From the NCBI GenBank assembly GCA_004124475.1, contig SCKK01000018.1, positions 1 to 57,676 of the forward strand: a DNA stretch of 57,676 nt, read 5' to 3'. The position numbers were made by a program, and so were the translations under genes. The notes below the pieces were generated by a model that had not been told where the DNA came from, searched no databases, and worked only from the letters and a program-made list of their open reading frames with translations. Origin of the DNA: Fidelibacterota bacterium. Lineage in GTDB: Bacteria > Fidelibacterota > Marinisomatia > Marinisomatales > SCKK01. Of the stretch, positions 1-57,676 are shown in pieces. Every line of letters begins with the position of its first letter. Within the stretch, counting starts at the first letter, position 1.

Positions 1-208
1 CAGGAGCTTGAACATCGATCCCAAACCCCTGGGTGTCGTGAATATTGGGTTGTGAAAATACGTAGTGACCATAAAAATGAAATCGTGTAGTTATTATTGG
101 GCTTATGTAACCCATATGACAAAGTTGATGGAATCGCAAAAAGTCTAATGTTGTCATTGCGAGCGTAGCGAAGCAATCTCCTTACTATCGTCATATCAAC
201 GGCTTATG

Positions 209-322
209 CAGTTCTCAATATCATTCAGATTTACGTCTTTACCACTTTTTGCGAGACCGTCAAAGCAGTTCTCAATATCATTCAGATTTACGTCTTTACC
301 ACTTTTTGCGAGACCGTCAAAG
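209..322. repeat. Perfect 57-bp tandem duplication
   Basis: Unit 1 is 209-265 and unit 2 is 266-322. Each begins CAGTTCTCAATATC and ends GAGACCGTCAAAG, and the two are identical. It is non-coding and most likely a recent slippage or recombination product, or an assembly collapse artefact. Confidence 0.9.
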
Positions 323-465
323 TTGGGTTAGTGATTTATATTTCACCCTTTCAGGGTTTGAGCTTGTGTTGTATAAATAGCTATAATCATTACATCCTTT
401 CAGGATTTACCTTTTTCCCGAATACAAAGTGTTGAGAGGATTACCTGCTTACCATAATGCCAGCA

Positions 466-500
466 CCTGCCTACGCACAGCGTGCAGGTAGACAGGCAGG
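466..500. repeat. Palindromic CCTGCC...GGCAGG element, copy 1
   Basis: An imperfect inverted repeat of about 35 bp with CCTGCCTACGC on the left and GTAGACAGGCAGG on the right. Related elements lie at 2988-3027, inside a broken gene, and at about 31930-31982. The family looks like a short mobile palindromic repeat. Confidence 0.7.
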
Positions 501-704
501 ATGGAGGATTTACAAACCGGCGGAGGTTTTCAAATCACGTTTTGAAGTGAGAAATGTTAGTATTTCACTCATACGATATGCACCGAAACATCGTTACCAG
601 GCTTTGAGACTTAGTGATGATTGTTCTATCCAACATGGCAGCGGTTCGGGGTCCGCATCTCGGGGAAGACCATCCCGTGTTGAACTAAGATACATTCCCG
701 TGCT

Positions 705-1262
705 TCATTCTCCAAACAAGATGTAAAGATGTTGTTTAAGTTTCTTCGACTGCCCTATTACTGTGCGACCCCAGCCTACCAATGGCTCAGGAATCTTCAC
801 CCACTTAGCTCTTTCATCGTACAGCAAATAGGCGTCCCACAGTACCTTCCCTCGATACTCAGGAGTCACGTTTTGCTTGAACCACAGTCCAATAGAACGG
901 TCATCATTCCAGAGATGAATAACCCTATCGTCAGGCATCAATGCTTGGGAAACAGTGGCGCTACTTAGAGAATCCTTTCTCAGGATTGGAAGCCATACAA
1001 CGTACACACGAAGATCAACGGATGGATAAGTTTCAAGAATGTTTGTCTGCACCCAACTGGCGCCTTGTTTACAGACGGGTCAAGTGGGCGAAAAAAGGAG
1101 AATCAGACGCAGTTTTCCCTCATCCTCATTGAACATCGTTTTCAATGTCTCCACATCGCTGACCCGGAGCTTGGAGTGCCTCGCCTGCATTGTATCTCCG
1201 TCAAGGAAACCACCCGCCAGACCGGTGAAAAGCGCCACCCCAACAATAAGCAATTTTACCAT
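705..1262 (-). CDS. Thioredoxin-fold protein with in-frame UGA at the first redox Cys (probable selenoprotein)
   Basis: The reading frame opens at ATG 1262, has a hydrophobic N-terminal signal or anchor (residues 3-18), meets TGA at codon 61 (1080-1082) and continues open in the same frame for 124 residues to a stop at 705. Around the TGA it reads LLFSPT-[UGA]-PVCKQGASWVQ, so the UGA takes the place of the first Cys of a thioredoxin-type CxxC after a beta strand. A UxxC motif is a hallmark of bacterial redox selenoproteins. A hairpin with bSECIS-like geometry follows (1045-1076). The total is 185 aa with selenocysteine at 61. It sits 18 bp after sixA, with an AGAGGA ribosome site. A gene finder would split it into 60-aa and 115-aa pieces. 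The alternative is a TGC-to-TGA nonsense mutation. The function is inferred as an exported or anchored thiol oxidoreductase; no selenium machinery is in the window. Confidence 0.72.
1045..1076 (-). promoter_or_regulatory. Candidate bacterial SECIS hairpin
   Basis: On the minus strand, three bases after the UGA, GTCTGT pairs with GCAGAC (six pairs, one a G-U). An A-U pair, a two-by-two A/G mismatch and CAA/TTG pairs follow, closing an 8-nt loop GGCGCCAG. The loop starts 15 nt after the UGA and begins with G. Bacterial SECIS elements are hairpins placed directly after the UGA with a conserved G among the first loop bases, at about this distance. Confidence 0.5.
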
Positions 1263-1280
1263 GCTCTTAATTCCTCTTTT

Positions 1281-1772
1281 TCATTTCAGGTTCGAGATCA
1301 ACGCCAAGCTCCTCAGCAATTCCGGTCGTATCATCCAAACGATGATCCAATTTCCGGATTCCCCCCGCTCCAGACAGATTACAGAACCGGGCTGAAATTC
1401 AACGACCGGGACATCCTCATCGCCGGCGACAAGTTGGGATACCAGTTTCCCCATAAAGGGAAGATGACCCACTAGCATGACATCTTTATCCCACCTCTCT
1501 GCCTCAGTAGCCACTCTGTCTACAGGATCAAGAGGAGCAATCCCGTCTCGTTGGGCTAATACGCCTCCAGCGGCAAGACAGCCCCTTAGCAACCGAGCTG
1601 TATCCTCTGACCGCTTCTTTCCACTGTGATAAATTGTAGATATTTCAACACCGCCACGTGACAGTAACTCAGCCATTTGTGTAACATCTTCCCTGCCCTT
1701 ATCACTCAATCCCCGTTCGGGGTCCACATCTTCAGGAAGGGATTCACCATGTTGGACTAAGTAAAGCTTCAT
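1281..1772 (-). CDS. sixA: SixA-type phosphohistidine phosphatase
   Basis: A 163-aa member of the histidine phosphatase (phosphoglycerate mutase-like) superfamily. The N-terminal LVQHGES holds the nucleophilic His that becomes phosphorylated; most relatives have RHG, while some SixA-like proteins have QHG as here. A second conserved block, VGHLPFMG (about 103-110), supplies the other catalytic His. The size matches SixA, which has the fold alone. SixA removes phosphate from histidine phosphotransfer domains or NPr-type carriers, so a regulatory role in the cytoplasm is likely, but the substrate is unknown. The start is ATG 1772 with a GAGAGGT site upstream. It is followed after 18 bp by the probable selenoprotein, presumably on one transcript. 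Confidence 0.85.
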   Translation of the reverse strand: MKLYLVQHGESLPEDVDPERGLSDKGREDVTQMAELLSRGGVEISTIYHSGKKRSEDTARLLRGCLAAGGVLAQRDGIAPLDPVDRVATEAERWDKDVMLVGHLPFMGKLVSQLVAGDEDVPVVEFQPGSVICLERGESGNWIIVWMIRPELLRSLALISNLK

Positions 1773-1865
1773 ATCATTGACCTCTCATATTTTGCATTCA
1801 GGTGAAACTTACTACATCCTACTCCACCCCTTTTTATAAACCTCAAACTGTACACTAACTATTTG

Positions 1866-2559
1866 TCAATTCTTTATATCGATACCTCCAAAGGCTACCG
1901 TGCAGATAAAGTGAACTTTTCCCCCTGTTTTTTCTCCTCCCGCAGCCGTCTTATTTTCAATTCCTCCAAAGATTGGCATACCTGGCTCAGACACATTCCA
2001 GTCAGGTGGAACTATGACTTCTACCCCACCAAATAGAGCTGTAAGAGTAAAATTACATCCTTAAGGAGATTACCCTTGCCTGACAAAGGTCTAGGTTGAC
2101 ACCCCCAAAAAGTGCCATTACGTCACCCCCTTTGAGATTCTGAGAAGTAACAATTCGCTCAGCGCCACCGAAAATCGCATTGGCTCTAATAAAATCACCG
2201 GAAACTCCCCCGGAGGAGACTCTTTCCCCCAGTGACCTATCCTTCCTCTTGAGTATCATAACTGCACCAATGGCGATTAGTATTAGTGGCCAGAAACGAA
2301 AATTGTTGCCCCAATTGATAATGTTCAAATTAGCTGACAGGAAAACAACCCCTACAATGAATAGGATCGTACCCTTTGCTTTATCCTGTCCCCTTAATTT
2401 CGCAAAGCCGATGAGGATCAAAATCAGTGGCCACCAGTGAGCGAAAGTACTACCGACATTTAAAATGTCCAGAGTGTCCATTAAAAACAGAACCCCAACC
2501 ACTACCAATAGAATGCCCACCCATGTGTGCTATGATGATTTTTTATACTGATTCACCAT
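1866..2559 (-). pseudogene. LiaF/LiaI-like membrane protein, disrupted twice
   Basis: The intact-looking middle (2053-2520, GTG start) has four hydrophobic segments arranged as two repeats, each ending WWPLILI or FWPLILI, then a LiaF-like C-terminal domain with repeated 'FGG' strands. The C-terminal half continues in another frame down to TGA 1866-1868, ending FGGIDIKN. The two frames meet near 2061, where one extra base breaks the frame. Upstream, the natural ATG at 2559 with a ribosome-like site is followed by an in-frame TAG at codon 10 (2530-2532). The whole span is 694 nt, 231 codons plus one base. Proteins of this family sense cell-envelope stress or sit beside such sensors. With two lesions it is probably non-functional, or assembly-damaged. 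Confidence 0.8.
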
Positions 2560-2705
2560 ATTTTTTCGCCCCTTTTTCTATTGATTAACCTAATCCGTCG
2601 TTCAATCTAAGCATTATCTCAATTACAATCATTCTCTAAACAGAGACCGTCCATTTCAACTCAATGACAACTTATACTGAAAAAACTGTTTTTCATGAGA
2701 CAATT

Positions 2706-3286
2706 TTACGCCTTTTGCTTCATCTCAGGCTCAAGATCCACTCCCAATTCCTCAACAATTCTATTAATATAATTGAAATAACCCACCACCTGCGCGGCAT
2801 CACTGATTGCAGGTTCAGAAAAACCCGCATCCTTTAAACTATCAATATCAACCATACCCATCTTCCCCGAAGTTATTGTCAACTTGACTGCCCACTTACA
2901 AAGCGTTTTATCCTTGTCACTTAATTCTGCAGTGCGCCAATCATGCTTGAGATGTTTTGCAAATTCAGGATCGTTGACTTCATCCCGCCTGTCTGCCCTG
3001 CCTGACGGCAGGCAGGCGACTGGCAGGGAAGCCATCACCGTATGATTCTGTTCAGTAGTAGCAGTGATTGGTCTGGGAGATAACCACAGCCAGCATTTCC
3101 CGTTGAGAGCGGGAAAGTTCTGATATTTCTTTCATAACCGCCAGATATAACCCCATGAAAGATTGAAGGGCTTGAGGGCTTTGGCTCATGACCTTGAGAA
3201 TATTGAATACCTTTCCGGAGGGGCGAACTCCCTTTTCATACTCGATCTTGATGAGTCCTAGGCTCAATAACACTAATGTAAGCCAT
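2706..3286 (-). pseudogene. AhpD-like (carboxymuconolactone decarboxylase fold) peroxidase-related gene, broken; UGA at CxxC
   Basis: ATG 3286 begins MAYISVIEP, then one extra base near 3259 shifts into GLIKIEYEKGVRPSGKVFNIL. The frame reads to NHCYY followed by TGA (3052-3054), TESYGDGF, then a 40-bp palindrome (2988-3027), then RDEVNDPEFAKHLKHDWR to the stop at 2706. Removing the palindrome and one base leaves exactly 180 codons. Family relatives have CxxC followed by a conserved His. Here the second Cys is UGA, as in known CxxU AhpD-like selenoproteins, and the following His is Tyr. Intact members reduce peroxides using the CxxC pair. The ancestral gene was probably a selenoprotein; it now looks dead from the insertion and frameshift. 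Confidence 0.75.
2988..3027. repeat. 40-bp palindromic element inserted in the AhpD-like gene (copy 2)
   Basis: On the minus strand it runs from CCTGCCAGTCGCC to GGCAGGGCAGACAGG. The coding sense is restored if exactly these 40 bases are removed: GDGF joins RDEVNDPEF. Forty is not a multiple of three, so the insertion alone shifts the frame by one. It is related to 466-500 and 31930-31982. Confidence 0.75.
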
Positions 3287-3390
3287 ATGTGTTATATCTC
3301 TTCATATATCCCACAAACCAAGAACCGCCAATATTTGCGATGGCTAGTGGAGATTAAACCAGTCAAATCCAACAGCCTATAGCTTTTGTT

Positions 3391-3780
3391 TTAAATTGTT
3401 ACTAAGGTCAATGAATACTCTTTAGCAATTTCATCGAAGTCTTTATCAGTAGTAAACAGTTCATAGCCAGCTTGGAGGCACTGAGCAGCGATCAAACAAT
3501 CTGCCAAAGGAATGGTTCTACCTTTCCTTCGAAGATTGTAACCTATCTCACCCCCCTTGACCCACGTAGCGTAATCAAACTCGACGTAGGGTAATACACT
3601 AAGACCACCCTTTATCTTATCGTACTCACTTCTAGATTTTACACCCTGGAGTAATTCACCCAGAACAATACCATTATATACAATCTCATCATCCTTGATT
3701 TTCCCCTGTACAAATTGAGCGACAGGCGATAGCCTGTTCCGAAAGCATTCTATCCAAACAGAGGTATCATTTAAAATCAA
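3391..3780 (-). CDS. vapC: VapC-family PIN-domain ribonuclease toxin
   Basis: A 129-aa PIN domain of normal VapC length. It carries the acidic metal-binding set: D5 in MILND, E42 in LGELLQG, D94 in PLADCLIA and D112 in FTTDKD. VapC toxins are Mg2+-dependent endoribonucleases that cut tRNA or rRNA when not held by the VapB antitoxin. The ATG at 3780 lies 14 nt inside the end of vapB, so the two are translationally coupled. All key residues are present, so the toxin looks active. The target RNA cannot be told from sequence. Confidence 0.9.
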   Translation of the reverse strand: MILNDTSVWIECFRNRLSPVAQFVQGKIKDDEIVYNGIVLGELLQGVKSRSEYDKIKGGLSVLPYVEFDYATWVKGGEIGYNLRRKGRTIPLADCLIAAQCLQAGYELFTTDKDFDEIAKEYSLTLVTI

Positions 3781-3982
3781 CTTCTCGAAACTCCGTTTTT
3801 CTCAGTTCGTCCAAATCAATATCAAGATCAATGTTCCCGAACAACGATAACAGTTTTTCCTTCTCTTTCATCTTGATGTAGTTTTCAATTGCTTCTCTGA
3901 CAGCTTTAATAACAGAGTCTTTTTTTGTCACCTCTAACAACTTATTTGCTACCGTATCATCTATTGTTAATGTTGTTCTCAT
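3767..3982 (-). CDS. vapB: VapB-type ribbon-helix-helix antitoxin
   Basis: A 71-aa antitoxin. The N-terminal MRTTLTIDD strand and following helices (to about residue 45) form a ribbon-helix-helix DNA-binding fold. The C-terminal tail LDELRKTEFREVDF is the part that should block VapC. I start it at ATG 3982, preceded by GGAGTAAT; in-frame codons further upstream (to 4018) lie in the presumed operator. It overlaps vapC by 14 nt. RHH antitoxins repress their own promoter together with the toxin. Confidence 0.85.
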   Translation of the reverse strand: MRTTLTIDDTVANKLLEVTKKDSVIKAVREAIENYIKMKEKEKLLSLFGNIDLDIDLDELRKTEFREVDFK

Positions 3983-4140
3983 CATATTACTCCAATAATG
4001 ATGCGTATTATTTGTCAATATAGCATCATTGCGTCATCATTTCAAGCATCATTTCTCTCATCTCATCTATGATTATCTGTGTTCATATGGAGAGGGGGCT
4101 TCCAATCGCTTGGTCATAACATCAGTCGATAGACCTACCA
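3983..4140. repeat. Direct repeat upstream of vapB, copy 1
   Basis: About 158 bp that reappears at 4401-4558 with only scattered differences, including the shared string TCTATGATTATCTGTGTTCA. It contains the presumed vapB promoter and operator and, in the other copy, runs to the stop codon of the M14 peptidase gene. The spacing between copies is 418 bp. Confidence 0.85.
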
Positions 4141-4198
4141 GTAGACCTTCTTTATAACGGTAATAATGTATCCAAACGGAGGTATCAACTAAAATCAA
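4073..4198 (-). pseudogene. Truncated vapC remnant after the second vapB
   Basis: A 41-codon frame starts at TTG 4198, overlapping the second vapB by 14 nt exactly as the intact pair does. It reads LILVDTSVWIHYYRY, clearly a VapC N-terminus with the first catalytic Asp, then runs into sequence copied from downstream of the M14 peptidase gene and stops. It lacks the other acidic residues, so it cannot be a working nuclease. It marks the junction of a tandem duplication. Confidence 0.75.
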
Positions 4199-4400
4199 CT
4201 TTTCTGAATTCCGTATTTCTCAACTCGTCCAGATCAATTTTCAAATCTATCGTACCTCTCATTTCCATGAGTCTTTTTATTCTCTGCTTTTTGATAAAGG
4301 ATTCAATAGCCTCTCTTATAGCTTTGGTAATTGTTTCCGCATGGGAAAGCTCCAAAAGTTCTTTTGCAGACTTGTCATCAATTATTATTGTTGTTCTCAT
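4185..4400 (-). CDS. Second VapB-type antitoxin (orphan)
   Basis: A 71-aa paralogue of the antitoxin at 3767-3982. It shares the MRTT...IDD start, the RHH helices and the tail DLDELRNTEFRKVDF, but the middle differs at many positions. Its cognate toxin is reduced to the fragment at 4073-4198. It may act as an orphan regulator or anti-toxin for the intact vapC, or be decaying. The start is set at ATG 4400 by the GGAG site. Confidence 0.75.
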   Translation of the reverse strand: MRTTIIIDDKSAKELLELSHAETITKAIREAIESFIKKQRIKRLMEMRGTIDLKIDLDELRNTEFRKVDFS

Positions 4401-4558
4401 CATATTGCTCCAATATTGATGCGTAATATTTGTCAATATAGCATCACTACGTCATTATATCAAGCATCATTTTTCTCATCTCATCTATGATTATCTGTGT
4501 TCATATGGAGAGGGGGCTTCCAATCGCTTGGTCATAACATCAGTTGATAGACCTACCA
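4401..4558. repeat. Direct repeat upstream of second vapB, copy 2
   Basis: Partner of 3983-4140. Its distal end includes the TAG stop codon of the M14 peptidase gene (4553-4555), showing that this copy is in the ancestral position and that copy 1 arose by tandem duplication. The flanks are much more alike than the antitoxin coding parts. Confidence 0.85.
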
Positions 4559-7381
4559 ATCGACTGTTAGTTTCGTACCAAAACCCGGACCCAGAAAAAC
4601 AGCATTCAGAAACATCCGTTCTGTACCATGAAAATACGCTCTGAAATTGGGTTCTGTCGCAAACATGATTACCTGCCCTTTTGCAGAAGCATCTCTAGCA
4701 CTATACACCGTCTGGTTCCAACGCTCCCGGGCTTCAGGCCAGAGAAGTCCTGACAGTCTCAACCTTTCACTCTCTGCAAACCGAGCGGGGACTTCAACAT
4801 CACCCTTGGCTAAATAGGCATAGGAAGTATTCACCATCGTTGGGACATCTTCACCGCATCCGAAACTGAGCCAATGTTCCTCGTCTAATTCTGTGCGGAG
4901 AATGACACCACCTGGAGACAATTTACGAGCAATTTCATCTGCTGCTTTTATCTCTGAATCTTTTGCTTCCTTTTGCTCTTTTTCTCCTTCATCTTTTTCT
5001 TTTAGTTTTGCTTCCCAGACATCCAAACTGTCAATGATTGGCTTTTCTGCTTCTATAGATCGTCTTAGTGCCCCTTCATAGGAGGATAATTTATCAAGAA
5101 CCTGGCGCTTTTGACGAACAGATGTAAGAGCAACGGACGTGTCTGCTAAAAAAGCTGCCGCTGTCCCTATTCCTATCAACGTACCTCCATCCGCTACCCA
5201 ATCTTTCAGGCGTTTGATTCCATCGTCTCCTAAGATTCTTTTGTATGTGCCGGGGCTTCCCCAAACAGAAGGTAACACAAGCACATTGTACTTACTCAAA
5301 TCTGTGTTTGAAAGTCCTATCGCTTCGAGTGTAGAAACACGCATATTAATTCGCGAATCTAACAAGTGCCATGCCGCCCCAAAGCTATAGAATGAGATGG
5401 GGGTTCCTCCAACAATGGCAACTTGAGAAGGTCGAAGTAGGATGAAGTCATTCCCACCAAGATCCGAGCCTGAGGTGGCAAGCCCAGTATTGACGCCATA
5501 AATTGTGATGCCAGTTTTTTCGGCAATAAATTCGAGTTTTCCCACATCCAGATCAGGATTGGCATGTAGGCGAATGAGAAAACTCCCTCGTGGAAACTTG
5601 TTCCCTTCAATTTCAACCGGTTTTTCAGCGCACCAAACTTTTACCCCTGATTCAAAAAGATCAGCTAAAGCATTAAAAGATTTATCATCTGCATTTGAAA
5701 AGACATAACCATAAGCAGGATCTTTGCCAACTACACTTCCACTGCTTTTTGGGGATTTAAAAGGAATACTTTTCAAAGATGGCAGGGATTCTAAATAGTA
5801 TGCTTCAAGGTCATATGCTAAAGACATGGACCAACCTGTCGTCTCATACAGTTCAGTTTCCCCGTGTTTTAATCTGGACCTTTTCTCTTTTTCCAAAACT
5901 GAAGAGGGAAGTCTAATATCAAAGGTAAGGATCGCTCTGATGAGAGCTTGATTGGGCTGGTTGAGTCGAACAATAAGAGCCCCTTTTGAGATGTCTACAT
6001 CTTTGCTCTCATCTCCAAACCTTGAAATTGCCCTCCTGAGTTTAAACTCATCCTGTACTACTTCTACCTCAATATCCTGACGCTGCAAAGTCTCACCAAA
6101 TTGCACCAGTCTGCTTTTATTGTCGCTTGGGGGAAACACAAAAGCTGCGCTGGCTTTCAATCGTTTCCTGTCTAAGCTACCCACTCCCATTTGTTTTATT
6201 TCATAGTAATCCCGGAGTAGTTCCTCTCGATTATTAGCCACTGTGGACAAATTCGATATTGAACTGATAAATTGGTGATGGACTGATTCCCGATAGGTCA
6301 TAATAGTCCCATCCTGTCGCTTGACTTGAGACCCATCCACCCCAGCTTGTTCGTACAAAAGTCCCACTGCGCCCGTGAAAATCGACCATGAACTTCCGTA
6401 CCCAGGAAATAATTCCTCATTCCATTCACGTGTATAATAGCTCCACCCATACTTGTCAAAAGCAGCAGCGTGATCATAACTCATTTTCTTCCACCACTTA
6501 TGGATCATTTTGGGCATAAAAGGATTAAAAGGAGCCCTGGGTGGATTAAAAAGGTACGTATTCAGAGCCCCCATTTCATGGGAGTCGACGACGAGTTGGG
6601 GGTGCCAGTCTAAAATGGCTCTCGTTTTCCCCCGTGTTTCAGGATGAACTGTTGTGAACCAATCTCGATTCAGATCAAAGAGATAATGATTTCCGCGACC
6701 CCAAGGCCAAGTACCCCGATGGTGAAAACTCTGAATATCCGTACTGGGAATTGCTCCATTCCACTGTTCCATCTGTCCCAAAAACCGTGTACGTCCATCC
6801 GGGTTCTGTAAAGGATCAATGCAGACCACCACATTGTTTCTGATCTTCTGGATCAATTCATCTGTCCCCGCCAAAAGCTGATATGCTAATTGAAGAGACG
6901 CATCCGTACTGGAGAGTTCATCTCCATGAATGGCATAAGCCATCCAGGCAATGGCAGGTGTCGAGTTAATAATGCGCTCAGCTTGACGTTTGTTCTTCAA
7001 CTTCCTGGGATCAGCAAGTTTTCCAATATCCTCTCTAATTCGTTCCAACCTGATGAAATTATCTTCCGAGGTTATCGTTAAATAAATCAATCGGCGACCT
7101 TCGTAGGTTTCCCCATATTCATGAAGCTCCGCATTTGAGAAGGTCTCTGCCAGATACTCAAAATATTGGAGTACTTCCGGATGACTCGTGGGAATTGAAC
7201 CAAGGATAAATCCAAAAAATTCATCTGGTGATTTCACATCTGGTAAATAAGTCCCTTCAGGATAAAAAGGAACCAGATAATCCCCCAATCCTGGGGCTGT
7301 GTGGGTTCGCATGGTTTGTGCCTGAATCAAAGATAATGTTAAAAAAGAAATCAAAAAAGCGGGACGAATTGTCTTTTTCAT
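4553..7381 (-). CDS. Secreted M14-family zinc carboxypeptidase
   Basis: A 942-aa protein with a signal peptide ending near AQA/T (residues 1-23). The M14 domain has the zinc pair in IHGDE (H152, E155), the substrate-binding NPDGRTR (near 194), and the third zinc ligand in VVDSHEMG (near 268). GLLYEQAG (near 343) carries the probable catalytic Glu. About 500 C-terminal residues form further domains, including a glutamine-amidotransferase-like region with a Lys/Glu-rich insert near 805-820. M14 enzymes remove C-terminal amino acids from peptides; here the export signal suggests the periplasm or cell surface. I chose ATG 7381 because AGGAGG lies nine bases upstream. Confidence 0.88.
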   Translation of the reverse strand: MKKTIRPAFLISFLTLSLIQAQTMRTHTAPGLGDYLVPFYPEGTYLPDVKSPDEFFGFILGSIPTSHPEVLQYFEYLAETFSNAELHEYGETYEGRRLIYLTITSEDNFIRLERIREDIGKLADPRKLKNKRQAERIINSTPAIAWMAYAIHGDELSSTDASLQLAYQLLAGTDELIQKIRNNVVVCIDPLQNPDGRTRFLGQMEQWNGAIPSTDIQSFHHRGTWPWGRGNHYLFDLNRDWFTTVHPETRGKTRAILDWHPQLVVDSHEMGALNTYLFNPPRAPFNPFMPKMIHKWWKKMSYDHAAAFDKYGWSYYTREWNEELFPGYGSSWSIFTGAVGLLYEQAGVDGSQVKRQDGTIMTYRESVHHQFISSISNLSTVANNREELLRDYYEIKQMGVGSLDRKRLKASAAFVFPPSDNKSRLVQFGETLQRQDIEVEVVQDEFKLRRAISRFGDESKDVDISKGALIVRLNQPNQALIRAILTFDIRLPSSVLEKEKRSRLKHGETELYETTGWSMSLAYDLEAYYLESLPSLKSIPFKSPKSSGSVVGKDPAYGYVFSNADDKSFNALADLFESGVKVWCAEKPVEIEGNKFPRGSFLIRLHANPDLDVGKLEFIAEKTGITIYGVNTGLATSGSDLGGNDFILLRPSQVAIVGGTPISFYSFGAAWHLLDSRINMRVSTLEAIGLSNTDLSKYNVLVLPSVWGSPGTYKRILGDDGIKRLKDWVADGGTLIGIGTAAAFLADTSVALTSVRQKRQVLDKLSSYEGALRRSIEAEKPIIDSLDVWEAKLKEKDEGEKEQKEAKDSEIKAADEIARKLSPGGVILRTELDEEHWLSFGCGEDVPTMVNTSYAYLAKGDVEVPARFAESERLRLSGLLWPEARERWNQTVYSARDASAKGQVIMFATEPNFRAYFHGTERMFLNAVFLGPGFGTKLTVDW

Positions 7382-7698
7382 GGGGGACACCCTCCTACAT
7401 GATTAAATGCTAGTCATTACCCTTTATGGAACATCATAAACCTACTAAGAGAAGATGTTGGGGTCAAGGAGTGAGTCTTGTTCAAAAGTAGGACAAGATG
7501 GTATCTTGTCCTACTTTTGAACAAGCAAAGACTTGTCCGTCAACTGACTGATGACTGTTTTACACCTTTCTCGACCTGGCAGGTTTGGATCAACCTTTCA
7601 GGTTAGAGAACTTTTTAAGATTAAAAATCTATCTGTATTTGGGCCTCTTCCGCCACTACAGCAAGCCTTGCCTTCTCAAGTTCGAGCAGGTACTGCTT
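7382..7698. other. Intergenic stretch with a perfect hairpin
   Basis: No gene is seen in these 317 bases. The notable content is the 49-bp perfect inverted repeat at 7477-7525, followed by ACTTGTCCGTCAACT, a string that recurs in altered form near 15470. Confidence 0.7.
7477..7525. repeat. Perfect 23-bp inverted repeat with 3-nt loop
   Basis: The left arm (7477-7499) starts CTTGTTCAAAAGTAGG and the right arm (7503-7525) is its exact reverse complement, around GGT. Parts recur at about 15429-15452 (ATCTTGTCCTACTTTAGAAC) and 29382-29404 (GACAAGATGGTCTCTTGTCC). This looks like a dispersed REP or MITE-like element; terminator activity for the upstream genes is also possible. Confidence 0.8.
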
Positions 7699-9255
7699 TT
7701 ATTTTTCTTTCCTTTCCCTCCGGAGTCGATCCTCTGCTATCTTATTTAACTCTGCCCTAATGGTTTTTATTAGTTTCGTTGCTTCATCGACTTGAGCATC
7801 ACCGTGAGTTACAAGTGCCAGAGTTTTTATGGCTTCACGAAGGTTCCCCTGAGCATAAAAAATATTACCTTTCTTGAGGTATTCTTCCGATTTTTGTTCA
7901 AATACTCTTTGAAGTTCATCTTCAGCCCTTGATAACATTTCAGCCAGATCTTTTTTCTTAATATTCAGTTTTCGGTATGAGGCCTCGATGGCTTCCTTCT
8001 CGCTCTTTTGGCTAAGTCCCTTCCCTGTCGCCATAAAACTGGCTACCTTATCCCCTGTAGACTTCAAAACCATAAGCAATGAAAGCTCTGATGTTACCAG
8101 ATGTTGCAACCCTCCGGACCCTTCTACTCCTTTTGTTTCGATAACACTAACACTCCCATCCAGCGCCACTTCGGCATTATCACTGATGATATGTCCCAAT
8201 TTCTCAATACTCCTCGCTATTTTATGTTCAACTTTTGGAAGACGATGACCCATTTCATCCCTGATGGTTAACGTAAACGCTATGGGAGTAACCTCCAGTG
8301 TGGAATATCGGGCAGAACCTTCTGCCTTCTTCAAGTATTTCTTATACACAGGAGGTAAGTGAACCAGATTCAGCCTTGCATACACCTTTCCGTATTTTGA
8401 TGTTATCGGCAGAGCGGTGACATAAGTCTCCAACTGTCCTTCTCGATTTGTAGAGCCTCGCTCAATCACTGTGCCGTCTTCATACTTGATGGTGACAGGC
8501 ATATTCGGAATGGGAATTTTCTTTTCCGTGCCTGCTTCTATATAGGAAACTTCAAATACGATAGGGTCTCTCAATAATGTACCTGCCTTGGATGACTGAC
8601 TATCTCCTGAGATCACTTCAATATTCACTCCAGATAGAATGAGACGAATCTCAGAGACCATGTCTGAGAGAGTAATTGTTTCAATCATGAAGAATGGTAT
8701 CGGTGATAGGGCGTCATAGAACGCTTTTTTCGTGTAAAACTGAACCACGTATTCCTGGGCTTCGGCATAATTTTCCAGCGCAACAAAGATTTTACCTTCC
8801 TTTATAGAATTTCTAGCATCACGAACTAACTTTGACACCTGCTCCAACAGTTGATCCAGTTCAGCTTCCAATCCTGCAATAAAGCGTGTTTTGTTCAATA
8901 CGGCAAACACATAATAGTGATTCCCGACCTTTTCAGTCTTGACAATTTCTATGCCGTTTATAGTCTCACTGACTGCTGATTTGGTGGTCTTTTGGAACAT
9001 TTCTACATACGTTGCACGATCATCCGTCTCTAGTTCCTGTACAAATGTTTCAACTGTTGACTCTATCGTTACTCTCAACTGCGAAGCAATGGCTGCTTGT
9101 GCATCTGATTGGGCATCTGCAAAGGTATTTCCTTCTCCAACCCCTGTGTAATAATTTGTGGCTGAATATCCCGGGAGTTTGCTTTGTCCAAACCATTTTG
9201 GGCTCTGGGCTGAACAGCCCACTAATAGAATAAATAGAAATACAAATTTCCTCAT
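7699..9255 (-). CDS. Large LPP20-family lipoprotein
   Basis: A 518-aa predicted lipoprotein. MRKFVFLFILLVGCSAQ is a type II signal with the lipobox Cys at 14. Residues 20-125 match the LPP20 pattern: PKWFG, then YTGVGEG, then an ADAQSDAQAAIASQL helix and a YVFAVLN strand. A helical segment with repeat-like helices follows (about 130-175), then beta-rich domains, one Ig-like (about 230-310), and a C-terminal TPR-like helical part (about 440-518). LPP20 lipoproteins in other bacteria are outer-membrane components associated with flagella or surface structures. It is the last gene of a minus-strand envelope locus starting at 14921. Confidence 0.8.
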   Translation of the reverse strand: MRKFVFLFILLVGCSAQSPKWFGQSKLPGYSATNYYTGVGEGNTFADAQSDAQAAIASQLRVTIESTVETFVQELETDDRATYVEMFQKTTKSAVSETINGIEIVKTEKVGNHYYVFAVLNKTRFIAGLEAELDQLLEQVSKLVRDARNSIKEGKIFVALENYAEAQEYVVQFYTKKAFYDALSPIPFFMIETITLSDMVSEIRLILSGVNIEVISGDSQSSKAGTLLRDPIVFEVSYIEAGTEKKIPIPNMPVTIKYEDGTVIERGSTNREGQLETYVTALPITSKYGKVYARLNLVHLPPVYKKYLKKAEGSARYSTLEVTPIAFTLTIRDEMGHRLPKVEHKIARSIEKLGHIISDNAEVALDGSVSVIETKGVEGSGGLQHLVTSELSLLMVLKSTGDKVASFMATGKGLSQKSEKEAIEASYRKLNIKKKDLAEMLSRAEDELQRVFEQKSEEYLKKGNIFYAQGNLREAIKTLALVTHGDAQVDEATKLIKTIRAELNKIAEDRLRRERKEK

Positions 9256-9421
9256 GGTTATAGCCTCTAAATTATCCGGGATGATGTAGTTGAGTGTTCT
9301 CCTCCAGTGGAGACCCTTCGGGTCAACAGGGAGTCCCCTTGGGAGATAAAAAGTCCACCAGCTTGCGGATTCGCTGCTCTGAACTGCATTATCCGGGATT
9401 CTATAGGTTAATCGAGAGACT
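9256..9421. other. Intergenic spacer with short repeats
   Basis: The motif ATTATCCGGGAT occurs twice (near 9271 and 9390). Between the copies is a G/C-richer segment with no open frame that I trust. Confidence 0.5.
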
Positions 9422-10708
9422 CTACTCGTAATCCACTTTAAGTAGAATCATTTTACGATTGATGTTTATTCTGCGCAATGTACCTTCCGTTTCCGCATCT
9501 TTGAATGCTTTCTTGATCTTACGATAGACTTTTGACGATTTATCGTACTTCGCAGGATCGCACCAGATGATATAGTCCAATGTTTGATCTGTGACAATGT
9601 TTTCTTTCGAACTCTTTGCTATCTCTTCAACTACATCCATAAAGGCAAACTGAATATCCTCTATCTGGTCTTCATCAAAGTCAGTAGAAATATTGACGAT
9701 CAACTTATATTGAACCCCTCGTTTCACATCATCTTTCCAATAATTCGTAATTCGGGAGAGGACATTGTCAACAGCATCATTCATCGCCTCTTCAATAGAG
9801 ACCATCACTTCTCCCTGACGGCCTTGACTATATCCCGTTTCCGTACCAAGAAGCCGGGCAGTTGTTGTTTCGTAGGCTCGAACTGCCATGGCATATTTTT
9901 TTGTCCCATAGCCAGCATCTTCAAGAGTTCCGGAGAATGTTATATAGACATCACTTCCGATAGATAGCGCCAACTGATAGGCATAATCTTCTTCCCTTCC
10001 AGCCAAGGATTGTTGTGCAGCGCTCAAATCACTAAGTGCTGCTTGTTGTTCGGGAACTATCACATCATATTTGCGAGCTGTTAAATAACTCTCAACAACA
10101 GCAGCCGCATGTTTGATCCGGGGATTGGTCCGGAGTAAATCAATGGGGCTTTCTCCTCTCTGCACAGCAGGCATAACCATGATAAATGGATTACCGATTG
10201 CCTCAGCCAACTCCGCCCTGGCTTCCAAAATATTCCTTGCCTCAAGGTCTTTAGTCAGTAGCTCCTTGTTTATTTTGAAACGCTTGGTGACCCTGATTCC
10301 TCTACCACCGTCAATTTTAACCTTCTTACGGAATTCGGTTTCCTCAAAGGTAATGTAGGTATTGACATTGTTGATATCGAAAAAGAACGAAGTGTATTTA
10401 TCAAGTCTCTGCCGTTCCTGAGGGGTCGAAATCAGAGGATCTGTGCCACCAAACAAGATAAAATAAACCGTTGCTTTCCTGGCATCCTCAATTGCCTTTT
10501 TTACGCCTTTTTCGGTAACATCCTTTTTTGCTTTCTTTTTCTTCTTCTGCTTGGACTTATAAATGCCGGTTGCTTCAATCATAACCTCTGCTGAAGATAC
10601 CGATTCAATAAGAGTGGCTTCCTTTGAAACAGGCAACTGTGCAATCAAGTCCTTGGAAAGAAAGGTAAAAATTATTAACAGAATAAATAACCCGTGGATT
10701 TTTCTCAT
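9422..10708 (-). CDS. Secreted protein of unknown function (DUF6175-like)
   Basis: A 428-aa protein with a signal peptide (MRKIHGLFILLIIFTFLSKDLIAQ). A Lys-rich stretch of about ten residues follows near position 40. The central part (VVESYLTARKYDVIVPEQQ... then SDVYITFSG) resembles the fold of periplasmic CsgG/LpoB-type domains. It resembles proteins annotated as DUF6175 in FCB genomes, from memory and not searched. The ATG at 10708 has AAAGGAG eight bases upstream, which is better than the longer in-frame start at 10750. Its position between a beta-barrel protein and an LPP20 lipoprotein suggests a periplasmic part of one envelope complex. Confidence 0.7.
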   Translation of the reverse strand: MRKIHGLFILLIIFTFLSKDLIAQLPVSKEATLIESVSSAEVMIEATGIYKSKQKKKKKAKKDVTEKGVKKAIEDARKATVYFILFGGTDPLISTPQERQRLDKYTSFFFDINNVNTYITFEETEFRKKVKIDGGRGIRVTKRFKINKELLTKDLEARNILEARAELAEAIGNPFIMVMPAVQRGESPIDLLRTNPRIKHAAAVVESYLTARKYDVIVPEQQAALSDLSAAQQSLAGREEDYAYQLALSIGSDVYITFSGTLEDAGYGTKKYAMAVRAYETTTARLLGTETGYSQGRQGEVMVSIEEAMNDAVDNVLSRITNYWKDDVKRGVQYKLIVNISTDFDEDQIEDIQFAFMDVVEEIAKSSKENIVTDQTLDYIIWCDPAKYDKSSKVYRKIKKAFKDAETEGTLRRININRKMILLKVDYE

Positions 10709-10807
10709 TGATATTTCTCCTTTACGTTCTTTATTAATCAAATTGGCCATCAGGAACTTTTGCCTACGCTGTCCAATTCATTTTATTAGTCAAACAGCTT
10801 TTTTAGA

Positions 10808-12532
10808 TCAATATTTCTTGAATGGGTCCAGGAATCCGAATATGTTTATGGGTAACTCACCCAGAGCGTAGTTAATACCTATGTTAATACTAAATCCACC
10901 CATCTTCAAGTCTTCATATTCGTCAAGCGGAATAGGCAATTCTAATTCTTCATCACCCCAAGTCAGCGTTACAGACATCGGCGGTAATCCGAATTTATAT
11001 CCTGCTCCGATGTTAAAACTCAAATCAGGATTCAACAGCATTTCAAAATCTGCCACAGCCTTTATCCCAACGGCGTTGATGGAATAGGTAAAGGTTGAAT
11101 CTAACAGTTCCCCATCCATTGTTAATCTATCCACTCCACCACCAAGGCCAATACTCAGGTTCGATCGTCCAAACCACAACTTTTTTGTTGCCCCGAGGTA
11201 CCCGGATATAATGAAAGCATTGATATTCCCTTCAATCGCTTCATTAGTATAGGATGCAATTGGTATTCCAAATCCGATATCCAAATCCAGGAAGGTCTGA
11301 GAAACCCCGATAATAGGTGCAAGGTTATACGCAAAAGTAAGATTCGCACCAAAAGCACTTGTGGCATCATCATCCAACACTTGGACCATTGTACCTAAAT
11401 AAAATTTGGTGTATTTTTTTGGAATATTCATACCTGTTACAAAACCGAGTTTAACGCGTGCATCGATTCCTAACCGTGGGTGTTCCATCACCACTCCGCC
11501 AATGTCCTGTTTTTCACCTAGTAGCTGAGTGGCATATGTATATGCTGTGGGATCCTCTTTGTTATCTCCTGTTTTTGTCACCCGAACAAATCCAACTCTT
11601 GTTGCAACTTCATTACCGAATCTATCCTCTTCGAACTCAACCAGATGAAATCCATCACCCAGATGCACTCCTTCACTGAATCCAAGCGGAAAGCCATATT
11701 TATTACCTGATGCTTCTACAATTTGAGCTTGCAGCTTGAAAGCATCGATCTCTTTGGTCTTTACACCCAGGTTTTTGGCCCAAGCAAGAACTGCATCATA
11801 CTGGGCGTATTGCTCTTCTGTTGTTTTAAGTACCTCTTTACCAAACTTAAACTCCTTATAGAGCGGTTTACCGGTGAACCTATTCTTGGCACCAATGCTT
11901 GCTCTTCCCAGCCCGCTTGTTTTCGCACCCACCAGCATTTTGATGCTATAATTCCCCCCTGGATCAACAGCCAACTGATACCAAAGAATTCCACCCTGGA
12001 TCTCAACCGAGATTTCTTTTGCTTCCTTTTCCTGCTTCATACTGGATATATAGGGAAGATATATGTAGGCTGAGTTCAAAAGCATTTCCAGCTCCCTGAC
12101 TGTTAATCCAAGAGATTTTGCCTTTGTTGCAGCAAACGACTGAAAAGCAGATTCATCTTTTAGTGCCAGGCCCCGGTTTTTCTTCACATCATCTGAGTTG
12201 AGAATATCCAATATTCTTGCTGCCACAGTCTTTTCTAAGACCCTGCCAATAGCTGCGGGCGTAATTTCTGTGAGCGAATTGGCCTGATCCCTGAATTCAC
12301 TTAGCATCATCTCCGGCAAGATATTGTAATCAAACCTTTCCAACTCTATGTAGAAATCAACCATCTTATCAAAGAATCTGTAATCAAACCTCTCAAGCCC
12401 TTGCAATGCGCCTGGCCTAATCCATACGGATTCAACAGAGCTGATAGATTTTCTTTGGTACTTGCCCTGTTGACCCAAAAGGATTGCAATAGGAAACAAA
12501 ACTAGAACTACACTTATAATTGACTTTTTCAT
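10808..12532 (-). CDS. Outer-membrane beta-barrel protein of the LPP20 locus
   Basis: A 574-aa protein with a signal peptide (cleavage near LLGQ/Q). Residues 25-270 are largely helical and soluble. The C-terminal half (from about 300) consists of alternating amphipathic strands rich in Gly and aromatics, ending INIFGFLDPFKKY, typical of an outer-membrane barrel though without a terminal Phe. Start ATG 12532 has AGGAGGG upstream. No close named family is recognised. It is co-directional with FecR (79 bp upstream) and the DUF6175-like gene (about 100 bp downstream). Confidence 0.7.
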   Translation of the reverse strand: MKKSIISVVLVLFPIAILLGQQGKYQRKSISSVESVWIRPGALQGLERFDYRFFDKMVDFYIELERFDYNILPEMMLSEFRDQANSLTEITPAAIGRVLEKTVAARILDILNSDDVKKNRGLALKDESAFQSFAATKAKSLGLTVRELEMLLNSAYIYLPYISSMKQEKEAKEISVEIQGGILWYQLAVDPGGNYSIKMLVGAKTSGLGRASIGAKNRFTGKPLYKEFKFGKEVLKTTEEQYAQYDAVLAWAKNLGVKTKEIDAFKLQAQIVEASGNKYGFPLGFSEGVHLGDGFHLVEFEEDRFGNEVATRVGFVRVTKTGDNKEDPTAYTYATQLLGEKQDIGGVVMEHPRLGIDARVKLGFVTGMNIPKKYTKFYLGTMVQVLDDDATSAFGANLTFAYNLAPIIGVSQTFLDLDIGFGIPIASYTNEAIEGNINAFIISGYLGATKKLWFGRSNLSIGLGGGVDRLTMDGELLDSTFTYSINAVGIKAVADFEMLLNPDLSFNIGAGYKFGLPPMSVTLTWGDEELELPIPLDEYEDLKMGGFSINIGINYALGELPINIFGFLDPFKKY

Positions 12533-12610
12533 TTTACCCTCCTGCCTTTGGCTAGTGTGGTTTTTTTAGAATTAGAAACACAATAGCGGTTTTAAGCAGT
12601 CTCAATTTCT

Positions 12611-13420
12611 CTACTTGTTCACTATTTTATCGCGCTCAATGTTCCACTGTACCCAATCTATCTTGCGATCCGCCTCCTGGTCGAATTGTTTGGAAGAAAA
12701 GTAAAATGATTTGAACTGCTGGAAGGCTTTCTCGTCCACCCTCTTGAATTCGTGGAACTCCTCTTCCTGCTCCCGCTTGAACCTCTCTAATTCATCAAGT
12801 TCCTGTTCTTCAAACTTTCTGAAAGCTTCTTCCTGGGCTTTCTTGTATTTTTCGAAGTCCCCGATAAGAAGTAATTCTTCACCCGCGTTCACAACAAATG
12901 ATGAGTCTTCCTCCTCCTCAGTCCCGAGCTTAATTGGTGTGATAAAAACAGTTCCGTCGTACACTAAACAGTGCGTATAAACCGAATCACATGAAATTCT
13001 GCAAACGGTCCCCCGGATAGCACAAACGGCTGCGGGTGTCCTGACCCTAATTGTGGAATTCGGGTCATCCCATAATAAACCAACCCACGCATTTCCTGAT
13101 CTGATGGTAACCTGTTTTCTACTTTCTAGTGCAGGTACTATTTCTATGACGGTCTTTTCCCCTATCCGCAGGATCGCTCGCTCTTTCAGCGTAATTTCAC
13201 AACGGGATTTTGCCAGAGTCTTGACTTTTTCCCGTATATGAACGGAATCCTTGTACCCAGCATTCATCCAGTCGTCGGAAACTTCGTGTTGTACCAACAC
13301 GCGACCAAGGGGTAGCGTAATAGATCCGAAGTATTGACGATCAATGGGGGAATCAGCGAACAGTAAAACTGCAGAAAGGAAAATAGCTGCACTCGCAAGT
13401 ATTCGGTGTATGCTCTTCAC
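12611..13420 (-). CDS. Secreted FecR-domain protein with charged helical tail
   Basis: A 269-aa protein with a signal peptide (residues 1-22, ending LLFADS). A FecR-type beta domain spans about 35-160, with the motif RVRTPAAVCAIRGTVCRI. There are four Cys in this domain. The tail (about 187-250) is a strongly charged helix in which EE-F-x-x-F-type units recur about every 10-11 residues (AFRKFEEQE, ERFKREQEEEF, EFKRVDEKAFQQF). Classical FecR passes an iron signal to a sigma factor, but free FecR domains in secreted proteins are common and act structurally. There is no sigma factor nearby. The GTG start at 13420 follows a tiny reading frame by seven bases. Confidence 0.78.
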   Translation of the reverse strand: MKSIHRILASAAIFLSAVLLFADSPIDRQYFGSITLPLGRVLVQHEVSDDWMNAGYKDSVHIREKVKTLAKSRCEITLKERAILRIGEKTVIEIVPALESRKQVTIRSGNAWVGLLWDDPNSTIRVRTPAAVCAIRGTVCRISCDSVYTHCLVYDGTVFITPIKLGTEEEEDSSFVVNAGEELLLIGDFEKYKKAQEEAFRKFEEQELDELERFKREQEEEFHEFKRVDEKAFQQFKSFYFSSKQFDQEADRKIDWVQWNIERDKIVNK

Positions 13421-13426
13421 AGTAGA

Positions 13427-13516
13427 TTAGAAATGGTAAGAAAGCGCAATACCAATGCATAAGCACATCACACCGATGATTCTCAGGCTTGATATAACTG
13501 AACAACACTTAACCAT
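13427..13516 (-). CDS. 29-aa membrane micropeptide upstream of FecR
   Basis: ATG 13516 lies eight bases after a perfect AAAGGAGG site. The frame encodes 29 residues, MVKCCSVIS then a hydrophobic run (about 11-27), and stops seven bases before the FecR GTG. The strong ribosome site and coupling suggest it is translated, either as a small membrane protein or as a leader that governs FecR translation. No family is recognised, and chance remains possible. Confidence 0.4.
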   Translation of the reverse strand: MVKCCSVISSLRIIGVMCLCIGIALSYHF

Positions 13517-13584
13517 ATCCATATCCTCCTTTCTAATATGCATGTAACTAAAGATGGCCACTGATTGTTAAAATTCCACACAGT

Positions 13585-14338
13585 TCATTTAACATTTTTC
13601 GGCATTCGCAAAAGGACGTAAAAAATACCCTCCTTGAGGTCCCGCCAGCGGGCAGCCGTCTGAACATCACGTAAAGAGACAGAATAGGTTTCATGCCGGA
13701 TTTCCTGACCGGCCTCACTGACTTTCTGCAGGGCTTGCACTTCCCACCCCAATAGACCTGGCAAGAGATTTTAAGGCACGCTCCTCGGCTTCGATCCACG
13801 AACTAATCTCATAGTAATATTTAGGGGCCTGCCCCATGGCGTAGAGATACCGACAATCTTGGGGGATAGAGTTGATCCAGGAGGGTGTGTCTAAGTCCTT
13901 GATCGCCACCCGTTTCCTTGATCGCTTATCTAGTTCGCAGTGGCCTTTGCTTAAGAGGACAATCATAAGGTCATGACTGTACACTGTGTCGATAGGTTGC
14001 AGGGTTTTTGCAGTAACTCGCACGGCGGCGCTGTCGTACTGCAAGGTAATCTCAGAACCCATCCAGGCAACTCCGGCTTCGGTGCTCCAGTAAGCCTCTC
14101 CTCCCATCAGATGAGAGTTTGAATACTTTACGTAAGTCTCGGCTCCAGAGAGAACCGCCCAGTCAATAGAGGAATCCAGGTGAAGTGACGGCTTAGCATA
14201 TCCGGCCACTACATTTTGGCAGGGCAGATCCGACGGGTTCAGAAACCACCGGGGATATTCCTGTGCCGTACCCCAGCCCACTATGAGGATAAAAAGGGGG
14301 AAAGCATGAATTCCTCCCTTTGCCCAACTAAGAGACAT
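13585..14338 (-). pseudogene. LPP20-like secreted protein, single frameshift
   Basis: The main frame (14338 to about 13745) has a signal peptide, YPRWFLNPSD and YLYAMGQAP motifs and the helix EERALKSLARSIGV typical of LPP20-like domains. One extra base in the C-run at 13743-13745 breaks it; the other frame continues EVQALQKVSEAGQEIRHE and ends YVLLRMPKNVK at 13585. The span is 251 codons plus one base. It follows the 14355 lipoprotein after 16 bp. The motif order WF, then Y.YG.G and an A-rich helix, is the same as in its neighbours, so it is probably a paralogue in the same complex. Whether the extra base is real decides if it functions. Confidence 0.75.
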
Positions 14339-14354
14339 TAGATGATGATGATGC

Positions 14355-14921
14355 TTATTGTGCCTTCTTCCACTCTTCGAATTTATCTACTTCGCTTTCA
14401 AGGTCTTTGAATGTTTGTGACTCTCTGAACCGTGTGTACACGTTTTGATTGTTTTTCAACTGTTGCAGAAGAGCTTGATTGGCGGCACCTATGGGGTATT
14501 CCATCAGAACATAGCCACGCCAGTTATTTCCGTCCTTCTGAACATCTTGTTGTTTTACACGGCTCCCACTGAGAGCTGTTGAGGTTACAACTTTCGTCGC
14601 CTGGGTAAACATCTGTAGCAACTCGGCATCGTCACCTATCCCCACTTCTTGGTCGAACTTCCTCTGCATGCTCATCACTCGAACTTCCACAGTCCGGGCT
14701 ATCTTGGCACGCGCATCAGTACTCGCCTTATCGATTGCCAGGCTCATGTCCCTCGATGTGCCGGTCCCAGTTCCGTAGAGATAATTAGGGTCCTCTGGTA
14801 CGTTGAGAAACCAGCTCGGGATTCTACCTTCGCTTGTCTCTGGTAGGGGTTTTGGTGCTGCACAGCCGATCAATCCCATAACTACCAGGACCATTACCAA
14901 GTATGTAGTAAATTTACGCAT
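14355..14921 (-). CDS. LPP20-family lipoprotein
   Basis: A 188-aa lipoprotein: MRKFTTYLVMVLVVMGLIGCAAP has a lipobox with Cys at 20. The LPP20 domain follows, with IPSWFLNVP, YLYGTGTG and a long Ala-rich helix (KASTDARAKIARTVEV), then a strand with YVLMEYP. A C-terminal helix rich in Glu and Lys ends the protein. I start at ATG 14921 because GGAGGG lies just upstream; the frame extends to 15011 without a ribosome site. It is the first gene of the envelope locus and probably outer-membrane anchored. Confidence 0.85.
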   Translation of the reverse strand: MRKFTTYLVMVLVVMGLIGCAAPKPLPETSEGRIPSWFLNVPEDPNYLYGTGTGTSRDMSLAIDKASTDARAKIARTVEVRVMSMQRKFDQEVGIGDDAELLQMFTQATKVVTSTALSGSRVKQQDVQKDGNNWRGYVLMEYPIGAANQALLQQLKNNQNVYTRFRESQTFKDLESEVDKFEEWKKAQ

Positions 14922-15688
14922 ATTGCCCTCCATTCGTTTTGTTGTTGAGATAACTGTTCTTTCTATTTGAAGTGTTGCTATAGCACAATAAAATGACTTA
15001 CGGTTATTCACTATTCATATGTACACACCATAAAAACCCAATATCAAATGTTAAGTTGTCACATACACTATTCAATGTCAAGAATATTTTGGTATTTAGA
15101 CACGGGAATTTTTCCCCTCAAAGTAAAAAACGACCATCGTCCAGGCTCTAAGGGGCTTTCTCCACAATAGTATCTTCGGAGGAATGTCCATAGGATACTT
15201 TGGAATTGATAAAAACTAAACCTCTACCCCGAAACTTCGGGGTTCAATTTATGTAGTACTAAGATGGAAATAATAATGGATTGATGTGTCTTCATTTTTT
15301 ACAACCGTATAACTTACTGATAAATATAGGAGAGAGCGTACTCAAAATCAAGTTTTAGAGCCAGAGACCTTTTGAAAGGTGACAGATCGAATTGTAACGC
15401 CAGATATTATCTTGCATGGACAATATACCATCTTGTCCTACTTTAGAACAGGCAAGGACTTGTCCGCCAACTAACAGATACCTGCATTACGCCTTTCTCT
15501 GCACTGATTAAGAATTTAAAAAGCATATAATTCTTTCTTCGTGGGCGTTTTCTTTGTGGGAGGGTGTACCCCAAACCTATACAATTGACTTTATTTAGTG
15601 TTTGAATGAAAACAGTGGTTGATCATCCCGAAATTTTAGAATTTGAGTATTACCTTTCGTTCGGACCCTAATTAACAGGTATCAGGAA
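14922..15688. other. Long intergenic stretch with hairpins
   Basis: No gene is seen in about 770 bases. It holds a small hairpin CCCCGAA-AC-TTCGGGG (15227-15242), a diverged half of the 7477 inverted-repeat family (about 15429-15470), and AT-rich DNA that should include the promoter of the LPP20 locus. Confidence 0.6.
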
Positions 15689-16327
15689 TCAAAAGTCTAA
15701 CCTCGGCAAAATTTCTTTGAATTCACTTAATATCGTCGCAGTGGCTCCCCACACTTCGACATCTGGAAAATCAAAAAAGGGGACAGTTACAGAGTATCCG
15801 CCAATTGTTCTGTTTTCTTTTTTAATTACATCAGGCCGACATAACTCTTTTAAAGAAACTTTATACACACGATCAACCTCGACTGCATCAGGTTTGATTT
15901 GGGGAACAACCCCTGACCAGCCTACAATCGGATGAACCTCGAATCCGCTAACCGCGATAAAAAGCGGGGTCAACTCCCCTATGACCTTGATAACGGATGT
16001 TTCAACTCCCAATTCTTCCTCTGTCTCTCTGAGGGCTGTATCCCGGAATGATTCCCCCTCTTCCATAGCACCACCCGGGAGGGAAATTTGTCCCTGATGA
16101 TGTTCAACGTTATGGGAACGTTCTGTCAAAAAGAATAACCAATCTCCCCCCTCAGGAAAAAGTAAAATGAGTACTGCTGATTTAATAGCTATTTTTCGAG
16201 GTGGGGGATATAATCCTTTGGATTTTGGTACCGGCGCCATTTTCAATTGAGCAGGTCGACCGGGAAGATCTCCCGCCAATCGCTTTTTCAGGGAACAAAT
16301 AAATGGCGGTGTTTTTACAATATGCAT
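15689..16327 (-). CDS. Nudix hydrolase, CoA pyrophosphatase type
   Basis: A 212-aa protein. The Nudix box runs from GAMEEGESF to RETEEELGV (G-x5-E-x7-REUxEExG), which binds the metal. Immediately before it is QISLPGG, and the preceding ERSHNVEHHQGQ matches the NuCoA-type motif of CoA pyrophosphatases (NudL/YeaB group), which split CoA or acyl-CoA to phosphopantetheine and 3',5'-ADP. I choose ATG 16327; the frame is open to a TTG at 16372. It is divergent from the dockerin relic. Confidence 0.85.
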   Translation of the reverse strand: MHIVKTPPFICSLKKRLAGDLPGRPAQLKMAPVPKSKGLYPPPRKIAIKSAVLILLFPEGGDWLFFLTERSHNVEHHQGQISLPGGAMEEGESFRDTALRETEEELGVETSVIKVIGELTPLFIAVSGFEVHPIVGWSGVVPQIKPDAVEVDRVYKVSLKELCRPDVIKKENRTIGGYSVTVPFFDFPDVEVWGATATILSEFKEILPRLDF

Positions 16328-16418
16328 GAAATTGTGTGATCCACAGGGATCAACTGTTTCAAGGTGGATCAAATATTACTTTACTCCGTGTTATGTAAAA
16401 AGTATTTTCCTTCCACAC

Positions 16419-16954
16419 ATGAAAGTTTACGCTTTACTTTTCATCACACTGATTCCTGTTCTCACAAACCAATTGGTGATCAGGAGAATCCTCAGGTTGA
16501 GTATGAAGTCACTGCAACCATTGATGATTTGAGTGAAGCAGGTCTGATTGAGGAATCACTCAAAGTTTTCTGGAAAACATCAAGTACAGGTTATTACAAT
16601 TCGGTTTCCCTGTCCACAACAGGCAATGTTGATGAATACAGAGCATTTATTCCCTCTCCTGGAGAAAATACAGAAATACACTATTACATGCAAGCAGCAG
16701 ATTATTCGGGCAGAGTGGAAACCCTTCCTATGGCTGGATACTTTGCCTTTACCGTATCAGGACTTCTCGCTGGGGATGTGACCCTGGATGGTCAGGTGAA
16801 TATTTTTGATATTATGGCGATTGTTCATTATATGCTGAGGATCAGCGAACTTTCTCCTGAACAGATAGATATTGCAGACATGAACAACGACAACATAGTT
16901 GATATATTCGATATTGCAAGCATTGTTGATATCATTATTTCAAGGAGGTCGTAG
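16419..16954 (+). pseudogene. Dockerin-tailed secreted protein, truncated and frameshifted
   Basis: ATG 16419 opens a signal peptide (MKVYALLFITLIPVLTN) in one frame. From about 16470 the rest is in another frame, one base being missing. That part has a beta-sandwich region (EVTATIDDLSEAG... EIHYYMQAADYSG) and ends in a type I dockerin: two Ca-binding loops, GDVTLDGQVNIFDI and ADMNNDNIVDIFDI. The mature part is far shorter than the large hydrolases that usually carry this tail, so the catalytic middle seems to have been deleted. Dockerins bind cohesins and may tether enzymes. No cohesin is seen here. Confidence 0.65.
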
Positions 16955-17017
16955 CCATTCACATGCTACACTTCCGTGCTATTCATTCCCCCCTGAAGAT
17001 CTTTTGTAGTGGGGTGT

Positions 17018-17113
17018 TTAACCTTTTAGTCTAAAGCTTGTTGTAATGGATATCCAGACACCGATGACGATGTCACGTTGTTTGACAGGTCTAAATTTAG
17101 TCTTTTTGCTTCT
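17018..17113 (-). pseudogene. Relic of a TonB C-terminus
   Basis: A 31-codon frame to TAA 17018-17020 reads KKTKFRPVKQRDIVIG followed by VWISITTSFRLKG. This parallels the last residues of the intact TonB at 22263-22907 (KKTRFQPAKQRDRAVGVW). There is no start and no other domain. It is a left-over of a duplicated tonB. Confidence 0.7.
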
Positions 17114-17149
17114 AAAAATGGTATCCACAAGCTGGTGGATACCATTTTT
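17114..17149. terminator. Strong bidirectional terminator
   Basis: AAAAATGGTATCCAC (17114-17128) and its exact reverse complement (17135-17149) enclose AAGCTG. The arms end in T-runs on either strand. It lies five bases after the stop of the response-regulator gene. Confidence 0.85.
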
Positions 17150-17153
17150 GAGA

Positions 17154-18509
17154 TTAATTTCTTTCTATTCCCAGCTCTTTAATCTTTCTCGATAGGTTGG
17201 GTTGGTGCATACCCAGCTTTTCAGCTACAGTACTAATATTCCAGCTATTCTTTTCCAGATGAGCAGTAAGATAACGGATTTCAAATTGTTTTCGGGCGAG
17301 TTTGAAATCCTGTGTTTCAAGCAGATGAGAATCAGATATCCGTGTGCTTATAGCTTGTGATAAAAAAGTGGAAATGTTTTGATCGGTAATTAGATCTGTG
17401 TCTAACAGTATATATAGACGCTCAATCAAGTTCTTTAATTCTCGAACATTTCCCGGGAAAGATTGCCTGTTCAAATATTCTATTGCTTCCTTACTTATTT
17501 TCTTTGTCTCAACATTAAACTCATTAGCAAACTGCTCTAAAAAGTAGTTTATCAAAACCCCGATGTCTCCTTCCCGCTCTCTTAGAGGAGGAATTGTAAT
17601 GGGAACCACATTTAATCGATAATAGAGGTCTTCTCGGAAGGTCCCTTCTTGAATCATCTTTTCTAAATTCTTATGAGTGGCTGCGACTATTCTCACATCA
17701 ATTTCAATAGTTTGGTTACTCCCAACCCGTTCGAACATTCCCTCCTGGATCACCCTGAGTATTTTCGCCTGAGCAGATAGATTCATGTCCCCAATTTCAT
17801 CTAAAAACAGAGTCCCATTGTTGGCAATTTCCAATTTCCCCAACTTTAGTTGATCTGCCCCTGTAAACGCCCCTTTCTCATGACCAAACAGTTCGCTCTC
17901 CACCAATTCGTTGGGAATGGCTGCCGAGTTGAATTTGATGAAGGGTTCTTCTTTCCGACGGCTTTTTTGATGGATTGCATAGGCAACCAATTCTTTCCCC
18001 GTACCACTCTCGCCCCGGATAAGCACCTTTGAATTGGTAGGTGCCACTTTCCTGATAAGTTCCCGCAACTTTTCCATTTGGAGTGACTTCCCTACCAGAC
18101 GGTACTTTGATTCTTCAACCCATTCTCCCTGCTGGATTTTGGTTAAAAGTTTTCTTTTCTCAGCAATATTTCGGATAGCCGTCAATATTTTAGCCATGGA
18201 GAGCGGTTTCTCTAAAAAATCATAAGCGCCTAATTTGACTGCCTCCACCGCTGTCTTAATTCCGCTATGACCGGAAATCATAAGCACCTCCGGACAGGGT
18301 TTCACAGTCTTAATTTTCTTAAACACCTGTATCCCATCAATACCGGGAAGTTTAACATCCAGGATGACGAGGTCAATCCACTGTTGAGATAGAACAGATA
18401 AAGCTTTCTCCCCTGTATTAGTGGTTAGAACCTGGAGGCCTTCGTCCTCCAAAATATTTTTTAACGTTGCACGAATATTTTTTTCGTCATCGACAACTAA
18501 AATCTTCAC
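17154..18509 (-). CDS. NtrC-family sigma-54 response regulator
   Basis: A 451-aa protein. The receiver domain (1-120) has D7, D8, the phosphoacceptor D51 and K101. The AAA+ domain (about 138-370) has Walker A GESGTGKE (166-173), the sigma-54 contact loop GAFTGA (213-218) and Walker B LFLDEIGD (234-241). A Fis-type helix-turn-helix closes the protein (about 405-448, ending PNLSRKIKELGI). When phosphorylated by its kinase it activates sigma-54 promoters. The GTG start at 18509 has AGGAGA upstream. The kinase gene lies 51 bp upstream. Confidence 0.93.
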   Translation of the reverse strand: MKILVVDDEKNIRATLKNILEDEGLQVLTTNTGEKALSVLSQQWIDLVILDVKLPGIDGIQVFKKIKTVKPCPEVLMISGHSGIKTAVEAVKLGAYDFLEKPLSMAKILTAIRNIAEKRKLLTKIQQGEWVEESKYRLVGKSLQMEKLRELIRKVAPTNSKVLIRGESGTGKELVAYAIHQKSRRKEEPFIKFNSAAIPNELVESELFGHEKGAFTGADQLKLGKLEIANNGTLFLDEIGDMNLSAQAKILRVIQEGMFERVGSNQTIEIDVRIVAATHKNLEKMIQEGTFREDLYYRLNVVPITIPPLREREGDIGVLINYFLEQFANEFNVETKKISKEAIEYLNRQSFPGNVRELKNLIERLYILLDTDLITDQNISTFLSQAISTRISDSHLLETQDFKLARKQFEIRYLTAHLEKNSWNISTVAEKLGMHQPNLSRKIKELGIERN

Positions 18510-18560
18510 ACCAAAAATCTCCTGTATGAAAAATATACTCTCATTATTTTACTTCTCTTT

Positions 18561-19757
18561 TTATTCGTCAAAAGTCCTGTTAGGTAAAGAGAGAGTAAAT
18601 GTTGTACCTATCCCCACTTTACTCTTCAATTCAATTGTGCCACCATGTTGTTCTACAATCCTTTTTACAATAGCTAAACCTAATCCTGTCCCTTTTTCGC
18701 GAGTCGAGAAATAAGGATCAAAAATACTCTCCATGTTTTCTGCGGGAATTCCCTCTCCATTATCAGAAATTATAATTTGTACAAGACCATCTATAATCGA
18801 AGTCGATATCTGAATCGAACATCCTTCCCCGGAAGATTGGATTGCATTTTGGATAATGTTAACGAAAACCTGTTTCATTTGCAATCTGTCAGCATGAAAT
18901 GTTGGAATATTATTTAGCGCTTTTAAATGAATGGTTGCCTCGTTCTTATAGGGTAAAATAATCTCATCCAGTTGTTCATTTAGATCATAAGGAGCTAATG
19001 TGGATTCCGGGAGACGTGCAAACTCCGAGAATTCACTTGCCAAAGATTGCAAATTATCAATCTCCTCATGAATAATGGATGTTGTATTATGAAATACTTC
19101 CGCAAATTTCTCTCCACCTGACAGATATTTATGCTCAAGACGCTCTAATGATAATCTTATGGGTGTGAGCGGATTCTTAATTTCATGGGCCATTACCCGA
19201 GCCATCTCACGCCAAACTGCCTCTTTATCTGCCTGGATCAACTTTTCCTTGTTTGACTTAAGCTCAAAGGACATCTGATTAAATGAAACAATGAGATCGT
19301 TCAAAGGAGAAAACTTACTCTCTTTGACCTGTATCCCCCAATTGCCCTTTGAAAGTTCCTCTGTGGCGGTTTGTAAGCGTTGCAGCGGGCGAGAAACCAT
19401 ATTAAATAGAAGAAAGAATAAACATAAAACAGCGGCAACCAGGAACGTGAATATAAATTTAGAATACAAATTGATCTCTTTTTTAAATACTTCTGCGGCC
19501 TCGCTTCTTTGCCATTCCATGGATAACACTGATTCAATGTCTTCTTTAAATTCATCCTTTACATCCGACTCCATACGATTACCGTAATATCCGTATAGAC
19601 GTGTAATCCCACCTTCCACGTCCAATATCTCTACATTTACAGCGTAATCATTAAAACTCTCCAGAAAAAAATAGCGGAAAAATAGAACCGAAACGACAAC
19701 CAGAAATAGTACAAGAAAAACAATTTGAGTTCTAAAAGATGGAATAGGAATCTTCAT
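18561..19757 (-). CDS. NtrY-like sensor histidine kinase
   Basis: A 398-aa membrane kinase. There are two transmembrane segments (about 11-30 and 100-120) enclosing a roughly 70-residue periplasmic sensor, then HAMP (about 120-175), a HisKA dimerisation helix with the phospho-His H191 in MAHEIKNPLTP, and an HATPase domain with IIQNAIQSS (N box), DNGEGIP (G1) and GTGLGLAIV (G2). It should phosphorylate D51 of the downstream NtrC-type regulator. It overlaps the preceding DUF4390-like gene by four bases (ATGA). Confidence 0.92.
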   Translation of the reverse strand: MKIPIPSFRTQIVFLVLFLVVVSVLFFRYFFLESFNDYAVNVEILDVEGGITRLYGYYGNRMESDVKDEFKEDIESVLSMEWQRSEAAEVFKKEINLYSKFIFTFLVAAVLCLFFLLFNMVSRPLQRLQTATEELSKGNWGIQVKESKFSPLNDLIVSFNQMSFELKSNKEKLIQADKEAVWREMARVMAHEIKNPLTPIRLSLERLEHKYLSGGEKFAEVFHNTTSIIHEEIDNLQSLASEFSEFARLPESTLAPYDLNEQLDEIILPYKNEATIHLKALNNIPTFHADRLQMKQVFVNIIQNAIQSSGEGCSIQISTSIIDGLVQIIISDNGEGIPAENMESIFDPYFSTREKGTGLGLAIVKRIVEQHGGTIELKSKVGIGTTFTLSLPNRTFDE

Positions 19758-20299
19758 TCTCTGAAAATGTTTTTGGTAAAGGAATCAGATGATACGGTAG
19801 GCTTGAGACTATTCCAGTAAAACATAAGATTTGTTTTCTCATCCATACCTGGGAGAAATGTTTTACCCATAGAAGCCGTTATTTTAACTTCATAGAGACC
19901 TCTATCTTGTAGTAAATTTTCAGAAATCACGAAATACTCTTCAATTTCTACGATTAGGTTTTTTGCCTCCTCTAGGGTCAATCCATATCTATCTTCTTCG
20001 ATTTCTGATAAATGAACAGTATAGACTTTTTCTATTAATGAAAATCTGATCGAATGATAAAATCCTGTTTCTTGCACTGATTTACCCTTCACTTTGTCCA
20101 ATACCTGCACTATAAAGTTTATCTTCACCTCTTTTCCGGAACTGAAAATCCTATCCAGATCATCAGAAAAGCAATTTGTGAGTTGGGTAGATAAGACTAA
20201 TCGATCACCTCTAGACTTCAAAAGCAGTTCATCAAATTCGGCATTTACACCCAATATTGCCGAATAAAACAGGGAACCAACAGAAATGATGGTTGCCAC
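19754..20299 (-). CDS. DUF4390-like exported protein
   Basis: A 181-aa protein with an N-terminal hydrophobic segment (residues 4-19) and a beta-strand-rich remainder. The strand order and the position directly before an NtrY-type kinase fit DUF4390 proteins, which are found in such operons. It may lie in the periplasm and modulate the sensor. The start used is GTG 20299; the frame runs upstream without a better ATG. It ends in an ATGA overlap with the kinase. Confidence 0.65.
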   Translation of the reverse strand: MATIISVGSLFYSAILGVNAEFDELLLKSRGDRLVLSTQLTNCFSDDLDRIFSSGKEVKINFIVQVLDKVKGKSVQETGFYHSIRFSLIEKVYTVHLSEIEEDRYGLTLEEAKNLIVEIEEYFVISENLLQDRGLYEVKITASMGKTFLPGMDEKTNLMFYWNSLKPTVSSDSFTKNIFRE

Positions 20300-20477
20300 A
20301 ATCTTTTTTGATAGAGCAGAAAACAGACCAGACCCCCCTATTCGAAATTACTCAATAAATTATGGTTTGAGTATTAAAATTAAGAAAGTTGTTTTCTCTT
20401 GGTATTATCTATCTCCTATTAACTCGCTTAAAGTTCTGCAATTCGTCAGGGAGTTTATCAATTTCTTATGAATTGTA

Positions 20478-20524
20478 AAAGTGGTCTGTCAGGGGGTAAT
20501 AATATGCCAAAGACAGACCACTTT
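20478..20524. terminator. Hairpin after the PDZ gene
   Basis: AAAGTGGTCTGTC (20478-20490) pairs exactly with GACAGACCACTTT (20512-20524) around a 21-nt loop. It lies 24 bases past the stop of the minus-strand PDZ gene. Confidence 0.7.
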
Positions 20525-20547
20525 GTTTCGGGGTCTACACCATCAGT

Positions 20548-21804
20548 CTAATATCCAAACCACACTCCTAGGGAATAAGATTGTCCTGATGGCATCGCGG
20601 GGGAATCCCCACCTACAGTAAAATCAAACGACTTTTCTGTCCACTTATCATCAAACACATATGTTCCGAAATAGCCCACAGATCCGTGAATTCCAAACCA
20701 GTTTTTAATTCTAATTAGTAACCCAACTGACGGATGGTAAGCAAAAAAGCTTTTTTCATACTTTACTGAATAATTGTTGGCGTCTCCAATCTTATCCTCC
20801 CAGGAAAAGTCTCCGTCAGACTGGCTTACTTTCAACACTGTACCTCCACCCCCAAGCATAATTCCCATATCAAGAACTACCCTTTTTGTAAAAAGTGCAA
20901 CCTTCTTGGTAACAGTCACGCCACCAAAACCAAAATCCAATTGATATTTTTTTTGTCCAATGATTTGGTCTGTATCGTCCCGAACAGGAGTTTGTTCGTG
21001 TTTACTCAAGCCGGCACCCATTCCCCCAATAAACCATCCTTTTCCAACATTACCCATTCCACCACCCCCGAGAACTATGAGATTCCCATCAAAGGCTTTC
21101 CCAAATCCATTACTTTGAAGGTAACTGTTAATACCGGCAAAATCAAAATCGATATAGACTGGTTCGAAGCTGCCACCTCCGTAACCTGGGGACAATTTTT
21201 TCTTCTTACCACTGATCTCGGCAACTTCTTCCGAAAGCTCCTCCGGTGGATAAAAAGTAAAACTGGTTGTCAATACCTTTTCATCCCGGAAATATTTGAT
21301 CTCTACCAAATCACCAAGATGCTTACTATTTCTCATTCGTAAAAGGTGATCTTCATACAATACCTTCTCACCGTCAAACTCCATGATTATGTCTCCTTCC
21401 CTCAATCCAGCCCGATCCCCATTTCCTCCTCTTATCACACCATCAATCAAAACTCCATAGTTTTCTGGATAGTGCATTTCATACACGTCCTCAAAATCAA
21501 GATCATTCAGATAAAGGCCAAATCGCGGTGAAGATTTGTAACCCTTTTGATTTCCTGAAAATAGAATTGGGGGTATGGGCGGTATTGGTTTTCCCTCTTC
21601 TACTGATTGTTCTACTTGTTCTCCCCATTCTTCCATTTCTTCACCCCACTGTTCAAGGCGTTCACCAATGTTCTCTAATCCATCCTCTAAATCGTCTTTC
21701 TCTTCTTCCTGAGCAAGACCATTAACCGGAATAAGGATTAATCCAACTGTGAGAGAATAGATTAATATATCTACCAATCGAATGTGTTTCATGTTTCGTA
21801 TCAT
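20548..21804 (-). CDS. Exported PDZ-domain protein with C-terminal beta domain
   Basis: A 418-aa protein with a signal peptide (ending NGLAQ). A strongly acidic coiled segment of heptad-like E/L/W repeats follows (about 35-70), then a PDZ domain (about 95-190, with GGNGDRAGLREGDIIMEFDGEKV). The C-terminal half is Gly-rich and strand-rich (GFGGVTVTKK, FGIHGSVGYFG) and may form a barrel or a surface lattice. No protease domain is present, so the PDZ is a binding module. I start at ATG 21804, nine bases after AAAGGAG. It lies next to the NtrC operon but is separately terminated. Confidence 0.75.
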   Translation of the reverse strand: MIRNMKHIRLVDILIYSLTVGLILIPVNGLAQEEEKDDLEDGLENIGERLEQWGEEMEEWGEQVEQSVEEGKPIPPIPPILFSGNQKGYKSSPRFGLYLNDLDFEDVYEMHYPENYGVLIDGVIRGGNGDRAGLREGDIIMEFDGEKVLYEDHLLRMRNSKHLGDLVEIKYFRDEKVLTTSFTFYPPEELSEEVAEISGKKKKLSPGYGGGSFEPVYIDFDFAGINSYLQSNGFGKAFDGNLIVLGGGGMGNVGKGWFIGGMGAGLSKHEQTPVRDDTDQIIGQKKYQLDFGFGGVTVTKKVALFTKRVVLDMGIMLGGGGTVLKVSQSDGDFSWEDKIGDANNYSVKYEKSFFAYHPSVGLLIRIKNWFGIHGSVGYFGTYVFDDKWTEKSFDFTVGGDSPAMPSGQSYSLGVWFGY

Positions 21805-21864
21805 GTTCATTTCTCCTTTATCTGTTTTGAATTTGTCGGAACTACTTTTTCAGTTTTCTATATT

Positions 21865-21951
21865 TTACAGAATCATCAAGGGTATTAGTGTAAATGCAAT
21901 AAATACACAAGGGATAATCCAATGAGTTTCTAATTTTCTGTTTCTAATCAT
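21865..21951 (-). CDS. 28-aa membrane micropeptide upstream of the PDZ gene
   Basis: ATG 21949-21951 opens 28 codons: a basic start MIRNRKLETHW followed by a hydrophobic helix to the end (IIPCVFIAFTLIPLMIL). AAAGGA lies about eight bases upstream. It ends 60 bases before the PDZ gene. The shape is that of a small single-pass protein, but there is no homology support. Confidence 0.35.
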   Translation of the reverse strand: MIRNRKLETHWIIPCVFIAFTLIPLMIL

Positions 21952-21999
21952 TTTTTTTCCTTTCTTTTCATGATGTTTATAATTTCAATTCATCTATCC

Positions 22000-22015
22000 T
22001 CAATAATTGTGCCAA
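22000..22015 (-). promoter_or_regulatory. Possible sigma-54 promoter
   Basis: On the minus strand TTTGGCACAATTATTGAGG resembles the sigma-54 consensus TGGCAC-N5-TTGC. The -24 GG is intact but the -12 element is GA instead of GC, which weakens the match. It sits about 50 bases upstream of the 28-aa frame and would drive it and the PDZ gene. Confidence 0.25.
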
Positions 22016-22202
22016 ACAAGACTATGGGATTGATAACGTGCGTATATTAATATAGTTATAAATTATTATTCAATATACAACAAAAACAAAACCATATCAA
22101 TATGATATAATTTTAGAGTTTTTTATATACCTAAGAAAGAGTATTAGATTTCAGAAATTTTGGGTGTCATCAAAGCAATATAATTGGATATCCCGGAAAT
22201 CA

Positions 22203-22240
22203 AAAATGTCCTCCGTTAACTAACGGAAGGCATCCATTTT
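22203..22240. terminator. Hairpin after the TonB operon
   Basis: AAAATG pairs with CATTTT and an inner TCCGTTA pairs with TAACGGA. It lies just past the tonB stop on the minus strand, so it probably ends the exb-ton operon transcript. Confidence 0.6.
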
Positions 22241-22262
22241 AAAGCCAAACCTTTTTGAGGGA

Positions 22263-22907
22263 TTACCCCTTAAGCCGGAAATTCACAGGGATAGAAATCC
22301 AGACACCCACAGCACGATCTCTCTGTTTAGCAGGTTGAAATCTTGTCTTCTTGATTGCGGTTATAGCGGCTTCATTGAGACCTGTATTGGGAATTCCTTT
22401 CAACACAATGGTCTCTTTAACTATTCCTTTTTTGTCCACAAAGGCCTGAATGACTACGGTTCCTTCAATTCCAGCCTCCTGTGCAATCTCAGGGTAGATG
22501 ATATTTCTTTGGATTGCGCTATACCCACCTATGGGAACAGGAGGGTCGTCATAAGGAATAAATTTAACCCGGGGTCCTTCTTCCGGAGGGGGGGGTGCAT
22601 CCCACGTTTCAAACGCATCAAACACTGTCTCTTCAATAGTGATATCATCCTCAAAATCCTCGCTCTCAGATTCAACAGGAATGGAAGGTCTTGAAGGGGG
22701 CGGTGGCAGTTCAAACTGCTGCGTCTGGGGAATGTCAAACTGCTCAATATCAATACGTATTTCTTTTTCAATAAATTCTTTCACGCCAAACCTTGGAAAG
22801 GCAGCAACTAAAACAATAAGCGTAAGAAGACTGATTAGCAGAGATACTCGGATCACTATGGGATACCGAAGTTTCAAAGAAACACCAGGATCTTTTCGGA
22901 TTATCAT
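22263..22907 (-). CDS. tonB: TonB energy transducer
   Basis: A 214-aa protein. A cytoplasmic N-terminus precedes one membrane helix (about 16-36), then a Pro-rich linker (LPPPPSRPS, APPPPEEGP) spans the periplasm, and the C-terminal TonB domain (about 135-214) has GIEGTVVIQAFVDKKG and ends FRLKG. It carries proton-motive energy from ExbB/ExbD to outer-membrane receptors; the window has two such receptors (37669 and 42023). It starts two bases after the ExbD stop. A relic of a second TonB tail lies at 17018. Confidence 0.92.
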   Translation of the reverse strand: MIIRKDPGVSLKLRYPIVIRVSLLISLLTLIVLVAAFPRFGVKEFIEKEIRIDIEQFDIPQTQQFELPPPPSRPSIPVESESEDFEDDITIEETVFDAFETWDAPPPPEEGPRVKFIPYDDPPVPIGGYSAIQRNIIYPEIAQEAGIEGTVVIQAFVDKKGIVKETIVLKGIPNTGLNEAAITAIKKTRFQPAKQRDRAVGVWISIPVNFRLKG

Positions 22908-22909
22908 GA

Positions 22910-23320
22910 TCAGTAGACCGCTGTTTTGGTAGAATAATTAATTTTTAATGCGTCTGCCTCTCGAAGTTCTGTATGCATATCGTTAATATGTCCCATAGTG
23001 ACATGTTTGTCAGCCTTCAGTGAAACGATTAACTGCGGATCTTCTGCTCGTTTCTTATACATAACATGACGAACATTTCCCATAGGAATAATTTTGTCAT
23101 CAACAGAAATCATCCCATCTTTAGACAGAAAAATATGTGAAACATGGCGTTTTGTTTCCAGTTTTTCGATCTGTTTTGCTTGAGGCAGCAGTACTGGTAA
23201 TCCCTCGTACTCCCTCATTACAGTAGTTACCATAAAGAATATTAAAAGCATAAAAATAATATCAGGCATGGACGCTGTTGGAATCTCGCTGGATACTTTG
23301 GTTTTTGATTCAAACTTCAT
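22910..23320 (-). CDS. exbD: ExbD/TolR-family biopolymer transport protein
   Basis: A 136-aa protein with a cytoplasmic start (KFESKTKVSSEIP), one membrane helix with the essential Asp (MPDIIFMLLIFFMVT, D near 19), and a periplasmic domain. ExbD works with ExbB as a proton channel. The ATG shares one base with the TAA of the previous exbD (TAATG), which indicates coupled translation. Confidence 0.9.
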   Translation of the reverse strand: MKFESKTKVSSEIPTASMPDIIFMLLIFFMVTTVMREYEGLPVLLPQAKQIEKLETKRHVSHIFLSKDGMISVDDKIIPMGNVRHVMYKKRAEDPQLIVSLKADKHVTMGHINDMHTELREADALKINYSTKTAVY

Positions 23321-23712
23321 TACTGACTTGGCTCCGCTATGGATATACGGGTGGCTTTTGCCTGCTTTAATTGATCCAGCACATCAATATAGACTTGATA
23401 TTTGGTTCTGGGATGAGTTTTTACGGAAATAATCAATTTATCGTTAGCTGCGATTTTTGATTCCACAATGCGTTTAATATCCCTAGTCTGGACGGGTTCA
23501 TTATCTAACAATATTTTCCCCTGAGCATTTATTAGAAGATTTGAGATATTCTTTTTCGACACCTCCACCTCAGCGCCCGGTGGAGGAAGTATTATTCCCA
23601 ACCCTTTGTCCATATCAATGGTAGTTGTCACCAAAAAAAAGATAAGGAGAAGAAAGGCGATATCCGCCATGGAAGCAGTAGGAATAACACCAGCATGCAT
23701 TCTTCTTTTCAT
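23320..23712 (-). CDS. exbD: ExbD/TolR-family protein (second paralogue)
   Basis: A 130-aa paralogue of the following gene. The membrane helix is SMADIAFLLLIFFLVTT with the conserved Asp near 18, followed by a periplasmic domain ending ATRISIAEPSQ. Two different ExbD proteins per operon are common in the FCB group and may give different channel assemblies. It follows exbB after 31 bp. Confidence 0.9.
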   Translation of the reverse strand: MKRRMHAGVIPTASMADIAFLLLIFFLVTTTIDMDKGLGIILPPPGAEVEVSKKNISNLLINAQGKILLDNEPVQTRDIKRIVESKIAANDKLIISVKTHPRTKYQVYIDVLDQLKQAKATRISIAEPSQ

Positions 23713-23743
23713 ACCTCAGACCAGATTTTTTCTTTGAAGATAT

Positions 23744-24373
23744 CTATCCTTTCAATTTCCCGGATGATTCCAATGCAACCAACTCATCGATGAGCAATAC
23801 AGAGTTTTCTTCCATATCGATGATGAGCTTGTCCACGCGGGAAATTAGGTAATTCTGGATAGTCTGAATAAGAATGGCCACTACTAACCCAAACAGAGTG
23901 GTTAGCAGCGCCACGGAAATACCTCCCGCCACAACGGCAGGGGAGATGTCGTTGGCAGCCTTGATGTCTTCGAAAGCCTGAATCATACCCCAGACCGTTC
24001 CTGTGAATCCAAGCATAGGGGCCAAGGTTATGACCGTACTGAGCCACACCATGTTTTTCTCCAGAAAAGCCATTTCGATAATACCTGCATTTTCGATGCC
24101 CTTTTCCACGGCATCAATCCCTCTACTCACCCGGGATAGTCCCGCATGCAAGACCTCAGCCACAGGCCCCCGAGTCTTGCTGCAGCACTCAACTGCAGCT
24201 TCATATCCCTCATCATGGAGCGCCGTTCGAACTTTACTCATGAATTTCCCTGTGTCCACATGTGCTTTATACAATGTGTACAGCCGCTCAAAACTAAATC
24301 CAAGACCAAAGATCATCAGAATCAGAATCGGCCACATAAACCCTCCACCATCGTGGAATAACTGAATCAGCAT
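23744..24373 (-). CDS. exbB: ExbB/TolQ/MotA-family proton channel subunit
   Basis: A 209-aa inner-membrane protein with three hydrophobic helices (about 12-30, 110-135 and 150-175). The last pair has the family signature MLGFTGTVWGMIQAF and ISVALLTTLFGLVVAI. It forms the proton channel with the two ExbD proteins and drives TonB. Start ATG 24373 has AGGAGG upstream. It is the first gene of the operon exbB-exbD-exbD-tonB. Confidence 0.92.
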   Translation of the reverse strand: MLIQLFHDGGGFMWPILILMIFGLGFSFERLYTLYKAHVDTGKFMSKVRTALHDEGYEAAVECCSKTRGPVAEVLHAGLSRVSRGIDAVEKGIENAGIIEMAFLEKNMVWLSTVITLAPMLGFTGTVWGMIQAFEDIKAANDISPAVVAGGISVALLTTLFGLVVAILIQTIQNYLISRVDKLIIDMEENSVLLIDELVALESSGKLKG

Positions 24374-24483
24374 AAGTCTATTTCCTCCTAATTATTTTTT
24401 ATCACTACAACGGGATCGAAAATAACAAATCCCGCCTGTAAAGTCAATGACCCATTAGATGAAAACCTATATTTCTATTCTTA

Positions 24484-26070
24484 TTAAGGATGGTGTAGAA
24501 ATGCCCGCGCCTCATCAAAGCTTTCCATGGCTACTTTAACCTGGTTGTCTCCCGCCACATGAACCTGATAAAATGCTTGCCTCCCCCAGAGAGAGCCTGC
24601 AATTTCAGCCTTGAGATAATTTCTAAGATAATCCAAATCTCTTTCTACCTCCTCCATGTCAAATTCAATATCTGAATCACGGACGTAGCCAAAAAATTCC
24701 ACCAACATATTATCCGTAATCTGAAATTCTGTTTTGAATTCAGCCAATGTACTCCACATATCCCGAAGCTCAGATGCTTTATTATTTCCCCAATTGAAGG
24801 TGAACCTATTGCTATGCCCTATTACCCTGGACGTTGCTATTGTGTAGTTTGATTGGGGTATGTACAGGTCAGGTTTAATGCCGCCACCTCCATGAACTAC
24901 ACGACCCGATTTGGTGGTGTATGCTGGAGCGCTTGCCATTAAGGAATCCAGAGTTACCACACGGTTTTCATCCGTCAATTCATGATAGTATGCACTGGTA
25001 CCATTTTGATAGGGTCTTTGGATCAGTCGCCCGCTTGGCGTATAATATCTGGAGATGGTGACACGTAGAGCTGAGCCATCATTCAGCATCCACTGTCGTT
25101 GGACAAGTCCTTTGCCAAAAGTTGTTTCTCCAGCGATAATTCCTCTATCCAGGTCCTGTATAGCCCCTGATACAATTTCACTGGCACTGGCAGACCACCT
25201 GTTCACCAGAATAATCAGTGCAAAATCTTCATTCCCAACCTGAGGGTTAGCCAAGTACACTTCTCTCGTATCCGGCCTCCGACCTAACGTGTAGACTAAA
25301 GTGTCTTCTGTAGTAATAAATTGATCCACCACTTCCACCGCCTGAGAGAGATATCCACCGCCATTCGTTCTAAGATCAAAGATAAGTTGGGTCATGCCTT
25401 CAGACAGAAGACTTTCTATGGAAGTCCTAACCTCTTTCCCAGTGGTTGAAGAAAATCGGTTCAGGTCGATGTATCCTGTCTCATCGTCAATCATAAAGGA
25501 AACCGTCACACTTCTAATGGGAATTTCATCCCGGATAATCTCAACAGGAAACGGTTTCTCAAGCCCCCGGCGACGGACAGTAATATTTACTTTCGTCCCT
25601 TTTCGTCCTCTGAGCTTTTTAAAGACCTCATCCTTTGTGATCTTATAAGCGCTGATACCCTCAATCTCAATAATCTGATCCCCGGGCTGCAAACCGGCAC
25701 GGTCAGAAGGCGAACCTGCAATCGGTGAAATAACCGTGATGTACCCACCCAGGATATCAAATTCAATACCGATACCATCAAACTTCCCGTGGAAGACTTC
25801 GTTAATAGACTCGATCCGCTCTTTGGGAATGTATGCTGAATGAGGATCAAGCTTCTCAAGGAGACCGTGAAAAGCTCCATCCAGAACATCGTCCCAATCT
25901 ACCTTCTCCACATAATTTTCGTTAATGAGAGCAATTACCTGGTTCAAAACCTGAATTTTTTCGTAGATATTGGTTGCTTTTGAGTAAAGGGACGGACATA
26001 CAAAAGGCAGGCTTGTTCCTAATAGAATTAGAATAAAGGAACTAACTATCAATTTTTTCTTTTTCGACAT
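24484..26070 (-). CDS. S41 C-terminal processing protease (CtpA type)
   Basis: A 528-aa protein with an N-terminal signal or anchor (residues 7-25), a PDZ domain (about 95-180, with AGSPSDRAGLQPGDQIIEI) and a tail-specific protease domain. The Ser/Lys pair is S295 in SASASEIV and K320 in TFGKGLVQ. The oxyanion loop DLRTNGGGYL is present. About 150 C-terminal residues follow the protease core. Such enzymes cut C-termini of exported or misfolded proteins in the periplasm. It is separated by about 110 bp from exbB and may be a separate unit. Confidence 0.92.
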   Translation of the reverse strand: MSKKKKLIVSSFILILLGTSLPFVCPSLYSKATNIYEKIQVLNQVIALINENYVEKVDWDDVLDGAFHGLLEKLDPHSAYIPKERIESINEVFHGKFDGIGIEFDILGGYITVISPIAGSPSDRAGLQPGDQIIEIEGISAYKITKDEVFKKLRGRKGTKVNITVRRRGLEKPFPVEIIRDEIPIRSVTVSFMIDDETGYIDLNRFSSTTGKEVRTSIESLLSEGMTQLIFDLRTNGGGYLSQAVEVVDQFITTEDTLVYTLGRRPDTREVYLANPQVGNEDFALIILVNRWSASASEIVSGAIQDLDRGIIAGETTFGKGLVQRQWMLNDGSALRVTISRYYTPSGRLIQRPYQNGTSAYYHELTDENRVVTLDSLMASAPAYTTKSGRVVHGGGGIKPDLYIPQSNYTIATSRVIGHSNRFTFNWGNNKASELRDMWSTLAEFKTEFQITDNMLVEFFGYVRDSDIEFDMEEVERDLDYLRNYLKAEIAGSLWGRQAFYQVHVAGDNQVKVAMESFDEARAFLHHP

Positions 26071-26303
26071 TTTTATTTTATATCTCTCAAATTATACTGA
26101 GTTCCATCACCTTTCTATCGAAATTCTCTCCCAAAGGGATCCCTATGGGATGGGACAAAGTTTCTCACAGACAAGACTGATGATTGGTTAGTCGTTAACG
26201 GTCACCCCGAAGCTTCGAGACTCAGCCCTATTTAATTCACTCCCCTGACCCCGACTTGTTGGGGGGACGTAGCTATGTTCTTTAACACTGGGGTGGAATC
26301 AGG
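26071..26303. other. Intergenic region with dispersed repeat
   Basis: It contains CCCCGAAGCTTCG near 26203 and GGACGTAGCTATGTTCTTTA near 26267. The second motif recurs at about 28385 next to another CCGAAGCTTCG. No gene is seen. Confidence 0.55.
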
Positions 26304-27245
26304 TTATAGTCCAAAATAGATCATGGCTCTCACCGCCAAGCTATTAAGACTTGTGGCGGGAGAGTCGCTTATTGTGTTCTGATTGTTGAGGACCCATTTC
26401 CCTTGATTCACTTTTCCCAAGTTGACCCCCACACTTAAGCGAAGCCCCACCCTATCCAAAAATTGTAATTTAATCGCCACATAAGGTTGGATAATAAAAA
26501 ACGCACCGGTGAGAGAGGTCATAGCGACAGCGCTGGGACTGGCAGAGAAAAGCATATCTGTCTGTGCCAGTGCAATATCAGCTACTGTTGAAGTATCATC
26601 TCCATTCAAGTCTCCGACGGCTACATAACCATCTATTCCAAGGTCATATACGCCGGAGAAAATGGATCCCCAGTAGGGTTTCCCGGAACCCTGTGTAATG
26701 CTGAGATTAGCCCTGCCTGCTCCCATAAGTGCACCCGGCGCAATCTCAAGCCCGCGAAAGATAGGGAATACATACTCCACAGTTACTCCCCCGATCCACA
26801 TGGAAAATTCAGCCTGGATATCGGGCGCATTGCTACCAGTGTACTCCACAGCCGTCTCGGTACCCGTATCAAATTCACCATCCCCGTCCAGATCGATAAA
26901 CAGGAATATCTGCGGCCTGTCGGCGATGAGGGATGATCCTACACCGGCATATCCGCCCAGACGCCACCTGGTTGTAATGCTGGAAAAACCTTCACCCCCA
27001 TTAATGACAAATGGAAACCTGAAATTGTCGGTATTTAACCCCAATCCCTTTGTTGTTCCAGAAACCGTATCTAAGACCGAACCCAAAAATTCAAACCCTT
27101 CTAATTTACCAATATCCAAAAACAAGTACATCTGGCTGAACCCCACACCTCCGCCATAAAAGCTTTCCACAGGATAAAGACCATCCTCCTGCGCCATGAT
27201 GGCAAAAGGTAGAATGAGGATTAAAATGGTTTTTCTGATTATCAT
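26304..27245 (-). CDS. Predicted outer-membrane beta-barrel protein
   Basis: A 313-aa protein with a signal peptide (cleaved near AIMAQ). The rest is alternating polar and hydrophobic strands rich in Gly, with a terminal strand NSLAVRAMIYFGL ending in a hydrophobic residue, typical of outer-membrane barrels. A short DLDGDGEFDTGTE loop (about 120-132) looks Ca-binding, and GDLNGDDTSTVADIA is a second such loop. No named family is recognised. It is monocistronic as seen. The start is chosen by AGGTGA spacing; GTG 27257 and ATG 27251 are also possible. Confidence 0.65.
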   Translation of the reverse strand: MIIRKTILILILPFAIMAQEDGLYPVESFYGGGVGFSQMYLFLDIGKLEGFEFLGSVLDTVSGTTKGLGLNTDNFRFPFVINGGEGFSSITTRWRLGGYAGVGSSLIADRPQIFLFIDLDGDGEFDTGTETAVEYTGSNAPDIQAEFSMWIGGVTVEYVFPIFRGLEIAPGALMGAGRANLSITQGSGKPYWGSIFSGVYDLGIDGYVAVGDLNGDDTSTVADIALAQTDMLFSASPSAVAMTSLTGAFFIIQPYVAIKLQFLDRVGLRLSVGVNLGKVNQGKWVLNNQNTISDSPATSLNSLAVRAMIYFGL

Positions 27246-27568
27246 ATACATTCTCACCTGGGAAGAATTTACTGCCGAAAATTTAACTCGTGCTTCTTTT
27301 CACTATCAAGGGATAATTCTTTTAATTTTGATGTCTTTACAAACATGGTTTACGCATAGCCTCCTGTGGACACTTTCTATTTTAGAGCTCGGTTTCCCGT
27401 TCTCTTTTCAGTTTCAAGTGATAATCTGCCCGTTTTGGGAAATGACCCATAAGTGGTCTCAATGAGATTTGCATAAATGGCTGTCGTCTTGTACATTGAG
27501 TTAGTACAAATACTGATCATGTGGAAAAAATAGTCTCTCTCCAAAATTATTATTGAAGGGATATGGTT
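27246..27568. other. Divergent intergenic region
   Basis: About 320 bases separate the minus-strand barrel gene and the plus-strand orphan gene. I find no structured RNA or clear hairpin. It should hold both promoters. Confidence 0.5.
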
Positions 27569-28279
27569 ATGTCTGAAAAAACACCATTATATTACCGATA
27601 TCACTTCGTCTTTGAGAACGATCATGCTGTAGATATTAAAATTAACTTAGATCCTGAAACCCTACAATTTATACCCTCAGACAAACAACTTGCTCCTTAC
27701 TGGGCTCGTTTTGATTATCTCGCCTGTAAAGAATGTCAATTAAACCAAAAAGGTGGATCTTTCTGTCCTGTTGCCGTAAATATCGCGTCAGTCATTGAAG
27801 CTTTCAAGGATGCCTACTCATACGACGTGGTAGACGTCACCGTTGAAACCCAAGATCGAATGTACGCAAAATTACAAGTGCCTATCCAACAACCGCTGAG
27901 CTCGCTTCTGGGGATCATTATGGTAACAAGTGGTTGCGAAAACCTTGACAAGCTTCGTCCAATGGCAAAATACCATCTTCCGTTTGCATCCATCGAAGAG
28001 ACCATTTATCGAGCAACATCCATGTATCTTCTTGCTCAGTATCTCCGGTATAAAAAGGGTTTAAAACCTGATTGGGATATGACTGAACTTGTTGATATCT
28101 ACGATAATATTGATCGAATCAATGCCAACCTTTGCAAGCGGCTCCAGGAAGCTTCCAAAAAGGATGCCAGCCTAAACGCTGTTGTTATTCTTGATGTGTT
28201 TGCTCAAATGATGTCTACATCTTTTGAATATACTTTAAAGGACTTTGAATATCTCTTTGCACCATACCTGCAGCAATAA
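27569..28279 (+). CDS. Conserved-looking protein with Cys cluster, function unknown
   Basis: A 236-aa soluble protein with no signal peptide. Four Cys lie near the start of the mature fold: LACKECQLN and GSFCPVAVN (about 53-67), then SGCENLDKLRP (near 123). The C-terminal half is helical (EETIYRATSMYLLAQYL). The pattern C-x2-C-x9-C suggests a metal site, inferred only. GAAGGG lies eight bases before ATG 27569, so I prefer it to ATG 27563. It is alone on the plus strand between minus-strand genes. I do not recognise a named family. Confidence 0.6.
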   Translation: MSEKTPLYYRYHFVFENDHAVDIKINLDPETLQFIPSDKQLAPYWARFDYLACKECQLNQKGGSFCPVAVNIASVIEAFKDAYSYDVVDVTVETQDRMYAKLQVPIQQPLSSLLGIIMVTSGCENLDKLRPMAKYHLPFASIEETIYRATSMYLLAQYLRYKKGLKPDWDMTELVDIYDNIDRINANLCKRLQEASKKDASLNAVVILDVFAQMMSTSFEYTLKDFEYLFAPYLQQ

Positions 28280-28400
28280 ACAGCAAGACACGACCAATAC
28301 TCATTCCTTACTAACTTTTATCTCTATCACAACAAGTTACTCACAGAGTCCTGCGGACAAGTTTCCCAGTATCCCGAAGCTTCGCGACGTAGCTATGTTC

Positions 28401-29330
28401 TTAACTCCGCAAAAACCCCAAATTCTCCACAGAAAACACGACCGGTTCACCCCAAAAATCCCTCCAGAACTCTTCATCATCACATATATTTCCTTCCATA
28501 AGCATGGTAACCTGGTCTCTAGTGATGGGGAACGACGGAAGCCAGCTAAATAGTGCTGCGATAAATTTTACTCCCCACACCGGGACAGGAGCTTTCCACT
28601 TTTTCTTTCCCACCACCTGAGCAATAATATCCACAATCTCACGCCATGTGAATTCACCCGCTCCACCAACATGATATATCTTTCCCGCCGATCTCTCATT
28701 TGTGAGAGAAGCCACGATTCCTCTCGCTACATCCATTACATGCACAGGCTGGAGTTTAAATTTCCCCGCTTGCTTAACATTCAGTCCTGGATGAAACATG
28801 GGAGCGGGGATACGAGGTTGGATCATCTGGTTCAGCAGGGTTGTACAAAATTCCGTTTTCCCCACCTGCCTCGAGGGGAAGTCAGGATCCCCGAATAGAA
28901 TCGACGGTCTGAAAATCGTCCATTCAAATCCTTTACTTTTGACACATTCCTCAGCCATATATTTTGTAGATTGATAGGGAGTCCCCTCCGGTTTTGCACC
29001 ATTTGCACTCATTAGAAGAAAACGTTTTACTCCTGCTGAAAAGGCAATATCTGTAACAGATTTTGTTGCCTGAAAATGAAGCCTTTCGAAAGTGATACCT
29101 TTCCGTTTACTCTGCCGAAGTATCCCTATCAGATGAATTACAGCATCACATCCGGCAGGCATCTTAAAGGAAAAGACATCTCCTGTTACAGTTTCTCCTG
29201 AGAAATTCACCGGGAGCTTGTGCTCACTACCAGGTCTCACTAATACTACCACTTCGTGTCCCCGACGCTGCAATTCATAAAGAATATAACCACCCACAAA
29301 ACCTGTTCCGCCTGTTATAAATACTCGCAT
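28401..29330 (-). CDS. NAD(P)-binding reductase of the atypical SDR family (NDUFA9-like)
   Basis: A 309-aa Rossmann protein. The nucleotide motif GGTGFVGGYI (7-16) is the glycine-rich loop of atypical short-chain dehydrogenases. After VIHLIGIL and a Tyr/Lys area with YQSTKYMAEE (about 118-127), which matches the Y-x3-K catalytic pair, the C-terminal half is substrate-specific. Similar proteins are annotated as complex I NDUFA9 subunit-like or as nucleoside-diphosphate-sugar epimerases. The substrate is unknown. It is divergent from the kinase gene at 29433. Confidence 0.85.
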   Translation of the reverse strand: MRVFITGGTGFVGGYILYELQRRGHEVVVLVRPGSEHKLPVNFSGETVTGDVFSFKMPAGCDAVIHLIGILRQSKRKGITFERLHFQATKSVTDIAFSAGVKRFLLMSANGAKPEGTPYQSTKYMAEECVKSKGFEWTIFRPSILFGDPDFPSRQVGKTEFCTTLLNQMIQPRIPAPMFHPGLNVKQAGKFKLQPVHVMDVARGIVASLTNERSAGKIYHVGGAGEFTWREIVDIIAQVVGKKKWKAPVPVWGVKFIAALFSWLPSFPITRDQVTMLMEGNICDDEEFWRDFWGEPVVFSVENLGFLRS

Positions 29331-29432
29331 TCTGTATTAAATTAATTACTTTATATTGAAGAAACGAATCAATTTATGTAAGACAAGATGGTCTCTTGTC
29401 CTACGAGTAAAAATTTCCTAATTTCCTTGTAC

Positions 29433-30209
29433 ATGTTGGACCTGTCTTCATCCGTTAAAATTTCTGGGCTGCTTCCGGATTCTCTCAACTTAGACGGTAT
29501 ATTAAACCGAAATAAATTAGCTGATATTGCCCAAACAATCTATGATACCAACCCGAATCTTGTTGCACAGTTAAAAACAGACACAAGTCCTGTTGTGGTT
29601 AAATGGTTCGGTTGGCGACACCCCATCCATCAACTATTAAGCCCCATCTTTCTTAGTAGAGCTCAAGTAAGTTGGACAACCGCTCAAGCTCTCTTAAACG
29701 CCGGTGCATTGACTCCTAAACCAATCTTTGTCTACACAAAACGACAAAAGGGAATTATCCATGAAAACATTTTTATCACTGAGGCAATTCAGCCCCATAA
29801 AACCTTGCGAAATTTGTTGAAATCAGATGAAAAATTTGCCTTCTTTCAAACTACTATTACTAACCTCGCTATCAGCATTGCCAGAATGCACAACGCCGGT
29901 ATATTTCACCGAGACCTGACAACGGGAAATTTTCTCGTAAACAATGGCGGGGAAGTATTTATTGTTGACCTCAACAGGGCTAATATCTTTCACAAACTTT
30001 CTCATCATCATCGTCTGTCAGATCTGGCAAAGATCAACATCAAAACTAACGATGAATCAATAATAAGATTATTAGAAGAACTTTTTTTTAATATCTATAA
30101 GAAAGAAACTGGAATAGAATTCGATTGGATAGCAGGATATAAAGAATATCAAAATGTTTTATTGACGGGGCGAAGACGAAAAAAACAGTTACGTTCCTTA
30201 TTTCGTTGA
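29433..30209 (+). CDS. KdkA/WaaP-type lipopolysaccharide core kinase-like protein
   Basis: A 258-aa protein with the protein-kinase-like fold of 3-deoxy-D-manno-octulosonate kinases. It has VVVKWFGWRHP (Lys of the ATP site, near 53) and HRDLTTGNFLV (catalytic loop, near 158) followed by FIVDLNRANIF (metal-binding DLN in place of DFG, near 174). This family phosphorylates Kdo or heptose in the inner core of lipopolysaccharide at the inner membrane. The codons before ATG 29433 have no clear ribosome site. It ends convergently, overlapping the methyltransferase by 12 bases. Confidence 0.75.
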   Translation: MLDLSSSVKISGLLPDSLNLDGILNRNKLADIAQTIYDTNPNLVAQLKTDTSPVVVKWFGWRHPIHQLLSPIFLSRAQVSWTTAQALLNAGALTPKPIFVYTKRQKGIIHENIFITEAIQPHKTLRNLLKSDEKFAFFQTTITNLAISIARMHNAGIFHRDLTTGNFLVNNGGEVFIVDLNRANIFHKLSHHHRLSDLAKINIKTNDESIIRLLEELFFNIYKKETGIEFDWIAGYKEYQNVLLTGRRRKKQLRSLFR

Positions 30210-30812
30210 AATCAGATAAATATTATGTGCGTGTAATCCGGGTACCACAGCTCGTTTCTGTACAGTTTTTAAGCCAGATATTGATACCTCCCCTTTGAAA
30301 CCACTGCGGGTCAACATGGTAATCCGTGACGGCTTTTTGGCGATGGCACGATGAAGAATGTGTAAAGGATTTTTTATGTAGACAGAGACAACAATCCAAT
30401 TTCGACTTACCCGTTTAAACTCTTTTAAAATTGCAATCCGTTCTCCCTGCTCATGCATGTGTTGGAAAAGGCGAAAGCAAAAAATAACATCTATCGACTG
30501 ACTTTTAAAGGGAAGGGATTGGGCAATTCCATTGACACTTCCGTATGCGATCCCCACTTTTCTCTCTTGATAAACCAGCGGCATGAATCCCCAATCCGCT
30601 GCGTAAACGGTTCCAAACTCACTCAATATGGGTAAAAATCGGCCATATCCAACGGGAACATCCAAAATCGTACCTTGAAGTTGATAGTCATGAAAGATTG
30701 AATTGACTAACCTTTGTTCCTTTTTACTAATCCACCGTTGATCCCATGAGCGATACCGTTTTTCTGCATATCTCTCTACTTGTTCAATGACCTTCCAGTG
30801 CGTGTATGCCAT
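30198..30812 (-). CDS. Class I SAM-dependent methyltransferase
   Basis: A 204-aa protein. Motif I is ILDVPVGYGRFLPIL (about 49-63), where the usual G-x-G-x-G is VGYG. Motif II region YAADWGFMP and a later VIFCFRLFQHM complete the SAM fold. The substrate is unknown; its placement beside a lipopolysaccharide-kinase-like gene may mean a cell-surface glycan target. I start at ATG 30812 (MAYTHWKVIEQ), which lies just inside the stop region of the aldo/keto reductase. The open frame extends to 30854. Confidence 0.75.
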   Translation of the reverse strand: MAYTHWKVIEQVERYAEKRYRSWDQRWISKKEQRLVNSIFHDYQLQGTILDVPVGYGRFLPILSEFGTVYAADWGFMPLVYQERKVGIAYGSVNGIAQSLPFKSQSIDVIFCFRLFQHMHEQGERIAILKEFKRVSRNWIVVSVYIKNPLHILHRAIAKKPSRITMLTRSGFKGEVSISGLKTVQKRAVVPGLHAHNIYLISTK

Positions 30813-30819
30813 TTCTCTT

Positions 30820-31782
30820 TTACTTTCGATAGAGAGCTTTAACCCAATCTGCATCTTCTTGACTCAACGGGGTTCCCACTTTTGCTGCAGATTCGACTTG
30901 TGCAGAGTTCCTTTGACCTAAAAGAACACACCCTGTTTGAGAATCGATTAATAGAGAATCCACCAGCCCATGTAATATAGATTCTGAGTGATGGGAGAAA
31001 CGTTCCTCCAATAATATCCTGTTTTCCATCATTTTTTCGATAATTGCCTTGTTTCCAAAATCTTTAATGTTTTTCCTGAAATCACCCTCTGGAAATTGAA
31101 CCGGTTTCGTATATTTCCCCGTTAATAGTCCATGTTTGATGGGAGAGAAAAAAACCACTCCAGTATTTTTCTGATCCACCCACGCTTTCAGTCCACTAGA
31201 TTCATAATCATCATCCATAACATTGCGGTAAGCTTGAATTACATCCGGGTTAGTAAGTGCTGCGTAGGTCATAATTTTTCCCATATCCCAGTCAGAAATT
31301 CCAATAAACCGGATTTTCCCTTCCTCCTTGAACCGATGCATCATTTCCAGAGCCTCATTAAAATATTCTCCCTTTTTTCCGAATAGACAATGATGTAAAT
31401 AATAAAGGTCGATTGTCTCTGTTTTCAGGTTTTTAAGCGATTGTTCCAACTGGTGTCGCATGTGATCAGGATGATAAAAATGTTCATAAGTACCTTTGTC
31501 CCAACCAACTTTAGTGGCAAGAAATATTTCATCCCGTGGAACAATATCCCATATGCCGCCAATAATTTTTTCTGATTTTCCCGAGCCATATACATCTGCG
31601 GTATCCCAATGATTAATACCCAATTTCCATGCCCTGATTAGTGCTTCTGTTGAATCTCTATCCTCCTGCCCCATCCAGCCGACAGATTGGCCACCGCTGA
31701 CATTTGGTCCTCCATAAGACCAGGTTCCCAAGCTTATTGCTGACACCATTATATTCGTTCGTCCAAGTGTAATCCTATCCAT
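30820..31782 (-). CDS. Aldo/keto reductase
   Basis: A 320-aa (alpha/beta)8 oxidoreductase. The signature DTADVYGSGKSEKIIGG (near 58) holds the catalytic Asp and Tyr; FLATKVGW holds the Lys; DLYYLHHCL the His. The C-terminal VLLGQRNSAQVESA is the NADPH-binding segment. It resembles the voltage-gated potassium-channel beta-subunit-like and YghZ-type families. Start ATG 31782 is preceded by CAGGAGG. It is followed by the methyltransferase gene with a small overlap. Confidence 0.9.
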   Translation of the reverse strand: MDRITLGRTNIMVSAISLGTWSYGGPNVSGGQSVGWMGQEDRDSTEALIRAWKLGINHWDTADVYGSGKSEKIIGGIWDIVPRDEIFLATKVGWDKGTYEHFYHPDHMRHQLEQSLKNLKTETIDLYYLHHCLFGKKGEYFNEALEMMHRFKEEGKIRFIGISDWDMGKIMTYAALTNPDVIQAYRNVMDDDYESSGLKAWVDQKNTGVVFFSPIKHGLLTGKYTKPVQFPEGDFRKNIKDFGNKAIIEKMMENRILLEERFSHHSESILHGLVDSLLIDSQTGCVLLGQRNSAQVESAAKVGTPLSQEDADWVKALYRK

Positions 31783-31929
31783 CTATCCTCCTGATCTAAC
31801 GGTGAATGTAGCACCCCGATCCCGATTCCATCGGGAGGGGTATCTTGCGAACCACCTTAGGAAATAACTCCATAATGTCTAAGTATCCAAACAAATAAAA
31901 TGAAAATTCCTTCCCGCCGCTTGCTCCCC

Positions 31930-31982
31930 AGCCTGCCCCACTCCATGGGTGGCTGGCAGGCGAAGAAAAAGGGCGGGCAGGT
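31930..31982. repeat. Palindromic CCTGCC/GGCAGG element, copy 3
   Basis: AGCCTGCCCC, an inner CATGG core, then GGCTGGCAGGCG and GGGCGGGCAGG. It is the third member of the family at 466-500 and 2988-3027, here between genes. Confidence 0.55.
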
Positions 31983-32042
31983 ACAATCAAGATTCTTAGA
32001 AGGTCTTGACTCGTAAAACTTTAGAGTCTAACTTTCTACAGG

Positions 32043-32835
32043 ATGTGTACATTAACCATCAATTTCAATCCTGGGGATGACTACCCCATTATTATTGCTA
32101 CCAATAGAGATGAATCTTACACTCGTCCAAGTTCACCTCCCACAATCATAGAAACTGACCCCATTATTTTTGCCCCACAAGATCTGGAAGGAGGAGGAAC
32201 GTGGTTCGGTATAAATGAATTTGGACTCGTTGCCATGATTACAAATGTGTGGATTGAGTCTAATGGGCCTTTATATCAGGGTGAGGCTTCTACTCGATCC
32301 AGAGGGCAGTTAACATTAGATGTTCTCCGATGTCCCAATATGAAAAGCGCTAAGATAGTGGTGCAGCAAAAATTAGAGGTGGACAATTACCAGTTTTTCA
32401 ATCTTGCAGTTCTCTCATACAAGGAGGGTATCGTCTTCTCATTTTCCGGTGAACTAAAAGAGTTTCCTCTTTCCCCCGGGGGAGCTACAATCTTAAATAC
32501 ACCCTACCATTCATCTCCGCAAAAACCTGATAGGTTGCCCCCAATACACGCCAGAAATTAACCTCTCTGATAATGCAATACATCAATGGCTCTCTGAAGT
32601 TCAAAATTATTTGTCTCAGCACCCGGATTACTGTAAACACAACGAATTTTACGGCACTCGCTCATCCCAAATTGTACTTATCAGCAAACGGGATGATAAA
32701 TCACACGAACCGCTATTTCAAGAACGAATGTGGTATGCTGATGGTCCCCCTTGTGATACAACCTTCATAGATTTTTCTCCCCAACTTCAAAAGGTTATCA
32801 CAGGTTCTATTTCGGAAACAGACGAGGTTTCATGA
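32043..32835 (+). pseudogene. TANGO2/NRDE-family protein, single frameshift
   Basis: The first part (32043-32561) begins MCTLTINFNPGDDYPIIIATNRDES, with the N-terminal Cys and NRDE motif of this family. It ends early at a stop, but the other frame carries PEINLSDNAIHQWLSEVQNY and CKHNEFYGTRSSQIVLI to the stop at 32833-32835. One extra C in the five-C run at 32538-32542 explains this: the span is 264 codons plus one base. The end overlaps coaBC by ATGA. NRDE proteins resemble N-terminal nucleophile hydrolases; their substrate is uncertain. If the C-run is an assembly error the gene is intact. Confidence 0.8.
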
Positions 32836-34052
32836 TGTCAGTGCTTAAAGATAAAAGAATTCTGTTAGGGGTTACAGGTTCCATTGCGGCATACAAAGCT
32901 TGCGAAATTATTCGACTTCTCAGAAAATCCGAAGCTGAAGTACAGGTTGTAATGACAAAATCTGCAACAGAACTTGTAGGACCCACCACATTTTCCGCTC
33001 TCACCGGCAAAGAGGTATTAACGGATATGTTTATTGATCCTCCCCCGCCAGGAGAAATTCATCTGCATATAGCAGAAAATGTGGATATCATCGTGGTTGC
33101 GCCTGCTACTGCTAATATTCTGGCAAAAACTGCCCAGGGAATCGCTGACGATCTCCTATCTACAGTCCTTCTTGTCAGTAACGTGCCGCTGCTCTTTGCC
33201 CCTGCGATGCACCATAACATGTGGCAAAATAGAGCAACTCAAACCAATATGGATACCTTGAAAAAACATGGTAGAATTCTCATCCAGCCAGATTATGGCT
33301 CTCTGGCAAATCTCGCAATAGGAGAAGGGCGAATGGCGGAGCCAGTGGTGGTGGTATCAAAAATTCGTGAGATATTAGGGATACCACAAGATTTTCACGG
33401 GAAACGGGTTCTTATTACAGCGGGACCAACAAGAGAACCTATTGATGCGGTGAGGTTCATCTCCAACCGTTCCAGTGGAAAAATGGGGTTTGCCTTAGCT
33501 CAGGCCGCCATCGACCGGGGGGCTGAGGTTACCCTAATTACAGGTCCTGTTTACCTGAAGTTCCCCAAAATGTGTAGCGTAGTCACCGTGGAAACGGCAG
33601 AGGATATGAACAGAGCCGTTCGAAAGATTTCTTCTCAACAAGACTTTATTATCATGGCAGCCGCTGTGGGAGACTTTTCCCTACCGTCCCCTCAAAAATC
33701 CAAGATTAAACTCCCCAATCACACATTGACCCTGAAATTGCAGTCAACACCCGATATATTGAAAGGACTACGATCGATATCAGACGCCTTTATAGTCGGT
33801 TTTGCCTTAGAAACAGAAGATGGGGAAAAGAATGCTTTGAAAAAAATGAAAGATAAAAGACTTGATGCCATTGTGTTAAACTACGCAAATCAGCCCGGAA
33901 CAGGATTTGAAACGGATACAAACGAAGGAACTCTTTTCCTCAGAGGAGTGAAAAAGGGAATTCACCTACCCCTTGAGTCAAAAATGAAGATGGCACATCG
34001 AATTCTAACAGAGGTAAAAAAAGTTGCCACAACGGAGCCTATGAAATCGTAG
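32832..34052 (+). CDS. coaBC: Bifunctional phosphopantothenoylcysteine decarboxylase/synthetase
   Basis: A 406-aa fusion for CoA synthesis. The flavodoxin-like CoaC part (1-185) has GVTGSIAAYKA, the active-site His region EIHLHIAENVD, PATANIL and PAMHHNMW. The CoaB part (from about 195) has ITAGPTREPIDAVRFISN and the KIKLPNH and LVGFALET-type segments. CoaB joins phosphopantothenate to Cys using CTP; CoaC then decarboxylates. Two CoaC positions differ from the E. coli pattern: PxMN is PAMH, and the Cys before GxGRM is Asn (SLANLAIGEGRM). It is coupled by ATGA to the upstream gene. Confidence 0.92.
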   Translation: MMSVLKDKRILLGVTGSIAAYKACEIIRLLRKSEAEVQVVMTKSATELVGPTTFSALTGKEVLTDMFIDPPPPGEIHLHIAENVDIIVVAPATANILAKTAQGIADDLLSTVLLVSNVPLLFAPAMHHNMWQNRATQTNMDTLKKHGRILIQPDYGSLANLAIGEGRMAEPVVVVSKIREILGIPQDFHGKRVLITAGPTREPIDAVRFISNRSSGKMGFALAQAAIDRGAEVTLITGPVYLKFPKMCSVVTVETAEDMNRAVRKISSQQDFIIMAAAVGDFSLPSPQKSKIKLPNHTLTLKLQSTPDILKGLRSISDAFIVGFALETEDGEKNALKKMKDKRLDAIVLNYANQPGTGFETDTNEGTLFLRGVKKGIHLPLESKMKMAHRILTEVKKVATTEPMKS

Positions 34053-34201
34053 TCTTTCTGGGTTCAGGTATTTATGTCTTCAAGTTTGTATTGTCCCACA
34101 ACAGTCAATATACTGCACATTAAGCAAAGGTCACTAAAATTCAAAAATGTTATAACACATTAACATTTGAACACTTGAACACTTTTCTATTTGGATCTCG
34201 G

Positions 34202-35242
34202 TTATTCCACCAACGAACTAATATCCATCAAATATAAAGACAACTTCCGTTTCCCTGGAGCAGCGCCACGGCTTGAAGAAAACATAACTTTTTTACCATC
34301 GGGGGAAATCACCGGGAACCCATCAAAGGCATTGCTGTAGGTGAGACGCGTCTGTTTCCCCGTCTTGAGATCCATTAAAAAGACCTCAAAATTGTGGGGA
34401 GGTAAAACTTTCACGAAGACAAACCGCTTACCATCTGGGCCCGGGTGTGGCGCCCAGTTAGTACCATCATCATGAGTAATCTGTTTTAGCCCTGTCCCGT
34501 CATGTTTGATGGTGAAAATTGTCATGGGCTTACCCCGAGCATCATCATATTCCCTTTTCCAGGCTCGATAAAGGATAGTTTCACTATCCGGCATGTAAAA
34601 CGAGCCCCCTTCCTGCCAGTCATCCGTACGAGTGATTTGAAACTCGTCTGTTCCATCCGGTCGCATCCGCCATAGGTTCAGCTTCCCATCGACCTGACGG
34701 GTGAACAAAATCCACTGCCCATCCGGGGAAAGAGATACCTCTGCATCATAGTATTCATTATTCGTCAGTCTGATCACATTCGACCCATCAAGATCACTCG
34801 AATACAACTCAGCGCCCTGAGGATAGATGGTCGCTATGGACCAGTCTCCAACCGGCAATTCGGGATGGTCTTTGGTGGACGTCCAAATCAGTCGGTCACC
34901 GCTGGGGAAATAGTAGGAGCAGGCGTCCTCCCCCTTGTTGTTTATACGTCGAACTTCTGTCCCGTCAATGTTTGCAGTGTAGACGTGGTGGACCGAATCA
35001 TCCGGCAGAACTTTCGCGTTACAGATTAGGCTTTTGCCATCAGGAGAAAAGTATGCCTCCGCAGCGACGGGTAGCCCGGAAACGGGAACAACAGGAAGTT
35101 CACTGCTTTCATCCTGGACAGCGAAACGAACAGATATTATAGTTTCACCAATTGTGTGGGTACATGGAAAAAGAAGAACCAATGAGCAAACCGTTGAGAT
35201 TATAAATAAATATTCTTTCGTCCGCAGGAACTCGGTAACCAA
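34202..35242 (-). CDS. Exported TolB-like beta-propeller protein
   Basis: A 346-aa protein with a hydrophobic N-terminus (about 12-30) and a row of PD40/TolB propeller repeats. Each has SPDG or PDGK near the blade start (FSPDGKSLICN, SPDGQWILFTR, SPDGKKVMFSS). The repeats resemble protein-interaction or sugar-sensing propellers such as those in TolB. The start is uncertain: the frame opens with TTG 35242. No operon partner is clear, since the redoxin gene lies 139 bp upstream on the same strand. Confidence 0.78.
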   Translation of the reverse strand: MVTEFLRTKEYLFIISTVCSLVLLFPCTHTIGETIISVRFAVQDESSELPVVPVSGLPVAAEAYFSPDGKSLICNAKVLPDDSVHHVYTANIDGTEVRRINNKGEDACSYYFPSGDRLIWTSTKDHPELPVGDWSIATIYPQGAELYSSDLDGSNVIRLTNNEYYDAEVSLSPDGQWILFTRQVDGKLNLWRMRPDGTDEFQITRTDDWQEGGSFYMPDSETILYRAWKREYDDARGKPMTIFTIKHDGTGLKQITHDDGTNWAPHPGPDGKRFVFVKVLPPHNFEVFLMDLKTGKQTRLTYSNAFDGFPVISPDGKKVMFSSSRGAAPGKRKLSLYLMDISSLVE

Positions 35243-35381
35243 TTCTCTAATTATAGCGGTATCCTCTCCTCATGCTGACTGAAGTAGACGACTATATCGT
35301 TCACTTTATCCAGCACCTTCTTTTCGCCAGAAGTAGCAACGTTAAAACTGCTGATAGTCGTTTAATAGAGACCTCTTGTGT

Positions 35382-35897
35382 TTAAATCCAATTCGAACAG
35401 TCAAGTTTTTCGAATATTATTTCGTCACTGAAGTTCCCCGGCCCTCTCCCCTTTTCCATCCATTTTATAGAGAGGTCAGTTTCAAGAACAATAACTGCGG
35501 GAATCATTTCGGTTTGGCTCATCCGAAGCTTAAGATGATCCGCAAAGGAAAAATCTGTGTCGTTCACAAAAGGATACGGGAATTGCGTCTGTTTTTTCAC
35601 ACCCGCTACTGCCTCCAGGGAACCGGGACAGATGACCAAGAAGGTGATGTTACATTTTTTGAAGTCAGACAGGTTTTTCTTTATCCTCAAAAGCTGCTCT
35701 CTGCAGACGGGACACCATGCCGCCTTCATGATGATTACAACAACAGTCTGTTTTTCCGCCAATTTCATAAGATCAACAACATCCCCTTCTACGGTAGTGA
35801 CTTTTTCCGGGAAAGTGAATTCACCTTCTTCACTTTTCCCAACACCTGTGCCAGCTAAAAAGACAACGAAAAAAAGTAAAAAAAGAGGCCTGGTCAT
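35382..35897 (-). CDS. Exported thioredoxin-like thiol reductase (redoxin)
   Basis: A 171-aa protein with a signal peptide (1-20, GTGVGKS). The thioredoxin fold has KAAWCPVCREQL (CxxC near 62-65) and a cis-Pro in IPAVIVLE (near 133). It resembles AhpC/TSA or TlpA-type thiol-disulfide oxidoreductases of the periplasm. The ATG (35895-35897) overlaps the stop of a broken PEBP gene by ATGA, so the two formed one transcript. Both active-site Cys are encoded by TGC or TGT, unlike the gene at 705. Confidence 0.82.
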   Translation of the reverse strand: MTRPLFLLFFVVFLAGTGVGKSEEGEFTFPEKVTTVEGDVVDLMKLAEKQTVVVIIMKAAWCPVCREQLLRIKKNLSDFKKCNITFLVICPGSLEAVAGVKKQTQFPYPFVNDTDFSFADHLKLRMSQTEMIPAVIVLETDLSIKWMEKGRGPGNFSDEIIFEKLDCSNWI

Positions 35898-36170
35898 TTC
35901 CGCTCGTAGGTTCCCATCACCACCGCTTCACCGAGGATGTGCACTTCCATAGCTTATTTAAAGTGTTTCGGTATTGAGGAACTTGAAAGGTCCAATGATT
36001 TCACATCAAGGGCATTTAGGGTAAAGAAATATCTATGTGGATAGGGACCGCCGTAGTCAGTTCGGCTCCAGCTGTTGTTTCCCTGGACGAATTGGCTCTG
36101 ATCGGTGGGTGAAATATCGCTCTTCAGTGAATCCAATCTCCCACCGGTGCATCTAAATGTAATACATATC
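35894..36170 (-). pseudogene. PEBP (phosphatidylethanolamine-binding) family relic
   Basis: Three pieces can be read: HLDAPVGDWIH (ends at TGA 36124-36126), then in another frame NNSWSRTDYGGPYPHRYFF to IPKHFK, then after an in-frame TAA the tail AMEVHILGEAVVMGTYERK to 35894. The D-x-D/DAPxGxWxH and YGGP..HRYFF motifs are those of the YbhB/PEBP family. An internal deletion, a frameshift and a stop leave it dead. It retains the ATGA junction with the redoxin gene. Confidence 0.75.
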
Positions 36171-36178
36171 CAAAATTT

Positions 36179-36259
36179 TCAGCCTTCAGGCAGGTCATAT
36201 CGAATGGTTGTGGTTGGGTTAATAGGATTGGGATAATTCTGGTGAAGTGTAAACCGTTT
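36179..36259 (-). pseudogene. Relic of a type 9-like C-terminal sorting domain
   Basis: A 26-codon frame reads KRFTLHQNYPNPINPTTTIR then YDLPEG and a stop. This is the first strand of the sorting domain seen intact at 49285-49680 and 54615-55000. There is no start and the domain is cut off. Confidence 0.7.
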
Positions 36260-36323
36260 CAAAATCAGGCAAGGTGCCATAAACACCACATAAAATGCAG
36301 AATAACCATAAATCTTAATTAAA

Positions 36324-36364
36324 AAACAAGCCCTCCCAGATTAGTTTTCTGTGAGGGCTTGTTT
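36324..36364. terminator. Terminator after the SusD-like gene
   Basis: AAACAAGCCCTC (36324-36335) pairs exactly with GAGGGCTTGTTT (36353-36364) around a 17-nt loop. It is GC-rich with T-runs and lies 23 bases past the stop of the minus-strand susD gene. Confidence 0.85.
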
Positions 36365-36386
36365 AGAGGCATTTGTTAAATATGTT

Positions 36387-37652
36387 TTAACCCGGGGTCT
36401 CCGTCTCTGGCAACGGAAAGGTTACTATAGCATCACCATCCCTGTCCAGTGGAAGATCTCCGAGTTTGTTATAGTGCCGCATGTCAATCAGCCGATGCCC
36501 CTCTAGAAACAGAGAGTAACGCTTTTCGTGGAGCAACTGAGACAGACCCCCCGAAGTAGCTGCTGGCAAATCATGAGCGTCACGGACAATATTGATCTCA
36601 GTAAGGCCATCGCCTCCCTGACCAATCTTCGCTTCCGCTTTAAGAAGGATGAGTTCCTCATTACGAATGATAGAAACCGGATCAGTAGAACTGCTCCAAA
36701 CCGTAATTCCCCAATCGCTTGACAGGTTATCAAAAGTAGTAACCGCAAGAGTTGTATCGGCTTCTGAGCGCTTAAGGACTTTAGATGAAAAACGTGCGTC
36801 CCCTGATTCTGCATCCGTCTGAAATGTTGGGTGTCCCATGAGCTTGATAGTAGTCGCAAGTGGATCTTCATACATCCCGTTTTCCTGATCATTCAGTCCC
36901 GTACTATATACGTGGTACACACCCTCATCCAGGTCGCCAGTTTCATCTAAGAAGGAATTGCCTAAAGCGGTAAGAGCGACCGCCCAATCGTCCTGATACA
37001 CGGCTACACGAGCCCTGATTGCCCTGTTGAACTCAGCAAACGTAGATGGCGTATCAAAACCGGCAAAACCGGAACTTAGCACAAATGAGAATTCATCATC
37101 CCCGGCGGCTTGAAGATCCGAAAATCCAGCATCCAGTAGTGCTTCGATTTCATCAAACACTTGAGCCTTTGTTGCCACGTCCACAGTGATATCGCCATCA
37201 TAGTTCAGCCTTGCACCATTTTCATCCTGCACATTAATGACCAACAACAGGTTATACGCCTTGATGGTTTTAGCAAACCCTGAACCTCCATCGTCTAAGT
37301 CAGGATTGTCTAACAGGAGGTTACAGTTCTTAATCACCCTATAATGAGCGTTCCACGGTCGGGTTGTCAGGAAACCTCCCCCATCCATGGGTCCCACCAT
37401 CAATTCGCCGGTATAACGAGGATCAGCAGGTTCCAGATAATACACCTCTCTGCCAACAACGCTCAATACACGCAGGAAAATAGCCAGATCAACACGCATA
37501 CCCGCTTCGGCTCCTGTGACCAAAGATTGAATGGATGCTGATTCTACAACCGGCGAGTTTGGATCCGCGAAGTCCAAGCTTTCACATCCTACCCATAGAA
37601 CGATTGCAACCAAGGGGAGAATCTTTTTCATTGTATTTAATTTTTTAGTCAT
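36387..37652 (-). CDS. SusD/RagB-like surface lipoprotein
   Basis: A 421-aa lipoprotein with lipobox LWVGCES (Cys at 23). The helical SusD-type fold shows NAHYRVIKNCNLLLDN (about 104-118) and the C-terminal LLHEKRYSLFLEGHRLIDMRHY (about 380-400), the signature of SusD and RagB. It is shorter than many SusD proteins (around 500 aa). SusD-like proteins sit over the SusC channel and capture glycans or peptides. Start ATG 37652 has AGGAGGATAA upstream. It follows the SusC-like gene by 16 bp, so they form one unit. Confidence 0.9.
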   Translation of the reverse strand: MTKKLNTMKKILPLVAIVLWVGCESLDFADPNSPVVESASIQSLVTGAEAGMRVDLAIFLRVLSVVGREVYYLEPADPRYTGELMVGPMDGGGFLTTRPWNAHYRVIKNCNLLLDNPDLDDGGSGFAKTIKAYNLLLVINVQDENGARLNYDGDITVDVATKAQVFDEIEALLDAGFSDLQAAGDDEFSFVLSSGFAGFDTPSTFAEFNRAIRARVAVYQDDWAVALTALGNSFLDETGDLDEGVYHVYSTGLNDQENGMYEDPLATTIKLMGHPTFQTDAESGDARFSSKVLKRSEADTTLAVTTFDNLSSDWGITVWSSSTDPVSIIRNEELILLKAEAKIGQGGDGLTEINIVRDAHDLPAATSGGLSQLLHEKRYSLFLEGHRLIDMRHYNKLGDLPLDRDGDAIVTFPLPETETPG

Positions 37653-37668
37653 TGTTATTATCCTCCTC

Positions 37669-40638
37669 TTAAAATCCCATTGAAATTAATAAGTAAACAC
37701 TTCTTGATGAGGGGAATGGGTTAGTATCTACCGACCCGCCAATGGCAACATTCCCGAATTGACTCACCTCAGGATCTAATCCTGTGTAATCTGTCCAAGT
37801 CGCCAGATTCCGACCTGATACACCTAATCGGAGGCTGGTCACGGCACCACCAAACCATTTTTTTACCTGTTCGTTGCCGAAATCGTAGAACAGGCTTACT
37901 TCTCTCAATTTCACGTATGAACCGTCCTCGATATACGGCGCCGTCTGTGATCCTAGGATGGACAGACGGTAGGGGCCATTAGATGTTTTCTTGTCGGGAT
38001 CAAGTGTCATTTTATCATAATCCGCTGTGGTTCCACCCAAGTCATAGATCAGGTTCGCCAGATTGATTATATCACCCCCCCGTTTTACATCCAACAGGAA
38101 CTGTAAGGTGAAACTTGAGAGTTTGATAGTATTATTAAAAGACATCTGAAAATCAGGAGTTTCATCACCCAACTTTTTAATACCTCCACTTGCGGTAGTA
38201 TCAGATCCAATGATAGATGTTGGCGACCATCCCTTCTCGATACGATAAGTACCCAGGAAGGTAGCAAACCCACCCATGTTAAATGGGTCTACGTCCAGCT
38301 TGGTAATTTCAGACTCTGTCTTGTAGTAGGTAATGCGAGACATCCAATTCAAATTTTTACTTCGTATGGGGTTCAAAAGCAGGGAAAACTCAGTACCTTT
38401 AGTCTCCATCTCCGCTGCATTCAACCATTGGCTTGTGGCACCTGAAGACGCAGCTTGATCAACTTCCAAAATGAGGTCCTCAATAGTTTGTTGATACAGA
38501 GTGAACTCCACAGATCCCAAACCTTTCAGGAATGAAAAGTCCACGCCATATTCAATCTCGGTTGTTCTTTCAGGTTTAATGTCTTCATTACCCAAAATTC
38601 CCGATGTTGACAATCCACCAATTCCATCAATATTTATAGGGTCGAGAGATGTGAATTTCACCGTAGGGCTTGGTAGATTACCTGTCTGTCCCCATGCTAA
38701 ACGGGCTTTGAAATCATCAAATATACCTGCTAATGCACCTGCTTGGTAGGAAGCTGAAAACTTTGGATACGTAAACCATTTCTCCGTATCACCCAAAGTG
38801 CTGCTTCTGTCACCGCGTAGACCAAACGCCACATGGAACTGGTCGTTAACATTTACCTCCTCCTGAACAAAAAATCCACGATCTTGTTGCAGTCTCCGAG
38901 TATGAAAGACATCCGCAGAGCTCGCCTGGTCCACATTGGTCTGCCCCACCACCATACCTTTCGCATGAATAAACACCTGATCCCAATCCAATGTTTCATA
39001 CTGAAGACCTGCTGTGGATGTCAGGTTAATATTTCCAGGTAGAATCATTCGATGTACAAGGTTAGTATAGAGGTTTGTGTTTAAACTATTCGTGGTTGTG
39101 TTCACTGACTGACCTGGTCCGTCTACATTCTTCTCATATTGCAACTCAGCGGGAGAAAACACCTTATTTCTCTGCGCATAGAAGTCAACACCAGCCGTAG
39201 TCACCCAGTCCAGGCTCATGTTCTCTATTTTAAGAAAACTGTAGTTAAATTGAACAGAACCCATAACCCTGTTCGTTTGCTCATTGTTCACAAATACCCG
39301 GGCAGTATGTAAGGGGTTGGAGGGGTTAGTGGGATGATCAGGCCAACTCCCATCGTCGTTCTGAGTAATGTCAAGAAAGCTCGGTGTAAATCCAATGGAA
39401 AATCCATATGTAATGTTTGTGTTGTCGTTCCCGGTTACCCCACGGTCTGTCTCGACTCTTATCATGTTTGTGGTTAGTGTTAACTTGGCTTTTTCACTGA
39501 ACCGGTGATTGAGGTTCAAGCGTCCGGACCATCTTTCAAAACCGGTATTGACAATTGAGCCACCCTCACTCTGATGCTGTCCGGACACGTAGAACTGCGT
39601 CCGTTCATCCCCACCGGCAGCGCTGACCGTTGTTTCCACAAGATCACCACTCCCACTGGTATACAATTCTTCTTCATAATCAATATTTCTATTAAGCCAA
39701 CTGGTTGTGTCCGAGGAGTTGCCCAGTCCGAGTTTTGCAATATCTTCTCCATATTGATCTTTAGCTTCAGTATAGGTTTCAAATTTCCGGTGACCCATTT
39801 TTCCCACCAAGGTACGCTGACCAATTTTATGAGATATACTGAACTTTGTTTTTCCACCTCTGCCTTTTTTTGTAGTAATAATGATCACCCCATTTGAGGC
39901 TTTCGCTCCATATAGTGCGGCAGCACTGGCACCTTTTAGTACCTCAATACTTTCTATGTCGTTTGGATTAATATCGCCAATACGGTTAGTTGGTTGTCCT
40001 TGAGGGGTGGCGCTCCCGGCTCCGGTAGCCTTGCTAACAACATCAATACCGGACTGGTTTGCCATGTTATTCACGATAATTCCGTCCACAACATATAGAG
40101 GTTGTGTTGAACCTTGAATTGTGGAAATTCCACGAAGGTTCACATTTGTGCCGCCACCAGGCGCTCCTGTATTCCGACGAATATTCACACCGGCAAACTT
40201 TCCGCTCAAAGCATCGTCTAACGTCTGCGCCGGGCTGGGAATTAGCTCATCCCCGGAAATAGTCGCCACTGCATTAGCAAGATTTCTTTTCTTGACCGAT
40301 GTCGCTAAGCCTATAACCACGACCTCAGACAGTTTGAGAGCATCAGTTTCCATGCTGATATCAACCACCTCCATTTGAGTAGCGACAGTAACCTCCTCGG
40401 ATTTATATCCAATATAGCTGACAACCAGTGTGGCTGACTCTTCAGGTAACAGCAGACGGTATTTGCCCTCTATATCCGTTGTGGTTCCTATGAAGGTGCC
40501 TTTCACCACAATGTTTGCTCCCACAAGAGATTCTCCTGTCTGCGCATCAGTCACTTTGCCAGTAATCTGAGCCATGGCTCCCGTATGTAGGATTGCGGCA
40601 ACGAAAATGAGTATAGATGTAGTTCTCAGAGTTCTCAT
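37669..40638 (-). CDS. SusC/RagA-like TonB-linked outer-membrane protein
   Basis: A 989-aa protein with a signal peptide (1-23, AMAQ), a CarboxypepD-regulatory beta domain (about 24-100), a plug domain (about 105-265, with DDALSGKFAGVNIRRNTG and QPLYVVDGIIVNN), and a large C-terminal barrel ending SVYLLISMGF. With the SusD-like partner just downstream it forms a TonB-dependent importer of larger nutrients. There is no adjacent glycoside hydrolase, so the substrate could be peptides. ATG 40638 has GAGGAGAAAT upstream. Confidence 0.93.
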   Translation of the reverse strand: MRTLRTTSILIFVAAILHTGAMAQITGKVTDAQTGESLVGANIVVKGTFIGTTTDIEGKYRLLLPEESATLVVSYIGYKSEEVTVATQMEVVDISMETDALKLSEVVVIGLATSVKKRNLANAVATISGDELIPSPAQTLDDALSGKFAGVNIRRNTGAPGGGTNVNLRGISTIQGSTQPLYVVDGIIVNNMANQSGIDVVSKATGAGSATPQGQPTNRIGDINPNDIESIEVLKGASAAALYGAKASNGVIIITTKKGRGGKTKFSISHKIGQRTLVGKMGHRKFETYTEAKDQYGEDIAKLGLGNSSDTTSWLNRNIDYEEELYTSGSGDLVETTVSAAGGDERTQFYVSGQHQSEGGSIVNTGFERWSGRLNLNHRFSEKAKLTLTTNMIRVETDRGVTGNDNTNITYGFSIGFTPSFLDITQNDDGSWPDHPTNPSNPLHTARVFVNNEQTNRVMGSVQFNYSFLKIENMSLDWVTTAGVDFYAQRNKVFSPAELQYEKNVDGPGQSVNTTTNSLNTNLYTNLVHRMILPGNINLTSTAGLQYETLDWDQVFIHAKGMVVGQTNVDQASSADVFHTRRLQQDRGFFVQEEVNVNDQFHVAFGLRGDRSSTLGDTEKWFTYPKFSASYQAGALAGIFDDFKARLAWGQTGNLPSPTVKFTSLDPINIDGIGGLSTSGILGNEDIKPERTTEIEYGVDFSFLKGLGSVEFTLYQQTIEDLILEVDQAASSGATSQWLNAAEMETKGTEFSLLLNPIRSKNLNWMSRITYYKTESEITKLDVDPFNMGGFATFLGTYRIEKGWSPTSIIGSDTTASGGIKKLGDETPDFQMSFNNTIKLSSFTLQFLLDVKRGGDIINLANLIYDLGGTTADYDKMTLDPDKKTSNGPYRLSILGSQTAPYIEDGSYVKLREVSLFYDFGNEQVKKWFGGAVTSLRLGVSGRNLATWTDYTGLDPEVSQFGNVAIGGSVDTNPFPSSRSVYLLISMGF

Positions 40639-40777
40639 ATTGATTTCTCCTCTATCATTATCCTTTTAATAATTTGATTTGAACCGGAAGAAAACCGATG
40701 TGTGTCTATGACACCACATAGTGAAGACGTTATTTTGCGACGGTAACAATTGAAAGTCAAGAAATATTTGACCTGGG

Positions 40778-40797
40778 TTACATTTTTTAAAATGTAA
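40778..40797. promoter_or_regulatory. Palindrome between the beta-helix and SusC genes
   Basis: TTACATTTT and AAAATGTAA flank a TT centre. It has no GC and so is unlikely to be a simple terminator. It lies 140 bases upstream of the SusC ATG and may be an operator. Low confidence. Confidence 0.3.
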
Positions 40798-40829
40798 TAA
40801 TTTGGATAACTTTTTTTCAAAATATGCTC

Positions 40830-42011
40830 TTATCCTCCATAAGGACCTCCAAACACACCCATATCATTTCGTGACCCATCCCTATCTGTGAATTCATCAC
40901 CGGGGTGACCAGCATCGACACAAGGAGAGTCGGGATGTAATTGAAAATCCTCAGTATTAGAATCAATAAACAGAGGATTCGCAGAGATGTTTCCAAGGGT
41001 GTTCGCTGGACCTACTTCCTTGAAACGGCAATAAGCCACTTCCGATTGCAATGCATCATTAAACACAAGCAGATCAAAGGCTTCCTGTTGAAAGATTATG
41101 TTGTTCAGAAAATCCACCGTGCTGTTTCGGATCGCCACACCTCCCGTAAAATCACCAACAACTGTATTGTTGATAATATTACCTGTAGCATTGTCGATAA
41201 AAATGCCCCCTGTAGGGTTGCCTACATTGGAAACTATAATGTTATTATACAAATTGGCATTTCCAGTTATGAATACTCCTCCACCTTCTCCAGGTGCAAC
41301 ATTTCCTACAATAAAGTTATTACGCAATACAGCATTCCCACTCGCATAGACACCGCCACCCGGTGTGTTGGCTCCCTCTCCTCCAGTACCACCTTCCAAC
41401 CTAAAGCCCACTAAAATCCCATTATTGATGTTCACACACCTTTTGTTCTCTGAAGCCATTATTACCGTCACTTCATACCCCCCTATTGATTGAACTAACA
41501 CCTGTTTACCCATTATCGATAGTGTACCTTTATAGACGCCGGGTGCTACTATTATTGAATCTCCATCATCAATGACAGGACTTACAAAAGCATTTTGGAT
41601 AGCGTCATAATCTTCAGGAATGAACAGGGATGTCGTTTTTGGAATAATGGTTTCGCCCTCTGCCCATTTCATATTACCTTGAATGTCTTTTATACTAACA
41701 CGATAGCGAAAATCTTCATCATCATTTACTACATCATCATAAAATGTAAATAACTGATTTGTGAGTGATGCGCGAAGTGTCCATGTTGTATCTCCTACCA
41801 TCATTCGTTCTACAGTGAACTCTGAGAATTCTTCTATCGATATCCCTGGCCAACTTACCCGTACAAAAGCAGTATCTACTAACCTGACAATGTCATGGGT
41901 GAGTGTCAAGGTGAAAATTTCATCTTTATCCGTGGGCGTTGTATTAAAGGGCCACTCACAGGTATAAAGGAATAAAATGAAAATACTGATAAATTGCTTT
42001 CTTATGCTCAC
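40830..42011 (-). CDS. Beta-helix lipoprotein with FN3-like domain
   Basis: A 393-aa protein with a lipobox-like LFLYTCEW (Cys at 18). Residues 30-120 form an FN3-like domain with strands typical of SVSW/FTVERM. From about 130 a right-handed parallel beta helix follows: short NNxI, GNAxLRNNF, GNANLYNNII and ATGNIINNTV units recur. The C-terminus has DTDGD-type SPCVDAGHPGDE. This class includes pectate-lyase-like and adhesin proteins; here no catalytic residues are evident. It lies between two TonB-dependent receptors. The start is GTG 42011. Confidence 0.75.
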   Translation of the reverse strand: MSIRKQFISIFILFLYTCEWPFNTTPTDKDEIFTLTLTHDIVRLVDTAFVRVSWPGISIEEFSEFTVERMMVGDTTWTLRASLTNQLFTFYDDVVNDDEDFRYRVSIKDIQGNMKWAEGETIIPKTTSLFIPEDYDAIQNAFVSPVIDDGDSIIVAPGVYKGTLSIMGKQVLVQSIGGYEVTVIMASENKRCVNINNGILVGFRLEGGTGGEGANTPGGGVYASGNAVLRNNFIVGNVAPGEGGGVFITGNANLYNNIIVSNVGNPTGGIFIDNATGNIINNTVVGDFTGGVAIRNSTVDFLNNIIFQQEAFDLLVFNDALQSEVAYCRFKEVGPANTLGNISANPLFIDSNTEDFQLHPDSPCVDAGHPGDEFTDRDGSRNDMGVFGGPYGG

Positions 42012-42022
42012 AGCTTTTTTTC

Positions 42023-44302
42023 TTATTCCGATAATACTATTTTTATCGATAATAAACTTCTGTGGGCTTCATAATAATTGAAGGGATCGATAGAGTAATG
42101 GGCAAAGTCCACAAAGGTAACCTTGTTAGAAAAGAGATTTCGTACCGTGTAACTTAAGATAACATCGAATTTCCAAATTGTTTTTATTAGTGATACCGTG
42201 AGGTTCGTATTCCTCCGGCTACTATATTGTCTGATATCCGTTCCTGCTCGCTGTAACAGTTGAGGCCCCTCATAAATATAACTTATATTCAGATGAAAAA
42301 TCCCCTTCCACCAGTCCAGGGTAAAATGATTGACAGGATTTGGCTTGTTTGGAAAAACCTCTTTATTGCTAAGGCTTAGCAAAGTAATATTTCCACTGAA
42401 TTCGGCTGATCCCTTAAATATCCTTAGTAGCTTAATCCGAGTGCCTATCTCAACTCCATTTAAAGATGCTATAGGAGTGTTATAGGGAATGGGTAAAAAT
42501 CCACCAATAGTTCTATAGGCGATCTTGTCTATGTAATGATTGCGAAAGATGCTTGCATTCACTTCCCAGCGATTTATGGGGGCTACAGTAATATGATCCC
42601 ATATTAACTTTCCACCAACCTCAGTGGTCGATGCATGTTCTACCAATAATGCGTCAGTTAACACGCCTTGGAACAATATCGCCTGCTCCTCCTCGCTCAC
42701 GGTTTGCATAATCAATTCAGCCTGATTGTGTACCGTGAACCAAAGGAAATAGTCGTTTAAGGTCGGTAACCGTTTGTTCCAACCCTGGTTAAAGAAAAGA
42801 CTGTACTTAAAGATAGATGTAACACCTTCGACAAAAGCGCCTAATCGGAATGTTCTTATGTTTGTTTTTGACGTAATTTGATAGTTAGTCGCTTCCACGA
42901 CTGTTAGAGAATCAAATTCAAGGATGTTCTGATTGTGACTGTACTTTGCCGTACTTTGACGAAGTCCCAACTCAAAACGAACCAATTCCATGGTAGAATC
43001 ACCCGTTTGCGCGGTATAACGAACAACCGAAGCCCACCCTTTATCTGCTGATCTCAGGATTCCATTGTCTCTCCAATTTCTATTTGAATCTCTCTCTTTT
43101 ATGTAATTATCACCTGAATACGATTGATCTTCACTTTCCCACTGTAACGTACCATCCCAGTAGTTCCAGTAGAATGTTTTAGCAATTTGCATTCTTGTTG
43201 TTTCATCAGTCAAATTGCGTTCAATATTATCAAAGAACGAATCTTCCCACTCCCAACGCCTGATACCATAATGAGCTTCCCATCCTTTACTACCCAAAAT
43301 TGACCCGCGAAAACCAAATCTTGATACCTTTAATTCATCCTTTGACATGATACCACCGCTTTGAAACTTGACTGAATTACCCAATGAAAGATATCGAGCC
43401 GATAGCATTCCCGAGGATAAATCAAATGTAGAAACGCCACTTTCGAATAAAGTTGTATAAAGTGTTCGACCGTCATATAAGCGCGACTTGCCTGAAAAAC
43501 GTCCCCCAAAACCGAACGGTCCCAGCCTAAGGGTACCCATACCGGATAAGTCCTGATCTCGCTCATCCGTCAAACCGACACTACGATAAATATTTATCTC
43601 ATTACTAAGCGGTAACTTCGAAGATAAATGGATAACCCCGCCAAAATTCCCGGGGCCAAAGAGAACGGAATTACCCCCTTTTATTATCTCTACGCTGGAG
43701 AGTTCCGTGATGTCGATAGCGGAGAGGTCTGCAATACCATCCAGAGCCCGATTGATTTTGATTCCATCAAGATATACTGAAACCTCATTGGCGTTGCTGC
43801 CCCTTACGCTGGCAGTTTGACGACCTGATGGAGTTGTGGAAATAACAACACTACTCATTTCCTGCAATACTTCACTAATATCACGGATACCCCGAAACTC
43901 GACTTTTTTCAATAAGACAAGTTCCCCGCTGCTCGACACTTCACGTTCTATCTGTTTGCGTTCCCCGGTAATGATGACTTCTTCTCCTTTTAGTACTTCC
44001 GGTACCAGACCTACCCACACTTCCCCGGGTTTTAAAACAATGATTTCTTGTTTACCATACCCAATATGCGAAACACGGATTTTTACAGGAAAGTCGCCGG
44101 ACCAATCCAGGGAGAAATTACCGTGTTCATCACTCGTGGTGCCGACGTCAGAATCTGGGATGATTATATTCGCTCCAATGATTGGCTCTTCTGTTTTGCT
44201 GTCAACGACCTTGCCGCTTATTTGTGCGATGGCTGAGAAAACCGGCAGGCATAAAATAAAAATAAACATAATATATCTGGGAATGGGGAGTAACAAAGTC
44301 AT
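42023..44302 (-). CDS. TonB-dependent outer-membrane receptor
   Basis: A 759-aa protein with a signal peptide (ending AIAQ, near 27), a CarboxypepD-regulatory beta domain (about 28-108), a plug domain (about 125-235, with SVRGSNANEVSVYLDGIKINRALDG) and a 22-strand-type barrel to the end. It ends SLLSIKIVLSE without a final aromatic residue. It has the family's usual length and draws energy from TonB (22263). It precedes the beta-helix gene by 11 bp, so the two are in one operon. Ligand unknown. Confidence 0.9.
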   Translation of the reverse strand: MTLLLPIPRYIMFIFILCLPVFSAIAQISGKVVDSKTEEPIIGANIIIPDSDVGTTSDEHGNFSLDWSGDFPVKIRVSHIGYGKQEIIVLKPGEVWVGLVPEVLKGEEVIITGERKQIEREVSSSGELVLLKKVEFRGIRDISEVLQEMSSVVISTTPSGRQTASVRGSNANEVSVYLDGIKINRALDGIADLSAIDITELSSVEIIKGGNSVLFGPGNFGGVIHLSSKLPLSNEINIYRSVGLTDERDQDLSGMGTLRLGPFGFGGRFSGKSRLYDGRTLYTTLFESGVSTFDLSSGMLSARYLSLGNSVKFQSGGIMSKDELKVSRFGFRGSILGSKGWEAHYGIRRWEWEDSFFDNIERNLTDETTRMQIAKTFYWNYWDGTLQWESEDQSYSGDNYIKERDSNRNWRDNGILRSADKGWASVVRYTAQTGDSTMELVRFELGLRQSTAKYSHNQNILEFDSLTVVEATNYQITSKTNIRTFRLGAFVEGVTSIFKYSLFFNQGWNKRLPTLNDYFLWFTVHNQAELIMQTVSEEEQAILFQGVLTDALLVEHASTTEVGGKLIWDHITVAPINRWEVNASIFRNHYIDKIAYRTIGGFLPIPYNTPIASLNGVEIGTRIKLLRIFKGSAEFSGNITLLSLSNKEVFPNKPNPVNHFTLDWWKGIFHLNISYIYEGPQLLQRAGTDIRQYSSRRNTNLTVSLIKTIWKFDVILSYTVRNLFSNKVTFVDFAHYSIDPFNYYEAHRSLLSIKIVLSE

Positions 44303-44384
44303 AAATCAATTTACTCTTTTATTGTGGTTCCTCAAAAAAACTTATTAATGTGGAATTTCTAAGGAAGAAAAGTGATAGACTATT

Positions 44385-44828
44385 TTACAGTAGGCTGCTC
44401 AATGTATCCATCTCATCAAGGCAGGCAGGAAACGGATACTCCGTCACCGTTGTATCTCCACAGTTCCAAAACATAAGAGTTTTATCAGAGTCCATTTTAA
44501 TTGTGATGTCTGCGGCTACAATCTGAATGGTTATATCTTTTGTATAAAAGAAGCGGGCGTGAACGTATAGACTATCAAATTCTGCGGGAAATTCAAAGCG
44601 CCACCTCATGCTGGAATTGGCATAAATCTTGGATCGCTCTCCCGGTCCGTAGTACCACAGCCATCCCTGACTTTCGTGGCGTAAGTTGATCTCAATCTCA
44701 TCGTCGTAATTATCGTAGCCGTTACTGACGTATTTGTTCCAAATGGTGAGGTCGCGAGTAACGTATTCCATGGGTTCTCTACAGGAGATCAAACAGATTG
44801 CAGACGTGAATATCAGTAGCCACCGCAC
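44385..44828 (-). CDS. Small lipoprotein of unknown function (source of duplicated tail)
   Basis: A 147-aa lipoprotein; MRWLLIFTSAICLISC gives a lipobox with Cys at 16 (GTG start at 44828). The mature part is beta-rich: WLWYYGPGERSKIYANS, then HARFFYTKDITIQIV and FWNCGDTTVTEYPFPACLDEM. Its last roughly 55 residues are repeated as fragments at 49085-49260 and 54418-54600. The GTG lies 13 bases after AAGGAG, so the start is only probable. It sits directly after the 1113-aa protein, overlapping its 3' end out of frame upstream. Confidence 0.55.
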   Translation of the reverse strand: MRWLLIFTSAICLISCREPMEYVTRDLTIWNKYVSNGYDNYDDEIEINLRHESQGWLWYYGPGERSKIYANSSMRWRFEFPAEFDSLYVHARFFYTKDITIQIVAADITIKMDSDKTLMFWNCGDTTVTEYPFPACLDEMDTLSSLL

Positions 44829-44845
44829 TGACGCACTGAATCTCC

Positions 44846-47800
44846 TTAGTAAATGTGTAAACGTTCTTGAGGCTGGATGACCGCAAGCTTCAGTACCATG
44901 GCACCGAATTCCGTCTCTATGTAAACAATATACATCCCACTTCCTACAGAGCGGCCTGCCATATTCGTCAGGTCCCATGTCTCGAATTGTGTCCCATCGG
45001 TGTGCCTGATTATCCTCACCAATTCACCTGCTAGGTTGAATATACGAATCGTCGCTATTCCGGGAAGGTGTGTAAACATCACCTTCCGCTCAAAGGGTGT
45101 CCTCTCCTCGGGATTGTAAGCGAAATAAGGATTTGGCCAGACCTTGATGGATTCGGGTGAATAGGCAACGGTTTCCGGCTTAAGACTGTCCGTGCTGAAG
45201 GAGAAAACGTCATTCACCGAGTTGGGATTCGCAGTGGTAATTCTGAAGACCGTCCCGATCTCCGGGGATTCTGCTGAATAGTCAGCCGGGGACGTCGCCG
45301 ACGTCACATCGCCGCCGTTCCATATCATGAAGACGGTATGGGCAAAGAGACACCAGGCATCCATGGATCCACCCGGATCCGTCCACCCGGGCTGAGAATA
45401 CCAGGCAGGCAGCTCCTCACCGGATTCTGCACCCGCTATGAAGTTTTCAAATCCTTGGGTCCCGGGCGTTTCATCCACAGGACTCAACACATAGACACGG
45501 TCCGTCCATGGATCATTCAATCCCCCAGATGTGGGGTGGTCCGCATCCTCCCTACCGTACTGAAGGTTCCATTCCCCGTTATCATCTTCATCGCGCAGAT
45601 AAGGGATCAGCTTGAAATCATCAGAAGGATCATCGGCAACAGCAATATTCCACCATTCAAAGGGAACATCAACGATGCTTGAATCACCCCAGTAGTTAAT
45701 GGCTTTGCCGTTTCCAGTAAAGCGGACTTCAAAATCATCCGGTATGAGCCACTGAATACCCGGACCCCCGGGCGCATTAATGCCTCCTGTGTACATAAAG
45801 ACAGAATCCAGGAAAGCATCTTGATCAAAACCGTACATGGGACCCACATTGAAAAACCAGATGGCATCAGTAGTGGACTGTTGACCCGCATAGTCTCTGC
45901 TGGCAATCACGTAACTGGGGAAATACCAGTAGGCCAAAGCGTCCACAGGTGAGTCTAATGCTCCGCTCGCATTCTCCGTGACCCCAATCCATTTCAAATC
46001 CCTGGGAGGACCGGTCACCTGAACCTGTATACCATCCGCGATTGGACTCGCGTTAACCCCAATCTCTTCTCCGGTTGCCATATCAACGCCACCCTGGATC
46101 GGGCTACCAGATAGCACTGTTTTGTTCTCCGTTGCGTCGATCAGGTACCAGAGAACGGCAGAACTATCTGCATTGTGTCGGAAGTAAACCTCATAGTCAT
46201 GTCCCGTCACAGCAAAAGGGTCAATCACGACAACTCTAACGGAACCGTCCGATTTCCCTGAGGTATGCGCCGCCCTTATGTAGGCAACGCCCGGTTCAAT
46301 ATCCTCATTCGCCACTTGCGTTGTGGAAATTTGGGGACGAACCTCAATGATGTTCATTTCACTTTCCACCGTCTTCGGCTCCCCATTCGGATTATATCCA
46401 TATGCAGTAACAGTAAAATAGTAGGCCCGGTTCAGCTTAAGCGGAATATCATTCCTGAGAGCATCACCATTAATCACAATACTCCGCTTAACACCACTAT
46501 CGGAACCATACTGAACTCGAACATTGACAACACTTCCATAGTCAGGATCGTAGATGTCGTCCCATATCTCTGTCACCCCATCTACAATATCGTAGGTTGC
46601 CAACCGCTTAATCTCTCCCTGGCCGGAAGCCGTCTCTAATTGATACACATTGTATCCCTGGAACTGGAACCAGGTTTTTTGCCCCAACGAATCTTTTTCA
46701 AAGAGAGCCACTTCGGTAAACTGCTCAACAGCATTGATACCATCATCCCAATTCAGGACAATCGCGTCTTCAAGGGCGGTAGCGACAACATTGCTTATAG
46801 GCTCAGGTTTTGGTGTTTTGAATCCAAGATCAAAGGCCGATTGTGCCATTACGTCCACCTCCTTCAAGACGGTGACAGAGTTTAGAGCATCAGTCCCTTG
46901 TGCAATAATAATACCGAAAACCACCTCCTGTGAGTCACCCGGTGCCATCGTGAAGGGTCCAGAACTCATCAGAAAGCGCCTGTCTGCCGATCGGTACTGA
47001 TCGCTATCCACCCAGATGGAATCCTGGTCATCTACATTTGATTCTGGATTCCCTGTAAATGCGAAAACTGTAGGTTGACCAGTAATGGGATTTGTAAGAA
47101 CATAGCCATCCTTACCTTTCCCTTGAAGTAGATTATAAACGTCCTCACGATTGTTTGGGGATGTAAATGGACCGGCAATATTTTTCAACATTGGGGGAAA
47201 GGCTGTCATCCCCAGATTTTTCCTATCCTGCCAGTAGTTGCCAAACATCCATGCTGTCTCCCCTGGTGCTTCTACCATAGGTCCCTGAAACAAATCATAC
47301 CCGATAGCTGGTGGCGCATCACCATAATCATGATCTGCCCCATCGTTATAGCAGAAACCAAGGCTCAATGTTGTATCACACCCCACAAAGTCATCACCAG
47401 CATTACCAAGGTCCGGATCAGACCACAGAGCAATGAACGTAGAATCAATAGTGTCTGCCCCTTTGTTTATAATCAGGCTCTTCACAAACATCATATCTCC
47501 CGCTGCATTGATCTGGTCATACCCCCAGATGGTCATCTGAACCTCGATATTCAGAGGCTGAGTATTAAAGATGGAGTGTTGTTCTGTGTCCCCATCGTTC
47601 ATCACGTACCACAACATCTGGTCGCCCAGCATATCAGGCTTATCACCATCCGCTACATTATAAATGCCATCCCCATTGGCATCGATCCAGGGTGCCCCTT
47701 GTTCCACAGGCCACTCAGTATAGTCCTCACTATAAGGATTAAGGTAGCTTAGTTTATAAATGCGGTAGGCGGGATCATCAGGATCACTGCCATAGGGTCC

Positions 47801-48187
47801 CGGTACAAACTCCGGCCCATATTCTGACACTGCAATACGAAGATCACCATTCACCAAGCCCGCAATCCAGATACCCGAAGCGAAGTTGATGTGCAGATTA
47901 GAATCTTTCGGCCATTCCATTCCCGAATGACCGGTGATGCGGTGGGATACTATCATCCCATTGTTTTCCAGATCGTTACGTATTCGGTTACCGTCAAATT
48001 GTCCGGTATCAGCAATTTTTATCTTCGCCAGACGATTAGGATTACCTCTCACTTCTGGCCCTTCAGCAGCGAGCACATCTGAACTAAAAATCCCGGTAAA
48101 AATAGTAGCGGTGAATATTATAAGAATTGATTTAAAAATCATATTGTTTTGGTTTTTCTTTAAAGTATCTGAAATAAATAATATCAT
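44846..48187 (-). CDS. Very large secreted protein with C-terminal sorting domain
   Basis: A 1113-aa protein with a signal peptide (an alternative start, ATG 48142, leaves IFKSILIIFTATIFTG). After a roughly 400-residue N-terminal region with EF-like DANGDGIYNVADGDKPD, several FN3-type domains follow, with VVATALEDAIVLNWDDG and RAYYFTVTAYG. The C-terminus (about 1020-1100) is a FlgD/type 9-like sorting domain: KVWPNPYFAYNPEE, IRIFNLAGELV and GSGMYIVYIE. Such proteins are exported across the outer membrane and anchored or released. It has no enzymatic motif that I recognise. Confidence 0.82.
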   Translation of the reverse strand: MILFISDTLKKNQNNMIFKSILIIFTATIFTGIFSSDVLAAEGPEVRGNPNRLAKIKIADTGQFDGNRIRNDLENNGMIVSHRITGHSGMEWPKDSNLHINFASGIWIAGLVNGDLRIAVSEYGPEFVPGPYGSDPDDPAYRIYKLSYLNPYSEDYTEWPVEQGAPWIDANGDGIYNVADGDKPDMLGDQMLWYVMNDGDTEQHSIFNTQPLNIEVQMTIWGYDQINAAGDMMFVKSLIINKGADTIDSTFIALWSDPDLGNAGDDFVGCDTTLSLGFCYNDGADHDYGDAPPAIGYDLFQGPMVEAPGETAWMFGNYWQDRKNLGMTAFPPMLKNIAGPFTSPNNREDVYNLLQGKGKDGYVLTNPITGQPTVFAFTGNPESNVDDQDSIWVDSDQYRSADRRFLMSSGPFTMAPGDSQEVVFGIIIAQGTDALNSVTVLKEVDVMAQSAFDLGFKTPKPEPISNVVATALEDAIVLNWDDGINAVEQFTEVALFEKDSLGQKTWFQFQGYNVYQLETASGQGEIKRLATYDIVDGVTEIWDDIYDPDYGSVVNVRVQYGSDSGVKRSIVINGDALRNDIPLKLNRAYYFTVTAYGYNPNGEPKTVESEMNIIEVRPQISTTQVANEDIEPGVAYIRAAHTSGKSDGSVRVVVIDPFAVTGHDYEVYFRHNADSSAVLWYLIDATENKTVLSGSPIQGGVDMATGEEIGVNASPIADGIQVQVTGPPRDLKWIGVTENASGALDSPVDALAYWYFPSYVIASRDYAGQQSTTDAIWFFNVGPMYGFDQDAFLDSVFMYTGGINAPGGPGIQWLIPDDFEVRFTGNGKAINYWGDSSIVDVPFEWWNIAVADDPSDDFKLIPYLRDEDDNGEWNLQYGREDADHPTSGGLNDPWTDRVYVLSPVDETPGTQGFENFIAGAESGEELPAWYSQPGWTDPGGSMDAWCLFAHTVFMIWNGGDVTSATSPADYSAESPEIGTVFRITTANPNSVNDVFSFSTDSLKPETVAYSPESIKVWPNPYFAYNPEERTPFERKVMFTHLPGIATIRIFNLAGELVRIIRHTDGTQFETWDLTNMAGRSVGSGMYIVYIETEFGAMVLKLAVIQPQERLHIY

Positions 48188-48296
48188 TTTTATACCCCAG
48201 TTTTAAAGTCTCCCTTTATGAAAACAGTCAAACACTTACTGAAGATAAGAAAAATTAAAGCAAAAAACAGGTGTCAATCTTCATTTATTAAAGTGC

Positions 48297-48911
48297 TCAT
48301 TCCAACCTTGGCCGAAACTGCGGAGCCCGATCTATACCGGGGACATCCGTCAGGCGCGAAAGGTTGCCTCCATTTACATCCACGGTATATATTTCTGAAT
48401 CCCCAGTACGATTGGAGGAAAAAACAAGGGTCTCACCATCCGGGGAAAGAGACAAATCTACGTTGCTTCCTGAACTATGGGTTAAACGCACAAGGTTTTC
48501 TCCGGTAACATCCGCTCTGTAAATTTCACCGTCTACAAAGGAATAGAAAAAAATCTTTTTCCCATCTGGCGACCAGCGAGGATTCCAATCATCCGATGGA
48601 CTATCAGATATCTTAACCTGCCCCGTGCCATTAGCATTCATGACGTAGATGTCTTCATCATCACTTCTATGGGTTGAAAAAGCTATCTTTAATCCATCGG
48701 GAGACCATCGAGGTTCCAAATCCTCCCTAAAGCTGTTGGTTAGTTTTAACTCGTTATCACCGTCACTGTCCATCGTGTAAATCTCGGCATTACCATCCCG
48801 GTAGGAGACAAATGCAATTAGATCTCCATTTGTGTTGGGTGGGTCTTCGGTACAACCAATACACAAAATGATTGTGAACGAGATGAATATTTTAGTAAAC
48901 AGATAATTCAT
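48297..48911 (-). CDS. PD40-repeat lipoprotein (TolB-like)
   Basis: A 204-aa lipoprotein: MNYLFTKIFISFTIILCIGC has a lipobox with Cys at 20. Then come four to five PD40 blades (SPDGLKIAFSTH, SPDGKKIFFYS, SPDGETLVFSSN). The first 30 residues and the DNA upstream are identical or nearly so to those of the PQQ-type lipoprotein at 52892-54244, while the propellers differ. It is therefore a signal-peptide-swapped partner. It lies after the split FN3 gene on the same strand. Confidence 0.82.
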   Translation of the reverse strand: MNYLFTKIFISFTIILCIGCTEDPPNTNGDLIAFVSYRDGNAEIYTMDSDGDNELKLTNSFREDLEPRWSPDGLKIAFSTHRSDDEDIYVMNANGTGQVKISDSPSDDWNPRWSPDGKKIFFYSFVDGEIYRADVTGENLVRLTHSSGSNVDLSLSPDGETLVFSSNRTGDSEIYTVDVNGGNLSRLTDVPGIDRAPQFRPRLE

Positions 48912-49473
48912 TATTAACCGTATAAGTTTTTTTACAAATTCATTTTACACCTTATTCCACCTTGCATCAATATTTATTTCTGCTTGAAGAAAAAATCTTT
49001 TAACCAATTAAACCATATACGATGGTCTCTAAAGAAATAATCTATTATCCATTATAGCTTCGCTAAAGGAAGGGGATGTGAATTTTAAAACCTGCTGGTT
49101 AATGTTTCCATCTCATCAAGACAGGCAGGAAACGGGTACTCCGTCACCGTTGTATCTCCACAGTTCCAAAACATGAGTGTTTTATCAGAGTCCATTTTAA
49201 TTGTGGTGTCTGTGGCTACAATCTGAATGGTTATATCTTTTGTATAAAAGAAGCGGTTATAAATGTAAATGGAGTAAAGAATAATCAGCGCAATAAAACC
49301 ATTTTATTTGTCTGCTGAAAGTAATCACCACTTTCAATTGCTTTGGCATCTAAACGGTAAAAGTACATCCCTGAAGGAACCGGTTGACCTGAAGCATCTG
49401 TTCCATCCCATCGCATGCTCTTAAACCCAGCATTAACAAAACCGTTTACGAGTGTGATTACCTCATGACCCAT
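48822..49473. repeat. Segmental duplication, copy A
   Basis: About 650 bp shared with 54155-54809 on the same strand. It covers the start and signal peptide of the lipoprotein, about 180 bp upstream, the 170-bp tail fragment of the 44385 family and the C-terminal sorting domain of the upstream gene. Identity is highest in the upstream DNA (for example GAAGAAAAAATCTTTTAACC). Confidence 0.85.
49085..49260 (-). pseudogene. Tail fragment of the 44385 lipoprotein, copy A
   Basis: It encodes FFYTKDITIQIVATDTTI then FWNCGDTTVTEYPFPACLD, ending TLTSRF, then TAA 49085-49087. It has no start or lipobox. It is a close copy of the last part of the intact lipoprotein at 44385-44828. Confidence 0.8.
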
Positions 49474-50799
49474 AATATCGTATATCTTAAGCTCAATTAA
49501 GGCATATTCAGGCAGGGCGTAACTTATCACTGTGGTTGAGTTGTAAGGGTTGGGATAAGCATAAACTGATGCTTTCTCCGGCAAGGACTCTACCTCATTT
49601 CCAGCAACTACCTGTTTAAAGAAGTATGCCCCGGCAAAGGAGGCTGTATTGGTATATCCGGAACTTATTCCGCAATCCACCTAATAAGCGTTCACCTTGT
49701 AAAAGAATAGGCCCGTCTTTTCGTAATTGGCTACCTCGTAATCGGTATAAGTGGTGGCGGTCAGATTGGAGCGGATCACCGTCCAGGTACCTCCCGTCGG
49801 GTATTTGCGCCAGACCTTGTATTTCATCGTTTCGCCCGGGGGCCCCTGGCTGGCATCCCAGTTGAAGCTGGGATGATGGTTAATAACGACCATGGTGAAG
49901 TTGGGCGGAACGGTCACGGTCGCCACATAGGAAACGGTGTCGGTATATCCGGATTCATCTGGGTGAGAGGTGTAAGCGCTGACCTTGTAGGCAACATTAT
50001 AACACCCTTCCAGGGTATATCCATTATCCGTATAGGTTGTATTGGTCAGGTTTGATGCAATCACTGACCAAGCGCCCCCGTTTATACTACTTCGTACTTT
50101 GTACTTGATGGTAGTCCAGGGTGGGTCCGAGCTGGCAGTCCAGTTGAGACGGGGATGATCATTCACTTCATCACCCTGAAGATTGGATGGACTGGTGGGC
50201 TGGAAGGAGGCGGTGTTGGGTGGGTTCTCTTCAGACCACTCTGCACAGCTTGCATCATCAAACAGTTCCCAGATGCGGAGCGTGCTACCATTCGAGATAG
50301 CTTCCCATGGTCCGGTATAATAGCCACCGGAACAGTTTCCAGTACGTTTCCACTCAAAGCCAGTGCCAGTATACTGAACATCAATATCTATCGACATTCC
50401 TGTGAGATATCCAGTGGTTCTCAAGTCCAGATAAAAGTGTGTGCTGCCCATGCTTATTTTGTACAAGCTAAATGCTAGAAGTCTGCCTTTGGACCCGAAA
50501 TTATGGGAAGGAGTATCAATATAGCCGAATCCATACTCACGAGTTGGCGAAGAACCGGGGGTGTAGTTTGCTGGTAGTTCAATAGGATCACCAGTATGAT
50601 AACTTGAGGTAAGGTAATAATTATCATCCCAAACAGCGCCCTGAGCGTTATAGGAAATGAATATATCTTGTCCCGTTTCATTGAAGAGATATATCTCTAA
50701 TGGGCTGTCATAGGGAGCCTGTCCATCCGGTCTAAGTGTTGATATAAGTAACAAGATACACGACAAGATTACACCAGAATAAAGTTTTGTTCTTTGCAT
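49285..50799 (-). pseudogene. FN3 secreted protein split from its sorting domain by an in-frame TAG
   Basis: The 372-aa main part (ATG 50799, GGAGGGAAGA upstream) has a signal peptide, a non-FN3 beta domain with cysteines (TGNCSGGYY, DASCAEWS) and two FN3 domains (SFQPTSPSNLQGDEVNDHPR is the linker). It stops at TAG 49681-49683 after FFYKVNAY. The same frame goes straight on as VDCGISSGYTNTASFAGAY and a complete sorting domain (VYAYPNPYNSTTVISYALPE, GHEVITLVNGF, GSGMYFYRLDAK-type). One sense codon would make a single protein of about 504 aa. With the TAG the mature protein loses its export signal, unless the stop is read through. Confidence 0.72.
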
Positions 50800-50817
50800 T
50801 ATTCTTCCCTCCAAAGT

Positions 50818-52095
50818 TTATCTAACACCTATGACCTGTATAACCGGACTCCATAGAACGGGGAAATAGCAGATCCCATCAGAATCAATAGCCGGGCCAT
50901 TGTAAATGTGGTAGGCTCCCTGGGGGGGTTCAACCTGCCACAAAATTTGACCTTCGGTAGAAATACAAGATATGGTCAGTACACCACCAACGTATATACT
51001 AGAGCCATCGCTAACTAAATCCGTTTGAAGTCCATTTACGATAAGCTTCCATCGTATACTACCATCGATGCCTCTTAAAGATATTATTTCGCCCTTAGAG
51101 TAATTATTAACACCAATGAAATAAATATTCCCGTCCAAATCCAGCGTGTGTGCAAGAGTTTCAGGAACCCGTAATAGATTTAAAGTATCTATGTGTGTAC
51201 GCCAGTTGATCTCTCCGGCTGAATTTAAAGACGTGAAACAGCTATCTCCCGGATTATAAAAATAGATATTGCCGTCATTATCCACAAGGTTGGAATGAAA
51301 GAAGGAGAATGTATGATATCCCCAAAGTATCTCACCATCCGTGGTGATGGCGTAAAGTGAATCTGATCCACCTGTATACATTACCGAGCCATCAGGCGAA
51401 AAAACCGGCGCTTGATGCGAGTTATGAAAACCATCAGGTACTGATAACTCCCATCGTAGTGTTCCCCCAGGTGTAAGTGAAATTAATTTATTAGATTCGG
51501 CAGTAAGAAAATAGAGGTTACCCTGTAAATCTAGGACGATGTTCGAATAGACGCTTTCATCAACTTCATAAGTCCAGTCAATTGATCCATCCGAACGAAC
51601 CGCATGTATCTTACCGAAATGGGCTCCTATATGAAAATCCGATGCGGATACATAAATAATACCGTTACTGGCGACGGTAGGTGTTACTGGGTTTTCAACC
51701 ATAGGACCATAAGAAGTTGCAATTAAGGTTCGCCATAGTAATTGTCCGGAGGGATTAACAGCGTAAAGCCTTGTTTCTAAATTATCCGAGGATACAAAAT
51801 ACAACGTACCATTATTTCCAATCACAACCGAGCCCCAAACGTGGATTGTGTCGCCAAAGGTGAAAACAATCTCCCCCAACTGGGGTCCCACGTACTGACT
51901 TCGTCCTGTTCCTTGCGGGTCATGACGGTACATGGGCCACGGGCTATCCGCCAGGCTGGGCCAGGGGATGTGCTCCTGGGGCATGGTGGTGGGGATGCCG
52001 TTGTCGTCCCCATCGGTGGGGTTCTTCTCACAGGCGGCTGAGAGGAAGATGAGCGCAATGATGAAATAGCAGGCTAGCGCAACCGGTCTATTCAT
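50818..52095 (-). CDS. PQQ-like beta-propeller lipoprotein
   Basis: A 425-aa lipoprotein with lipobox FLSAACEKN (Cys at 22). A linker TTMPQEHIPWPSLADSPWP leads to a PQQ-type propeller whose blades repeat motifs such as LYAVNPSGQLLW, SLTPGGTLRWEL and ISTEGQILWQV. There is no PQQ-dependent dehydrogenase active site, so this is a BamB-like or binding propeller. Its linker and first blade match those of the 52892 gene almost residue for residue, but the signal peptide differs. It precedes the FN3 gene by 18 bp. Confidence 0.85.
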   Translation of the reverse strand: MNRPVALACYFIIALIFLSAACEKNPTDGDDNGIPTTMPQEHIPWPSLADSPWPMYRHDPQGTGRSQYVGPQLGEIVFTFGDTIHVWGSVVIGNNGTLYFVSSDNLETRLYAVNPSGQLLWRTLIATSYGPMVENPVTPTVASNGIIYVSASDFHIGAHFGKIHAVRSDGSIDWTYEVDESVYSNIVLDLQGNLYFLTAESNKLISLTPGGTLRWELSVPDGFHNSHQAPVFSPDGSVMYTGGSDSLYAITTDGEILWGYHTFSFFHSNLVDNDGNIYFYNPGDSCFTSLNSAGEINWRTHIDTLNLLRVPETLAHTLDLDGNIYFIGVNNYSKGEIISLRGIDGSIRWKLIVNGLQTDLVSDGSSIYVGGVLTISCISTEGQILWQVEPPQGAYHIYNGPAIDSDGICYFPVLWSPVIQVIGVR

Positions 52096-52138
52096 TGGGT
52101 TTCCTTTTCTATTTTCCTGAGATAATAAGGCGTAATCA

Positions 52139-52867
52139 TCAAACCGTCAATTCCATAATAGCAAAAGCGCGCTTTTGTTCAACCTGGTTCCTTCCCAATC
52201 GGGCACCCCCGCTGATGCTGTGCCACACCGTGTATTTAATAGCGGAGAAACTTGGCAAACTTGGGCTCCAGGTTAGCCGAGGGTGATTGTTCACTTCACT
52301 GCCCACCAGGTTGGTGGGATCGGTGGGCTGAAAAGCAAGATTACCATCCCCATCGTCAACATGAGTTACGATGGTAGACCCATTAGAAACCGGAATTGTC
52401 CCATAAGATCCGCAGCTTCCACCCATATAGAATGTGTCGTCCGCCCAATCGTAGGTAAAGTATTTGTCCCCTTGAAAGAGTTGGCCCTGAGCTTCCAGCA
52501 CAAACCAGGCGCTCTTCCCTGGGTTGGTGACTTTGATTATGTACCGAAGATAACCGATGGAAGGCTCCTCGGTGATGCCGCCCCGGTCAAATTTGTAGTC
52601 ATAATCAATTGAATCGAGTTCAGGACAAGTATTTAAGTCTCCAGGAATATGAAAAGTGATGTAATCAGTCCCGGTGACCACATTCTTGTATTCATTCCAA
52701 TGAGGATCAGCATTGTTCACCATTTCAAAATAGACTGTATTTCCGCCAGTATTCTTGGTTTGAAAGAAGAATTCATAGTCCGTAGTCAGAATGATTTGGC
52801 TGTTGGCAAATGAAACAAAAATCAGTCCCATTGCCAGTAACGGTTTGGCTTTGTGGAAGCGGTTCAT
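52139..52867 (-). CDS. Secreted protein with truncated FN3 domain
   Basis: A 242-aa protein with a signal peptide (FANS/Q, near 22). The central domain (25-175) has short strands and a CGSYG motif. The FN3 domain that starts AFQPTDPTNLVGSEVNNHPR matches the linker of the FN3 gene at 49285 but breaks off after HSISGGA, and the ending RLGRNQVEQKR is unlike any FN3. The C-terminus therefore looks truncated by recombination or frameshift. CAGGAGG lies ahead of the ATG. Confidence 0.6.
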   Translation of the reverse strand: MNRFHKAKPLLAMGLIFVSFANSQIILTTDYEFFFQTKNTGGNTVYFEMVNNADPHWNEYKNVVTGTDYITFHIPGDLNTCPELDSIDYDYKFDRGGITEEPSIGYLRYIIKVTNPGKSAWFVLEAQGQLFQGDKYFTYDWADDTFYMGGSCGSYGTIPVSNGSTIVTHVDDGDGNLAFQPTDPTNLVGSEVNNHPRLTWSPSLPSFSAIKYTVWHSISGGARLGRNQVEQKRAFAIMELTV

Positions 52868-52891
52868 ATCTTATTTCCTCCTGGTTTGTTT

Positions 52892-54244
52892 TTAGTGCAC
52901 GGCATACACATATTTATTTCCTTCGCCGCCGGAAAATCCCAGGTAGAGGGTGCCGTCAGCACCCAGAACGGGGCTTTGTGACGAGTTATGAGGCAGTGGT
53001 AATTGCCAGATGGTTGTCCCATCCTGCCCCGAGATCGCCACCACAGCCGCACCCACGGTAAAAAGGATTCCCTCCACATCGCAAACCAGAGGGGTGAACG
53101 TGTGGTAAGCCGTCGCGGCTATGATCCAACGCTCACGTCCGGCGTAATTTAACGCGTGCAGCTGTTCTCCCCACGTCCCATCCAGATAAACAGACCTCAT
53201 TATGTATAAATTTCCGTCCTGGTCAATGGTATATGCCTCATTATCCATCCCGCCTCGACCTTTTTTCCAACGCACCTCTCCCTGGGGGGACAGAGAATAA
53301 AGGCCGGTAGCGCTGGGGTCGGCTGGCGCCTGGTAGCTGCCCCCAAGCGCGCAATAAATATTCCCCTGGTTGTCCACTATCGGTCGGGCATGCACCGACG
53401 CATTGGAGTCTCCGCTGAAGAAAGTCCACCTGATCCCGCCATTGGTGTCTAGCGCGTAAAGAGGTCGATAGCCGGAACGACCGCCGACATACAGGGTTTG
53501 GCCGTCGGGCGAGATCGCTATTCCCGCAATGCCATAGCCGTTGAACTCATTGTCGGCCTGTAGCCGCCACTTGAGCTGGCCGTCGAGAGTCAGAGCGTAC
53601 AAATCATCGCGAATAGGATAAGGCCGACTGGCAATGAAATAGAGCGTGCCGTCCAAACCGATATTTAGTTCCGATGGTTGGCCATCGACATGGAACTTCC
53701 ACCACAGCGTGCCATCGGGGCGGAGGGCATAAATATCGCCTTCAGTACCATCTGGTACGCTGAAGATAATGGTCGTATTGGCGGTGACGAGCGGTGCTCT
53801 CTCCATATAATCATGAGTCCGCTTGGTGGTGTCCCGAAAGGTCCACTTGACGCTCCCGTCGGGGGCCACGGCATAGAAAACCCAGGTCGCGCCGGAGCCT
53901 TCCGGTCTTTCAAAGGACGAGCCAAAGTAGAGGGTGGAATCGGGTCCAATGGCAAAGGAGGTGATGCCTACACCTGATACGATACCGGGAGAGAAGGGTA
54001 GGGTCCACTTGATCTCCCCCAGTTGCGGCCCCACGTATTGGCTTCTACCCGTCCCCTGGGGGTCATGGCGGTACATGGGCCAGGGGCTGTCGGCCAGGGA
54101 GGGCCAGGGGATGTGCTCCTGGGGCATAGTGGTTGGGATGGTGTTGTTATTATCATCTCCATTTGTGTTGGGTGGGTCTTCGGTACAACCAATACACAAA
54201 ATGATTGTGAACGAGATGAATATTTTAGTAAACAGATAATTCAT
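52892..54244 (-). CDS. PQQ-like beta-propeller lipoprotein (paralogue)
   Basis: A 450-aa lipoprotein with the same signal peptide as the 48297 gene (MNYLFTKIFISFTIILCIGC), then TEDPPNTNGDDNNNTIPTT and the shared WPSLADSPWPMYRHDPQGTG linker. Blades such as LYALTLDGQLKW, LYALDTNGGIRWTF and LYSLSPQGEVRW form a PQQ-type propeller of seven or eight blades. It is probably at the outer membrane or cell surface. The DNA here is more GC-rich than its neighbours, which may reflect recent acquisition. It forms a unit with the next two genes. Confidence 0.85.
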   Translation of the reverse strand: MNYLFTKIFISFTIILCIGCTEDPPNTNGDDNNNTIPTTMPQEHIPWPSLADSPWPMYRHDPQGTGRSQYVGPQLGEIKWTLPFSPGIVSGVGITSFAIGPDSTLYFGSSFERPEGSGATWVFYAVAPDGSVKWTFRDTTKRTHDYMERAPLVTANTTIIFSVPDGTEGDIYALRPDGTLWWKFHVDGQPSELNIGLDGTLYFIASRPYPIRDDLYALTLDGQLKWRLQADNEFNGYGIAGIAISPDGQTLYVGGRSGYRPLYALDTNGGIRWTFFSGDSNASVHARPIVDNQGNIYCALGGSYQAPADPSATGLYSLSPQGEVRWKKGRGGMDNEAYTIDQDGNLYIMRSVYLDGTWGEQLHALNYAGRERWIIAATAYHTFTPLVCDVEGILFTVGAAVVAISGQDGTTIWQLPLPHNSSQSPVLGADGTLYLGFSGGEGNKYVYAVH

Positions 54245-54809
54245 TATTAACCGTATAAGTTTTTTTACAAATTCATGTTACACCTTATTCCACCTTGTAT
54301 CAATATTTATTTCTGCTTGAAGAAAAAATCTTTTAACCAATTAAACCATATACGATGGTCTATAAAGAAACCATCTCTTGTCAATTATAGTTTCGCTAAA
54401 GGAAAGGGGTGTGTATTTTAAAACCTGCTGGTCAATGTTTCCATCTCATCAAGGCATGCAGGAAACGGATACTCCGTCACCGTTGTATCCCCACAGTTCC
54501 AAAACATGAGTGTTTTATCAGAGTCCATTTTAATTGTGGTGTCTGCGGCTACAATCTGAATGGTTATATCTTTTGTATAAAAGAAGTGGTTATAAATGTT
54601 GGAGTAAAGAATAATCAGCGCAATAAAACCATCTTACGGGTCTGATGGAAGCGTTCGCCACTTTCAACTGCTTTGGCATCTAAACGGTAGAAGTACATTC
54701 CTGAAGGAACCGATTGACCTGCAGCGTTGGCGCCGTCCCAAACTGTCTCTTTAAACCCGGCATTAACAAAACCGTTTACGAGTGTGATTACCTCATGACC
54801 AATTAGATC
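54155..54809. repeat. Segmental duplication, copy B
   Basis: Partner of 48822-49473; see that entry. The spacing between copies is about 5.3 kb, with the same orientation. Confidence 0.85.
54418..54600 (-). pseudogene. Tail fragment of the 44385 lipoprotein, copy B
   Basis: It encodes FFYTKDITIQIVAADTTI and FWNCGDTTVTEYPFPACLD, ending TLTSRF and TAA 54418-54420. It is nearly identical to copy A at 49085 and also lacks any start. Confidence 0.8.
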
Positions 54810-56778
54810 ATATACGATAATCGTCACCTGGCTTAATTCAGGCAAACCATAATTTATGGTAGTAGCAGCGTTGAAAGGGTTGGGGTAAGCAATGGGTAAG
54901 ATAAACGTTTCAGGTACTGCCTCCGCCCTAAGATTTTCAGTAATCTGCTTATATACCAGATCACTATGGCGTACCACCAATGGCCCGGCGTAATCGGACT
55001 CGCTGTCAGCTATGTTGTAAGCGGTTAGTTTGTAATGAGCGTAGAGGTTGTTTCCTCCGGTTGCGGATGTTAACCACCTCCCTGTCAATATAATAAGTAG
55101 TAGAGAGTGATAGATCGGCGAGAGTGATATAGGGTCCCCAGTCCAAGCTGCGTCTTAATTTGTATCCGTCCAGATCGATCTCCGAGTTGGCGTTCCAGAC
55201 CAGCTTCGGGTTCCAACCGTCGAAGGTGGGAACCCATTCCACATGAAAATTTTGTGGCTCGGCAGGCGGAGGGTAGTCATAAGACAGAGCGGCATATGCG
55301 TCGATGCGGCCGTCGCCGTAGTAGTTATCCTTGCCCGGAGCACCAAGATCCACAGCTGTCTCGGTCATGGCTTCTTTGACCTTCTGCCATAGCATATCTG
55401 GATATAAGGAACGAATCAATGCCGCTAAACCGGCCACATGGGGTGCTGCTGCCGAAGTTTTTCCAAAACCATCATAGTAATTATTTGATGACGCTCCTTG
55501 TCCTCCCTCTAAATCTGTTGTCCAAACAAAAGCAGGAGCCATAAGGTCTAACATAAGTCCATAACAGCTACCATTTTCTGTAACTGTGTTCCAACGTATA
55601 TCATCAGATTCAGTAGCACCAACAGCGATGGTGTTCGTCATTGATGCAGGAAACTTTACATCCCAATCATCTCCTACTGCTTCATCACCTCCTGTATTTC
55701 CCGAACTGCATACGACCACAACGTCATGGTTATTCACAGCGTTATTAATGGCTGAAGTCAAAACTGAATGGAGGTTATTATATGCTAAACTCAGGTTTAT
55801 GACTTGAGCTCCATTTTGATAAGCATACGTAACTGCACCTGCTACCGATGATTGATATGGACGTGGTTCGAGCCCTTGACCGGTATCTACAGTGTAAAAA
55901 TCAGGGCGCAGACACATAATATTAACGCCTTGTGTTGGATGCCATCCTCCGGCTATTCCCGCCACGCCAATGCCGTTGTCGGTGACCGCGGCGGCGATAC
56001 CGGCCACGGCTGTACCATGATGGTCTATTAATAAATCATAATCAGGCAAGGGATATGGGTCGCCGTCGCCGTAGAAGTCCCAACCAATCAAGTCGTCAAC
56101 CATTCCGTTGTTATCATTATCACTCCAATCCAGATCTCCACCAACATAATAGGGGTAGAAATCTGCTCTCCCGTTCCCGTTAAAATCTTCGGCTGGATTC
56201 ACCCAAATATTGCCATCAAGATCTTCATGTTCGTATTCAAAACCCGTGTCTATAATGGCCAGAATAATAGAACTTGACCCGGTTGAGATATCCCAAGCTG
56301 CCGGCATGTTCAACTTGGATGCTTTCAGGTTCCATTGGTTCGTCCATTTAGGGTCATCCGGCGTACCCGTCCACTCACCCAGAGCGTTAAATTCTATATC
56401 GACAACATCAATTGATCTTGATAGCGCTGCAGCCGAAATAAAGGGATCCAGATTAGAAGGAACCTTCAATACATGGAAATTCTCCGCAATAGGTCCGGCA
56501 ATTCCCTGCAAGCCTGAAAGGTTCAACGAAGATAAATCCAGTTGAGTAATATCCACATTCTGCCGTAGTTGTATAACAATCCTTTCCGGTATCACCTGAT
56601 CGCCAATTCTCCCATCCTCGTTAATGTACCACTGACCATCCACCTGTATATATTCCCTTTCGCCTAATTTGAATGTTTGAGCGTTAATTGTTGCCATAGA
56701 TAATAGCAGCATAATGACTGTAAAAAAGAAAAACCAACTGCCTCGTTTATCCTCTACAATAGCATTTTTTCTCTTCAT
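54615..56778 (-). pseudogene. Secreted subtilisin-like protease with sorting domain, single frameshift
   Basis: ATG 56778 (GGAGGAAAAA upstream) opens a signal peptide, a propeptide-like region (about 36-135) and an S8 domain with Asp177 in IIDTGFEYE, His254 in DHHGTAVAG and Ser442 in KTSAAAPHVAG. An FN3 domain follows. At 55074-55075 one extra base shifts the frame: YYIDREV continues, after the shift, as LTSATGGNNLYAHYKLTAYN and a full sorting domain (AYPNPFNAATTINYGL, VPSGMYFYRLDAK). The span is 721 codons plus one base. The frameshift leaves the catalytic domain whole but cuts off the sorting domain, unless it is an assembly error. Confidence 0.82.
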
Positions 56779-56808
56779 TATTTTTCCTCCTTCTTCAATT
56801 CAATCTAA

Positions 56809-57676
56809 CTATTCAGAGCTGTCGTATTTAAGCACCCCCCCTTCTGTGGGAAAGTACAGGGCTTCGTTGATGGGGTCAAATATGGGTCTGAAATAGATAT
56901 GCAACTCATAAGGATAGTCGATCTCTCTCCAAGAAATACCTCCGTCCCATGATTCCTGTATCGATCGAAAAATAGTGTTATTGCTCCCATATACAACTAA
57001 ATGATTCGGTTGATTGTCATTTATAGTTATAAGCGAAGTACTGATATCTAATGAGTCTCCCGACAAGACCTGCACCCATATATCACCGAAATCTTCTGTT
57101 TTATAAACATTCCCTTCAGCGCCGACATATACGATATCCGGGTAAGTGGGGTGCAAAGCAATATCGTCTACAAATTGGTAACGGCTCGTAAAGGATTCTG
57201 GTAGCCCCTGCCACGTTACTCCACCATCTGATGACTTACCTATAGAGGAACCACCATAGGGTCCTGTCGTTTCTACCCACATAATTTGGGTATTTACCGG
57301 ATGAATATACAGGTTAAAAAAACCAGTAGCATAGTATTGTTGAAATACGTTCCATGTTTTACCAAAATCACCGGTCACGTAGATACCTCCATAAGAGGTA
57401 GTCACAGCATAGACTTTATCCCCAACTCCTTTAAATTTTCGAGGTAGAGCCTTATATAATGAAGAATCATTCCCCTCCCATACCCACACCAATCCGGAAT
57501 CGGAAGGCTGCCAGGAAACACCCTCATCCTGGGAAACATACACCGTATGTGGCAAGTTCCATGAGATCGTACACACTTCTTAGTAGCACTAACTGTGTCA
57601 TGACATCGTATACACTTTAGCAAAAATGACTACCAGGAATATTATTTTTAACAGTCTCTCTGAGATTATATTCAAC
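56809..57676 (-). pseudogene. BNR/sialidase-type repeat protein, 5' end broken
   Basis: The continuous part (56809-57576) holds BNR-type repeats: DEGVSWQPS, DFGKTWNVF, DGGVTWQGL, DFGDIWVQV and DGGISWREI. These occur in propellers such as sialidases, Vps10/sortilin and photosystem-assembly factors. A signal-peptide-like stretch (LLKIIFLVVIFAKVYTMS) lies in the same frame just upstream but is followed by TGA, TAG and TAA within about eight codons. The gene is therefore damaged at its start, and it may continue past the window edge. It ends just before the subtilisin gene on the same strand. Confidence 0.6.

Follow-up and report, generated by a model that had tools for sequence, protein, structure and literature searches.

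A probable family of exported thioredoxin-like UxxC selenoproteins, dominated by selenocysteine, traced from a Fidelibacterota contig

Selenoproteins with a UxxC motif are already known as a kind, and the family described here is notable for the dominance of selenocysteine (Sec) in it. The Prx-like thiol:disulfide oxidoreductase and the Redoxin family selenoproteins have the UxxC motif, a thioredoxin-like fold and a bacterial bSECIS, as does the family studied here (PMC13188914). SaoT (NF040730) is also a small thioredoxin-like selenoprotein with UxxC. Many selenoprotein families of the 2026 catalogue are represented by NCBIfam models. A bSECIS is expected to have a G in the first two loop positions, to lie 16-37 nt after the UGA, to have a stem of at least 4 bp and to reach -7.5 kcal/mol or less (PMC13188914). 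The present study concerns a gene in the window, by which we mean the whole stretch of 57,676 nucleotides of a Fidelibacterota contig (SCKK01000018.1) that was analysed. Its features are collected in Table 1.

Table 1. Position of the UxxC selenoprotein gene, its elements and its neighbours in the window
Feature	Position	Strand	Remarks
UxxC selenoprotein gene, exported thioredoxin-like protein (computational evidence; export likely)	705..1262	-	185 residues plus stop; one frame, one internal TGA, shared by orthologues
Sec codon TGA, codon 61, opening the U-P-V-C motif	1080..1082	-	among aligned distinct relatives, 46 have TGA and 8 have Cys
Signal peptide or membrane anchor, probable (MVKLLIVGVALFTGLAGGFL)	1203..1262	-	hydrophobic N-terminus by inspection
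bSECIS-type hairpin GCGCC-AGUUG-GGUGC	1049..1063	-	loop from about nt 22 downstream of the TGA, G at second loop position; pairing and covariation
Alternative minimum-energy hairpin, that of the earlier reading	1045..1076	-	MFE -12.8 kcal/mol; not conserved
AhpD-like C-terminus remnant (IAEELGVDLEPEMKKRN-stop)	1267..1320	-	judged against the AhpD-like tails of G034 (IADGLGVDLEVEMKKRSVT) and G001
SixA-type phosphohistidine phosphatase	1281..1772	-	TIGR00249, 105 bits, above cut-off
LiaF-like membrane protein	2053..2520	-	PF22570, 89.5 bits
AhpD-like (CxxU) gene, frameshifted, with palindromic repeat insert	2706..3286	-	split over two frames; pieces 58-65% identical to the unbroken copy of G034

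The gene runs from an ATG at 1262-1260 to a terminal TGA at 707-705. When the single internal TGA is read as Sec, a frame of 185 residues results, in which 124 sense codons follow the TGA and the motif reads LILLFSPT-U-PVC-KQGASWVQ. A sequence-only reading of this DNA had described the same frame, with a TGA only at codon 61 and 124 residues beyond it, giving no strand; the frame was found on the minus strand. It had also said that gene callers would split the gene in two, and standard ORF calling did give one ORF of 60 aa (1080-1262) and another of 115 aa from a GTG (705-1052). An in-frame opening of 124 codons after the TGA appeared in 14 of 20,000 base shuffles. The frame alone is already unlikely to have arisen by chance, and the comparative evidence is far stronger. 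Taken at face value, the output of the gene callers would mean that a peptide of 60 residues and a protein of 115 residues, the latter started at the GTG at 1052, come from two separate genes. Such an arrangement is very improbable: the segment PVCKQGASW between the TGA and the GTG is among the most conserved, with C64, G67, A68 and W70 all preceding the GTG, the second piece alone would have neither the active-site motif nor strand 51-57, the first of the core, and both pieces form one unbroken frame in the Cys relatives. The strongest conservation was observed at P59, U/C61, C64, W142 and D143, which span the TGA. In comparison with a 59% orthologue (genome G034), dN downstream of the TGA was 0.27 per site with synonymous change saturated, and the same pattern was seen upstream. 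Judged by these substitutions, purifying selection acts on both sides of the TGA. The pair formed by G000, the genome containing the window, and G001 is too close for dN/dS.

G000 (3.15 Mb, 77 contigs, 95% complete) has the means to insert Sec. It was found to contain selA (530 bits), selB (349 bits), selD (387 bits) and a tRNA-Sec with anticodon UCA, the four components whose presence the earlier reading had left to be checked. Rfam and tRNA scans of the window gave no match; the Sec machinery sits on other contigs. The selD of this genome itself has an in-frame TGA in the loop HGSGUASK (L017:1399-2448; G000:C16:58135-59061), the usual Sec site of SelD. In addition, selA was above cut-off in all nine carrier genomes tested and, among the control genomes, only in E. 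coli.

Comparative analysis has shown that the TGA is shared widely. The closest named record for the gene is Candidatus Neomarinimicrobiota bacterium B71T3L11, with 97% identity over the gene, and G000 is by kinship a Neomarinimicrobiota MAG. Orthologues with the same TGA show 97% identity within the genus and 59% in another family of the same order; they were found in three further genomes of the same phylum, and six of 245 genomes of the phylum carry the gene in total. A scan of GTDB contigs brought members from Acidobacteriota, Chloroflexota and Zixibacteria, every one with TGA at the same place. Among genomes sampled from the phyla of these three carriers, the family was present in 48 of 396 (about 12%), 9 of 400 and 10 of 132, respectively, and the carriers mostly have exactly one TGA per copy. 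No relatives of the family were found in viral contigs, and plasmids gave no relatives of the one Chloroflexota member used as query. The equivalent of codon 61 is TGA in 47 and Cys in 8 of the 55 distinct copies inspected for the motif, a count from which one copy with neither Sec nor Cys (L081) is left out. The Cys copies are dispersed over a tree of 54 rows; seven changes between Sec and Cys are needed, and at least six of them are forced by well-supported branches. Sec is the rule in this family and Cys the exception.

Two unusual copies should be noted here. One copy from the phylum of the Acidobacteriota carrier (L049, genome G498) reads U-P-K-U in the motif, with both U positions encoded by in-frame TGA, and is probably a double-Sec UxxU variant. 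In L081 (genome G1168, phylum of the Zixibacteria carrier) SPTSASS replaces the motif and the redox residues are lost.

A frameshift or other decay in relatives sharing the TGA had been named beforehand as evidence against a selenoprotein; the TGA is kept intact down to about 30% identity, and alignment with relatives, as had been proposed, revealed Cys at codon 61 in eight of them. The proposal that the gene encodes a selenoprotein is thus supported by the Sec machinery, by the TGA being kept without decay and by Cys at the same site in relatives. The frame by itself shows readthrough only, and the TGA could in principle be read as another residue, by tryptophan insertion or leaky readthrough. 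This is highly improbable, as Cys is the replacement in 8 of the 8 motif-bearing copies without TGA and selA is present in all the carriers tested. On the computational evidence, positions 1262-705 of the minus strand constitute one Sec-encoding selenoprotein gene, to which we give a probability of about 0.94.

The RNA downstream of the TGA adds another dimension to this reading. The hairpin GCGCC-AGUUG-GGUGC lies 20-34 nt from the TGA. Among 21 distinct sequences, 98.1% of its cells are paired, and its covariation score exceeded 500 of 500 shuffles and every slid control. The informative pair joins the wobble positions of codons 67 (Gly) and 71 (Val) (C-G in 15, U-A in 5 and G-C in 3). It is Watson-Crick in 23 of 23 sequences (22 distinct); 200,000 permutations never equalled this, the best reaching 21, a figure which is not a true probability since the sequences are related and phylogeny inflates covariation counts. 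The changes at this wobble pair are nearly all synonymous and are therefore most simply read as selection on the RNA. The loop of the conserved hairpin is A-G-U-U-G or C-G-G-U-G, and in its loop pattern, its spacing (about nt 22) and its energy of -7.7 kcal/mol the hairpin agrees with the bSECIS rules (PMC13188914).

In the window sequence another fold is lower in energy than this covarying hairpin, which reaches -7.7 kcal/mol alone and -9.2 with the outer pairs against -12.8 for the minimum-energy fold. That fold, computed on the 45 nt following the TGA, has the loop GGCGCCAG, starting at nt 16. The sequence-only reading had proposed a hairpin 15 nt after the TGA; it does exist here as this fold but is not conserved (60.5% of cells paired in relatives, with no excess over shuffles), and the overlapping GCGCC-AGUUG-GGUGC covaries instead. 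The folding energy itself is unremarkable (z of -0.94 against dinucleotide and -0.52 against synonymous shuffles) and fails to separate Sec from Cys copies, the mean synonymous z being -0.51 for TGA and -0.97 for Cys copies. Minimum folding energy, being uninformative, was rejected as SECIS evidence. Copies without the GAxWV motif often have another stem (UUCGG/CCGAA or UUCGAG) with a G-rich, GGC-type loop at about nt 18; this second type was seen in L037, L041, L042, L046-L048, L050, L052 and L055. The second kind of hairpin suggests that the SECIS re-formed at a different position.

It could be argued that the TGA is a true stop, created by a nonsense mutation in a Cys gene which would now be a pseudogene, and decay does occur locally, where the neighbouring AhpD-like gene in the window is broken. 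For the UxxC gene such an origin is exceedingly improbable. The same TGA is present in four phyla at 30-60% identity with the downstream frame intact, the sequence downstream of the TGA is under strong purifying selection, the genome has the full Sec machinery and the wobble bases downstream of the TGA covary. We continue to read the gene as an intact selenoprotein gene.

The broken AhpD-like gene (2706-3286) encodes NHCYY followed by TGA, a CxxU motif; its frame is shifted close to the start, and a palindromic repeat has been inserted downstream of the TGA. Several relatives have intact AhpD-like copies with the TGA, and by its sequence the gene is probably a decayed second selenoprotein gene beside the intact one. 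In G034 the AhpD-like CxxU selenoprotein gene is followed directly by the UxxC gene and then by the LiaF-like gene and sixA, whereas the order in the window is broken AhpD-like gene, LiaF-like gene, sixA and UxxC gene. The AhpD-like remnant overlaps the 3' end of sixA in another frame and lies 4 nt ahead of the selenoprotein start codon, and it is likewise present in G001. Because of the order in G034 and the remnant before the UxxC start, the AhpD-UxxC pair appears to be ancestral to these genera and to have been rearranged later. The ancestral adjacency suggests that the two proteins may have acted together under peroxide or thiol stress. Outside the phylum, no common neighbours of the UxxC gene were seen, and its context is not conserved across phyla.

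Other features of the neighbourhood were observed as well. The C-terminus of the window SixA, encoded over the AhpD remnant in another frame, is unlike that of G034. A pair of tandem repeats of about 60 bases (CAGTTCTCAATATCATTCAGATTTACG...) and a REP-like palindrome (CCTGCCTACGCACAGCGTGCAGG...) lie at 205-320 and about 466-500 of the window, and they resemble in kind the insert in the AhpD-like gene. At 3391-4436 of the minus strand a PIN-domain gene is accompanied by a VapB-like partner (3767-4018), of which a second near-copy stands alone at 4185-4436 (minus strand).

A structure model built from 42 relatives had a mean pLDDT of 91; a first model from 6 sequences was poor, and the fold matches from it were set aside. 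The model consists of strand 51-57, the motif at 61-64, helix 62-76, strands 84-90, 144-154 and 158-166 and helix 172-183. The predicted structure and Foldseek comparison together show a thioredoxin core topology in which the motif opens the first core helix. The earlier reading had placed the TGA at the first Cys of a CxxC; in the model, U61 stands where the helix behind the first core strand begins, which is where a CxxC is usually found. Foldseek matches in the PDB were 2ls5, 2b5x (YkuV), 1lu4, ResA, CcmG and AhpC, with a best E of 1.8e-5, and the TM-scores to solved structures were modest (0.35-0.53 by query length). A profile search against PDB sequences gave a weak match to 2l5o (E 0.005) with the CxxC aligned. 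The protein is thus predicted to have a thioredoxin fold of the TlpA/ResA/peroxiredoxin type, its matches being of the TlpA/ResA/CcmG and peroxiredoxin/GPx kinds. WD40 matches to residues 88-141 in a single-sequence PDB search were taken as chance, and none recurred with family profiles. Directly before strand 144-154 the alignment has no conserved Pro; a Trp-Asp (W142-D143) is invariant there.

The N-terminus is hydrophobic in the window protein and in most relatives, and several have a lipobox; because of this the protein is likely to be exported. Its fold, motif and location make it most likely an exported thiol/selenol oxidoreductase. A mechanism on the following lines is reasonably probable. 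SelB with Sec-tRNA(Sec) would read the TGA, aided by the GCGCC-AGUUG-GGUGC hairpin, and the protein would be moved outside the cytoplasm. The selenolate of Sec61 would then be the attacking residue, with a disulfide, a sulfenic acid or a peroxide as its target. Cys64 could act as the resolving residue, forming a selenenylsulfide Sec61-Cys64, which would be reset by a cellular thiol donor.

The question arises whether the family is already catalogued. Among 42 members, none scored above gathering for Pfam Thioredoxin, AhpC-TSA, Redoxin or DSBA (best E 0.013, Thioredoxin), and NCBIfam gave no convincing match for any member, its models for selenoproteins of the 2026 catalogue included. No earlier description of the family was found in the literature searched. 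The gene could belong to a loose family listed already, such as the 'Redoxin family protein' (UxxC; MBA3499694.1, HEU0032618.1) or the 'Trx-like 3' (GOS) of the marine surveys, as these entries share UxxC and a thioredoxin-like fold, some of them are defined by weak domain matches and Redoxin matches one of the 42 members at E 0.041. This is unlikely in view of the lack of a convincing Pfam or NCBIfam match in any member, the entries having been compared through models and descriptions only. There is a good likelihood that these are uncatalogued exported thioredoxin-like selenoproteins of at least four phyla, with Sec as the ancestral or prevailing state, Cys repeatedly arisen and an invariant Trp-Asp at the place of the cis-proline. 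If this is true, the family would be largely hidden from public annotation, each Sec copy being cut at the TGA. Standard annotation truncates most copies, so that a fairly common and probably exported redox protein is missed. The family adds a Sec-dominant case in which a hairpin covaries and Sec and Cys have been exchanged several times, which is useful for asking when Sec gives way to Cys, and it can serve to test selenoprotein finders that depend on many Cys relatives.

The comparison with known systems can be summed up by family. The exported thioredoxin-like proteins TlpA, ResA and CcmG are alike in predicted fold (Foldseek probability 1.0), in probable export and in the motif opening the first core helix, but the window family is without a Pfam or NCBIfam match above cut-off. 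Where thioredoxins have a cis-proline before the strand, the window family has W142-D143, an equivalence drawn from the order of the elements only. The Prx-like and Redoxin selenoproteins differ in that the window family is without convincing PF00578 or PF08534 matches and has the flanks SPT-U-xxC-xxGA. Among the selenoprotein models, SaoT alone gave a signal with the window protein, which reaches E 0.17 and 11.7 bits against a cut-off of 65. The AhpD-like peroxidase-related protein (TIGR01926) is likewise a selenoprotein, encoded by the adjacent gene in G034 and left as a remnant beside the window gene, but it belongs to an unrelated family of the carboxymuconolactone decarboxylase type and bears CxxU rather than UxxC.
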